64,000 nucleotides of DNA from Bolinopsis microptera (Eukaryota; Ctenophora; Tentaculata; Lobata; Bolinopsidae), in contig NC_087079.1 of the NCBI RefSeq assembly GCF_026151205.1, forward strand, positions 930,001 to 994,000. The letters are read 5' to 3'. The position numbers and the translations under genes were made by a program. Within the stretch, counting starts at the first letter, position 1, and the number at the start of each line of letters is the position of its first letter. Below, one piece after another: positions 1-64,000 of the stretch. Under the pieces are notes generated by a model. That model did no database searches and had not been told where the DNA came from. It saw only the letters and a list, made by a program, of their open reading frames with translations.

Positions 1-476
1 CCCGATATAGTCTGTTACCATGGTTACTATAAGTTAGACTGACCCGATATAGTGAGTTACCATGGTTACTATAAGTTAGACTGACCCGATATAGTGAGTT
101 ACCATGGTTACTAGAAGTTAGACTGACCCGATATAGTCAGTTACCATGGTTACTATAAGTTAGACTGACCCGATATAGTCAGTTACCATGGTTACTATAA
201 GTTAGACTGACCCGATATAGTCAGTTACCATGGTTACTATAAGTTAGACTGACCCGATATAGTCTGTTACCATGGTTATTAGAAGTTAGACTGACCTGAT
301 ATAGTCAGTTACCATGGTTACTATAAGTTAGACTGACCCGATATAGTCAGTTACCATGGTTACTATAAGTTAGACTGACCCGATATAGTCAGTTACCATG
401 GTTACTATAAGTTAGACTGACCCGATATAGTCAGTTACCATGGTTACTAGAAGTTAGACTGACCTGATATAGAAGT
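1..476. repeat. 42-bp tandem repeat array
   Basis: About eleven head-to-tail copies of a 42-bp unit that opens with cccgatatagtcagttacca and contains ccatggttactataagttag. Copies differ at one to three positions (tcag/tctg/tgag; ctat/ctag). Each unit contains ACCATGG, the palindromic core of a motif dispersed elsewhere in the window. The array runs off the left edge of the window. No coding role is seen. Confidence 0.95.
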
Positions 477-699
477 AAGACTGAGATCGGAGAGAACTGT
501 CTCCACAGCTACGTTGCTTTTCTTTTTAACGCAGCTCCGTTGTATTGGCAGGTGATATGCTGAACCAAGTGCTAGTTGATACGTAAATAATAAGGAGAGG
601 CAATTAATATCATAATTGTAAATAATTATTCATAAAATTATCAAATATCAAATTGGAGGTTACATGGTAGTGTTGCTATGGTTACATGGTGTGACTTAC

Positions 700-873
700 A
701 AGGTCGGCGGGACTTCATCTGTAGAGGACTCGGTTTCAGCAGCGTGTCTCCAGGTAGATGTATAGGTAACAGGTCTCTGGGTAATGTTATGAGTTCCACT
801 GGAGGGGGACTTGTGCGGGGCGAGGTCCCACACTTGGGCATTTGCCAGGCATCCTGCACTTCCTTTACTAGTC
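700..873 (-). CDS. Exon Z of an unrecognised minus-strand gene
   Basis: A 174-nt open segment lies between a clear acceptor (CTCTCCACGCAG, ending at 874) and a strong donor (GTAAGTCAC from 699). It enters and leaves in phase 1 and encodes about 57 residues starting LVKEVQDAWQMPKCG, with a proline-rich middle and ending near MKSRRP. No family is recognised. Its entry phase matches the exit phase of exon W, giving KARLRLVKEV across the junction, so W and Z are probably consecutive exons. The acceptor is preceded by CTAACCCCCTCTCC, a branchpoint plus short pyrimidine tract, and then by a long array of the same kind of sequence. The plus-strand reading of this stretch has no splice support. Confidence 0.6.
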
Positions 874-905
874 CTGCGTGGAGAGGGGGTTAGACACGAC
901 TGGAT

Positions 906-2112
906 AGGGGGGGGGGGGGGTTAGAGAGGGATGGGTTGGTGGAGAGGGATGGGTTGGTGGAGAGAGGGTTAGAGAAGGGTGGGTTGGCGGAGAGAGGGTT
1001 AGAGAAGGGTGGGTTGGCGGAGAGAGGGTTAGAGAAGGGTGGGTTGGTGGAGAAGGGTTAGAGAGGGGTGGGTTGGTGGAGAGAGGGTTAGAGAGGGGTG
1101 GGTTGGTGGAGAGAGGGTTAGAGAGGGTGGGTTGGTGGAGAGAGGGTTAGAGAGGGGTGGGTTGGTGGAGAGAGGGTTAGAGAGGGGTGGGTTGGTGGAG
1201 AGAGGGTTAGAGAGGGGTGGGTTGGTGGAGAGAGGGTTAGAGAGGGGTGGGTTGGTGGAGAAGGGTTAGAGAGGGGTGGGTTGGTGGAGAGAGGGTTAGA
1301 GAGGGGTGGGTTGGTGGAGAGAGGGTTAGAGAGGGGTGTGTTGGTGGAGAGAGGGTTAGAGATGGGTGGGTTAGTTGAGAGAGGGTAAGAGATGGGTGGG
1401 TTAGTTGAGAGAGGGTTAGAGAGGGGTGGGTTGGTGGAGAGAGGGTTAGAGAGGGGTGGGTTGGTGGAGAGAGGGTTAGAGAGGGGAGGGTTGGTGGAGA
1501 GAGGGTTAGAGAGGGGTGGGTTGGTGGAGAGAGGGTTAGAGATGGGTGGGTTGGTGGAGAGAGGGTTAGAGAGGGGTGGGTTGGTGGAGAGAGGGTTAGA
1601 GAGGGGTGGGTTGGTGAGAGAGGGTTAGAGAGGGGTGGGTTGGTGGAGAGAGGGTTAGAGAGGGGTGGGTTGGTGGAGAGAGGGTTAGAGAGGGGTGGGT
1701 TGGTGGAGAGGGTTAGAGAGGGGTGGGTTGGTGGAGAAGGGTTAGAGAGGGGTGGGTTGGTGGAGAGAGGGTTAGAGAGGGGTGGGTTGGTGGAGAGAGG
1801 GTTAGAGAGGGGTGGGTTGGTAGAGAGGGTTAGAGAGGGGTGGGTTGGTGGAGAGAGGGTTAGAGAGGGGTGGGTTGGTGGAGAGAGGGTTAGAGAGGGG
1901 TGGGTTGGTGGAGAGAGGGTTAGAGAGGGGTGGGTTGGTGGAGAGAGGGTTAGAGAGGGGTGGGTTGGTGGAGAGAGGGTTAGAGAGGGGTGGGTTGGTG
2001 GAGAGGGTTAGAGAGGGGTGGGTTGGTGGAGAGAGGGTTAGAGAGGGGTGGGTTGATGGAGAGAGGGTTAGAGAGGGGTGGGTTGGTGGAGAGAGGGTTA
2101 GAGAGGGGTGGA
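906..2112. repeat. 30-bp G-rich/C-rich minisatellite beside exon Z
   Basis: About 40 copies of a 30-bp unit, plus strand gagagagggttagagagggg followed by tgggttggtg. A few copies lose 2-3 bases. On the minus strand each unit reads as a pyrimidine tract with CTCTCTAACCC, resembling a branchpoint (CTAAC) followed by polypyrimidine, and it contains no AG. The array lies directly upstream of the exon Z acceptor on that strand. Open frames running through it (for example 1039-1269, 1640-2011 and the reverse 1802-2209) are only repeat translations. Confidence 0.95.
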
Positions 2113-2416
2113 GAGAGCTCTCTAGGGTTACAGAGGGAGTTTTGAGGGGTGGAGAGGGGGTTAGAAAAAATGGGATTGTTGTCAAATGAAGTTGACATCT
2201 AAGAAGCATCTTATTAAAAGGGGTATGATCAAAATATAGATGGGAATGAGGAGGGTTATAATAGTACAGTAAGTTGTACGGTTACCATAAAAACCACTAG
2301 TGAGTGTGAAGCTGCATTTATTGTATCAAGATTATCTTAGATAACGGCTTTCGCTCCGTATCGAATATCTCGAGTGTATATATCTGATTTCAGATGACGT
2401 AATCATCAGGACTCAC

Positions 2417-2573
2417 GCAATCTAGCTTTACTGGAGCAATACTCCTCCAAATCTTTAACAGAAATAACAGGAGTACAGGAGAAGTTGTCTATTTCTTTCT
2501 GTTTACTGAGCCTCCCAGTAGCTCTGGGCAGGATCCTGAACTCAACACGGGGCAGCAACATCACAAAACAGCT
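2417..2573 (-). CDS. Exon W of an unrecognised minus-strand gene
   Basis: A 157-nt open segment between the acceptor CTGATTTTAG (ending at 2574) and a strong GTGAGT donor (from 2416). It starts in phase 0 and ends in phase 1, which matches the entry phase of exon Z. It encodes about 52 residues, opening SCFVMLLPRVEFRILPRATG and containing SVKDLEEYCSSKARL. Composition and splice framing look like real coding sequence; no family is recognised. Exon Y upstream exits in phase 1, so at least one phase 1-to-0 exon between Y and W is missing from this reconstruction, or W belongs to another gene. Confidence 0.55.
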
Positions 2574-4110
2574 CTAAAATCAGTGGCGTTCCTAGTCCTC
2601 CTACATCATTCCTCCCTGAGTATTCAAAACGAGCTGGCAATCAAAATATTCTAATATTCTACTTAACAAAGCGCATTGTGACATGGACATTGTCTGATCA
2701 TTTTAAAAGTGAAGACATGCGAGCATCTTGTGCCTACATGCTCGTTTGAATATGATCGAATATCCCGGGTTTCACTCAAATTGCGGTAACACCTCCACGA
2801 GGGGCTCTGCACCACCGCCGCGCCAAAACAATCACACCTCAAATAGTAGTTTAATCATGCACAAGAGCGAAATCAGAGTTTGCGAAACGCATTATAAGTC
2901 GGATTAGCTCTTGCAACTGAAAATGTAATAAAGGCAACACTTGTAAACAAATATACCATATTTATAATACTATCACAGAGCCACACCGTTAACGATAGCA
3001 AGATACACGCTAGGTACCGACTCTGACAGAGAGCACAGGAGTTAACAAAGGTCTAAATAATGCAACCTTGATCGTGCAACAAGCCGCTCTTAGCCAGCTC
3101 GTATTAATCAGTAGTAGTATTGCTCAGAGTATACACGTCTAATGTAGGGCTGGTTGTAGCAAGCATTTTATTGATAAACAATCATTATTCATTATGTAAT
3201 GGCATACCGGTACTTTGATAAGATAATAACTATCATCCTCTCTATCTAGATCGTGGGAAATTATTAGGATTGGATAAGAATGGATGATCGTTCCAGATTA
3301 GATTTCGCCGACCCTAAATTAAGTTTTCTTTTAGGAAAACTTAAGAAAGAGAACGCATGATTGTTGTATTAACTGATGCGTGATTTTCAAGCAAAACGAG
3401 TTAGGAAGTCTGTCAAGAAGACTGTATCGGTAATAACAAATAGTCCGTAAAGGCGGCTCCAAACAGCATCGCTCAGCAGTTATACATCCAGCGTCGCAAT
3501 TTATTAGCAATACTTCAGGAGAGACCTGCCCTTGTATCTTGTCAGGCTATTAGGAGAGACCTGGACACCTGTTGAAAAGTATCTACTATATCATGTAAAT
3601 CATGTAGTAAGTAGTAAGTAGTCATGCTAATTGTCACTACTATGTAGCGAATTGTAACTCAGAGATTTGCACCCGCGCAGATGGAACGAGTACACCTCAT
3701 CTTCAGCAACAGAAATATACTGTGGAGGATCTAACAATCTATAGTGGACGAATAAACGCATAGATTGAACTACATTATAACAGCAACGAAAACACAGTTT
3801 CACATCCGGTTATCCACCAATCAATTATGAAATAAAGTAAAGTGTGTCAAAGACGCAATGTGTACCGAATAGGACGCTATCTAAGACGCTAAGCTGCATG
3901 CTAACACTTTTATGTGCGAGTTTCAAGATATTTCTCTGTTAGGATAATTGAAGATCACCTGAGAGTTAGATACACATTTACACAACTAGCTACATAGTAG
4001 TAGTAACTTGTAACTATGGTAACTACGGTAACTAGTAATGCTACCATAGTTACCGTAGTTAAGTAGTTAGATGTCCTTCCTGCACGTTTATCCGACAAGA
4101 TACACAGTAT
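2574..4110. other. No gene recognised
   Basis: A mixed AT-rich stretch. A minus-strand frame near 2680-2840 stays open for about 48 codons but has no clear splice sites. Around 4009-4065 there are several copies of the dispersed GTAACTATGGTAAC / CTACCATAGTTAC motif just outside the foldback element. No tRNA or other RNA gene was recognised. Confidence 0.6.
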
Positions 4111-7100
4111 AGTAAGGGGAAAAGTGGCATTCCGTTGGATTTGAATGTTCACAAGGATTTCTCAACGGAATATGGTAGTTAAGACCCCTACGAACATAAT
4201 TAGACTTGTTGCCAATTTTGTATCTCAACAGAAACACCACTTTTACCACTTTTTACCACCTTTGTACCACCTGTCTGGTTTGCCAAATATCTTTAGTTGT
4301 GAACGTCGTAAAAGGCTGCAAATTAACCTAGAATGTTTATCTTATCAAGGAGTAAAACTTTTGTGCGAAAAATTTTTACATTGGACAATCAGCTAATTGG
4401 ATAATTACCAATTAGTTAATCACCAAAAAAAGTGAAAATTTTTTATTGGCTCAAAATGATTGAAATCGTTTGAAACACGGAGAAATGTAGTTTTTAGAAA
4501 AACTTCAAAAATTTTTCACTTAAAAATTTTTTTCGAGACTTGGAAAAAAGTTTGAAAATTTAAAAATATTTTTTTCCGCCAAAAGTGATCGAATTGCATG
4601 AAACGTGGATAAAAATGCTTTGCAGAAAAACTTCGAAGATTTTGAGATAGGGGAATACTAAAATCATCAATATTTGAAGTTGGAGTTCAGTAAATCTCGA
4701 CATATTTTAGTAATTAGGAATAGCTTAGCGGAAAGGGCTGAACCTGAAAAAGGTTAACCACACAATATTAGAGTTTCATAACTAATTACAATATTGCTTT
4801 ATCAAATTCCACATAAAGAAACAGCACAAAAGGACCATTTAAGATCGAACCGATTTTACCTGCTGTACTATCATTTTATTGATTTCAATGATCAAAACCT
4901 CTGTACCGTCAATCTTGCCAATCTATACCGGGTATCTGAATGTACCGGACCTCTTATTTACCTCTATAATTAGACCCAGTTGTGCAAGAAATGCGATTTC
5001 TCACAGGGGTTTCTTTTAACTGTGCACTTTTTGTCACTCTCGCAACTCGCAAGAGGCCCGGTATTATAGGGGGGTATAGGAAGCGAGTGTAAATATACCT
5101 TCCATCATCCACTGTAGCTTTTTTGTATTGGTAATGCGCATGCCGCTTCGTTTGCTATGCAAGATACCTCGAATAACCCCCATATGTCATTGCCAGGGTC
5201 GGGATAGAGCTGGAGATAGCATTGAGAGGTTGCTAGAAATAACTAGACTTAGAGTAAACTGGTGGTAGCTGGGTGGTGCTAGCATGGATGTAGCAGAACG
5301 TAGCTACACGGGGTTTCATTGGAGTTGGTTATTTTAATGGCCAAAGAGTGCCGGAACTAAAGTTACTTAAGATTGCAGTTGAGGGGCAGTGTAAACCACG
5401 GTGTAGTCAGGGACACAGAGCTACAGTGCAGGAGTACTGCAAGTGCAAAAGAACAGTGCAAGTGATACAGTATGCAACAGTAAAACGCCGAAGAAGGAGA
5501 TAAGATTGTGGCTGCAGAGGAGGAGAGGAGCTGGAACCTGATTTTGTTTGGGTTGAAAGAAGAGTAGGAAGAAGAGTTTCCTGCTCTGGTAACTGCATTT
5601 TTGGAAGAGGTGGGGTGAGAACTTATTTTCAAGCGACAAGGGTGGGCTGGAAGCAACCAGGTACAGCTATCCGACCTATTAAGATCACCGTCCTGAGCTT
5701 AACAGCCTTTCATCAGAATCTGATGAAAACAGAGAGACTGACCAACCCTTTTTATATTGATTGATCAAAGTGAGTCTCTTTAGCCCTCTTCTTCTTTAGA
5801 GCTTTAGGTTAGTGATCAAACTCTTCGCTACTCGCTCTTCACTGGATCTATCAGGACAGATTCACATCTTTTTAGGTCTCAACCAGCCTTAGTTTTCCTG
5901 TTTTCATCATGTAGTACGTTCTGCTACCTCCATTTTAGCACCACCCAGCTTCCATCAGTTCACTCTAAGTCTAGCTTCGTCGGCGTTTTACTGTTGCAGA
6001 CTGTATCACTTGCACTGTTCTATTGCACTTGCAGTACTCCTGCACTGTAGCTCTGTGTCCCTGACTACACCGTGGTTTACACTGCCCCTCAACTGCAATC
6101 TTAAGTAACTTTAGTTCCGGCACTCTTTGGCCATTAAAATAACCAACTCCAATGAAACCCCGTGTAGCTACGTTCTGCTACATCCATGCTAGCACCACCC
6201 AGCTACCACCAGTTTACTCTAAATCTAGCTATTTCTAGCAACTTTTCAATGCTATCTCCAGCTCTATCCCGACCCTGGCAATGACATATGGGGGTTATTC
6301 GAGGTATCTGGCATAGCAAACGAAGCGGCATGCGCATTCACAATACAAAAAAGCCACAATGGGGGCACAGTGGATGATGGAAGGTATATTTACACTCGCT
6401 TCCTATACCCCCCTATAATACCGGGCCTCTTGCGAGTTGCGAGAGTGACAAAAAGTGCACAGTTAAAAGAAACCCCTTTGAGAAATCGCATTTCTTGCAC
6501 AACTGGGTCTAATTATAGAGGTAAATAAGAGGTCCGGTACATTCAGATACCCGGTATAGATTGGCAAGATTGACGGTACAGAGGTTTTGATCATTGAAAT
6601 CAATAAAATGATAGTACAGCAGGTAAAATCGGTTCGATCCTAAATGGTCCTTTTGTGCTGTTTCTTTATGTGGAATTTGTGGAATGAAAGCTGTATTGTA
6701 ATTAGTTATGAAACTCTAATATTGTGTGGTTAACCTTTTTCAGGTTCGGCCCTTTCCGCTAAGCTATTCCTAATTACTAAAATATGTCGAGATTTACTGA
6801 ACTCCAACTTCAAATATTGATGATTTTAGTATTCCCCAATCTCAAAATCTTCGAAGTTTTTCTGCAAAGCATTTTTATCCACGTTTCATGCAATTCGATC
6901 ACTTTTGGCGGAAAAAAATATTTTTAAATTTTCAAACTTTTTTTTCAAGTCTCGAAAAAAATTTTTAAGTGAAAAATTTTTGAAGTTTTTCTAAAAACTA
7001 CATTTCTCCGTGTTTCAAACGATTTCAATCATTTTGAGCCAATAAAAAATTTTCACTTTTTTTGGTGATTAACTAATTGGTAATTATCCAATTAGCTGAT

Positions 7101-7387
7101 TGTCCAATGTAAAAATTTTTCGCACAAAAGTTTTACTCCTTGATAAGATAAACATTCTAGGTTAATTTGCAGCCTTTTACGACGTTCACAACTAAAGATA
7201 TTTGGCAAACCAGACAGGTGGTACAAAGGTGGTAAAAAGTGGTAAAAGTGGTGTTTCTGTTGAGATACAAAATTGGCAACAAGTCTAATTATGTTCGTAG
7301 GGGTCTTAACTACCATATTCCGTTGAGAAATCCTTGTGAACATTCAAATCCAACGGAACCCTTAAATCGACCACTTTTCCCCTTACT
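4111..7387. mobile_element. Foldback element: 1.4-kb inverted arms around a 490-bp centre
   Basis: The left arm (4111-5490) is the near-exact reverse complement of the right arm (5981-7387); the spacer is 5491-5980. Outer ends read TAGTAAGGGGAAAAGTGG on the left and its complement on the right. Flanks show GTA on both sides, a possible 3-bp target duplication, although TA is also possible. The arms differ by a few substitutions and short indels (for example tcgatttaaggg is present only in the right arm), so this is not a simple assembly foldback. An 83-codon frame (4145-4396 plus, 7092-7343 minus) is identical in both arms but has no recognisable domain. No transposase is seen. A non-autonomous foldback or long-TIR DNA element is most likely. 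Confidence 0.8.
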
Positions 7388-7739
7388 AGTAGGTAATTAA
7401 TATGAACGATGCACGCAAAAGTTTTTAGATAACTTTACAAGATATTTTAATAACGGATATGGCAAGAATACCTACAATTTGAGGATCACGTTTTAGTAGT
7501 GTTACCATAGTTACCATTCAGTGCAGCTGTGGTAGTAAGTAAATAGTTCACAGAGGGAGGGTATCTTCACAGCTAGCTAAAAGCTATATATTTACAGTAT
7601 ACAATGCAATAGATGACCGGAGGGACCTTATATAGTATTGTCTCATCACGTGACAGGTGACTTGCTATCATATAAATGTAATCTCAAGAAATATTAACGG
7701 TGATGCTAGGGTCAAATTTGCTGCACCGTAGTTTTGTAG

Positions 7740-7836
7740 ATTAGAAGGCGGACCTATGGAATATGACTCTGCAAAATCAGCTCTCTATAACACTTTATAT
7801 TACACTCGGAAAACATTACAGAATCTCTCTTATGAA
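7740..7836 (+). CDS. Possible isolated plus-strand exon
   Basis: A 97-nt segment between ttttgtag and GTAAAT. In the frame LEGGPMEYDSAKSALYNTLY it stays open for 32 codons, from phase 2 to phase 0. The composition looks protein-like but the splice sites are only moderate and no partner exon or family is recognised. It could be chance. Confidence 0.22.
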
Positions 7837-7880
7837 GTAAATCGTAAGACAATAAATCCGTGATATATTGAAGGAAAGTC

Positions 7881-8618
7881 ATCGTTGTTAAATACGTCAA
7901 AAAATCGGCTCAAAATACGGCGTATTAAATGTTCGAGAGAAATACGTAAGAATACGTGAAGCTTCCAATCAATAAGCCCGAAGAAATTTAATTTAGACCC
8001 TGTTAAATTTTGTCCAGAATACTTTTAAAATTTTTCCGAAATACGTGCGCAGATCAAATTAACGCCGCGCATTTTGAATTCGGTGAATTTTCTGAGCGTT
8101 AAAGAAATAAATCAAAATTCGCGTTGGATAAATCTAGTTGGGGCACACTTTGTCGGAGAAGGAACCCGTGTTGTTAAGAAGTGCAGACTGCAGGTGACAG
8201 AGGAATCTAAACAAAGAGCTAAAAGACGCAAAGTTACAGAACTGTTCGATCAAACCACCCTTCTGTGTGCTCAGGGAACCTATCGCGGAATTCTTCCTTG
8301 TTGAAGCTATTCCTTTCTCTAAAGTCGAGAGCCCGTACTTCCTTAATATGGTCCAAGCCCTCTCCACTATGGGGAGAAGAGTCTCAGTTCCGGTAAGGCA
8401 AACTCTAGCCACCACTCTCACTGATCAGAAGTATCATCAAGTAGCGACTATGGTCGCTAATGCTACTTTAGACCGCGGACCGCAATTTATTGTAAAATAT
8501 TTATTGTAAAAAATCGTTCTTACTCCACAGTGGAAATCGAAATACGCGAATTTTCGGAGACAAATACGTTTGCGTATGCATACGTTTGCTTGAAACGCTA
8601 CGTATTTAACAGCATTGA
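7881..8618. mobile_element. hAT-type DNA element with 8-bp target-site duplication
   Basis: GGAAAGTC occurs at 7873-7880 and 8619-8626, flanking a 738-bp element. Counting the last TC of the left copy, the ends read TCATCGTTGTTAAATACGT and (reverse complement) TCAATGCTGTTAAATACGT, which agree at 16 of 19 positions. Subterminal regions carry many AATACG repeats. An 8-bp target duplication, short imperfect TIRs and a hAT-like protein remnant inside all point to the hAT superfamily. The element is inserted 7 nt inside the intron that follows exon Y. Confidence 0.8.
8074..8509 (+). pseudogene. hAT transposase N-terminal remnant (frameshifted)
   Basis: Two overlapping plus-strand frames (8074-8304 and 8267-8509) join by one frameshift near 8265. 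The first gives a basic segment ESKQRAKRRKVTELFDQTTL. The second continues with IAEFFLVEAIPFSKVESPYF and then TLATTLTDQKYH. The pattern (I)A-x-FF-x2-xIPF-x-V(V/E)SP-x-F is typical of the region after the BED finger in hAT/ZBED transposases. The catalytic hAT dimerisation part is absent, so the copy cannot be autonomous. Confidence 0.65.
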
Positions 8619-8634
8619 GGAAAGTCAAACTAAC

Positions 8635-8779
8635 CGATATCGTAGTGCTGGATGTAGACAGACTCACTGAGATCACTCAGGGAGATGTTGATCACTGATC
8701 TGCTGACAGAGCACTCTGAAGGGGACATGACGATGTCAGTAGGAGCAAGACTGTCCCCTCCTTCACTTTCATTCAGGTT
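8635..8779 (-). CDS. Exon Y of an unrecognised minus-strand gene
   Basis: A 145-nt segment after the acceptor CTAACTGCCCTCTCCGCAG and before the donor GTTAGT (from 8634). It is open from phase 0 to phase 1 and encodes about 48 residues opening NLNESEGGDSLAPTDIVMSP and ending SESVYIQHYDI. It follows exon X with matching phase (0), 262 nt away. It is acidic and Ser-rich, with NLNES and NISLS as N-x-S/T sequons. No family is recognised. A hAT element sits just past its donor. Confidence 0.55.
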
Positions 8780-9041
8780 CTGCGGAGAGGGCAGTTAGAG
8801 GGGGTTTAGAGGGGGAGGGGGTTGATTATTTATAATTAGGCCATTTTAGATAGTCTTCTTGAAAACTTTTGTATTATCATATATGGTAAAAATGCAAAAT
8901 TTCCCATAACATTTGCAAGTATTGCTATCAACTCTACTGTCCAGGATCTACTGTGCTCTGTATTGTACCATGTTACCATAGTTACACTACTAGTTACCAT
9001 GGTAACACTACATGTTGGTGTTGCTTGTTGTCCCCACAAAC

Positions 9042-9250
9042 CTTGATATCCAGTTCAGGTTCCTCAAGGTCCGTGACGCACAGACCCTGCCAATCTGTGT
9101 TGTACTTCCCTTTGAAGGGCATCTGAAAAACGTTACGGTCAAAGTTTAGAGCTCCGACACTAATCGTTATACTCCTGGTCCCATCATAATACCTGGTTTT
9201 CAATATTACCCGATCCCTCGATTTACCGAAAGTACGTGCTACTCCTAGCC
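9042..9250 (-). CDS. Exon X of an unrecognised minus-strand gene
   Basis: A 209-nt segment after the acceptor TTCTCACGCAG. It starts in phase 1 (two leading bases) and ends in phase 0 at a GTTTGT donor. It encodes about 69 residues with GVARTFGKSRDRVILKTRYY, then SITISVGALNFD and GLCVTDLEEPELDIK, which looks like a beta-rich domain. If not spliced at 9041 the frame runs on to a stop at 8994, inside a copy of the dispersed GTTACCATGGTAAC motif. The splice to exon Y is phase-compatible and preferred. No family is recognised; upstream exons were not found. Confidence 0.55.
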
Positions 9251-10070
9251 CTGCGTGAGAAGTTGATGTAAATCTGCCTACATTTAACGGTAATACACCC
9301 AGTAAATAAAGTTCTGGTCATAAATAATAATATTAATCTTATATTATGCTAGGTTTTCCCTTTATTTACACTAGATTAATGTTTCTCATTCAACATTGTC
9401 TCGTGTTTCTATACGTCAGTACTGCACAAGACCAATCACCCGTTCAGCACTTTGCTCCTTCATAAAGGTTTTCGATGTTTATTTTTACTACCCATGATCC
9501 GCACTCTGCAGTGTTATTTCTCAGTGTTGTTCACTTAAAACAAATAATATTACATTTTTGACATAACAATCCTACATTAGGGATCTTTCATCAAACTATT
9601 GATGTCACTGTGTTTACATATACTTAATCCGCTTAACCTGGTTTTAACTAACACAGTTTTAAACTAAAATCACCGTGCTCTTTTAGTATTCAAAATATGT
9701 CTCACGTGACTTATAAACCGTTTTATGATTAAATTTTAAACGGATTCTAAGTTGTAAAAACCTGCTTGCAACACCATATTCTCATGCTGCACTTATCATA
9801 ATTCTAGCGGCAAAACTATTGAACAGTGCATAAAATGGTGCATAAATAGCGCATAAAACGGAAATTGCTTGTTATGGTGAGTTTCAAGGCAGATTTCAAA
9901 TCTTTTAACCAACCACGATATTATGTTGCATCAGAACATTCAGGTTTTATTTACATAAAATCATCAAAACAATTATTAACATAGCACGTGATTAAATAAC
10001 GCTTTTAAAGTCCCAGAACTTGATTAAATACGTTTTAAAGTTCATCAAGTAAAGATCCATTCTCTGGAAT
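9251..10070. other. AT-rich stretch, no gene recognised
   Basis: Presumed intron or intergenic sequence. A minus-strand segment near 9440-9510 (reading CGSWVVKINIENLYEG after ACACTGCAG) looks weakly protein-like but meets a stop before any good donor, so it is not called. Confidence 0.5.
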
Positions 10071-10448
10071 TTGGTAGTTTTCAATACTGGTGGAGGAGGT
10101 AATGTAACCATAATAACACTGCCATATAACTTATAAGGCAATATATATAACCATAGTAACACTACAATTCTCTAGAATTTGTAATGTAAAACTCACGAGG
10201 TAGTTTTCAATGGTGGTGGAGGAGGCAATGTAACCATAATAACACTACCATATAAGGCAATATATATAACCATAGTAACACTACAATTCTCTAGAATTTG
10301 TAATGTAAAACTCACGAGGTAGTTTTCAATGGTGGTGGAGGAGGCAATGTAACCATAATAACACTGCCATATAAGGCAATATATATAACCATAGTAACAC
10401 TACAATTATCTGGAATTTGTAATGTAAAACTCACGAGGTAGTTTTCAA
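10071..10448. repeat. 119-bp satellite, part 1 (split by LINE A)
   Basis: About three copies with a period near 119 bp, containing gtagttttcaatggtggtgg, aatgtaaccataataacac and a second aaccatagtaacac. The array resumes after the LINE at 13686. On the minus strand the unit contains ACCACCATTGAAAACTACCTC followed by GTGAGT, the same block that forms the 60-bp satellite at 58.3-59.5 kb, so the two satellites are related. Confidence 0.85.
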
Positions 10449-13257
10449 ATAAGTTTCGAAGGAAGGGGGGTGGAGTCCTTATTGCAGTCAAGACTGGCAT
10501 CAGTATTGAAAATGACAAGATTGATGTCAGCTCTAGGGCTGAAATGATCTCAGTCAGCCTAAAATCAAACAACACATGCTACTGCATAACTGCCTGCTAT
10601 AGAGTTGGCACCCTTGGTGAAAATAATTTTAATGAAATTGAGAAACACCTCAGAAATGTGGTAGGACGGAGAAAGTTTAAGGCCCACTTTGTAGTTGGGG
10701 ACTTCAATCTACCTGAAGTTAACTGGTCAGACGGTGTGTCCCCCACACTTCTTGGTGGCCGTTTTATAGATCTGTTTAATGACCTAGGCTTAACACAAAT
10801 GATAAACCAACCCACTCATGATAAAGGGAAGGTCCTCGATCTTCTCTTCTGTAATATGATAAGTGTTGTTGAAAATTTGGCGGTCCTGGGGAAAAATGAG
10901 ATATGCTCCTCAGATCACTTTGGAATAACTTTTAGTGCTAAAATGAAGTTTAGAAAGAAGGTCACCAAACGAAAAATCTTAAATTACAAAAAAGCAGACT
11001 GGATCGGCCTGAACAATGATCTGAAATCAGTTAGATGGGATGATCACCTTAACTGTGATGCAGAAACAGGATGGTTCCGTTTTAAGAAAATCCTGTTCCA
11101 TCACATACACAACCGAATCCCAACTATTACGATATCAGATAAGGATCAGCCACCCTGGTTTGACTCTGACACTTATCAGCTGTGTCTCAAAAAAGAAAAA
11201 CTACGAGTCAAATCTAAAAGATCATGCCTAGCTGAGGACTATGAAAAGTTCTCACAATGTAGAAAAGATTTTCAAAATTTGGTCGACCAAAAAATGATAT
11301 CAAATTTGAATGATGATGATGATCCAGCTCTTATATCAAAGAAATTCTGGAAACATGTCAAATCGACATCAAAATCTACTCGCATACCAGGAACAGTAAA
11401 CTATAACGGCAGATTTAGAAACAATCACTTAGACCAAGCTGAAATGTTCAATGAATATTTTGCTGCACAGTTTTCCGAAGCGAGTAATTATGATGTTGAT
11501 ATTGATTATAGTAATGACTCAGTAAACGACATTGAGTTCAGTACCAGCAGAATCCGGAAAATCCTAAAAGATGTCAATGTTAATAAAGCTGCTGGTCCAG
11601 ATGGTATCCATGGCAAAATTTTAAAGAACTGTAGAGATAGTATTGCATACCCACTCTCGAGCCTTTTTAAAATCTCTTATAATATAGGTCAGATACCATC
11701 TGAATGGAAATTTGCTAACGTAGTACCTGTGCGTAAGAAAGGCCCCAAAACTTTAGTTGAAAATTATCGGCCAATCTCTCTCACAAGCCTTACAATGAAA
11801 ATTTTTGAAAAAATAGTGAGAGATGAACTGTTGGCAAAATGCCAGCATAAAATACATGACAACCAGCATGGTTTTCTTCCTCAGAGGTCTTGTACTACAC
11901 AAATGGTCGGGTATATAGACTGTCTTTCACTGTCTATTAACGATAATATCAGAACTGATGTGGTATACTTTGACTTTGCCAAGGCCTTTGACTCAGTTAA
12001 CCATGATGTCATCCTAGAGAAATTAAAATCGGAATTTGAAATTGATGGTACACTGTTGAAGTTTATTATGAACTATCTCAAAGACCGCAAACAGTGTGTT
12101 ATTATTGGGGGATTCCAATCAGAACAAAAGAATGTCAAATCAGGAGTTCCCCAAGGCTCCATTTTAGGACCTCTGTTTTTTGTACTCTTTATTAATGACA
12201 TGTCAGAATGCGTAAGTGAAGGTACAAAAATTGCCCTGTACGCTGATGACACCAAAATATAGCGTAAAATTGTGGGCTGGAGGGACCATGAGATCCTACA
12301 AGCAGATATAGATGCCCTGCATTGCTGGGCAGTAAGAAACAAAATGAAGTTTCACCCCAATAAGTGTAAGGTACTCTCTATATCAAGCAAATTGAGCGAA
12401 AAAGGAATTTTGAGTTTTTTCCCCTTTCAGCTCTTTGTCTACACCCTAGATGGAACGGCACTAGACTTCGTCCAGAGTGAAAAAGACCTTGGGGTCTTTG
12501 TTAGAACAGACCTTAAGTGGGAGGAGAACATAGTCAACCTTTGTACGAAAGCTAGTTCTCGTCTAGGTCTAATGAAAAGAACTCTACGGTTTATTAACGA
12601 CCGTAAACAAAAACGGGCATTCTATCTAGCGCTGGTTAGGAGCCTTTTCGAAAATTGCAGTGTTGTATGGAGACCAACAAGTGTTGTCTTGAATAACAAA
12701 GTTGAAAACATTCAGCGCAGAGCAGTTAAGTGGATCCTTGGCGAACAGGATCATCACTATAATGACTTAGAATACTTGGCTCGATTAAGAGAGCTAGACA
12801 TGTTGCCAATGGAGCTGAAGTTTGAATACACAGACTTACTATTATTCCATCAGATATACAATGGTCAATCTGTTCTGAAGCTCCCACCTTATTTAACCCC
12901 GATAACAACCAGTGAACAGGGTAGGTTGCGTTCAAACATAAGGCAACCCTCGAGATATAATGAAGTTGATACATCTCAAATGCCTGATATCAACCAGAGG
13001 CGACAGAACAGACACGACCACCTTTCCCTGAAGCAAAAGCTCACTCCTTTAAGAGAAGCTTCTTCTTCAGAACACACAGTGTCTGGAATGACCTACCAAC
13101 TGACCTTAAAGAGATAAGTGATGCCGGAACTTTTAAGGCAAACCTGAAAAAACACTTTTGGGACAAATTGACAGACCCTGACTAAGTTAATGAGTGCAAA
13201 TGATATTTATATGTGGGCCCCCGCCACTGATAGATCGGTCACGATACTGAATATAAC
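10449..13257 (+). pseudogene. LINE family A (CR1/jockey-like), 5'-truncated and broken
   Basis: The frame opens inside the endonuclease (GGGVLIAVKTGI near 10465, GDFNLPEVNW near 10700) and runs into a reverse transcriptase with NVNKAAGPDGIHGKILK, NYRPISLTS, DFAKAFDSVNHD, SGVPQGSILGPL and ALYADDTK. A TAG at 12260-12262 interrupts the same frame right after the YADD box; reading resumes in frame through 13117. Compared with the copy at the right end of the window, a 13-bp deletion near 13027 shifts the C-terminal frame. Conserved 3' UTR sequence extends to about 13257. The flanks suggest insertion into the 119-bp satellite with a short TTTCAAAT duplication (about 10443 and 13685), so the true 3' end may lie up to 13680. 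No ORF1 is present. Confidence 0.85.
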
Positions 13258-13685
13258 AACTATAATATAAAAATAAATCTATTAAATAATATTAAATAAC
13301 ATTTACGTTCTGTCACCATGATTTGACCCTGGTGCAGTCCTCAGTTAATATACTTAACTGGATTACGCGAACTTTATATCCGACTGTAATCTTGCTTCTA
13401 AGCGCTGTAGAGTCAGGTCATGGATACATTATGTATTTATTTTGATAATTCTAAATTTGCGTGTTTAGATACATTTTGTGTGTTTAGATGGAGGTGGTGT
13501 TAGTCAGTCTGGGAGTAGAACTATTACTTGTAATACGTATACCCCCAGAACTTGTACCACTTAACCATGCTTTTAAGTATTTATACAATATGGACTACAA
13601 CTTTTACCCTACAAATGCCTCATGATAATAATGTCGTATATTTTTAATTCTCTTTGCTGTATTGTATAATGTACTATTTGTAAAA
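13258..13685. other. Either LINE A 3' tail or unique sequence
   Basis: An AT-rich stretch between the last sequence shared with the other family A copy and the resumption of the satellite. It has no coding signal. The possible target duplication at 13685 suggests that it belongs to the LINE insertion. Confidence 0.4.
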
Positions 13686-13795
13686 GTTTCAAATCAATGG
13701 TGGTGGGGGAGGCAATGTAACCATAGCAAAACTACCATATAAGGCAATACATATATAACCATATTGACACTACAATTCTCTGGAATTTGTAATAA
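13686..13795. repeat. 119-bp satellite, part 2
   Basis: One diverged unit: caatggtggtgggggaggca, aatgtaaccatagcaaaac, then ataaccatattgacactac and aattctctggaatttgtaat. It continues the array interrupted at 10449. It is followed by a short aaatcaaatcaaatc run that borders the LINE B fragment. Confidence 0.75.
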
Positions 13796-13821
13796 AAAAT
13801 CAAATCAAATCAAAATATAAT

Positions 13822-14054
13822 GACACAAACATCATCACACATCATCAAAAATATATCTACTAAAGTTTTAAAAATATCTTAAATCTATTGGCCTAAACAA
13901 CCAAGATAAAATGAATCTAATTTACATACTTTCCACTACTATATAAGTTAATAAAGCGTTTCTTAGCAACATGAGGATGACACACAAGATATTCATTGTG
14001 CTTCTCTTTATTAGTAGCATAATTTAATCCCTCAATCTTTCCTAATACTTCCCC
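13822..14054 (-). mobile_element. 3' fragment of LINE family B
   Basis: The reverse complement of 13822-14054 matches the 3' end of the intact LINE at 63365-63595: ggaaagattgagggattaaa, the stretch around the ORF2 stop, and the gatgatgtgtgatgatgttt terminal repeat. It is severely 5'-truncated, leaving about the last 45 codons plus the 3' UTR. It abuts the first PRDM-like repeat unit. Confidence 0.85.
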
Positions 14055-14254
14055 CCTCCAAAAAAAAGACTCTAACTTCTGTACTCTTTTTCTGAACGAC
14101 TTTCCTTGTAGTTCCCTATCAAATAGATTAAATCAGAACATCTCCAACTAAATACAAACATTCTTGCATTTTTTCTGGTGAAAGGCACAGTGGACCCCAA
14201 ATGTCCAAATGTCCCCAATGTCCAAAAAGGAGTAAATCTGATCTCACCCATCAC

Positions 14255-14400
14255 GTGACCTACCCAATATACTTCACGGTTCAATAAACTGAGACGCAAA
14301 AGCTCCATCTCCAGCCCTAGAATGTGATTCTTTATATGAATATTCAATTCAACTAGGTTACGAGGGAAGTTTGCCGTCTTCTTAGTTCCAAGGTTGGGTG
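14255..14400 (-). pseudogene. Orphan SET-start exon of a PRDM-like gene
   Basis: Matches the first SET exon of the next copies (18884-19054 and 26580-26740), with GAFASQFIEPGS-like coding followed by a GTAAGTCACG-like donor, but the frame is broken by small indels. The rest of this gene copy would lie at lower coordinates and is replaced by the LINE B fragment, so only this exon and its flank remain. Confidence 0.5.
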
Positions 14401-14816
14401 ATGTCTTCCCTAAACAGGGGATACTAGGACCATGTAGAATTCACATTCTTCTCCCTCACATAATCTTTACACTGCACTAACTGGCCCACAAAAGCATTTT
14501 TCATTGAAAATGTCATTTAATAAAAGTATCTACCAAAGTATTGACAGTAAAAGTAACAGTACCGGTTTACCAACAAATTTCAAGTATTTTCAGAAAAACA
14601 TTGTTTTGACGGACTAAGTATATTCAGATAGTTTTGGAAAGTTTGAAGTTAAATTTTAGTTTACAGATAAATGACTATAAATACCCTCTAGTTTTGATAA
14701 CAATTAAGTAAACTCCTATCTTCGTAGTAACTTACAATATTCAGACTGTAACACCTCATCCAATTATCGTTATCAATCACGGGATGTAACCCCCTCTTTA
14801 GCAACGCTAGGAGGTT

Positions 14817-17800
14817 ACTAGTTATTTTTAGAAGCTTTTTCCGCAGCTGCTTCAAGTTCTTCCTTGGAAAGTCGTCCTGAATGTTTATCTCTCTCAGCAG
14901 TCCTTTCTGTAGAACATCTAAAGTGGTGTCTGTGCAGTGTTTGGCACTCTTCTATTCTTATCTTCGTCAAACAAGCTCATAGATAACCCTCATTCCAACA
15001 TTCCGAGATTCTCAAAATCACCTATCTCTTCTTCTTTCTCTCAAGTCAGGTTCTGACTCCGGTTACCACTAAGAAGGAGGGGATTATGTCAATATTCTCG
15101 TACACTTCTCTGTTACTGAGATGGTGGGGAGTTTTCTTTGTTTGTGTACAGACGGAGTCTGGTAATAGACTCTGTGTTACACAATGTGTTGATCAATTCG
15201 CACATTGTCTGTTTTATACTGTTATGATAACTACTGCTACTTTTATCTGGAGTTTACCAAGTCACGACGTCAGTATCGTTGTGTGTACCGCTACAAGAGG
15301 GAAGTTGTCATAGGTTCAGTGTTGTTCGGGACAAAAAAAAAAAAAAGAGAGAAACATATTCTTCTTTTGTGTGGTAGATACTTTTGTTAGTACTTCGCTG
15401 GTATGGTCCGCCCTCATTATCTAGAACATAATTCTATCCATATCTTTTGACACCTCCTTCACTTTTTGTTTAATACCTCAGGAATAAACAATTAACATGT
15501 CATATTTAAAATCACCACGCAATCATGCACTCATCTACAATTACAAAATATATATTAGGCAGTGGTTACGCAGAAGCAATAGAATTTTTATGTGTTAACA
15601 ACAAATAATCAAAAGTAAAACTAACTCGTCTGCTCTGTTGTGATGGTTCTCATACAACTCAAGTGCTCGATCAAGACAGGGTAATCAGCCTGGTCCTTGT
15701 TATTTACCAACTATACTGTTCCTCATCATCGTCAGTACATCATGAACCTCTGTCTGACATAAGTTCATTATAAGGTCAGGAGGCAGCTCAATTCTATCTA
15801 TCTCCTCATCTGAGGGACTCTTCATTCTCCCTGGTAAAAGTATTACCATTAAACATATAATATCATAACATTGTTAGTTCAAAAACAAAAACATCCATTG
15901 AGAATCTGACCAAATATTTATACAAAAAGAAACACGACAAAATTCTAAAACACGATTATGATCAAGATTCAAGAAGCTATTAAAATCCAAATTAAAATTG
16001 AGAAGATATAAAATGTAACTAACATGTCCCCTCCAGGAATTTCTCCCACCACCAGGATAATCTCACAAGTAATTTTATAGAACTCCTCATCAGACATAAG
16101 AGAGTCTAGTTAGCCCCTCACATATTTTCATGTGTAAACTCAGTGTTTTCTGCAATCAGTTTTACACACTCTACAGGACCATCTCCGCGGTGAAAGCAGA
16201 TTCTTGTTTGACAAGTTACTCTTGTAGATGGTACAGACGCAGGTTCTGAATGTAGGAACATCCTAGTTCCTCTACTTCTGGAGCTTCAGCTTTTTTAGGC
16301 TGATTAACTTGTCTTACACATTCCATACAATCCAGGGTTTCTACTTTTATCTTTTAGTCTCAACTCTTTCCATTCTTATGTTTACCTTTCTGGACCCTTC
16401 TTCTTGTTGTTGGGAGATTTCTTCTTCTTATTGACTACAGGACTGTCTTTGTCACTGTCTGAGCTGTACTCTCACGGGGTTTCGGGGATCAATATAACCA
16501 CCTCCTCAGTTTTAATCACCATCTTCATACTGATTCAGCAATGTTCATCTGCGACGGTGAGATAATGGTTTATTTATTATACGGAAATGAGTTTCGAGAC
16601 TACTGTGTCATCAAAAACGAATTTTAACAAAATTTGCAATATTTTGATCTATCACAGTAGCCTTTTCTGAAGCGGGACTACTTAAAGTTGGAGCAGAATT
16701 CAGAGGTTGAGAGGTTGTTAATTGTTAGTTCATTAATTTGGTTGAACGGATGAAGATTAAACTTACAACTGTGAGTACTGAAGTTATGTTCCCTCCATTC
16801 TTTAAGTCCGGTAACATTCCAGTGGTTCATCTAGTGTCATAAACCCAGTTCCACCACTTATCTCTGTTGTCTCTTATTCCTCTTGTATCTTTTGGAGACT
16901 GTGTTCACACACACCTCCACAGTACCTGGCCCCTTCAAACAACTTCCACAGGACTTATGTTCCTAAATATTACAAAGTAGATTTAAGTTGGAAGCAACAG
17001 TTAGTTTACAACAGAGAATATAAATATAACTTAATTTAAAATTAATCAAATGTTGGTTCAAAGATATTGCAATATTAGTTTTGAAGTTTTGAAACATCAT
17101 TGGAAAACTCCACCAGTTCAGAATTATAAAATAACATTACATCGAAGAAAAATATATCCAATAACAATTAACATAAAGAAATTCGTCCAAACTAAAGAAA
17201 AACTAACCAAATACATATCAAATCTTCAAACAGGGTTTATTCATGCAAGTAATTTCGTGTTTATTTCAGTCACCACTTCACTAAACCTCCTATCACAGTA
17301 AGAACAAGAGTAGGTTATCTCCCCTGTGATGTATCCTCCTGTGCTAGTTTAAATTACACTTAACAGTAAACCCCTTACCAACACACACTACACTTGTGTG
17401 GTATTTCTCAGTGTTGTGTCAGAGTCCGTTGCTTCAGATCACCAAATTGTAAAAACAGTTTTTTCCACATACTTACACTCGGTTTGTGAATCTAGCACCA
17501 CGATCACCATGTGTTCGCTTGGTATCCCGTTGTCCTGCTGTGTTAAAAAGACATTGGACACACATCACACTGTATGTGTAGTGGGTGCTCTGTACTGATA
17601 TGATCATATATAGTTCCTGTTCAGAAGTTTCTTAACACCACACTGCCTGTACCGACACTTGTATGTCTTGTTGTTTTTTTGTGTTAGTGTGGTTATTGTA
17701 GATGTGAAGAGTAGACTCCTGCTCGTAATAGCAGTAAGTCCACAGTGTGTACACTTGTTACTGTTGCCCCGTGTGTGTTTAACATTACTGTAAAAACTCG

Positions 17801-19054
17801 TTCGTTGGTAATCAGTTTTTAATATTTAACAGTCAAGGACAGCTGTGTCTCCTACCTTATCGTTGTACTGTTCTGATGTGTGCATTAAGTGACCTCCCTC
17901 TACAAACATCTTCCTATACGTGTCACACTTGTGTACGTTCTCTTTGCCTGATACTCCTCAGTCTTCCCACATGTGTGTGACCTCCATTTTCTTGTGTGTC
18001 TTAAACAGCTTAAGACAACCAGAGTTGCAGTGCTATGATCTTGTTGACCTTAATTAATGGAAGATTCTGAAAGTTAAGTGAGGTAATTGTGGAAATTCAT
18101 TTTGCATTTTTTTTAGGATAAATCGTACTACTAAAGTTAGAGATTGTTCTCACCATTGTCAATATCAGTCTGCAACGAATAACCCAACTCATGCGATAGT
18201 CCTCATCCGTAGAAAACTAGTAATTCCTCTCCCCAACCCCATTGGTTTAATAAACGAATAATAACTGTATTCCCCACCTAGATATAATTATTCCATGATA
18301 GAAGGTAATTGCCACAACGATACAATATTTATGTTACTAATAGTCATTAACTCAACTCAATGTTATTTTCATCACCTAGAATACACTAAGTACACACAGC
18401 TTATTTAAATCTGTGATGGTAAGTCCCGGTTTTATAACATTCTGCCCAAACATACTTGGGTATGAAATAGTCCCAACTCACGTAAATAGATAAGTAAAAA
18501 CGTAGAAAACTTGGGCATAGGCACCCAATTTTACTGGGATATTTCTAACCAAGGCGTTCTCTACACATTGAACCCCGAGCACAGTTTAAGAAACAGTTAC
18601 CAGTTGCTAGCCCTGTGTCTAGCCCCATCGAGTATATAAATCACCGTCCTGTCCCCCCCGGATAACAGCACACGCCAACGCATACCACTCTCTTTATTCT
18701 GAAGTCTCTAACTTCTTGTATCTCCTTTCTGATATGACTTTTCCTTGTAGTTAACCTATAAAATAATAAATCAAACAAAACTCACCTTTAGGGTACGAAA
18801 CATTTTATAGACTTGCTGACTGTGAAAGGGACATGGACACAAAAAGAAGTAAAACTGATCCCCCAGCAAATCACGTGACTTACCCAAATACTTCCTGGTT
18901 CAATAAACTGAGACGCAAAAGCTCCAGCTCCACCCTGGGAATTTGAGTCTTTGATTTCAATACAACTAGGTACTGGAAAGTTTTGCAGTCTTCTTAGTTT
19001 CCCGGTTGGCTGATATCCTTCTAAACAGGGGAGTAAAGGACCATGTAGGTTCAC
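14817..19054 (-). pseudogene. PRDM-like SET + C2H2 zinc-finger gene, copy 1 (indel-ridden)
   Basis: Read on the minus strand. The SET start exon (19054 to 18884) gives FPVPSCIEIKDSNSQGGAGA and then FASQFIEPGSIW before a GTAAGTCACG donor. The N-terminal Pro-Ser-x-x-Glu-Ile ... GAGxGAFA ... FIxxGSxWG is the PRDM/SET signature. A second SET piece near 18500-18600 has NCARG and ENALVRNIPVKLG. About seven C2H2-like fingers follow at 17960-17270, for example KCTHCGLTAITSRSLLF, CRQCGVKKLLNRN...H...H, HKCSVCGKG and YSCSYCDRRFSEV. Acidic C-terminal exons follow (QPEEAEAPEVEEL, CKTDCRKPEF near 16130, EELEAAAEKASK ending at 14817). Many one-base indels break the frames. Likely role, from the family only: a chromatin or DNA-binding regulator. 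The indels may be real decay or uncorrected sequencing error. Confidence 0.6.
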
Positions 19055-22000
19055 ATACTCCCCTCACATAATCTTTCACTGCCAGCAAACTGAAAAACAG
19101 AATTTTCATTGAAAACATCATTTTATAGAAGTATCCACCAAATTATTACAGTACAAAGAAACATAACATTACATTTTAATTTAAGCAAAGATTTAGTAAA
19201 ATTCTGAGGATCATTATAATTCCTGATATTTTCAACTTTAATTTCAGTTGTGCTACCAAACAAAAAATACCAATATAGTAATCAAATAAGTAAACTCTAC
19301 GTAATTGTAACTTACAATAGTCAGACTGTAACACCTCTCGCCAGATTATCGTATCATCACACAGTATGTAACCCCTCTTAGCAACTCTAGGAGGGTTACT
19401 ACGTCTATTTTTAAGAAGCTTTTCCTTGCAGCTGCTTCAACTTCTGCTATATAGGGAGAAGTCTCCTAATGTAATCTCTCGCAGCAGTCATTTCTGTAGA
19501 ACACTAATGAGTGTCTGGCAGTGTTTGGCATCTCGTCTGATCTTTATCTTTCGTCAAACAAGAGCTCAGTAGATAACCCTCCGTCCAACATTCCTAATAC
19601 TCAAAATCATCTAGCTCTTCTTCTTTCATCTCAGAGTCAGTTCTGACTCAGTAACCAATAAGAAGGACGGGAATATTGTCAATATCTCGTACACTTCTCT
19701 GTTACTAAGTATGGGGGGAGTTTCTTTGGTTTGTGTTACAGACTGGAGCTGTATCAGACGCTGTTGTTACACCATATGTGTTATCAAGTATCACATTGTC
19801 TGTTATACTCTATATAACACTGCTACTTTTATCCTGAGTTACCATGTCACTACTTTCAGTATCGTTGTGTGTACCGCCTACAAGAAGGGTAGTTTGTCAA
19901 TTAGGTTCAGGTTTGTTCTGGCATATTCTTTGCTTTGTGGTATGTTACTTTTGTTTAGTACTCGAATTTGGTATGTCGACATCTATCTAAACAGTAATTC
20001 CAATCCATACCTTTGAGCACCCCCTTTCCACTTTTTTGTTAACCTCAGATAACATTAACATGTTAGATCAATTTAAAATTCACCAGCAACATGCAATCAA
20101 CTACATTACATAAATTTATATAATTGCAGTTAGAGACGCATAGAATTTTTTATGTGTAAGAGAACAAAGTATCAAAAGTAAAAAACCCTAACTCTCCTGC
20201 GTCAGTTGTGAGAGTTATCATACAACTCAAGTGCTCGATCAAGACAAGTATCTGCCTGGTCTTGTTTATTCTAACCAAACTTATTACTGTTCTCATCATC
20301 GTAGGTACAATCCTTACTCTTGTCAACATAAGTTCATTATAGAGGGTCTGGAGGCAGCTCAATTCTATCTATCTCCTCATCTGAGGACTCTTCATTCTCC
20401 CTGTAAAAGTAGTACCCTTTAAACATATAATTTCATAACATGTCTTAGTTCAAAAACAAAAACATCAATAGAATCTGACAAATATTTATGCAAAAAAGAA
20501 ACACGAAGCAAAAGTTCTAAAACACGATTATGATCAAGATTCAAGATATTAAATCAAATTAAAATAAGAAGAACTAATGTAACTAACATGTCCCTCCAGG
20601 AATTTCTCCCCAGCCCACCAGTGATAATCCTCACAATAAATTTATAGAACTCCCATCAGACATAAGAGAGTCTATGTTAGCCTCACATTATTTCATGTTA
20701 AACTCGGTTTTTCTGCGATGAGTTACACACATCTCCAGGACCTTCTCCGATGAGAAGCTAGATCCTTGTTGACAAGTAATCTTGTAATGCTGGTACAAGA
20801 CGTCAGGTTCTGATGTAGGAACATCTCTAGTTCCTCTACTTCAGGAGCTTCAGCTTCTTCAGGCTGATTAACTTGTCTTACACATTTCCAACAAATCTAG
20901 CTGTTCTACTTTTTTATCTTTTTAGTCTCACTCTTCATTCTTATGTTTACCTTTATGGGACTTTTTTTTTGGGAGATTTTCTTTCTTCTTATTGACGACA
21001 GGACTGGTCTTTGTCACTGTCTTGAGCTGTACCTCTCAGCGGGGTTTCTGGGATCAATATTAACAACCTCCTCAAGTTTTAATCAACCCACCTTCATACT
21101 GGGGATTCAGCAATTATTTCATCTGCGATGTGAAGATAATGGTTATTTTATAACGAATGAGTTTTGACACTACCGTGTCAAAAACTAATTTCACAAAATC
21201 GTGCAATAATTTGATCAATCACAGTAGCCTATTTGAAGTTGGAGCAGAAGTCAGAGGTGAGAGGTTCATTAATGTTAGTTCTTATTGTTTTTTAACGAAG
21301 AAAATGGAACTTACACTGTGAGTAGGCTGAGGTATGTTCTCCCATTCTTTAGCCGGTAACATTCCAGTGGTTCATCTAGTGTCATAAAACCCAGTTTCCA
21401 CAACTTAACTCTGTTGTCCTCTTATTCTCTTGTAATCTTTTGAGACGGTTTGCACAACCACACCTCCACAGTACCTGGCCCCTTCAAACAACTTCCACAG
21501 TGACCATTATTATTCTAAAATAATCAAACTAGATTTAGTTTGGAAGCAACAGTTAAGTTTACCAACAGAGATATAATGAATTTAACTTAAATTTAAATCT
21601 TAATCCAAATGTTTGGTTTAAAGTTATGCTGGACAATATTAGTTTGAACATCAGTTGGAAAATGACAAATCAAATACAATTTAAAATTATTAATAACCTT
21701 TGACAGAAGAAATATTCAAGTTAGCATAAGTAATTCGAACAAACTAAACAGAAAGTACCAAAAACTCAATAACAATATTCCAACAAGGTCTATCTTGCAA
21801 AAAATTTCATGTTTGTTTTTGTTAATCCTATCACAAAACCTCTTTCAACAGAAGAACAGAGTAGTTTCCCCCTGTTGTGTCCTCATGGCCCCTGATTTAA
21901 CTACTGTTCTATTACACCCTTTACCACACACACTACACTTTTGTGGTGCTCTCCAGTGTGTGGTCGAGCATTTTCTTCAGATTAATCTGATTTAAAAACA

Positions 22001-23406
22001 GTTTTCCACAGTACTTACACTCGTGTTGTGATTCTAGCCTCACGATCACCATGTGTTCCGCCTGTGGTATCCAAGTTGTCCCTGCCTGTGTTAGAAGACC
22101 ATGGGACACACATCACATCGATTTTTAGTAGTTGATGCTCTGTGCTGGATATGAATCATATAGTTCCTGTCAGAAGGTTTCTAACACCACACGCTTGTAC
22201 CGACACTTGTATGTCTTGTTTATTGTGGTTATTGAAGATTGAGAAGTGAGACTCTGCTTTTCGTAATAGCAGTATAGACACAGTTGTTTTACACTTGTAC
22301 TGTTTGTCCCCCATTGTGAGTTAACATGTGACATGGTAGAGCGTGTATGGTATCAGTCCTATATTTTTTACAGTAGGACAGCTGATTGGGGGGAAAATCT
22401 CGCTACCTTATCGTTACTATCCTGATGGTATATGTTAAAATGAATTGGCTCTTCGAGTAAACATCCGTCACCACAGGTGGCTCACTTGTGTACTTTCCTC
22501 TTTTCCTGATACTCCTCGAGTTTTCCCACATGTGTGTGTCTCATTCTTGTTGTGTCCTTAAACAGCTTAGACAACCAGTTGGCAGTGCAATTGATATGCT
22601 GACCTGTATTTTATGGAAGATTGCTGAAATAAAGTGAGGAATTGTCCACAATAAAATAAAACTAGTCTCGTGTCACTTAATTTTGCATTTAAAGGATGAA
22701 TCGTAATACTAAAGTTAGAGATTGTTCTCAACCATTTTCAATATCAGGTCTGCAACGAATACCCTAACTCTTCGAAATAGTCCTCTCCGTAAAAACTTAG
22801 TAATTCCTCTCCCAACCCAATTGTTTTATATGAATAATACTGTCTTCCATCCACCTAGAATAATTATTTCATGATAGAAGGCATAGCACAACGATACAAA
22901 TATTTATTTATACTAATAGTCCAAGTTAAAACTAAACCAATGTTATTTTCATCACCAGAATACACACCTAAGTAAAATACAGCTTATTTATCTGTGGATG
23001 GTAATTGCAGGTTTATAAAGATTCAGCCCAACATACTGGGTATGAAAATATTCACACACTCATGTAAATAGATAAGTAAAAACGTAGAAAACTGGCGCAT
23101 ATGTGCACCCAATTTTACCCTGGGATATTTCTAACAAGGACGTTCTCTTCACATTGACCCCGCGCACAGTTAAGAAACCGTATCCAGTGCTAGCCCTGTG
23201 ACTAGCCCCATCTAATAATAACAATCCCCGTCCTGACTAACAGCTCTCCACGCATATCCACTCTCTTTCGAAACTCTAACTTCTTGTACTCCTTTTCTGA
23301 GACGACTTTTCCCTTGTAAGTTACCTGATAAAATAGATAAATCAGAACAACCCACTTTAGGGTACAAAACATTTATAGACTTGCTGTCCTGAGAAAGGGC
23401 CAGTTT

Positions 23407-26400
23407 TTTTTGTTTATAAAGACCCGAGGGCCATCCTTTAAGCTTTGAAACCGTTTATTGACAATAAATATATAATATAATATACTGAAATCGTAACATT
23501 CATGTCAATACTTAACTGAATAATATAAGCTGTTGTTAAAATAATAAACTTAACTGTCACTTAAATTAAGATATATGATTAATCAAATGTAATCTCTTTT
23601 ATTTCCACAACTAATTCTCCACACCAAGCTTAATTCACACACCAAAACATTAAATTTTATCAGATAACAAATGTCCTAATATATTACGTCCTTATCTTTT
23701 AGTTAAAAAGTCAGGGTGCAGCCTTTTACTTCAATAAGATTAAAACAATTCATCACCTGGATCACGATGGTTAGTCATCAAAATCAGCTAGGCGATATTT
23801 GAAATGATGCTGCAGACAGGGCCTCTGTGGTGGTACTGTTATGTAAGTGGTGGTGTTGCGGTCATCACTCACATATATAGGAGTGTTATTATGATGCGTT
23901 GAACACGGGCGTCAGATGCATACAGTAGATCGCTAGCGGATGATATGGTGATTGTGCTGTTGTGCTGATATGGCTTTAATTGAGCAATGGCCAGGAGTAC
24001 TATCAGTAAACTAGTAGCAGGTCTGGCATGAAATTTTCCGATTTTCAAAAGTGGTCGTAATTATTAGTTTTGAAGTGCTTTTGTAACTAAGAAGTTTATT
24101 GAGTGAGTGCCTAAATGTTGTTAGATAGTATACCTAATACAAGTTATGTTGTGGGTGTGTGATTTTGTGACCGTTGAATTTCCTTAAAACCTGGAATATT
24201 ATTCAGGAAAAAAGGGGTTTGCCTAGCCTTCCTCGTTGTTGCCTCTGATGGTGTTTCCAATAGCACACACGTTTTGCCTTAGACTTGTAAATGTTTATTG
24301 AAAATAAGCTGGGAAGACAAAAAAAAGTTTATATTTAAGTTTGTTTCAGTGATGGCAAGCAGTGACCTTTAAAACATACTGATTGTCTAAAGTGTTACAC
24401 CGTATTTAAGAACCAGTCAGAGCTAGTCTCATGGCTGAGTTAACTGTCGGGATATTACTTGGAAAAAGGCCTGATTGATTTTTGGCACTGTTTTCAGGGA
24501 AGTATTTCATCCTGTGCATTAATATAAGTGGCGTTTCTTTCACAGATTATTCCATGAATAGTGAAATTCCATACTCTTTCAAAGCTATCCCTCGGTGTGC
24601 AGCAATTGGCCGTCCTTGTAGAAATAGTGACGTCACCTGGCATAAACCTTCTCACACCTTGTTTCTGTTTTTGTGAATAGTGACTCAATGTGTGATTTTG
24701 GCAGCGAACCCCAGAACGAGGGAGCAGAAATTGAGGTGGATGAACAAGCAGTGATAAATTTGAAGCCTGACTTTTAAACGGTAAGTGCCTGTTCATTTTG
24801 TACATGATACCCTTTTTTTTTTCCATGTAATCTATTCAATCCTGGCCTCTAACGGCATGTATGTGTTTGCTCCACGTTAATTTATCCATACGATTATTAC
24901 TCCGAGAAACGTGCCTCAGTCACTTGATCTATCACTACTCCAGCTATGGAAACATTAATGTTAGAAAAGGGTTGTCCGTTTCTAATGATTGGCTACATAC
25001 CATAAAGTGAGTTTTTTTTTGAGATTGAGAGCAAGTCCGATGCTATCAACCTCCATTTGATCCATGATCGAGGTTATTTGATTTAGTTTGAACTGAACCT
25101 CTTGCTCGTGTAAACCATAACTATGATATTCGCATCGTCTGCGTACATATAAACTTAGCTAAATTTGAGATGTTTTGGGAAGGTCGTTGTGATAGATCAC
25201 AAGAGTAATGGTCCCAAAATCGACCCCTGGGGTACTCCAAAACCTGATTTCTTGGGCCTCGCGTCCGTCTTCTCCACCGACAGTCAACGAATTGGTGCGC
25301 CGCTCAGATAAGGACTCGAACATTTAAGTGCTGAACCTTTAATGCCGTAATTTCCAGTTTTTTTAGTAGTATAGGATGTTTTCATAACGTCACAAAGCTT
25401 TAGATAGTCAAGAAGAAGCAGCACAGCAATTTGCTTACTGTTGAAGAGTGTAGAATACTATTTTGACAATTAGTAAAGCGTGTTCACATGACATGCCAGG
25501 CCAAAACCGTACTGGCTTTCAAAAAGTGATCCATTGAAAGTCTAAAAATTCCAGAATATTCGACTATGCATAAGTTTTTCCGTAAATTTTCGAGAACGAG
25601 CTTAGCAAAGAGATTGGTCTGTAAATAAGTAACTTTCCTGTATTTAGAAAGCCACCTTTTGTGTATCGGAACACACTCGTGCCGATTTTAGAGCATTAGG
25701 AAATATTCCCTCCGTAAAGGATGAAGTTATGATTACGGCCAACGTTTTTTTGTGAATTTCGTATCTAGCTTGCAACTGCATTGGTTTCAATTTTTGTGTT
25801 CAAGTGTCGCTTTGTTCTTTTGACTTTTTACTACTTACTGATATTCAGAGGGGAATCAGGTTCTTAAACTCAATACTGCTAGTACCTAAATCCGTCCTAA
25901 CGTCCGTCCTGTAAGAATTCTTCAAAACCTCCTCCTGGAATCGAAAGTTTGCCTAGCACTTATCTGGGACTTGAATGTTGCTTGCAATGTTGGCAAATAC
26001 TCATTAAAATTTAGCCGATACATCGGAATGGCTGCTGAGAAATGTTTCCACATTCATCCTTTATTTTAATAGGCCCAGAGTGCCTACATTTCTACCCAGG
26101 CGACTATTAATAAGTTGCCACAGCTTTTGGAGTTGTCGCGGTACTCCTCAAAAAAAAAGTTTTTGTAGTACTTTGGGTTTTGGGCCAAATTAATATGTTT
26201 GTTACAAAATTTATTAATTTTTTTTGTATACGCAGCAATATTTGTCACGCTGGAACTTTTATCTTATCGTGGTAGAGACGTTGTCTACCGGGCACATGCA
26301 TCTTCTAGCACGGTAAAGACCAGGGTTTTGATCGTGCCGTTCATTTTTACGTCCCTAGCCAGTTTCTTTCTAGGATATGCTTGATCGAAAGTTTGGAATA

Positions 26401-26525
26401 ATTCACTGAATTTGTCATACTGGTCTTTCGCATAGTTTCTCTGTGCACCTCATCACACACGTTTCGCTCTCAAAAATTCTTTGAATCAGCAATGTGCAGC
26501 CGCATTGAACCCTGCGGAGTTCGGC
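23407..26525. mobile_element. 3.1-kb insertion inside PRDM-like copy 2
   Basis: The tandem unit stops at 23406 (ctgagaaagggccag-ttt) and resumes at about 26525 (cacagtggacaccaaaaaat), so everything between is inserted. It contains a LINE relic on the minus strand (below), an AATAAA on the minus strand near 23455, and a short minus-strand coding-like tail (TPIYVSDDRNTTTYITVPPQ ... KYRLADFDD, stop near 23775) that is not recognised. A plus-strand stretch at 24703-24779 has good AG/GTAAGT borders but reads into a stop. Confidence 0.7.
25050..26130 (-). pseudogene. Degenerate LINE endonuclease-RT relic
   Basis: In minus-strand order: LWQLINSRLGRN-like sequence near 26100, YRPISLLSSFSKIYGKTY near 25600, a GNYGIKGSALK-like block near 25350, GVPQGSILGP at about 25208-25236, and MYADDANI near 25140. 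These are the fingers/palm boxes of CR1/jockey-type reverse transcriptases in the right order. Stops and shifts separate them, so it is dead. It differs in sequence from families A, B and C. Confidence 0.75.
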
Positions 26526-27079
26526 ACCTTCTCACAGTGGACACCAAAAAATAAGTAAAAGCTGATCCCCAGCAAAACACGTGACTTACCCAATATACTT
26601 CCGGATTCAATAAACCTGAGACGCAAAAGCTTCCATCTCCAGCCTGGGAATTGTGGATTCTTGATTTCAATACAACTAGGAACTGGAAATTGCAGTCTTC
26701 TTATTCCTGGTTGCTGATATCATCTAAACAGGGAGTAAAGGACATGTAGGTTTCACATTCTCCCCTCACATAATCTTTACACTGCCAACAACACTGGAAA
26801 CAGAAGCATTCCATTGAAAATGTCATTTAAAACGTAATCTACCAAATTATTACAGTAAAGTTAACAGTACCGTTACCAACAAATTCAAGTAAGATTCAGA
26901 AAAAAAAAACATTTGATTTTGAGAACGGGACAATTATTATTCAGATAGTTTAAGTTTTAAGTTAAATTTTAGTTGTACAGAAAATGACTATAAATACCAT
27001 ATAGTATTGATAAACAATAAGTCAACTCCTATCTTCGTAGTAACTTACAATATTCAACTGTAACACCTCCTCCAGATTA

Positions 27080-29095
27080 TCGTTATCATCACGGTATGTA
27101 ACCCCCTCTTTAGCAACTCTAGAGGGGTTACTACTCTATTTTTAGAAGCTTTCCTGCACTCTTCAAGTTCTTCTTGGAGAATCTTCCTGAATGTATCTCT
27201 CTCAGCAGTGGTATCTGGTAGGAACACTAATGTGTGTCTTGTGCAGTGTTGGCAATCTCTTCTGTTTTCTTTATCTTCGTCAACAGCTTAGTAGATAACC
27301 ATCATCCAACATTCCTAGATACTCAAAATCATCTATCTCTTCTCTTTCTTCTCAGGGTCAGGTACCGACTCAGGTAACCAATAAGAAGGACGGGGAATAT
27401 TGTCAATATTCTCGTACACTTCTTCTGTTACTGAGTATGGTGGGAGTTTTCTTTTTGTGTTACAGACTTAGCAGTATTAACTCTGTTGTTACCCAGAATG
27501 TGTTATCAATTCTCACATTGTCAGTTTCACCTCTTATGATAACTACTGCTACTTTATCGGAGTTACATGTCACTACGTTCAGTATCGTTGTGTGTACCGC
27601 TACAAGAGGGTAAGTTTGCATTAGGATTCAGGTGTTGTTCTGGCTATGCTTTGCATTGTGTATGTTACTTTTGTTAGTACGTCGCTTTGGTATGGTCGCC
27701 CCTCATTATCTAGAACAGTCATTCTATCCATATCTTTGAGCACCTCCTTCACTTTATTTGTTATACCTGCGGAATAAACAATTTAACATGATAGTCGTAT
27801 TTAAAATGCACTAGCAACATGCAATCAATTACAATTACGAAATCTATACTATGCAGTGGTTTACGAGAACAATTAAATGTATATTTATGTGTAAGACATC
27901 AAAGTACCAAAATAAAAACTAACTCGTCCCTGATCTTGTTGTGATTAGTTATCATACACTCAAGTGCTCGATCAAGACAAGTATCTGCTGGTCCCTTGTT
28001 TTTATTCCTACCAAACTTATACTGTTCCTCGTCATCGTCCGTACATCACTACTCTTGGTCTGACAAAAGTTCATTATAGAAGGTCAGGGGGCAGCTCAAT
28101 ACTATCTATCTCCTCATCTGAGGACTCTTCCATTCTCCCGTAAGCATACCCATTAATATATAATAACATAACATTGTTGTTTCAAAAACAAAACATCATG
28201 AAACTGACTAATATTTATGCATAAAAGAAACACTAGCAAAAAGGTTTCTAAAAACAATACGATTATGATTCAAGATTCAAGCTATAAAATTCAAATAAAT
28301 AAGAAGATATAATGTAACTAACATGTCAACCAGGAATTTCTCCCAGCCACCAGAATAAGTCTCACAAGTAATTTTATAGAACTCCTCCTCAGACATAATA
28401 GGTCTAGTTAGCCTCACATATTTCATGTTAAACTCAGGTTTTCTGCAATCAGTTTTACACACATCTACAGGACCTTCTTACCGAGGTGAGATGCAAAGAT
28501 TCTTGTTGCAAGTAGATCTTGTACTGCTGGTACAGAAGTCCCAGGTTCTGAGTGTAGGCACATCTCTAGCTCCTCTACTTCAGGAGCTTCAGCTTCTTCA
28601 GGCTGATGAACTTGTCTTACACCAGTCCATACAATCTAGCTGTTCTACTTTTATACTTTTTAGTCTCAACTCTTCCAATCTTATGGGTACCTTCCTGGAC
28701 ATCTTCTTTTTGTTTGGAGATTTCTTCTTCGTATTGACTACAGGACTGTCTTTGTCACTGTCCTGAGCTGTACCTCTCAGCGGGGTTTTCTGGGATCAAT
28801 ATTTAACAACCTCCTCAAGTTTTATTACCCATCTCATACTCTGATTCAGCAATATTTCATCTGCGATATGAGATAATGTTAATTTTAAAAGGAAATGAGT
28901 TTTGACACGACCGATTTAATACTACTGTGTCAAAATACTAATTTCACAAAATCGCGCAATAATTTGGATCAATCACAGTAGCTATTTGAAGTTGAGCAGA
29001 AAGTTTCAGATGTTTGAGAGGTTCATTAATTTAGTTCAGTATTTGTTTAACAGATGAAAAATAAATTTTTACACTGTGAAGTAGGCTGAGGTATT
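27080..29095 (-). pseudogene. PRDM-like gene, copy 3, C-terminal half only
   Basis: The minus-strand exon around 28330-28465 reads CKTDCRKPEFNMKYVRLTRP and then SEEEFYKITCE. Upstream at 28520-28760 are GTSVPAVQDLL and QPEEAEAPEVEEL. The acidic terminus matches copies 1 and 2 down to about 27080. The copy stops matching at about 29095, before any zinc finger, so its fingers and SET domain are missing. Small indels are again frequent. Confidence 0.5.
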
Positions 29096-29420
29096 TCCTT
29101 CCCTCCCATTACGATAACATATAAAACGACGAAAGCTAGTGGCAACAAAAGTTTCATTTGAATTTCAAATGCAGGCAAGGCTTCTCTGTCAGCCTTTATA
29201 TACGCTATTTCGCCCATACAAATGCTACTATCTGTAGGCGCTAAAGCAATATTCAACGTCAGGTCACGCTGCTCTGTGTTCAATATGTTGAGATTTGCTC
29301 TTCTTTTCAACTTTTAAAACACAAACTTGTAAAATCTAACATGGCGGCTTCATACGTCAAACATTTGACACCCCAATGCTACAGATAAAGAGTGTCGAAA
29401 GACTGAAGATTTCTTTTTCT
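29096..29420. other. Junction sequence, no gene recognised
   Basis: Sits between the truncated third PRDM-like unit and the 3' end of LINE C. A minus-strand frame contains a hydrophobic stretch after Met (MKLLLPLAFVVLYVIVMG near 29160-29100) that could encode a signal peptide, but no donor follows it and the frame runs into the repeat, so it is not called. Confidence 0.45.
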
Positions 29421-31950
29421 TGTACATACATACATGTTACATGAAGAGGTCTCCTCCTAGTCGTTGGAGTGGCCTGCATCACACACATCTCTTCTACGGC
29501 GTAACATGTTCCTCCATTCCACTCGCTTTAGAGCCAACTGTTTTACTGCATCTCTGCTGATGTTATCGACACATGTAAATTCAGCTGCATCCTCGAGTAC
29601 ACAGGCCATCCAGCCTTTGCGGGGTCTTACTCTCAGTCTCTTTCCATAGTTTGGTTTCCAATCCAGTAAGAAATTGGGAAACCGCGTCTCTGGCATTCTG
29701 ACAACATGTCCGTACCATCTTAGTCTAGCCGCACCGATGAAAGTTTCGATAGACTTAATTCCAGCACGCCTGAGAACTTCTTCATTGGAGACATGGAAGA
29801 ACCACTTTATCTTCAAGATTCTTCTTAGGGAGGTCAGATGGAAGACCTCAAACCGTTTCATCTGCTTCTTTGTTGTGTTCCACACTTCAGCTCCATATAA
29901 CAGAATAGTAATAACAGCAGCCTTGTAGATACGGATCTTGGTGGGCGTTCTTATAGTTCGACTGTTCCATATCTTCCAAAGCTGATGAAACGCACCATTA
30001 GCACGCTGGATCCTGATGTCAAGATCTCGGTCAATGGTACCATCCCCACTGATGTTGGCACCAAGATAAAAAAGTTGCTGACCTGTTCAACAGGTTCTCC
30101 CCCCACTGTTAGCTTTATACTGTCTCTTTCGGTGTAAGGTCGCTGGGACGCACACTTGCTGATCGCCATGCATTGTGTCTTTTTAGCGTTGATCTTCAAC
30201 CCAGCATAAGAGGTGTAATAAGCTATAAGATCAGTGGACTCTTGCAGCCCTTCTTCAGTATTGTCCATCACTGCCAGATCATCAGCGTAGTCACTATCCA
30301 TGATAACTTTATCATCTGCACCCTTTAGTTCCTTTTGCGGTACAGCACCATGACTGATCGCCTTGTGAACCTAGGCCAAAAAGATTCCAAAGTTCAGACA
30401 AAAATTAAATACAGGAGGGCCCTGGATATCACCCTGTCCAGTGCCCGAATTAACAGAGAACCAATCAGACATTTCACCATTAACCCTGACAGCACTCATG
30501 GTTCCGTTGAAGAATGCCTGAAAGATTCTAACATATTTCTCAGGAAGTCCATAGTGTCTCATTCTTGACCAAATGAACTCTCTTCTGATGGAATCAAACG
30601 CTGCCTTAAAGTTAAAATCAATGAAATTAACATAAAGTGGAATGTTCAACTCAATGCAGTTGTGAATAATGGTGCGGATGGAATAAATCTGATCAATACA
30701 TGAGCGGTTCCGTCTGAACCCACACTGATTTTCCCTAAGAAGACACTCCATTCCACCATCCAGCCTCTTAAGAAGAACCATTTGAAGAACCTTAGAAGAC
30801 GTTGCCCTAAGAGTTATACCCCTATTATTGCAGCAGTATGAGGTGTCGCCCTTCTTTCCGATAACCACTATAACACCTTTAAGCCAATCCTCAGGGATCA
30901 CCTCTTCCTCCCATACCTTTTTAAACAGTAGCTCTAGTTGGCCAACAAGAGCACTTCCACCATACTTAAGTTGTTCATTAGTTATCTCATCAACCCCTGC
31001 ACTTTTGCAGTTCTTCAGTTTCTTTAGAGCATAACTAATCTCATCTCTAGAAGGAGGTCCATCAGAACAAGAAAGGTAGTCAAAACTCGGTTGTGAGGGC
31101 ACACCATCGAGGTCATCAAGATTGGCATCCGATAGGTGGAGGATTTAAGAGTGCTCCTTCCACCTTTCCTTCTGACTGTCCGGGTCTGTAATGAAATGAC
31201 CATCCTTATCCCTAACTGACATACCCACTTTCTTCTTCTTTTTCCCAGAAATCTTCTTTATCTTATCCCAAACTTCCTTTTGCTGGCCTTTCTTAGAAGC
31301 CTCCTCTAGATCAGTCGCTATTTTAGTAGCCCAGTTGTTGTCGTCAATTTTACAACTTTTCTTAACTAATTTATTAAGTTTAGAGTAGGCTGATCTATTG
31401 ACGTTTGAAGTGGGATCCCTCCGTTTGAACATTCCCCGTTGCTCTATCAAGTTCTTAGAGGTTTGCGAAAGGTGTTGTTCTTTAACCTTCCGGGGACGCT
31501 TTCCAAGCACTTCCATCGAGACATCAGTGACTGTCTGCTTGAAATTATCCCACATGTCCTCAAGGTTGACCTCATTAGCCAGACAATCAAAACGGTTCTG
31601 AAGAGCCACGTTGTACTCTTGAACCTTAGACAAGTTTCGCAAATGTTCGATAGCAGGCACATCGTGCCTTTTAACAGTGATCTTAACTACCGACTGCAGT
31701 TTGATTTGCAGCCGTCCACGAACAAGATAGTGATCTGAACAAATGTCCGCCCAACGACATACCTTAACATCGAGTAGCGAGTGTTGGAATCGTCCACTAA
31801 TACAAATATGATCTATTTGATTCACAGTTATGAGTTAACCCGATGGGAGACCGCCATGTACCCTTGTGGATGTCTCTATGCTGGAACAGAGTTCCACCAA
31901 TAACAAGTTGATTGGCTGCACAGAAATCCATGAGCCTGGTCCCATTTTTC
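29421..31950 (-). pseudogene. LINE family C (RTE-type), 5'-truncated, frameshifted
   Basis: In minus-strand order: the end of an RTE-type endonuclease (GTRLMDFCAANQLVIGGTLF near 31940, then NQIDHICISGRFQHSLLDVK from 31825), a linker to 31145, RT fingers and palm (31102-30371: LKNCKSAGVDEITNEQLK, NNRGITLRATSSK, ENQCGFRRNRSCIDQIYSIR), the catalytic YADD in DSDYADDLAVMDNTEEGLQ (30301 on), and a C-terminal LRWYGHVVRMPETRFPNFLL block (29885-29457). The last block is typical of RTE-like elements. At least three frame breaks and one nonsense interruption separate these parts. The 3' end carries TGTATGTATGTA. The 5' half of the endonuclease is missing here but present in the 46.7-57.8 kb array. Confidence 0.85.
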
Positions 31951-32175
31951 TTGTATCACTGGTCAATGGTCCTGCCTACCTGCCTAGGTCGGTCCAGATG
32001 AAATCAATGGTCTAACAATGTAATATATTGAAGAATCTGTAACTTACTATCACTTTATATCAGTGCAATAAATTTTCATACTGAAAGCTCAAAATAGCAA
32101 TGAAAATAAAGTAAAATAATAACTTATCGGGATCTATACTGTTGCCACCATTTTTTCTTCACCATGGCTGGACTT
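31951..32175. other. Unique AT-rich spacer
   Basis: Nothing recognised between the truncated LINE C and the 58-bp repeat. Confidence 0.5.
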
Positions 32176-32468
32176 AGGTGGCCAAGATAGCATCAAGATG
32201 CTCTGCCTGCCTCTGGGGTATGGCATCCCTACTAGGTCGCCAAGATAGCATCAAGATGCTCTGCCTGCCTCTGGGGTATGGCATCCCTACTAGGTCGCCA
32301 AGATAGCATCAAGATGCTCTGCCTGCCTCTGGGGTATGGCATCCCTACTAGGTGGCCAAGATAGCATCAAGATGCTCTGCCTGCCTCTGGGGTATGGCAT
32401 CCCTACTAGGTCGCCAAGATAGCATCAAGATGCTCTGCCTGCCTCTGGGGTATGGCATCCCTACTAGA
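32176..32468. repeat. 58-bp tandem repeat, five copies
   Basis: Five units with starts 58 bp apart (32181, 32239, 32297, 32355, 32413) containing ccaagatagcatcaagatgc, tctgcctgcctctggggtat and ggcatccctacta. Copies are almost identical (ggtcgcc versus ggtggcc). A reverse frame over it (32348-32704) is repeat translation. Confidence 0.95.
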
Positions 32469-33527
32469 TGCCGGAGTTTACTTTGTGGAGATGATAAAAT
32501 AAAAGTGAGATAAAGGGGGTGAGTAGATGCTGTAGACTGTAGTGCCGATTCGGTGATGACTAGAGAGAATGAAGTGAACAAACATGTGTTTTGTGTATCC
32601 AGGGCTTTGCAGTCTGATCCAGATCCTCTGGCACCATGATTTAAACTGGCGTTTTTGTCGTCGATAGGGTGTTTAATGAAAAATTGTGGAATGGGGCAGA
32701 TCAAAGCCGAAATAACGGAATATGGAGTTGTTAGAGTTTTTTATTTAGAGCATAAAAACTTGTGGTTTTATTTAACATTTAAATATTGGTAATCTGTTAG
32801 TTGTGGTTTCATGATATTCAAATAATGATATTTTGTTGGCGCGTACAATTAATTAACTCTAATCCTGCTCAGATGAGGAGAAAGATTCGGTAAAAGAGAA
32901 AGGCGAGAAGAGAAAGAACGTTCCTTTGTGGAAACCCAACGGTCCCAATGGAAATGGCATGGTCAGTAAAACTTTCTTACTATTATTATTTGTTTTAGAT
33001 CGTTTTGTAAATAAGAAACTTCGATTGTAAAGAACTCAGCTTCATTTAAAATATTAAAAGAGTAGCCAAACGTTGAATATCATTCTCAATTTCAAACATT
33101 ATCAAACAAAAGAAATGGTTAAATCTCACATTTACACCCCTTTAAGAAATTCTAATAAGAATAAGAGCTTCTTGATCCTTGTTTAGATGTAAGAATCTAT
33201 CTTAGTTCCTCGTGGACTATATAATGTATACTATACAATATAATGTTATTCAATGTATATTATACCATATATACCATTTATACAGTATATACAATGTATA
33301 GTATACCATATTGTATACCATGTATAATGTATATACAATATATTTATAGTACACACGTGGTATTATTATCATTAAAAGTGTATTTAATGATAAACCATTT
33401 GTAGGTTTACTGGGGTCTGGTATAGGGAGGCAAAGTTGTCAGGTTTTATTGCAGCTATTTCAGCAGCGTCTGCGCGGCGCAAGCCTTTTCTAGTATCAAT
33501 TAAATAATAACCAACGTAAACTGAAGA
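32469..33527. other. AT-rich intergenic stretch
   Basis: Contains TATA-rich simple sequence at about 33218-33350. One candidate exon (32873-32961) is listed separately. Otherwise nothing is recognised. It includes the downstream flank of the receptor gene; no clear AATAAA was seen just past its stop on the minus strand. Confidence 0.5.
32873..32961 (+). CDS. Possible isolated plus-strand exon
   Basis: An 89-nt segment between taatcctgctcag and gtcagt. It opens with two bases then reads EEKDSVKEKGEKRKNVPLWK, ending PNGPNGNGM, from phase 1 to phase 0. Lysine-rich then Pro/Asn/Gly-rich. The framing is tidy, but no family and no neighbouring exon were found. Confidence 0.3.
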
Positions 33528-34393
33528 TCAAATCATTGCTGAATCGTTTGTCGTATCAATGTTACCAGAACCTATTTTAGCTTCGTATGTTAGTTGCTCC
33601 TTCTTCTTGCCCATGTTGGGCGGATCAAACCATTCCTCAATCACCTCACGACACTTGTACCTAATCCTGCTCTGCAAGCACGTGAGAACAGACTGTCCCT
33701 TCTCTATACTGTCCTGCCGGGCTACGTACAATATTTCCAAGAACACTGTTACAAACGACAGTGAGGCTCCTACCCCCAGAATAAGGAAAAGTCCCACTAG
33801 AATAGGCAACCCGAACTTAGTGTCACTCCCAACTGAGGTAGCACAGGCTGCCACGTCGTCGCTGGAGTACCACTCATCGAACTTGCTGGTGAACCAGCCC
33901 TTCTCCCGGTACCTCAGGAACATCTTGTTAATCAGGGCGGTGTAGGGAGAGTTCACTTGTGTTCCAAACGCCCACTGGTTGTTGAATTTACCCGTTTTTA
34001 TGAGCATTGTTTTGCAGTCGCCCTTGAAATTGTAGGACAGAACCGAACTGTCGTCTATGAAGACAAACCCACCCTCTTTAACTTTGTCAATTCCCTCCTG
34101 AAGGTCCTGCAGTTGCACTCCCTTCTCAGCTATCTTGTTGTACTCCTCATCGTCATGACTGGACATCATGATCTGCAGGTTCCTGTCCTGGATGAGTCCC
34201 CACTTGTAGTCGTTTTGCACCAGCAAGTCAGACAGGCCTCGTATTGTGGCAGTAGACCTGTCTAGAGTGAGATGGGCGGTGAGGTTGGCGGTGTACATGG
34301 AGGTTAGTATCATGATGAACAGCCACCAGATGAAGAGAAGGAACCGCCCTGAGGGGGCTGTTGGGAGAGTGTCTGTTCCTTGCAACACGAACC
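33528..34393 (-). CDS. Ionotropic glutamate receptor, exon 3 (pore, M3, S2, M4, C-tail)
   Basis: Residues 659-946. It starts after CCCCCAG (ending at 34394), completing a Gly codon, and reads GFVLQGTDTLPTAPSGRF, the re-entrant pore loop. The position before the pore Gly is Gln (Q663), the usual Q/R site. M3 follows (676-701) with MYTANLTAHLT, a variant of SYTANLAAF. S2 carries the acidic ligand residue in FIDDSSVLSY (772-773). M4 is at 852-882. The cytoplasmic tail is about 64 residues and ends NDSAMI. In the S2 helix-F loop the Ser-Thr pair that holds the glutamate side chain in AMPA/kainate receptors is replaced by Asn-Leu (QDRNLQIMM), so glutamate may not be the ligand. Confidence 0.9.
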
Positions 34394-37300
34394 CTGGGGG
34401 ATAGTGGGTTAGTTGGGAGAGTGTCTGTTCCTTGCAACACGAACCCTGGGGGATAGTGGGTTAGTTGGGAGAGTGTCTGTTCCTTGCAACACGAACCCTG
34501 GGGGATAGTGGGTTAGTTGGGAGAGTGTCTGTTCCTTGCAACACGAACCCTGGGAGGTATAGTGGGTTAGTTGGGAGAGTGTCTGTTCCTTGCAACACGA
34601 ACCCTGGGGGATAGTGGGTTAGTTGGGAGAGTGTCTGTTCCTTGCAACACGAACCCTGGGGGATAGTGGGTTAGTTGGGAGAGTGTCTGTTCCTTGCAAC
34701 ACGAACCCTGGGGGATAGTGGGTTAGTTGGGAGAGTGTCTGTTCCTTGCAACACGAACCCTGGGGGATAGTGGGTTAGTTGGGAGAGTGTCTGTTCCTTG
34801 CAACACGAACCCTGGGGGATAGTGGGTTAGTTGGGAGAGTGTCTGTTCCTTGCAACACGAACCCTGGGGGATAGTGGGTTAGTCGGGAGAGTGTCTGTTC
34901 CTTGCAACACGAACCCTGGGAGGGATAGTGGGTTAGTTGGGAGAGTGTCTGTTCCTTGCAACACGAACCCTGGGGGATAGTGGGTTAGTTGGGAGGGTGT
35001 CTGTTCCTTGCAACACGAACCCTGGGGGATAGTGGGTTAGTTGGGAGAGTGTCTGTTCCTTGCAACACGAACCCTGGGGGATAGTGGGTTAGTTGGGAGA
35101 GTGTCTGTTCCTTGCAACACGAACCCTGGGGGATAGTGGGTTAGTTGGGAGAGTGTCTGTTCCTTGCAACACGAACCCTGGGGGATAGTGGGTTAGTTGG
35201 GAGAGTGTCTGTTCCTTGCAACACGAACCCTGGGAGGTATAGTGGGTTAGTTGGGAGAGTGTCTGTTCCTTGCAACACGAACCCTGGGGGATAGTGGGTT
35301 AGTCGGGAGAGTGTCTGTTCCTTGCAACACGAACCCTGGGAGGGATAGTGGGTTAGTTGGGAGAGTGTCTGTTCCTTGCAACACGAACCCTGGGGGATAG
35401 TGGGTTAGTTGGGAGGGTGTCTGTTCCTTGCAACACGAACCCTGGGGGATAGTGGGTTAGTTGGGAGAGTGTCTGTTCCTTGCAACACGAACCCTGGGGG
35501 ATAGTGGGTTAGTTGGGAGAGTGTCTGTTCCTTGCAACACGAACCCTGGGGGATAGTGGGTTAGTTGGGAGAGTGTCTGTTCCTTGCAACACGAACCCTG
35601 GGGGATAGTGGGTTAGTTGGGAGAGTGTCTGTTCCTTGCAACACGAACCCTGGGGGATAGTGGGTTAGTCGGGAGGGTGTCTGTTCCTTGCAACACGAAC
35701 CCTGGGAGGTATAGTGGGTTAGTTGGGAGAGTGTCTGTTCCTTGCAACACGAACCCTGGGGGATAGTGGGTTAGTTGGGAGAGTGTCTGTTCCTTGCAAC
35801 ACGAACCCTGGGGGATAGTGGGTTAGTTGGGAGAGTGTCTGTTCCTTGCAACACGAACCCTGGGGGATAGTGGGTTAGTCGGGAGGGTGTCTGTTCCTTG
35901 CAACACGAACCCTGGGAGATAGTGGGTTAGTTGGGAGAGTGTCTGTTCCTTGCAACACGAACCCTGGGAGGTATAGTGGGTTAGTTGGGAGAGTGTCTGT
36001 TCCTTGCAACACGAACCCTGGGGGATAGTGGGTTAGTTGGGAGAGTGTCTGTTCCTTGCAACACGAACCCTGGGGGATAGTGGGTTAGTTGGGAGAGTGT
36101 CTGTTCCTTGCAACACGAACCCTGGGAGGTATAGTGGGTTAGTTGGGAGAGTGTCTGTTCCTTGCAACACGAACCCTGGGGGATAGTGGGTTAGTCGGGA
36201 GAGTGTCTGTTCCTTGCAACACGAACCCTGGGGGATAGTGGGTTAGTTGGGAGAGTGTCTGTTCCTTGCAACACGAACCCTGGGGGATAGTGGGTTAGTT
36301 GGGAGAGTGTCTGTTCCTTGCAACACGAACCCTGGGGGATAGTGGGTTAGTTGGGAGGGTGTCTGTTCCTTGCAACACGAACCCTGGGGGATAGTGGGTT
36401 AGTTGGGAGGGTGTCTGTTCCTTGCAACACGAACCCTGGGGGATAGTGGGTTAGTTGGGAGAGTGTCTGTTCCTTGCAACACGAACCCTGGGGGATAGTG
36501 GGTTAGTTGGGAGGGTGTCTGTTCCTTGCAACACGAACCCTGGGGGATAGTGGGTTAGTGTCTGTTCCTTGCAACACGAACCCTGGGGGATAGTGGGTTA
36601 GTTGGGAGAGTGTCTGTTCCTTGCAACACGAACCCTGGGGGATAGTGGGTTAGTTGGGAGGGTGTCTGTTCCTTGCAACACGAACCCTGGGGGATAGTGG
36701 GTTAGTTGGGAGGGTGTCTGTTCCTTGCAACACGAACCCTGGGGGATATAGTGGGTTAGTTGGGAGAGTGTCTGTTCCTTGCAACACGAACCCTGGGGGA
36801 TAGTGGGTTAGTTGGGAGAGTGTCTGTTCCTTGCAACACGAACCCTGGGGGATAGTGGGTTAGTTGGGAGAGTGTCTGTTCCTTGCAACACGAACCCTGG
36901 GGGATAGTGGGTTAGTTGGGAGAGTGTCTGTTCCTTGCAACACGAACCCTGGGGGATAGTGGGTTAGTTGGGAGAGTGTCTGTTCCTTGCAACACGAACC
37001 CTGGGGGATATAGTGGGTTAGTTGGGAGAGTGTCTGTTCCTTGCAACACGAACCCTGGGGGATAGTGGGTTAGTTGGGAGAGTGTCTGTTCCTTGCAACA
37101 CGAACCCTGGGGGATAGTGGGTTAGTTGGGAGAGTGTCTGTTCCTTGCAACACGAACCCTGGGGGATAGTGGGTTAGATGGGAGAGTGTCTGTTCCTTGC
37201 AACACGAACCCTGGGGGATAGTGGGTTAGTTGGGAGAGTGTCTGTTCCTTGCAACACGAACCCTGGGGGATAGTGGGTTAGTTGGGAGAGTGTCTGTTCC

Positions 37301-40300
37301 TTGCAACACGAACCCTGGGGGGTAGTGGGTTAGTTGGGAGAGTGTCTGTTCCTTGCAACACGAACCCTGGGGGATAGTGGGTTAGTTGGGAGAGTGTCTG
37401 TTCCTTGCAACACGAACCCTGGGAGGGATAGTGGGTTAGTTGGGAGAGTGTCTGTTCCTTGCAACACGAACCCTGGGGGATAGTGGGTTAGTTGGGAGAG
37501 TGTCTGTTCCTTGCAACACGAACCCTGGGGGATAGTGGGTTAGATGGGAGAGTGTCTGTTCCTTGCAACACGAACCCTGGGGGATAGTGGGTTAGTTGGG
37601 AGAGTGTCTGTTCCTTGCAACACGAACCCTGGGGGATAGTGGGTTAGTTGGGAGAGTGTCTGTTCCTTGCAACACGAACCCTGGGGGATAGTGGGTTAGT
37701 TGGGAGAGTGTCTGTTCCTTGCAACACGAACCCTGGGGGATAGTGGGTTAGTTGGGAGAGTGTCTGTTCCTTGCAACACGAACCCTGGGAGGGATAGTGG
37801 GTTAGTTGGGAGAGTGTCTGTTCCTTGCAACACGAACCCTGGGAGGCATAGTGGGTTAGTTGGGAGAGTGTCTGTTCCTTGCAACACGAACCCTGGGGGA
37901 TAGTGGGTTAGATGGGAGAGTGTCTGTTCCTTGCAACACGAACCCTGGGGGATAGTGGGTTAGTTGGGAGAGTGTCTGTTCCTTGCAACACGAACCCTGG
38001 GGGATAGTGGGTTAGTTGGGAGAGTGTCTGTTCCTTGCAACACGAACCCTGGGGGATAGTGGGTTAGTTGGGAGAGTGTCTGTTCCTTGCAACACGAACC
38101 CTGGGGGATAGTGGGTTAGATGGGAGAGTGTCTGTTCCTTGCAACACGAACCCTGGGGGATAGTGGGTTAGTTGGGAGGGTGTCTGTTCCTTGCAACACG
38201 AACCCTGGGGGATAGTGGGTTAGTTGGGAGAGTGTCTGTTCCTTGCAACACGAACCCTGGGGGATAGTGGGTTAGTTGGGAGAGTGTCTGTTCCTTGCAA
38301 CACGAACCCTGGGGGATAGTGGGTTAGTTGGGAGAGTGTCTGTTCCTTGCAACACGAACCCTGGGGGATAGTGGGTTAGTTGGGAGGGTGTCTGTTCCTT
38401 GCAACACGAACCCTGGGGGATAGTGGGTTAGTTGGGAGAGTGTCTGTTCCTTGCAACACGAACCCTGGGGGATAGTGGGTTAGTTGGGAGAGTGTCTGTT
38501 CCTTGCAACACGAACCCTGGGGGATAGTGGGTTAGTTGGGAGAGTGTCTGTTCCTTGCAACACGAACCCTGGGAGGGATAGTGGGTTAGTCGGGAGGGTG
38601 TCTGTTCCTTGCAACACAAACCCTGGGGGATAGTGGGTTAGTTGGGAGAGTGTCTGTTCCTTGCAACACGAACCCTGGGAGGGGTAGTGGGTTAGTTGGG
38701 AGAGTGTCTGTTCCTTGCAACACGAACCCTGGGGGATAGTGGGTTAGTTGGGAGAGTGTCTGTTCCTTGCAACACGAACCCTGGGGGATATAGTGGGTTA
38801 GTTGGGAGAGTGTCTGTTCCTTGCAACACGAACCCTGGGGGATAGTGGGTTAGTTGGGAGAGTGTCTGTTCCTTGCAACACGAACCCTGGGGGATAGTGG
38901 GTTAGTTGGGAGAGTGTCTGTTCCTTGCAACACGAACCCTGGGGGATAGTGGGTTAGTTGGGAGAGTGTCTGTTCCTTGCAACACGAACCCTGGGGGATA
39001 GTGGGTTAGTTGGGAGAGTGTCTGTTCCTTGCAACACGAACCCTGGGGGATAGTGGGTTAGTTGGGAGAGTGTCTGTTCCTTGCAACACGAACCCTGGGG
39101 GATAGTGGGTTAGTTGGGAGAGTGTCTGTTCCTTGCAACACGAACCCTGGGGGATAGTGGGTTAGTTGGGAGAGTGTCTGTTCCTTGCAACACGAACCCT
39201 GGGGGATAGTGGGTTAGTTGGGAGAGTGTCTGTTCCTTGCAACACGAACCCTGGGGGATAGTGGGTTAGTTGGGAGAGTGTCTGTTCCTTGCAACACGAA
39301 CCCTGGGGGATAGTGGGTTAGTTGGGAGAGTGTCTGTTCCTTGCAACACGAACCCTGGGGGATAGTGGGTTAGTTGGGAGAGTGTCTGTTCCTTGCAACA
39401 CGAACCCTGGGGGATAGTGGGTTAGTTGGGAGGGTGTCTGTTCCTTGCAACACGAACCCTGGGAGGTATAGTGGGTTAGATGGGAGAGTGTCTGTTCCTT
39501 GCAACACGAACCCTGGGGGATAGTGGGTTAGTTGGGAGAGTGTCTGTTCCTTGCAACACGAACCCTGGGGGATAGTGGGTTAGTTGGGAGAGTGTCTGTT
39601 CCTTGCAACACGAACCCTGGGGGATAGTGGGTTAGTTGGGAGGGTGTCCGTTCCTTGCAACACGAACCCTGGGGGATAGTGGGTTAGTTGGGAGAGTGTC
39701 TGTTCCTTGCAACACGAACCCTGGGGGATAGTGGGTTAGTTGGGAGGGTGTCTGTTCCTTGCAACACGAACCCTGGGGGATAGTGGGTTAGTGTCTGTTC
39801 CTTGCAACACGAACCCTGGGGGATAGTGGGTTAGTTGGGAGAGTGTCTGTTCCTTGCAACACGAACCCTGGGGGATAGTGGGTTAGTTGGGAGAGTGTCT
39901 GTTCCTTGCAACACGAACCCTGGGGGATAGTGGGTTAGTTGGGAGAGTGTCTGTTCCTTGCAACACGAACCCTGGGGGATAGTGGGTTAGTTGGGAGGGT
40001 GTCTGTTCCTTGCAACACGAACCCTGGGGGGTAGTGGGTTAGTTGGGAGAGTGTCTGTTCCTTGCAACACGAACCCTGGGGGATATAGTGGGTTAGTTGG
40101 GAGAGTGTCTGTTCCTTGCAACACGAACCCTGGGGGATAGTGGGTTAGTTGGGAGAGTGTCTGTTCCTTGCAACACGAACCCTGGGGGATAGTGGGTTAG
40201 TTGGGAGAGTGTCTGTTCCTTGCAACACGAACCCTGGGGGATAGTGGGTTAGTTGGGAGAGTGTCTGTTCCTTGCAACACGAACCCTGGGGGATAGTGGG

Positions 40301-40349
40301 TTAGTTGGGAGAGTGTCTGTTCCTTGCAACACGAACCCTGGGGGATAGT
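34359..40349. repeat. 52-bp minisatellite made of the exon 3 splice-acceptor region
   Basis: About 115 head-to-tail copies fill about 95% of the receptor's intron 2 (34394-40679). On the minus strand each unit reads CTAACCCACTATCCCCCAG and then GGTTCGTGTTGCAAGGAACA, GACACTCTCCCAA. That is a branchpoint-like CTAAC, a short tract and AG, followed by the first 33 nt of exon 3. Most copies are identical; variants have +2 or +4 bases (ggtata, agggata), ttgggaggg, gtcggg or gatggg. Any unit used as acceptor other than the innermost shifts frame (52 is not a multiple of 3) and meets TAA within one or two units. Confidence 0.97.
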
Positions 40350-40406
40350 GGGTTAGTTGATAGTAGTGTAACTATGGTAACTAGTAGTGTAACTATGGTA
40401 ACTAGA
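40350..40406. repeat. Dispersed motif pair beside the 52-bp array
   Basis: Two copies of tagtagtgtaactatggtaa + ctag directly follow the last 52-bp unit, inside intron 2 of the receptor. The same motif lies in receptor exon 2 and in the satellites. Confidence 0.8.
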
Positions 40407-40679
40407 TGATAGGTCACACAGGTCAAAAGGAAATCGTGGCACGTGTTGAATCGCGAGTGAGATTTGGAACAATGAGAACATTTTGCCTCGTTTGGCTTGT
40501 CGTGGCGATGCGATTTTTGGCCTAAATAATCGCGATTTTATTTTGTCCTTGCTTAGTAATTAGTATAGTTATAGTGGTCTGTCGTATTCTCTTTAGATTA
40601 TTTGTGGTTTATTGATGGTTGGGGGTTAGTTGTGAAACGTCAGTTTGAATTCCAAAAAAACAAATGTTAACAGACTTAC

Positions 40680-41980
40680 CCGTGCCGATAAGCCAAGCGG
40701 AGTTGTAGTAAGAGAGCTCGTTGAGATCGTCGTCCTCTTCAACCTTCTCCACCAAACAGTGGTATTCCTTCGTATCTACAAACCTGCATTTCCTTTCTGC
40801 CTTTATCTTCCTTCTATACAGGCATTTAACACAGGTGCAAACCTGCATAGCGTGTATTTTCCTCCCATAGCTTCCAAATGGAGAGAATTTGCTGAAGAAC
40901 GTCGTCAAGAAACCAATCACTAAGATGAGACCTATGATGGTTAGCCACACTGAGATTTCAAAAGGTTCTAGAAAGAAGAAGTAGTTTGTTGAACTCTTGG
41001 AGGACTTAATGTACGTGATGATTGAAGCTTGGTCCTCAAATATTGAAGATGTGTAGTCGATATATTGTGACCGCTCCGTGTTGATTGACAAGACAATCGT
41101 TAGATCAGTTTTCCGATCCAAAATATCTCCAATCATTCCGTTCCATCTTCTAGTTTCCGGATCCAGTCCTCCGTATTTGTTATCTGCAGGCCTGACATAC
41201 TCGTAGGTGAAGTTTAGGTCCTGCTGAAGATGACTGATGATATCAGGGTTCCAACCAAACCAGCAGTCCGGAGAAGACGTGTTCCTCCCCTCACACTCCG
41301 GCTTTAAGAAGGCTATAGGTGGTTCAGGGACAATACCTATCCTGAGATGGTATCCTGTAAGAGAACTGCCGATACCAGTGGGGGACGCTGTACCACCTCC
41401 CAGGAACTGAACGTCCTTCCTCCCTGTCCACGGTACCTTTTCATCGGACAGATCACGTAGCCCGCTGTTGTCCCATGTCCCCACCTTTATGAAGCCGTCT
41501 CGTTTAAAATTCACTATGTCATATGATGGGTCTCCCAGGCCCAAATGTATTCCTGCATCAAGGTTCCCAACTATTTTATTATACAATGTCCGACCCTCTT
41601 CCCAGAAAGTTGCTGATTTGCAGTTAAGGGAGGGGGAGCTATGGTAACTAGTAGTGTTACTATGGTAACTAGAGGGGGAGCTACTCCAGGAACCTCTGTC
41701 CAGATCCGTCAGAGAGAGGTGGACCACTTTCAGAGCAGTTGCTATTTTAACAGATGGTAACTGCAGATCCGACCCGGGCCCCCCTGATAAGATATAGGAG
41801 TCTGCTAGGTCGTTATACTGTTGAGAGCCTTTACCGTAGTAAGGAAGGGTTCCTATCAGTCCTGTGTAGAAGGAGGGGTAGGAGGAGTTCTGATAGGCAA
41901 TACTCTCCGGTCTGGCCGTTATTCCGTCCGTAGTCAGCCAGATAAAGGAGTCGTCCATCAACCCCATAGCTTGAGCTTCC
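40680..41980 (-). CDS. Ionotropic glutamate receptor, exon 2 (end of ATD, S1, M1)
   Basis: Residues 225-659, from the acceptor CCAATCTCAG (ending at 41981, phase 2) to a strong donor G|GTAAGTCTG (from 40679, phase 1). It contains the second lobe of the amino-terminal domain, then S1 from about 435 (YHLRIGIVPEPPIAFLKP). The ligand arginine R528 is in LSINTERSQYIDYT, resembling the GluN1-type arrangement. M1 is at 567-587. The M1-pore loop is long (about 70 residues) with four cysteines (606, 608, 611, 623) in CTCVKC...KC and an acidic stretch. Residues 324-344, Ser-rich and about 20 long, are encoded by an inserted copy of the dispersed repeat motif. Confidence 0.9.
41628..41690. repeat. Repeat motif inserted in receptor coding exon
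   Basis: gagggggagct occurs twice, flanking atggtaactagtagtgttac and tatggtaactag. The insert adds an in-frame Ser/Tyr/His-rich tract (SSYHSNTTSYHSS) to the amino-terminal domain. The core is the same GTAGTGTTACTATGGTAAC motif found in introns and satellites of this window. Confidence 0.75.
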
Positions 41981-42649
41981 CTGAGATTGGATACACGTTA
42001 TTACTTTAATGTACATTGTACAGGGCACCTTCAACTGCTAGTTTTTGTATCGGAGTATAATTCGTCAGAATAGTTTGACAGTCGCGGGCTCTATGTTTAA
42101 CATCCAGAATTCAGCTGGATTATCTATTAACTGCACAAAGGAAGCAGTACATTCATTACAGGACAATCCTACTTCAGGTTCATTGAGTAAATCGTACCCG
42201 CTATTTGCGTTACACCTGGCAAGTATCTGGACTAATGATAACTTAGGATCCCCATTAATCATTAATTCCTCTCACTACATTCATTGCTGACAGTATTTCA
42301 TGTGAGATATACATACATTTAACTCATTCGTTGTTTGATTGCGGGAAACATTGATCTTGTCCTTGAGATATGTACATTTAAACGTTGTACCAACGCAGGT
42401 TGTCTACCTATAGAGCTATAGTTAAACGTTAATTCCACAACATTTCGCGTTACCTGACCTTTCCCATGTGGCTGCAAAACACAAACTTGCAATTATATCC
42501 TCTTTGAACCTTGTCTTATTAATCTTTACATCTCGTGAAGATCTTTACATACAGCCATTATTACTACTTGTGGTGCAATATACCACTATTATTTTGCCCA
42601 AGTTTAATCAAAACTTCCATCGCTAACTTGTAAAGACCTCTACCCAGCC

Positions 42650-44331
42650 ATGAAGAACAAGAAGAATTGTACTTGCTTCGGACTCCTCATCGTCTTCCTT
42701 TCAGTGAACATCCTCGTAGCAGTATTGTTTTACCCTCTCGATGGCATTACCCAGATTAGTATTGTAGCTGTTCAGGCAAACAATAATCAGAACAGGACAT
42801 TTCCTCACAATAATCAGAACGGGACATTTCCTCACAATAATCAGAGCGGGAAATTACTTCGCAATAATCAGAGCGGGACATTTCCTCACAATAATCAGAA
42901 AAGCATACGGCTCCCTCAGTCTAATGTAACTGAAGGTACAGCAAATTCAGAACAACCATCACGTACTTTATTCCGTGTACAGTTTGTAACGGAGGGAAGG
43001 TGTCTCGGAATATCGGGCACGAAGAAACCTGTTGTTAAATTCTGTAACCCACTTGAGAGAGATACTTTTGTTTTCATGGATGGTAAGATAAGATCGGAGG
43101 AACTCAACTTATGTTTAAGTGAGGATCGTTCTGATAACAAATTATTGTTGTTTCTGGATTGCGGAGAGACGGCTAGATTCGAACTTGTCGATGAGATCCT
43201 TGCCAAGATACCGGACAATGAATCTGAGGAGGAAACTTATTTTTCAGCTTTGAATGACACAGAAGATTCGGGATGTCCTTCAACAAACAGTCCTGAAATA
43301 GGTGGCAAAGTTGGGTTAACAACCTGCAGGATAGAGGCTTCAAAAGTAGGGCTACTGGAGGAAATATCATTCCTCAAAGATAGAGCAGCTCTTCTTCTAC
43401 CACTCCCGCCTGATGACACGTGTAATTTCCCTGCTTGTGGTGTGAACAAACGCGCACCTCCTGTAAAAACCTTGTTTGCTAATCAGATAGAGAGATGTGG
43501 TGACTTGTCAGAGTGTGTTACCGTGGTTACTAAGACTGCTAGAAGACCGCTATTCGTTATCAGACTTGCTAAGAGTCTGCGAAAACAGTTTAAACTTGAC
43601 CTTCCTATGATAGTCATTGACGACGGTCCTGAAGGTTATAGCTCTGAGATAATGGATGAGATCGCCAAGTTCCCTAATATGCAATACGTCATCTCCTCTC
43701 CAGATCTAGGCATTGCCGAGGGGAGGAATATAGGTCTACGAATGGTGAAGACTAAATATTTCTTCCTATTAGATGATGATATGGTCGCTACAGAGAGGAC
43801 AGAAGTTACTAAATTGGTGGAGATATTGGACACCACCGACGCCACTCTCGTCGGGGGAGGGTCTACCTTGCAGGTTTCTTAAGGTTTGGTCTGGATCTTC
43901 ATGGGAAAACAACTTTATTCCACTATAAAAACACATGTATTACTGCTAACCAAACTGTAACAGGGTTTCCTGATTGTTTTAGATGTGAAATCACCGCCAA
44001 TATATTCGTGGCAAGAACACAAGATGCTATAGCGGTAGGAGGTTGGAGCAAAGAACTTAAAATAGGTGAGCACAAAGATTTCTTCCTGCGGTTGAAGGGG
44101 GCGGGAAAGAAAGTAGTGTTCTGTCCGGCATTTACCGCAGCAAACGTTCACAGCTCAAAGGGAGTCGAGTTTGTGGGAGGATTAACAGAAGTGTTCAGTC
44201 GAGAGAAGTACAAGTTTCTAAGGAATCTTCGTTTAGAAATCATGGAAACGAAGTTTTGTAACCACTGGAACATTAAACAATTAATAGGGACAAAACACCA
44301 AAGCCCTGTTTGGATTGATGACATTGACTAG
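42650..44331 (+). CDS. GT12-type beta-1,4-GalNAc transferase-like gene with one frameshift
   Basis: A type II membrane protein: short cytosolic start, TM at residues 9-30 (FGLLIVFLSVNILVAVLF), a stem with five 9-residue repeats (NNQNGTFPH-like, some with N-x-T sequons), and a ricin-like region at about 103-195 (RCLGISGTKKPVV ... LNLCLSED). The catalytic domain has VTVVTKTARRPLFVIRLAKS, GIAEGRNIGLRMVKTKYFFL and a metal-binding DDD at 375-377. The frame breaks after 43860 at a G run (gtcgggggagggtc). From 43861 the next frame is open to 44331 and keeps the family pattern (TGFPDCFRCEITANIFVART, AIAVGGWS, GEHKDFFLRLKGAG). One missing base therefore explains the break. Expected role: adding GalNAc to a glycan in the Golgi. 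The gene is intronless and lies inside receptor intron 1 on the other strand. Reference-type products are about 530-560 residues, which fits. Confidence 0.75.
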
Positions 44332-44333
44332 GT

Positions 44334-44572
44334 AACCAGGTAACCAGGTAACCAGGTAACCAGATAACCAGGTCACCAGGTAACCAGGTTACCAGGTTAC
44401 CAGGTTACCAGGTTACTGTGGTAATAGGGACAGATCACCAGTACCCTGCCTGGATTGATGACATTGACTAGGTAACCAGGTTACCAGGTTACCAGGTTAC
44501 CAGGTTACTATGGTAATAGGGACAGATCACCATGCCAGTACCCTGCCTGGATTGATGACATTGACTAGGGGT
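44334..44572. repeat. 8-bp GGTAACCA arrays with duplicated gene end
   Basis: After the stop, ggtaacca/ggttacca units repeat, then the gene's last ~50 bp (taggga.ca.atcacca, ccctgcctggattgatgaca, ttgactag) occurs again, followed by another ggttacca run and a third copy of the gene end by 44567. The transferase terminus with its stop is thus present three times. The second and third copies are downstream of the first TAG. Confidence 0.9.
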
Positions 44573-44936
44573 AAAGCATATTTAGGTAAGAATACTGTGA
44601 TATTAAGCTATGCTCAAAATGTATTTCATCTTCAACGTAACGTCTACCTTTTGAAATGAGTGGATTGGAAGCTCTACTGGTCAGAAAGACTTACTGTAAG
44701 TGACATATCAGGTCTTGATTCTTAGTTTAATTTGTATAACTGATGTGCTCAAAACCACTTGTTTTTATTTTAGCCTGACATATGTGTAATATTTAAATAT
44801 TATTGTCCTAAATATTGTGTACATTTTGTTAATGTGAAGGATACTTTAATCGAATGTTTTGGATTTCGTAAAATTCTTCTAAACTCCAAAAGATGCCAAC
44901 AAATAACTAAAGTAATCCACGAAAAGCTCTACTCAC

Positions 44937-45610
44937 TTGAAAATCTTTTTCGCGTATTTGCCACCACAGTTGAGAACAATAACCTTGGTGAGCGAATCTT
45001 TGATAAGTTGAAGCTGCTTCTGGAAGACAGGCAGATGATTTGACAGGTTCATCCGCACATCAAAGTGCTGAACATCCTTGATGCTGAAGTTATCGTCTTG
45101 GGACGCTAAATATTGCAGATACACGATACTGTTTATTCCATAATCATCTGCTGAGGCGAGGATTGAGAACTCGTACCATTTATACTCCTTCAACAAGTCG
45201 AATATAGCCCGACTCTGGTGAGCGTCTGAGGGGGACAGCCGGATCTCAAAATCATCTGATCTGTGAAAGTCAGTGAAAGGATTAGTGGCAACTGCAGCTA
45301 TGAGAGGAAGATGGAACTGATTGGCGAGGTTAGCCTGGATATCTGTTAAAGTAGAGTCACATGCTGATATCACAGCTACCACCTCCTGCTCCAGTAAAGC
45401 ACAGAAGCAGGTCTGGAGACTGAGGTAGGTGGAGTCATGGTACTGCTCCACTAGCTCCACAGTAGTGTCACTGCTGTCTAGCCTCGAGATGGTGTACTCA
45501 GCTAGTCTCCTGATGGCATCCGCCCCCTCCTCATCTTCAGAATCGAGGATGAGTCCTATCTTGTAGCCATGACAACACGCGAAAACAAGGACGAAGAGAT
45601 GCGGTAACAT
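44937..45610 (-). CDS. Ionotropic glutamate receptor, exon 1 (signal peptide and ATD)
   Basis: Start Met at 45610. Residues 1-15 (MLPHLFVLVFACCHG) look like a signal peptide, followed directly by YKIGLILDSEDEEGADAI, the LIVBP-like amino-terminal domain (AVISACDSTLTDIQANLANQ, FHLPLIAAVATNPFTDF, LKEYKWYEFSILASADDYG). It ends at a GTGAGT donor (from 44936, phase 2), and joining to exon 2 completes KKIFKEAQAMGLMDD. The three exons (674, 1301 and 866 nt) sum to 947 codons including the stop, a normal length for the family (about 900). The product is a ligand-gated cation channel subunit of the plasma membrane. Intron 1 (41981-44936) hosts the opposite-strand glycosyltransferase. Confidence 0.9.
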
Positions 45611-46675
45611 TGTATCCTGAAGATATGAAATGATTTCACAAAAGGTGATATTGTGGATTTGGTTTAGTCAGCACTAAGCGTGTTAAGATACTTGACGCTT
45701 TGTAGGTTAATTGAGAGGTTGGGAGAATTCACTGTATGTTAAACAGTGGTCGACTGGGGGCAGGATTCTGACCGGAACAATAGACTCAATTTAAATACTT
45801 TCAACTCTACTAATACTATGTAACAAATAATTTGTTAAACAATTAATTCAATTTAAGAAATTGATTATTGACCAAAAGACTATTAAATAGTGATAACTTA
45901 AATTATTGGACAAAAGACATCATTCAAGATAGATCAATCAAGCGGCCGGCCAGTTTCCGCTGTTATTACTACCAGAGACAATTTGATGAAAATGCTTATT
46001 GCACTACAATACTGGCGACTGGCATCACCTCATACTGAGTTTAAAATGAAAATCCTAAACCAGCAGCGTTTATTCCATCTGGAGCATTATTTCGCGTGAC
46101 GACGTTCGTTAACCACCTAATCGCGGTAGCCACTAGGTCGGTCTCCAATAAAGCAACTTTAATTTCACTCTCGAGAAATAGGAACAATTACAGAAAACGA
46201 TTTAACCATTAATCCATGCCTTGAGAAAAAATGTTGATAAGCGGTTATAATTGCTCTTGTGTAGGCAACAAAGTTGCCAGGTTAAGATTTGTTCTACCCA
46301 TGCGGGTCACGAACTAGAAGATCTTAGATCACCTCGAGAATCTTGATAAAATTAGCGCTAATTTAGTGATTTGCGGTCGCCTCAGGTGCAACCTTTATAA
46401 TTACACTTGGTCTGTTCGGAATAGAACGAGAATTAGATTATAATTACGCCGAAGAGTCTGGACCCGTTCTAACTTCTAATTACTTCTGTCAGATAAGAAC
46501 TAGACGTTTTGACGTTAATCTAACAAAGGACACGTTAGGTACCGTCTAGTCGGGCTCTAAGAGGTGACGTAATTAACGGCGGAGTGCAGCACTGGTAATT
46601 ATACTGGACAATAAATCCAGCCAAGGATACGACGATACGTTATAGCTTCGTACTTTATACAGTCTTTATTTGAAA
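45611..46675. other. No gene recognised
   Basis: The upstream flank of the receptor gene, where its promoter should lie; no core element can be assigned with confidence. At 45791-45833 a stretch (aatactttcaactctactaa ... taacaaataatttg) resembles the 5' end of LINE B at 59468-59503. Confidence 0.5.
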
Positions 46676-47575
46676 ACTATTTGATTCACAGTTAACCGTT
46701 AGGAGACCGCCATGTACCCTTGTGGATGTACTATTGTGGAACAGAGTTCCCAATAACAAGTTGATTGGCTGCACAGAAATCATGAGCTGGTCCCTTTGTC
46801 GCTTGATGAACTATGGAGAGATTCTCCACCAATAACTCTCGAATTCATATCTGTTTGAAGTAACTTTTCATTGAAGTCACCCTGTAGCAGTTACAGATAT
46901 GTCGGGGGAGTTCACCAAACGTGTCTGATAAAACGTTGTAAAAACGATTCTTTCTTTCCGTCATCTGCACGTTCAGTCGGATGCGTAGTCTACAACAAAC
47001 AGATATGTTGAGTTGTTGCCGTGTATAAACTAGCTGTTAAGACGCTTATGATGTAGGTACATAAGAGATCAGGGTAGTTCTGCCTTTTTGGATAGAATAG
47101 GCCAACCCCTTGCTTTTGATCCATCTCCCCTACAGAATGAATAAGTTAACTACCATTGTCCAAAAGTGTACTTCCAGATCTTGGCATATTGAGTTTTCAG
47201 TAATACCCAAATATCAAAGACTGTAGTGATCAATTTTCTGACTGTGTTGGTTAAAGCTTGATGATGAGCTACTAAGTTAAAACAGCAATGCGATCATAAA
47301 TATATTACTCCATCCTTACAGTTTTTATCGCCTGTTTTCTTGAAACTTTCTTGTTCCACCTCCGTCTAAGGCAAGATGCCCACTTCGTTAATTTAAGTGA
47401 TCATTTTACAGCTGCGATAAGGGTTAATTTATATTATTTAACCTTGTGGTTACAATATAACGTATTTTATTATTATTATTATTATCTTGCGTGGTACAAA
47501 CGTGGCGAAATTGTTGTTAGGGACTGTAATAAGAGCGGTTATGTTTGTACACTGACATACCATACCAATAGATTT

Positions 47576-48280
47576 GGGGGGGGGGGGGGGGGGGGGGGCC
47601 GCCAACCATATTAAAGTATGTTAAAGTTATATCCCCGGGTCAAAAATCAGGAAAAAAATCTTAATTTGTAATATAATTTAATTTACCTACAATTAGATGA
47701 TTTTTTATTTTTCGTTAAGTTTTACATGATGAACCTATATTTTTCACCTGATTCGCAAGATAGACTGTTTAGGACTTAGTACTGACTTTCCATCAGAATG
47801 GTCAAAAATTGGTGCTGAGCTATGAGCTTTTAAAAAATATGCCCATATTTGGGCATACGTTTTGCCAAATTCGCTTTTGCCCCAATTCGATTAAAATTGC
47901 AATATTTTTTAATTGAGGACTTACTCTAATGTGAAAGATAAAAACTCTGTGTTGTTGAAATTTAGTGGAATCTAAGGTAAAAAAGTCTCATGAAACAAAA
48001 ATTGGAAAATTGCACATTATTATCTCTGTTCGGAATACTGCCAAATTGACTTCATTAAAAATTGAAATTACTCCATCAGTTTTCAATATTTTTTCAAGAA
48101 CTTTTTGGAATCGATTTTGAATTGCATTTCAAGTTATTTTGGGTACAATTTTCGATGTAGCTCCAAGGTAGGGATATATTAAGAATTTTGTAGGTATATT
48201 AAAGTATATTAAAGTATATCCGGGTCAAAAATCGGGAAAAATCTACATTTTAATATACTTTTATATGGTTGGCCCCCCCC
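47576..48280. mobile_element. G-run-ended element, copy 1
   Basis: Bounded by a long G run then gccaaccatattaaagtatg at the left, and tatatggttggcccccccc at the right, so the ends are inverted. Just inside both ends is a direct repeat of tatatccgggtcaaaaatcg. It contains gcccatatttgggcatacg and repeated ttttgcccaaattcg. The best copy (50048-50751) shows AGATTT on both flanks, a likely 6-bp target duplication. No protein is encoded; probably a MITE-like non-autonomous DNA element. Confidence 0.6.
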
Positions 48281-48745
48281 ACCAGATAAGTCCATCTCAG
48301 TTTGATTTAACGGTTAGCATGGTGGAAACATGACTAAGTAACCCAAAATGACACTGTGGTGGGATGGGGGTTTACCCCCCCTTCCTTGGCCTTTCAATGC
48401 AGAAGCTGTTAGGTTAATAGGATTTTCAAGTTTACTTCAAGTTAATAATTCATGGATTAAGCTCTTATTTTATTTATCGATTAAAGGTATGTGAATTAAT
48501 ACTTATTGTTTCCATTGAAAACTTATTGTTTCATTGAGCTCTAGAATTAGATGCTCTAGTATCAAATTTACACAGCAATACAATAAGAATATAAAATAAT
48601 TCAAGAAGCTCAATCTGCTGTGCATGAAATTCAGTCAGTCGAAAACTGTAGTAGAATACCCTTCTAGGGAAATAAAGATATCAGCATGTAAAACCACAAT
48701 AATAATTATTTATGAGTGATATATGTAAAGATATGATTTAACAGT

Positions 48746-49690
48746 GAAGTGGGATCCCTCGTTTGAACATTCCCGTGCTCTATCAAGTTCTTAGAGGTTT
48801 GCGAAAGGTGTTGTTCTTTACCTTCGGGGACGCTTTCCAAGCACTTCTCGGAAGGACTTCAGTGGACTGTCTGCTTGAAATTATCCCACATGTCCTCAAG
48901 GTTGACCTAATTAGCCTGACAATCAAAACGGTTCTTGAGAGCCACGTTGTACTCTTGAACCTTAGACGAGTTCGCAAATGTTCGATGCAGGCACATGTGC
49001 CTTGTAGCAGTGAATCTTAGTACCGACGGCCTTTGATTTGCAGCGTCCACGAACAAGATAGTGATCTGAACCAATGTCAGCCCCACGACATACATTAACT
49101 TCGTGTCAGCGTGTGTTGGAATCGTTCACTAATACAATTTGATCGATTTGATTCACAGTTAACCCTTAGGAGACAGCCATGTACCCTTGTGGTTGTCTCT
49201 ATGTGGAACAGAGTTCACCATTAAAATGTTGATTGGCTGACAGAAATCCATGAGCATGGTCCAATTGTCGCTTGATGAATATGGATAGATTCTCCTCCAA
49301 TAACTCCCTCGAATACCATATCTGTTTTGAAGTAACTTTTCCATGAAGGCACCCAGTAGCTGTTTTCAGTTCATGTAGGGCAAGTTCTCCAACGTGTCTG
49401 ATAAAAGTTGTTAAACGAGAATTCTCTCCGTCATCAGCACCGTCAGTGGTGGTAAGGCTTCAACAACAGATATGTTTGAGGTGTATGCCGTGTAACCTAG
49501 TGTTACAGTACCGCTCTGATGTAGGTACATAAGAGATCTGGAGTTCCTGCCCTTTTTGGAAAGTCATAGGCCAAAACCTTGCCTTTTGATACCATTCTCC
49601 CCTACAGATTGAATAGAGTCTACATTGTCCAAAAAGTTGTACTTCCAGTTCCTGGCATATGGTTTCAGTAATACCCAAAATATCAAGACT
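48746..49690 (-). pseudogene. RTE-type LINE C endonuclease fragment (one of five)
   Basis: The minus strand gives DILGITETICQELEVQLFG near 49690, LCTYI-type strand sequence, VVEAYASTDG-like sequence, then DFCQPINILMVN (for DFCAANQLVIGG) and HRDNHKGTW near 49190, then the segment equal to 31405-31800 of LINE C. This is the APE-type endonuclease, including the part missing from the LINE at 29.4-31.9 kb. Equivalent fragments lie at about 46676-47230, 51209-52140, 53645-54590 and 56071-57010. All are broken by small indels. Confidence 0.7.
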
Positions 49691-50047
49691 GTAGTGATCT
49701 ATTTTTTGATGAGGTTGATAAAGCTTGTGAAGATGAGCTGACTATAGATAAAACAGCAATGCGACTCATAAATATAATATCACAATTCTTACAGTTTATC
49801 GCCTGTTTTCTGAAATTTTCTTGTTCCACTCGTCTAAGCAAATGCACACTCTCGTTAATTTAAGTGTCATTTTTAGCTGAGCACTATAAGGGTTAAATTT
49901 AAATTATTTAACCTTTTGGTTAAATAATTACAGTAATTTATTATTATTTACTATTATCTTGCGTGGTACAACAGTGGCGTAATTGTGTGTTAGGGATGTC
50001 ACAAAGAGACGGTTAAGTTGTACTACTGAATACCTTACCATAGATTT

Positions 50048-50751
50048 GGGGGGGGGGGGGGGGGGGGGGGAGGCAACCAATTAAAGTATGTTAAAGTATA
50101 TCCATGGGTCAAAATCGGAAAAAAAATCATACAGTTTATATAATTTATATACATAACAATTAGATGATTTTTATTTTCTTCGTTAAGATTTACATGATAA
50201 AACTATATTTTTCACTCAGATTGAAGATAGCTGGTGTTTTAGGACTAGTACTTGACTTTCCATCCAGATTGGTCAAAAATTGGGCTGAGCTATGAGCTTT
50301 AATAATATGCCCATATTTGGGCATACGCTTTTGCCCAAATTCGCTTTTGCCCAAATTCGAATAAATTTTCAATTTTTTTTATTGAGACTAACTCTATGTG
50401 TAAGTATAACTCAGTGTTTGTTGATATTGTGGATACTAAGTAAAAAGACATACATGAACAAAATTGGGGAAAAAATTGACAATAATATCTTGGTCGGAAT
50501 ACTAGCAAAATGAGTATTAAAATTGATTAATATCCATCAGTTTTCAATATTTTTTCAGTACTTTTTTGGATTCGATTAGGAATGCTTTTTCAAGCTTATT
50601 TTGGGTAAACAAATTTTCGATGTAGGCCTCCAAGGATAGGGATATATTTAAAGTATATTGTAGGTATATTATTAAAGTATATTAACGTATATCCGGGTCA
50701 AAATCGGGAAAAAATCCAACATTTTAATATTTTAATAGGTTGGCCCCCCCC
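50048..50751. mobile_element. G-run-ended element, copy 2
   Basis: Best copy for the flanks: AGATTT precedes the G run and follows the C run. The ends are inverted as in copy 1. It amplified together with the 2.45-kb unit rather than by separate insertions, since it sits at the same place in each unit. Confidence 0.6.
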
Positions 50752-52485
50752 AGATTTAAGTAGTCAGTTTGATTTTAACGGTAGCATGGTCGAGAATACA
50801 TGACCTAAGTACACCCAAAATGACACTGTGGTGGATGGGGTACTCCCTTGGCTTTCAAGCAGAAGCGCTTAGGTTAATGGGATTTTCAAGTTTACTTAGT
50901 TAACTAATGCATGATTAAAGCTCTTATTTTATTTATGATTTAAAGGGAATGTGAAATAATACTTATTGTTTTCATGGAAACTTATTGTTTTCATTGAGCT
51001 CTAGAATTTGAAGCTCTAGATTCAAATTTACACAGCAATACATTATGAATAACAAAATAATTAAAGAAGCTTCAATCTGCTGTGCATGCATTCAAGTCAG
51101 TGAAAAAAATGTTAGTAGAATACCCTTCTAGGGACATAACGATATCGATGAAAAAAAACACAATAAATAATATTAATTATGAGTGATAAATTAATATGAT
51201 TTAACAGTGAAGTGGGATCCCTCGTTTGAAACTTCCCGTTCTCTTTCAAGTTCTTAGAGGGTGTGCGAAAGGTGGTGTTCTTTACCTTCCGGGGAGTTTC
51301 CAGAGACTTCCATCGAGACATCAGTGTCTGTCTGCTTGAAATTATCCACATGTCCTCAAGGGTGATCATAGCCAGACAATCAAAACTGTTCTGATGAGCC
51401 ACGTTGTACTCTTGAACCTTTGCGAGTTTCGCAATTGTTCGGATAGGGCAGGGCACCATGTGCCTTTTTGCAGTGATCTTAGCTACGACTGCAGTTTGAT
51501 TTGCAGCGTCACGAAACAAGATAGTGATCTGAACCATGTCAGACCAACGGACATACTTAACCATCGAGCAGCGTGTGTTGGTATCGTTCATAACAAAATA
51601 TGATCTATTTGTTCAAAGTTAACCGTTAGGAGAGCCATGTACCCTTGTGGATTGTCTCTATGTGGTACTGTGTTCCACCAATAACAAGTCTGTTTGGTGC
51701 ACAGAAATCATGAGCCTGGTCCATTGTGATGAGGAACTATGGAAGATTCTCCACCAATAACTCCCTCGAATCCATTAAAAATTTCTTGGTTTTTTTTGTG
51801 AGGTAACTTGTCCATTGACAGTCACCAGTAGCAGTTTCAGTCATGTCGGGGCGTTCACAAAGTGTCTGATAAAACGTTGTAAAACGTTCTTTCTTCCGTA
51901 TCTGCGTCGTCGGAGGTAGGTACAACAAGATTGTGAGGTGTTGCCGATGTAAACTAGTGTTAAGTCCCGCTTGCTGTAGGTACATAAGAGTCAGGGAGTT
52001 CCTACCTTTTTGGAAAGGAATAGGCAACCTTGCCTTTTTGATACATCTCCCTACCAGAATGAATTAAGTAGACGACCATTGTCCATAGTGTACTTCCGAT
52101 CCTGGCTATGGGTTTCGTAATACCAAAATATAAGGCTGTAGTGATCAATTTTCTGACTGAGTTGATAAGCTGTGAAGATGAGCTGCTAAAAGATAAAACA
52201 GCAATGCGATCATAAATTTAATACTCCAATCTTACAGTTTTTTATCGTGTTTTCTGAACATTTTTTGTTTCACCTCGTGAAGCAAAAAGATGCAACTTCG
52301 TTAATTTAAGTGTCATTTAAGCTGCGCAATGGGTTAAATTTAAATATTTAACTTTTGGTAAAAATAACATTAATTTATTTTTATTTTTATTATCTTTGCG
52401 TGGTACAACGTGGCGTAATTGTTGTTAGGGACTGTCACAAGGAGACGGTTAGTTGTTCTATGACATAACCATTACCAATAGATTT

Positions 52486-53199
52486 GGGGGGGGGGGGGGG
52501 GGGGTGGGGGGGCAAACCCATATTAAAGAAATTGTTAAAGTATATTCCCCGGGTCAAAATCGGAAAAAATCTACATTTTAAATATATTTAAATTTACTAC
52601 AATTAGAAGATTTATATTCTTCGTTAGATTTAAATGATGAACTATATTTTTCACTGATTGGCAAGATAAGCCTGTTGTGATTGGTACCATGACTTTCCCA
52701 TCCAGGGGAATGTTTGGTCAAAAAATTGGATGAGCTGAGCTATGAGCTTTAAAAATATGCCATATTTGGGATACGCTTTAGACCCAAATTTCGCTTTTGC
52801 CCAAATTCGATAAAATTTCAATATTTTTATGAGGACTAACTCTATGTGAAAGATATAATCAGTGTTTGTTGAAATATAGTGGATACTAAGTAAAAAGACA
52901 TCATGACCAAAAATTGGGGGAAAATTGCACAATAAATCTGCTGTTGGAAATTCTAGCAAAATGATTCATAAAGTGATATAACTCCATCAGATTTCAATAT
53001 TTTTTCAAGAACTTTTGGAATCGATTAAGATTTGCATTTAAGCTTAGTTTGGGTTAACAATTTTTCGTTGTAGGCTCTCCAAGGTAGGGATATATTAAAG
53101 TTTATTGTAGTATATTAAAGTATATTAAAGTATATCCGGGTTCAAAATCGGGAAAATCTAACATTTTTAATATACTTTAATATGGTTGGCCCCCCCCCC
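52486..53199. mobile_element. G-run-ended element, copy 3
   Basis: Same position in the unit. Left end gatttggggg..., right end atatggttggccccc then gatttt. Internal small indels are numerous. Confidence 0.55.
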
Positions 53200-54944
53200 G
53201 ATTTTAGTCCATCTCGTTTGATTTACGGTGCTTGGTGGGAAATGTCTAAGTACACCAAAAAATGACACTGTGGTGGATGGGTACCTCCATTGGCTTCAAG
53301 CAGAAGCTGCTTAAGGTTAATGGATTTTATGTTTACTTCTAGTTAATAATTCATGGATATTAAGCTTTCATATTTTATTTATTGATTAATGGCATGTGAT
53401 AAAACTTATTGTTTCATGAAATTATTGTTTCATTGTGCTCTAGAATGAGAAGCTTCTAGAAGCAATTTACTCAGCAATACAATAAGAATAAAAAATAATT
53501 TCAAGAAGATTCAATCTGCTGTGCTTGAATTCAAGGCAGTCGAAAACTGTTAGTAGAATACCCTTCTTGGGACATAAAGATATAGAATGTAAAACCAAAT
53601 AAATATTAATTTCTGAGTGATAAAATAAGATATGATTTAACAGTGAAGTGGGATCTTCCGTTTGAACATTCCCCGTTGCTATATCAAGTTTTAGAGGTTT
53701 TGCGAAAGGTGTTCGTTCTATACCTTCCGGGGTCGCTTTCAAGCACTTCCATCGAGACATCAGTGACTGTTGTGAAATATTCCCAATGTGCCTCAAGGTA
53801 GAAATCATTAGCAGACAATCAAACGGTTTTGAAGGCCCGTTGTACTCTTGAACCTTAGACGAGTTTCGCAATTGTTCGATAGCAGGCACATCGTGCCTTT
53901 TAGCAGTGATTTAGCTTAGACTGCAGTTTTGATTTGCAGCCGTCACTGAACAAGGATTGTGTTGATCCATTGTCTGCCCCACGACATACCTTAACATCGA
54001 GCAGCGAGTGTTGGAATCGTGCAATAATAAAATATGTCTATTTGATTCACAGTTAACCCGTTAGAGAGGACCGCCATGTTCCATAGTGGGATTGTCTTCT
54101 TTGGTGGAAAGAGTTCACCAATAACAGTTGATTGGCTGCACAGAAATCCATGAGCCTGGTCCCATTGTCGCTTGAAGAACTATGGAGAGATTCTCCACCA
54201 ATAACTCCCTCGAATCCATATCTGTTTGAAGTAACTTTTCCATTGAAGTCACCAGTAGCAGTTTTCAGATATGCGGGCAGTTCACAAACGTGTTGATAAA
54301 ACGTTGTAATAAGCGATCTTTCTTCCGTATCAGCACCGTCAGTCGGAAGCGTTTTGGGCTACTAAACAGATATGTGAGGTGTTTTGCGTTAGTAAACCTA
54401 GTGTTAAGACCGCTATGATGTAGCGTTACATAAGAGATCAGGGAGTCCTGCCCTTTTTGAAAGACATAGGCAACCCCTTGCCTTTTGAATACCATCACCC
54501 TACCAGATGAATAAGTAGACTACCATTGTCCAAAAGTGTACTGCAGATCTGGCATATGGTTTCCAGTAAATACCCCAAAATTCAAGGACTGTAGTGTTCC
54601 ATTTTTCTGACTGAGTTGATTAAGCTGTGAGATGAGCGGACTACAGATAAAAAACAGCAATGCGACTCATCATATAATACTCCATCTTCAGTTGTTAACG
54701 CCCTGTTTTTGTCATTTTCTTGTTCCACTCCGTTAAGGCAAAAGATGCAACTCTTCGTTAATTTTCGTGTCATTGACAGCTGCGCATGCAGGGTTTAATT
54801 TTAAATTATTTACTTTTGGTAAAAATTACATTAATTTATTTTTATTATTATTTTCTTGCGTGGGTCAACGTGGCGAATTTGTTGTTAGGGACTGTAAATG
54901 AGGACGGTTAAGATGTATACTGAATACCATTAACCAATAGTTTT

Positions 54945-55633
54945 GGGGGGGGGGGGGGGGGGGGGGGGCGGGCAAATATTAAAGTATGTGTTAAAGTATA
55001 TCCGGGGTCCAAAATCGGAAAAAATCCTACATTTTAATATAATTGATATACCTACAATAGAGATTTATATTCTCGTTAAGATGTAAATGATGAACTATAT
55101 TTTTCCACTCAGATTCGCAAGATAAAGATGTTTTAGGATTAGTACATGTTTCCATCCAGTTGGTCAAATTGGTGATCTATGGCTTTAAAAAATATGCCCA
55201 TATTGGGCATTACGCTTTTGCAAAAATTCGCTTTTGCCCAAAATCGATAAATAATTTCATATTTTTTAAGAGACTAAATCTAATGTGGAGTTATAACTCA
55301 GTGTTTGTTGAATATAGTGGATAATAAGTAAAAAGACCTCATGAACAAATGGGAAAATTGCACAATAATATCTCTGTTGGAATACTAGCCAAAATGACTT
55401 CATTAAAATTGAAATAACTCCATCAGTTTTCATTATTTTTTCAAGAACTTTTGGAAATCGATTAAGAATTGCATTTTCAAGCTTATTTTGGGTAACAATT
55501 TTCGATGTGGCTCCAAGGATAGGGATATATTAGTTATTGAAGGTATATTAAAGTATTTAAAGTATATCCGGGTCAATATAGGCGAAAAAATCCTACCTTT
55601 TAATATACTTTAATATGGTTGGCCCCCCCCCCC
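54945..55633. mobile_element. G-run-ended element, copy 4
   Basis: Same position in the unit. Right end atatggttggccccc followed by gatttaagtcc. It is shorter by some indels. Confidence 0.55.
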
Positions 55634-57379
55634 GATTTAAGTCCATCTCAGTTTGATTTACGGTTAGCATGGTGAGACATGACATAAGTACACCAAAAAT
55701 GACACTGTGGTGGATGGGTACCTCCTTGGCCTTTCAGCAGAAGGAAGTTAAGGTTAATGGGATTTTCAGTTTACTTCTAAGTTAATATTTCATGGTTCGC
55801 TCTTATTTTATTTATGATTTTAAGGAAATGTGAAATAAAAACTTATTGTTTTCATTGAAAATTATTGTTTCATTTGAGCTTAGAATTAGAAGCTCTAGAA
55901 TCAAAATTAACAGCAATACAATAAGTATAAAAAATAATTCAAGAAGCTTCATTGTGTGCATGACATTCAAAGTCAGTCGAAATTGTTAGTTGAAACTTTA
56001 GGGAATAAAGATATAGATGTAAAAACAATAATAATTAATTTATGAGTGATAAAATAGTTATGATTTAACAGTAAGTGGGATCCTCGTTTGACATTCCCGT
56101 TGCTATATTCAAGTTCTTAGAGGTTTGCGTAAAGGTGTTGTTCTTTAATCTTCGGGGAGCTTTCAAGCACTTCCATAGAGACATCAGGACTGTTCTGCTT
56201 GATGAAATTATCCCACATTGTCCTCTAGGTTGACCTCATTAGCCCAGACAATCAAATACGGTTTGAAGGAGACACGTTGTACTCTTGAAACCTAAGACGT
56301 GTTTCGCAAATGCTCGATAGCAGGCACATGGCTGTTTTAGCAGTGATCTATCTTAGCTACCGACTGCAGTTTGATTTGCAGCCGTCCACGAAAAGATAGT
56401 GATCTGAACCAATGTCAGCCCTCGACATACCTTAACATCGAGCAGCGAGTGTTGGAATCGCTTCTCTAATACAAATATGAATCTATTTGATTCACAGTTA
56501 ACCGTTAGGAGACCGATGTACCTTTTGGTATTGTCTCTATGTGGAAAGAGTTCCACCAATAACAACGTTGATTGGCTGCCGAAATCATGAGCCTGGTCCA
56601 TGCGCTGATGACTATGGAGAGATTCTCCACATTATACTCCTCGATCCATATCTGTTTGAAGAGTAACTTTCCATTGAAGTACACCCAGTAGCAGTTTTCA
56701 GATCTTGTCGGGGCAAGTTAACCAAACGTGGCTGATAAACGTTGTAAAAAACGCTCTTTCTCTGTCAATCAGCAGTCTGTCGGAGCGTAGGCTACAACAA
56801 CAGATATGATGGGTGTTTTGCGTTGTTGTAACTAGATGTTTAAGACCGCTTCTGATGTAGGTAATAGAGATAGGGAGTCTGCCCTTTTTGGAGACATTAG
56901 GGCCAACCCTTGCCTATTGAATACCATCCCTACCAGAAATGATAAGTAGACTACCATTGTCAAAAGTTGTACTTCTCAGATCCTGGCATATGAGTTATTC
57001 AGTATATCCCAAAATATCAGACTGTGTTGATCATTTTGGATGGTGATTAAAAGCTGTGAGTTGTGGCTGACTAAAGTATAAAACAGCAATTGCGGACTCA
57101 TAAAAATTATATACTCCAATCTTACGTTTTTATCGCTGTTTTCTGACATTTTCTTGTTCCACCTCGTCTAAGGCAAAGATGCACACTTCGTAATTTAAGT
57201 GTTCAATTTTTCAGCTGGATAAGGGTTAAATTTAATTATTTAACTTTTGGTAAAAAATAACATTTAATTTATTATTATTATTATTATCTTGCGTGGTACA
57301 ACGTGGCGGAAATTGTTTGTTTGGGACTGTCTCAAAGAGACGGTTAAGTTTGTACTATGACATTACTTACCAATAGTTT

Positions 57380-57805
57380 GGGGGGGGGGGGGTGGGGGGG
57401 TGGGCCCAACCATATTTAAAGTATGTTAAAGTATATCCGAGGTAAATCGGAAAAAATCTACATTTTAATATAATTTATATACCTACAATTAGAAGATTTA
57501 TATTCTTCGTTAAGATGTTTCATGATGTAACTATATTTTTCACTCAGATTCGAAGAATAAGCTGTTTAGGACTAGTACATGATTTCCATCGATTGGTTCA
57601 AAAATTTTGGCTGTGAGCTTAGAGCTTTAAAAAATATGCCATATTTGGGCATACGATTTGCCCAAATTCGCTTTTGCCAAAATTCGATAAAATTTCAATA
57701 TTTTTTAATGAGACTAACTCTATGTGAAAGATAGAACTCAGTGTTTGTTGATTATAGTGGACTAAGTTAAAGACCTCCATGAACAATATTGGGGAAAATT
57801 GCACT
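57380..57805. mobile_element. G-run-ended element, copy 5, truncated
   Basis: The left end is present (G run, then ccaaccatatttaaagtatg). The copy stops at about 57805 (gggaaaattgcac) where the whole array ends, so the right TIR is missing. Confidence 0.55.
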
Positions 57806-58226
57806 CTCTTCTAAATTCAGTAAGCTTCTATCACTATCAAGCTATCAGTCCTTCCAATTTTCTCAATTCACAATTTTTTATCATTTTATGACAAGGTTTT
57901 AAGTTTTAATATAATGTACGTTAAAGCCTTATTATTAATCACCTGAATACATCTTTCAGTTACTGAGGGGGATTGTAGTCGTAAAACTAGTGTCACTAGT
58001 AAGTCATTTTATATCTTATTTATTTTCAATGTGTATCACTGCTATCGGTTTATTTAGTTGTTAATCTTTAATTATCTGTTATGAAAACTACTAAACTTTA
58101 CATAGAATGAGCTACTGATCTAGACATAATATGGTAGTGTGACCATGGTAATATTTCCTTATATGGTAGTGTTACTATGGTTACATAGCCTTATATGGGT
58201 GTAATAGAATTATCGATGTACCACAG
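57806..58226. other. AT-rich flank with two dispersed motif copies
   Basis: No gene recognised. At 58128-58185 are gtagtgtgaccatggtaat and gtagtgttactatggttaca, separated by ccttatatg, as in the 119-bp satellite. Confidence 0.5.
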
Positions 58227-58318
58227 GTTACCTTACGGAGAGCACAGTGTTTGAAGACCCTGCTATCAAGTACGACAATATGGGGGACGTATCCCCCACC
58301 ACCATTGAAAACTACCTC
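58227..58318 (+). CDS. Possible exon ending at the first unit of the 60-bp satellite
   Basis: After gatgtaccacag, a 92-nt segment reads YLTESTVFEDPAIKYDNMGD and then VSPTTIENYL, entering in phase 1 and ending in phase 0 at CTC|GTGAGT, a consensus donor. The last ten codons lie in the first satellite unit. It is tyrosine-bearing and acidic, like a receptor tail, but no family is recognised and no partner exon is visible. Composition and splice framing support it moderately. Confidence 0.4.
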
Positions 58319-59465
58319 GTGAGTTTTTAGTGTTACTATGGTTACATTGTATCCCCCACCACCATTGAAAACTACCTCGTGAGTTTTTAGTGTTACTATG
58401 GTTACATTGTCTCCCCCACCACCATTGAAAACTACCTCGTGAGTTTTTAGTGTTACTATGGTTACATTGTCTCCCCCACCACCATTGAAAACTACCTCGT
58501 GAGTTTTTAGTGTTACTATGGTTAGATTGCCTCCCCCACCACCATTGAAAACTACCTCGTGAGTTATTAGTGTTACTATGGTTACATTGTCTCCCCCACC
58601 ACCATTGAAAACTACCTCGTGAGTTTTTAGTGTTACTATGGTTACATTGTATCCCCCACCACCATTGAAAACTACCTCGTGAGTTTTTAGTGTTACTATG
58701 GTTACATTGTCTCCCCCACCACCATTGAAAACTACCTCGTGAGTTTTTAGTGTTACTATGGTTACATTGTCTCCCCCACCACCATTGAAAACTGCCTCGT
58801 GAGTTATTAGTGTTACTATGGTTACATTGTCTCTCCCACCACCATTGAAAACTACCTCGTGAGTTTTTAGTGTTACTATGGTTACATTGTCTCCCCCACC
58901 ACCATTGAAAACTACCTCGTGAGTTTTTAGTGTTACTATGGTTAGATTGCCTCCCCCACCACCATTGAAAACTACCTCGTGAGTTTTTAGTGTTACTATG
59001 GTTACATTGTATCCCCCACCACCATTGAAAACTACCTCGTGAGTTTTTAGTGTTACTATGGTTACATTGTCTCCCCCACCACCATTGAAAACTACCTCGT
59101 GAGTTTTTAGTGTTACTATGGTTAGATTGCCTCCCCCACCACCATTGAAAACTACCTCGTGAGTTTTTAGTGTTACTATGGTTACATTGTCTCCCCCACC
59201 ACCATTGAAAACTACCTCGTGAGTTTTTAGTGTTACTATGGTTAGATTGCCTCCCCCACCACCATTGAAAACTACCTCGTGAGTTTTTAGTGTTACTATG
59301 GTTACATTGTCTCTCCCACCACCATTGAAAACTACCTCGTGAGTTTTTAGTGTTACTATGGTTACATTGTCTCCCCCACCACCATTGAAAACTACCTCGT
59401 GAGTTTTTAGTGTTACTATGGTTATATTGTCTCCCCCACCACCATTGAAAACTACCTCGTGAGTT
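58289..59465. repeat. 60-bp satellite carrying a 5' splice site in each unit
   Basis: About 20 copies of exactly 60 bp: ctcccccaccaccattgaaa, actacctcgtgagtttttag, tgttactatggttacattgt. Each contains CTC|GTGAGT and the dispersed TTACTATGGTTAC motif. It is related to the 119-bp satellite at 10.1-13.8 kb, reverse orientation. Because 60 is a multiple of 3 and one minus-strand frame lacks stops, a 467-codon reverse frame (20-residue repeats) runs through it; that is not considered a gene. Confidence 0.95.
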
Positions 59466-59511
59466 TTAATACTTTCAACACTACTATATAACAAATAATT
59501 TGAGTTCAGGG

Positions 59512-60465
59512 ATGGAAGAAAAGAATGTACCCGAGAGGGCGCCGACGCTAAAGAAGAAACGACAAGTAAAGATAAGCCCCTCAAAAGCTAAGTCAACAGC
59601 TGAGGATGTTTCTGCGCCTGCTGCAGAAGAAAAATACTGCCCATGTGAAATCTTTATGGCTGATGAGTTATCTGTGGAATGTGAAGCCTGTAAGTTGTTC
59701 TGGCATTCAAGTTGTGTTGGCCTGTCTGGGTTGACAGATGATATGTTAGGACATCTGACTAACTGGAAGTGTCCCATTTGCTTTGTGGCACCCCACACAG
59801 TTAAGGACACTGATGACCAGAGAGCTGTCAGGGCTATTGTCAAAGAAGAGCTCCAGAAGTTCACACCAGCTTTGGCGAACTCCTTAAAAACAGTTCTAAG
59901 CAACAGCACGGACAAAAGTGTGAAAAAAGCTGTTAGTCTCTATTCAGATATTACAGCTAAGTCTCAACAAACTGTTCTGAAAAATCTCAGAAGTTCAGAA
60001 ACAACCAAAGAAGTTGTCCAGCAGGTACAACGTAACATTGATGCAGATAGGGTGGAGAGAGAAAGAAAGAAGAAAAATGTCTGCATCCTGAAGGTACCGG
60101 AAAGCACCAAAAACAGTGTCAAAGATCGTGAAAAAGAAGACATCGACTTTTGCATCAACTCACTTGAGATGGAAAAGGGAGACATTGTGTCCTGCTTTAG
60201 AGCTGGCAGAGTCAATAAAGACATACCAGAGTACTGCAGGCCCCTTATTGTCAAACTCTATGACATAGAAGACGTAAAGTACTACACGAATGGAGGGAGA
60301 GGAATCCGGTCAAAGAGTGGTCATTGGATAAACGAAGATTTGTGCAGAGCTGACCGTAAGGCAAATTTTCAAGCACGAGAGGAAGCAGAGAAGAGGAAAA
60401 AGCAGAAGAACACAGAGAAGAGTCAGAAGATCGAAGAGAAGGAAGCTACAGTTGCAAAGGAATAA
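59512..60465 (+). CDS. LINE B ORF1, PHD-finger nucleic-acid-binding protein
   Basis: 317 residues from the first ATG (a TTG-started extension to 59500 is not needed). A basic, Lys-rich start is followed by a C4HC3 PHD-type finger (YCPCEIFMADELSVECEAC, FWHSSC, NWKCPICF), a coiled or helical middle, then KNVCILKVPESTKNSVKDR ... CRPLIVKLYDIEDVKYY, an RRM/CTD-like domain as in L1/CR1 ORF1 proteins, and a charged C-terminus. PHD-bearing ORF1 is known in CR1-type elements. Likely role: binding the element RNA and chaperoning it. Confidence 0.85.
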   Translation: MEEKNVPERAPTLKKKRQVKISPSKAKSTAEDVSAPAAEEKYCPCEIFMADELSVECEACKLFWHSSCVGLSGLTDDMLGHLTNWKCPICFVAPHTVKDTDDQRAVRAIVKEELQKFTPALANSLKTVLSNSTDKSVKKAVSLYSDITAKSQQTVLKNLRSSETTKEVVQQVQRNIDADRVERERKKKNVCILKVPESTKNSVKDREKEDIDFCINSLEMEKGDIVSCFRAGRVNKDIPEYCRPLIVKLYDIEDVKYYTNGGRGIRSKSGHWINEDLCRADRKANFQAREEAEKRKKQKNTEKSQKIEEKEATVAKE

Positions 60466-60470
60466 GCATA

Positions 60471-63400
60471 TTGTATACTAATGCTAGTGGATTCTTTAAC
60501 AAAATAGATGAAGTAAAATGTTTATTGATGCTAAACAAGAACATTGATATTATATGTGTCACAGAGACACATTTTGATAATGATATTTTAGATGCTGAAG
60601 TTCAAATTGACGGTTACACAATTTTTAGAAAAGACCGTGACTTTAAAATTGAATCTTCTAAAAAGGATATTAGTTCTGGAGGAGGGTCCATCATTTATGT
60701 TAAGAATTATATTAATTCATCATTAGTAAAAGAAAGTTGTAATGCACTTGATTCTTTAGCTGTGTTAATAGATACTGCAAGTGGTAAACTTTGTATTGGA
60801 TGTATTTATAGATCACCATCTTTAAATTCTGACCAAAATTTAAAATTAATTTCTTTTCTTAAAAATATTTGTAATGTTAATAATGATTTTGAAACACTCC
60901 TGGTAGGAGACTTTAATTTACCAGATGTCTCTTGGGAGACTGGTTGTGTAAATGGAGGTTTGGTCAGCACTAATAAGTCATTCTTGAATCAAGAAATCTA
61001 TATTGATATGTTTAACGAAGCAGGGTTGTCCTGGTATTTTACTACTGAAATAACTAGGCGGCGGGTTGTAAAGGATAGACTCCAAGAGAGTCTGCTGGAT
61101 CAAGTACTTTCCACCAATGATGCACTTATTAATAAATGCACAGTGCTGTCCCCGATTGGCAAAAGTGATCATGTCAGTGTGGTAGTCGATCTAAGTGTTT
61201 CTGTAGATTCAATTAAATGTAAAGAGAAGATTCTGAAACCATCATGGGGTAAAATAACTAATGATGATATTTTAAAGTTTAGTATTGAAAATATTAACTG
61301 GGATTTTAGTTGCTCTAATGATGTTCAGCTTATGTGGGATGAGTTACATGGCAAACTTACGACTGTTGCTGGGATAGTACCGACTAATTCGGTCTATAAA
61401 AACAACAGACCTGTGAAGCTGCCATGGGACACATCCTCATTGAAGCGCATGAGAAAGAACAAAGATAAAGCATGGACTGCATTTGATATTGAACCTTCTA
61501 GTGTTAATCTTAGTCATGCAAGTAGTAAACAGCTCATCTATGAGAATGAGGAAGTGAAAGCAAAGATAAGATATGAGAAGAAGATAACTTCTAATTTAAA
61601 GATCAATTGTAAATCATTTTATTCTTATTTGAGAAATAAGAGAAAGGTTAAAGCTTCGGTACCAAGTTTAGATAAGGAAGACGGTACAAGGACAACTAGT
61701 GCAGGGGAGTCTGCAGAGGTACTTGCAAGTGCCTTTAGTTCTGTGTTTGTTAATGAGCCACTCGGCCCATTACCTAGAAGTTATAGTAAGAATACTAATA
61801 GTATATCTGATATTGTTATTACCTTTGATAATGTTAAAAAGGAACTATTAAAGCTTAATATTTTTAAAAGCACTGGCCCAGATGGGCATCATCCAAAGCT
61901 GCTTAAGTCCCTAGCTGGAGATGCTAGTTTTGTAACAGCTCTTACTAAATTATTTAGTGCCTGTAGTGATACTGGAAATCTTCCGGAGGTATGGAAGTCG
62001 GCATCTGTAGTTGCACTTTTTAAAAAGGGCTCTAAGTCTGACCCTCTTAACTATAGACCAGTTTCTCTTACTTGTATTCTTTGTAAAGTTTATGAACAGT
62101 TTGTTAGATCCCATGTGTTAGAATTTTTAGAAGACCGTATTTCAAAGGACCAACATGGGTTTGTTAAAGGAAAATCTTGTTTGTCAAATCTTTTGGAGAC
62201 TTTCGACACTATACTTAATTTAATAGATGAAGGTGCTCCTGTGGACTTATTTTATTTTGATTTTAGTAAAGCTTTCGATTCTGTTCCCCATTATCGCTTG
62301 ATTAACAAGCTAGAGAGTCTAGGGATAACTGGTAAAGTTTTAGATGTAATTACAGATTTTATCTCAAATAGAACTATGAGAGTGTGTGTAGAAGGTGAAA
62401 CTTCAGAGTGGAAGATTGTATGGTCAGGAGTTCCCCAGGGATCAGTCCTTGGACCATTACTATTTGTGTTATTTATTAATGATTTACCAGATAACATTAA
62501 AAGTAAAGTTAAAATATTTGCTGATGATCTTAAGCTTATAGCTAATGCCTCCGAGCATGAAACTATAGCTAATGATCTGAACGAACTAGAGATGTGGGAG
62601 AGTAAATGGCTTTTAAAGTTTAATCCTACTAAGTGTTCAGTAATGCATTTAGATGTTAACGATAACCCAAGATCAAGTTATTCTCTTAATGGAGTTACAT
62701 TGGCAGAATCTGTACAGGAAAAAGACTTGGGAGTTATAACCCATAACTCTCTGCTTTGGAATGAACAGATTAAGGCTTCAATATCTAAAGCCAACAGAAT
62801 GATATGTTGGATTGTTAGAAATCTGATTATCAGGGAAAAATCTGTGATGATATCCATTTACAAAGCTTTAATAAGACCCCATTTAGAGTATTGTGTTCAA
62901 TTGTGGAGTCCAGTTGCGGCTCATGGAAGTTGGGGGATCATCTTGGAGCTGGAGAGCGTCCAGAGGCGGTTTACCCGTCTGATTGACGAGGTGGGTACTC
63001 TTCCATACAGTCGTCGACTGGAAATCCTCAATTTGACAACGCTGGCAGAGCGGCGAATACGTGGGGACCTCATTGAATCTTTTAAAATGATAAGTGGTTT
63101 GGCCAATTACGGAGCTGGTTTGTTCAGTATGAGCAGATCTGGTCTTAATGTGGTATCAAACAGTAGATGCAGTAAAAGTAGCAGTAAAATGAAGAAAGTC
63201 CACAGTTCTTTTCTTCCGGAGAGGGTGAGACCATATTGGAACAAACTCCCCTCGGATGTCAAGAATTGTGGGACTGTGTTAAGTTTTAAAATAAGATTAG
63301 AGGCTTTCAAAAAAGAGACTATTTTAAACGGATCCGTAAATGATATTCATTTTTGGTATGTTTCGGACGAAGTATTAGGAAAGATTGAGGGATTAAATTA

Positions 63401-63503
63401 TGCTACTAATAAAGAGAAGCACAATGAATATCTTGTGTGTCATCCTCATGTTGCTAAGAAACGCTTTATTAACTTATATAGTAGTGGAAAGTATGTAAAT
63501 TAG
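60471..63503 (+). CDS. LINE B ORF2, endonuclease-reverse transcriptase
   Basis: 1010 residues if counted from TTG at 60471; the first in-frame ATG is at 60528, after the conserved NASGFFNKIDE start. The APE endonuclease has TETHF (31-35), GDFNLPDVSWE (146 on) and SDH (232-234). The RT has STGPDGHHPKLLKS, NYRPVSLTCILCKVYEQFV, FYFDFSKAFDSVPH (catalytic Asp near 597), SGVPQGSVLGPLLFVLFIND and FADD (683-686). The thumb and C-terminal region (RPHLEYCVQLWSPV, LESVQRRFTRLI) are complete. It nicks target DNA and copies the element RNA. No frame damage is visible. ORF1's TAA is 5 bp upstream, and the ORF2 frame stays open back into ORF1, so initiation may use reinitiation or a -1 shift. Confidence 0.88.
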   Translation: MYTNASGFFNKIDEVKCLLMLNKNIDIICVTETHFDNDILDAEVQIDGYTIFRKDRDFKIESSKKDISSGGGSIIYVKNYINSSLVKESCNALDSLAVLIDTASGKLCIGCIYRSPSLNSDQNLKLISFLKNICNVNNDFETLLVGDFNLPDVSWETGCVNGGLVSTNKSFLNQEIYIDMFNEAGLSWYFTTEITRRRVVKDRLQESLLDQVLSTNDALINKCTVLSPIGKSDHVSVVVDLSVSVDSIKCKEKILKPSWGKITNDDILKFSIENINWDFSCSNDVQLMWDELHGKLTTVAGIVPTNSVYKNNRPVKLPWDTSSLKRMRKNKDKAWTAFDIEPSSVNLSHASSKQLIYENEEVKAKIRYEKKITSNLKINCKSFYSYLRNKRKVKASVPSLDKEDGTRTTSAGESAEVLASAFSSVFVNEPLGPLPRSYSKNTNSISDIVITFDNVKKELLKLNIFKSTGPDGHHPKLLKSLAGDASFVTALTKLFSACSDTGNLPEVWKSASVVALFKKGSKSDPLNYRPVSLTCILCKVYEQFVRSHVLEFLEDRISKDQHGFVKGKSCLSNLLETFDTILNLIDEGAPVDLFYFDFSKAFDSVPHYRLINKLESLGITGKVLDVITDFISNRTMRVCVEGETSEWKIVWSGVPQGSVLGPLLFVLFINDLPDNIKSKVKIFADDLKLIANASEHETIANDLNELEMWESKWLLKFNPTKCSVMHLDVNDNPRSSYSLNGVTLAESVQEKDLGVITHNSLLWNEQIKASISKANRMICWIVRNLIIREKSVMISIYKALIRPHLEYCVQLWSPVAAHGSWGIILELESVQRRFTRLIDEVGTLPYSRRLEILNLTTLAERRIRGDLIESFKMISGLANYGAGLFSMSRSGLNVVSNSRCSKSSSKMKKVHSSFLPERVRPYWNKLPSDVKNCGTVLSFKIRLEAFKKETILNGSVNDIHFWYVSDEVLGKIEGLNYATNKEKHNEYLVCHPHVAKKRFINLYSSGKYVN

Positions 63504-63597
63504 ATTTATTTTATCTTGGTTGTTTAGGCCAATAGATTTAAGATATTTTTAAAACTTTAGTAGATATATTTTTGATGATGTGTGATGATGTTTGTGT

Positions 63598-64000
63598 ATA
63601 TTCAGTATCGTGACCGATCTATCAGTGGCGGGGGCCCACATATAAATATCATTTGCACTCATTAACTTAGTCAGGGTCTGTCAATTTGTCCCAAAAGTGT
63701 TTTGCCAGGTTTGCCTTAAAAGTTCCGGCATCACTTATCTCTTTAAGGTCAGTTGGTAGGTCATTCCAGACACTGTGTGTTCTGAAGAAGAAGCTTCTCT
63801 TAAAGGAGTGAGCTTTTGCTTCCACAGTACACTTCAGGGAAAGGTGGTCGTGTCTGTTCTGTCGCCTCTGGTTGATATCAGGCATTTGAGATGTATCAAC
63901 TTCATTATATCTCGAGGGTTGCCTTATGTTTGAACGCAACCTACCCTGTTCACTGGTTGTTATCGGGGTTAAATAAGGTGGGAGCTTCAGAACAGATTGA
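63598..64000 (-). pseudogene. 3' end of a LINE family A copy
   Basis: The reverse complement matches 12860-13257: the C-terminal frame from 63939 to 63667 (SRYNEVDTSQMPDINQRRQN ... LTDPD stop), then a 3' UTR with gatcggtcacgatactgaat. Unlike the copy at 10.4 kb, this one keeps tgtactgtggaag near 63825 and so has the intact C-terminal frame RSFFFRTHSVWNDLPTDLKE. It continues beyond the window, so its coding state is unknown. It lies tail-to-tail with LINE B. Confidence 0.85.

Follow-up and report, generated by a model that had tools for sequence, protein, structure and literature searches.

The second intron of a probable glutamate-receptor gene in the ctenophore Bolinopsis microptera is almost entirely a tandem array of 115 units, each of which combines a branch-site-like motif, a 3' splice site and the 33 nt that open the next exon; only the unit adjoining the exon body keeps the receptor frame whole. 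We think it likely that this array is a mirage minisatellite which is tolerated as intron, with the innermost acceptor supplying the full-length channel. The window analysed is the whole stretch of 64,000 nt taken from one contig (G000:C8:930001-994000), and the assembly searched holds 264.65 Mb in 232 contigs; positions below are window coordinates unless a contig or locus is named.

The gene lies on the minus strand and has three exons with predicted junctions, 45610-44937, 41980-40680 and 34393-33528. The junctions are splice-consistent, with a continuous frame from exon 1 into exon 2, and the joined frame of the three exons is 946 aa long with no internal stops, while exons 1 and 2 alone code for 658 aa. 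There is one Pfam match per exon. Exon 1 (44937..45610) carries the start and the first part of the amino-terminal domain (receptor ligand-binding region, ANF_receptor PF01094, E 2.9e-23) and is followed by a GTGAGT donor. Exon 2 (40680..41980) contains the rest of this domain, S1, M1 and the start of the pore loop (ligand-gated channel glutamate/glycine-binding site, PF10613, E 5.7e-19), followed by a GTAAGT donor, and exon 3 (33528..34393) contains the end of the pore loop, M3, S2, M4, the C terminus and the stop (Lig_chan PF00060, E 3.2e-20, along with PDB matches). The best solved relatives of the receptor are ML032222a, which we take to be a Mnemiopsis receptor, and 4zdm (‘glutamate receptor kainate-like protein’), presumably also from a ctenophore; both are the best PDB matches of exon 2 as well (3.6e-25 for 4zdm). 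This is probably, as judged from these domains and relatives, a glutamate-receptor gene. An AATAAA soon past the stop (33445..33450, minus strand), a possible poly(A) signal by motif only, suggests that exon 3 is terminal, as it probably is. Antisense within intron 1, on the plus strand, lies a glycosyltransferase-family-2 frame (PF00535 match, 42608-44331), overlapped by a second frame for which no family match was found. An interspersed motif, AGTTACCATAGT(A/T)ACACTACTA, occurs within coding exon 2 (SYHSNTTSYHSS, ~41630-41680) and again just beyond the array (40361-40405).

Intron 2 (34394..40679, minus strand) is 6286 nt long according to the predicted splice junctions and the frame. TRF reports a single array at 34360-40359, with a period of 52, 115.1 copies, 97% matches and a score of 11337. 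The first-pass annotation had described about 115 tandem copies of the acceptor with the first 33 nt of exon 3, and this number is confirmed; its placement within intron 2 and the start of exon 3 also holds, while the limits need correction from 34359-40349 to those given by TRF. Units are 52, 54 or 43 nt long, and the 52-nt unit joins 19 intronic nt (CTAAC...CAG) to the opening 33 nt of exon 3 (34361..34393). On the gene strand there are 114 exact GGTTCGTG units and one GGTTTGTG unit, which makes 115 acceptors, the outermost at 40337 and the innermost at 34393. Between the GGTTCGTG sites there are 113 spacings, mostly of 52 nt (94), followed by 54 nt (16) and 43 nt (2), and the single spacing of 106 nt is a two-unit step over the variant GGTTTGTG copy. 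CAG is present in all 115 units and CTAAC in the 14-nt upstream stretch tested at all 115 acceptors, in agreement with the unit anatomy proposed earlier (CTAAC, tract, CAG and exonic part); the branch-like A is found 15 nt before the last intron base, counting unit positions. An identical 22 nt ahead of the exon is shared by 84 of the 115 acceptors. The description of intron 2 as a ladder of near-identical acceptors is also apt. The unit spans the intron-exon boundary, with both a splice site and an exon piece, and the array continues unbroken into the authentic boundary, where the innermost unit is itself the start of exon 3 at 34393. The branch-site/acceptor segment of this unit, CAACTAACCCACTATCCCCCAG (34394..34415, minus strand), which we call authentic on the basis of frame, is in the same position as in related genes, with near-identical residues.

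A 30-nt acceptor pattern, allowing up to 3 mismatches, has 0 forward and 99 reverse matches in the 264.65-Mb genome, 98 of them in the array and one in a second copy of the locus described below, and the reversed-pattern control has 0 matches in the same genome, so that chance is not plausible as an explanation. A transposon carrying the array was considered and rejected, as the exon itself borders the array on its inner side and matches to the 30-nt pattern are limited to the gene and the second copy. Recursive splicing sites likewise represent several internal acceptors in one long intron, and they need AG followed immediately by GT. This reading was rejected for the receptor array, since the units read CAG and then GG (CAG/GGTT), with GT one base further, and AG/GT is absent.

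We joined exon 2 in silico to each of the 115 acceptors and read the resulting frame length. The innermost acceptor gives 946 aa and the remaining 114 lead to a stop at 684-730 aa, so the earlier proposal that only the innermost keeps the frame is correct. What had been suggested for one step out, a short peptide and then a stop, is not what happens there: the next acceptor outward causes a frameshift into exon 3 and the frame ends at 730 aa. The frames from the other 113 end at 684 aa (4), 687 (92), 705 (16) or 723 (1), and endings in TNPLSPRVRVARNRHSPN appear from two steps out (the sequence was viewed for steps 2-7 and lengths for all 115). Transcripts using outer acceptors, where made, would encode receptors ending in or just past the pore loop. 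If exon 3 is terminal, the stops of these transcripts would lie in the last exon and exon-junction-type decay would not be expected to clear them. The earlier statement that the spliceosome must choose the last acceptor would follow only on condition that full-length receptor is produced from the gene.

Which acceptor would then be used? Splice-site competition classically tends to favour the acceptor nearest to the donor, which here is the outermost one, so that a preference for nearness to the donor would give a truncated product. In this scenario the gene would be effectively silenced, producing mostly truncated receptors, and the intact frame would be a leftover of recent decay. Apart from the 5'-proximal preference, this is favoured by our fold model of seven acceptors, where the branch region of the outermost is the most open (unpaired 0.90; innermost 0.36, others 0.30-0.36). 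Nevertheless we find silencing very improbable, because the 946-aa frame is intact over three exons with well-scoring receptor domains, and because the outcome reported for lancelet repeats of this kind, in the accessible text, points the opposite way (PMC3087553). From the intact frame and this precedent we infer by analogy that the innermost acceptor would be the main one used in the receptor gene. RNA structure as the chooser was rejected, as the innermost acceptor is no more open than internal ones, either in folds of one, three or four units or in the seven-acceptor partition function.

The history of the array can be approached through related genes. Six of them, four in a cluster at C3:15.86-15.93M, one at C3:14.21M and one at C8:14.86M, carry intron 2 at the same place and their acceptor is unrepeated in the stretches viewed, indicating that a single acceptor was the ancestral state, from which the array is derived. 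We propose that the segment duplicated in tandem measured 52 bp and was made up of the branch-site-like CTAAC, a short C-rich tract and CAG from the 3' end of intron 2, together with the opening 33 nt of exon 3. Seeding probably proceeded via CAAC microhomology at both ends of the segment: CAAC can be read on the minus strand at the exon-side limit of the array (34360..34363) and at its outer end (40356..40359, matching the 4 bp at 34360-34363), and with CAAC on both sides of a single-copy segment, slippage or end joining would yield exactly this 52-bp duplication. Growth to ~115 units would have proceeded through slippage and unequal exchange; multi-unit blocks do repeat in the exon-side 1.6 kb of the array (TRF period 314, 5.1 copies, L047), as unequal exchange predicts. 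Each unit would be a whole acceptor by construction, rather than selection having built the ladder. That all 115 acceptors are intact would likewise be predicted by selection for the ladder, and youth of the array also explains it. The innermost acceptor would probably be favoured by the adjoining real exon body and full-length channel would still be made, with the ladder tolerated as intron and presumably near-neutral.

Exon 3 also matches C8:1026893-1027769, at 96%. This belongs to a second copy of the locus within C8:1016001-1046000 (L019, L017, L018), which has the appearance of an unpurged haplotype that was joined in place. The copy is clean on its downstream side: where alignments to the matching window stretch exceed 200 columns, identity is 99.3, 99.6 and 99.8% in the three main ungapped ones (884, 781 and 595 columns) and 97.4% in a gapped one of 419 columns, and between these alignments lie stretches that only the second copy contains. 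From the side of exon 3 on, the second copy is insertion-rich, with 334 inserted versus 1 deleted base in one alignment of 1484 columns, resembling raw long reads in this respect. By wrap-around alignment its array has ~149 units, 68 of which are of the 43-nt type, compared to 115 and 2 in the window; as a control, the same procedure gave 115 and 2 for the window array and likewise for each of two simulations of it with added noise. Judging from these alignments, the second copy is probably the other haplotype, partly filled with an unpolished read, although it could be a recent duplicate, and the difference in array length is to be read as probably allelic on the same terms. Also variable between the copies is a 58-bp array at 32175-32467, located upstream of the third frame for a reverse transcriptase, at 31834-29457 on the minus strand, with 5 units in the window and 7 in the second copy. 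Other tandem repeats of the window, containing GTAGTTTTCAATGGTGGTGG, are found at 10073-10448 and 58292-59467, each immediately preceding a non-LTR retrotransposon-like frame (from 10442 and from 59470 onward), and resemble a monomeric 5' region.

The error-rich second copy raises the question of whether the unit count, or even the entire ladder, was made or inflated by the assembler, especially as the B. microptera assembly is described, in the accessible part of its report, as built from long reads with wtdbg, its gaps then being closed using error-prone reads and the sequence polished with Illumina data (PMC10232365). We consider this extremely unlikely, as the array is found between the same two exons in two separately assembled versions and the unit variants recur in multi-unit blocks. 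The exact counts of 115 and 149 may be off.

Boundary repeats are not confined to this gene, as we found six more, at predicted boundaries, in three other genes of the same genome. Four are in a glutamate-receptor gene on C4 (minus strand; L050 35-1545; L055 117-384, 502-787 and 1439-2147). An intron of 2242 nt there opens with a donor array of 28 units of 54 bp, the exonic part of which is 45 nt coding RIHKNIETVGDLLQS, and ends in 17 acceptors, with 15 spacings of 44 nt and a last one of 23, so that ladders of donors and of acceptors occupy the two ends of a single intron. The acceptor ladder is the weakest of the six cases, its common exonic part being clear for GAAT only. GT is present at 23 of the 28 donor positions and AT at 4, while the last unit is out of register and, by eye, also without GT; this loss fits a lack of selection for decoys. 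An in-frame ladder was rejected here: the 54-nt unit keeps the frame, but 27 of the 27 donors past the first meet a stop inside the second unit. The same gene also contains two copies of a 144-bp acceptor repeat that includes 14 exonic nt, and six copies of a donor, spaced 45-46 nt apart and including 9 exonic nt. In the related receptor at C8:14.86M the donor of the equivalent intron is doubled (25 bp x2, L024 ~4715-4766, with 21 exonic nt and one mismatch; the same place is found in L049), which is possibly a young mirage. Finally, TRF rows reveal a 72-bp acceptor repeat in three copies, with 33 exonic nt, at a predicted boundary of a C11 myosin gene (L061 2836-3058), the joined exon piece of which matches Myosin_head at 2.6e-9. 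This stretch gives no alignment with its neighbour L060, so the C11 case lacks a one-copy reference. Both kinds of boundary are affected in one genome, donors in the C4 and C8:14.86M genes and acceptors in the C4 and C11 genes.

How frequent are such repeats? Two domain searches provided 38 loci (30 Lig_chan and 8 Myosin_head), and an array with a period of at least 15 was found within 60 nt of a domain match in three of them: the receptor gene, the C4 gene and L058, where the array is of low complexity, at the end of the exon match, and was rejected. The C11 array is further than 60 nt from the domain match and was found by reading TRF rows. In a scan of the edges of exon matches to the receptor, 98 of 120 were far enough from locus ends to be testable (some places are counted twice), and the three positive rows were the C8 donor, twice, and an in-frame coding repeat (L034), rejected as a boundary repeat. 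The scan added only one splice-boundary place and, as it missed the C4 gene, it is not exhaustive. As a check we selected three stretches (27.2 kb, with 28 Myosin_head matches) from the domain-match table before viewing the sequence and read six sub-stretches; none of the 33 TRF rows from these stretches clearly showed a boundary repeat that includes exonic sequence. Inspection of the arrays in L028, L029, L035 and L043 showed no recognisable boundary repeat, and the array in L064, with 2 copies from a donor and no exonic part, was rejected. By these predicted boundaries, mirages recur in this genome yet not at every boundary.

Does array length matter for the gene? Use of outer acceptors could depend on it, in which case the array would act as a splicing rheostat, copy number setting the amount of full-length channel, an alternative already raised in the first-pass annotation. 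In support, 114 of the 115 acceptors lead to truncation, and the haplotypes probably differ in array length (115 versus ~149) as well as in unit composition. A human precedent is the VNTR in ABCA7 intron 18, with 12 to ~427 units and a premature stop if a unit is retained: in the accessible text, skipping of the next exon, exon 19, rises and expression falls with VNTR length, whereas retention of one unit, at ~2%, is independent of it (PMC5954066). The latter argues against length-dependent use of outer acceptors, as do the lancelet repeats, reported not to disturb splicing (PMC3087553, PMC3902484), and the absence of any sign of selection for decoys, some of the C4 donors having lost GT. Overall we regard such tuning as unlikely. 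A broader proposal, which we still find doubtful, is that boundary-spanning minisatellites reflect a continuing mutational process in ctenophores that makes ladders at both ends of introns, with haplotype copy number setting heritable whole-receptor output; if true, array copy number would underlie heritable variation in the amount of whole receptor.

The favoured reading, a tolerated mirage with full-length channel made from the innermost acceptor, is of interest for splicing in general. Spliceosome choice among identical acceptors has usually been studied in built constructs with few sites. The receptor array offers such a choice in nature, among 115 near-identical branch-site/acceptor units where exon-side and donor-side use predict different proteins, and is accompanied by a second probable allele of other length. 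What makes the case interesting and open to test is the mechanism by which the innermost site would prevail, if indeed it prevails.

The receptor array is best filed as a large mirage minisatellite, boundary-spanning repeats being already known in lancelets and, on the donor side, in human ABCA7, and it extends mirages from lancelets to a ctenophore. Among the amphioxus mirages, the one in Adh3 reportedly shows somatic instability. As described in the accessible text, amphioxus mirages are found in the globin genes BflGb6 and BflGb9, in Adh3 and in TnC, with similar repeats in PGBD5, and they occur at both 3' and 5' boundaries and vary between haplotypes (PMC3087553, PMC3902484); haplotypes with 6 and 3 units are mentioned, and RT-PCR is said to suggest regular splicing (PMC3087553). 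The likeness is in the tandem repeats across an intron-exon boundary which carry splice signals. The differences are in the phylum and in scale, since 115 to ~149 units of 52 bp compare to 3-6 duplicates of 150-160 bp in BflGb6; regular splicing, suggested there by RT-PCR, would be predicted for the receptor array from its intact frame. Boundary-spanning repeats in ctenophores were not found among the literature matches listed, most subscription papers being outside the search. Intron gain in the potato RdRp gene likewise involves, in the part of the report available, a tandem genomic duplication bringing extra splice signals (PMC4974935), although the receptor intron is an old intron that has grown rather than a demonstrated new one. 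The ABCA7 VNTR resembles the receptor array in starting at a splice site, which its copies can therefore carry. However, in the accessible text it is a donor-side array, with a 25-bp unit that opens with the donor GT and is without an exonic piece, and its effect on splicing of the next exon has been shown (PMC5954066), whereas the receptor array is on the acceptor side.
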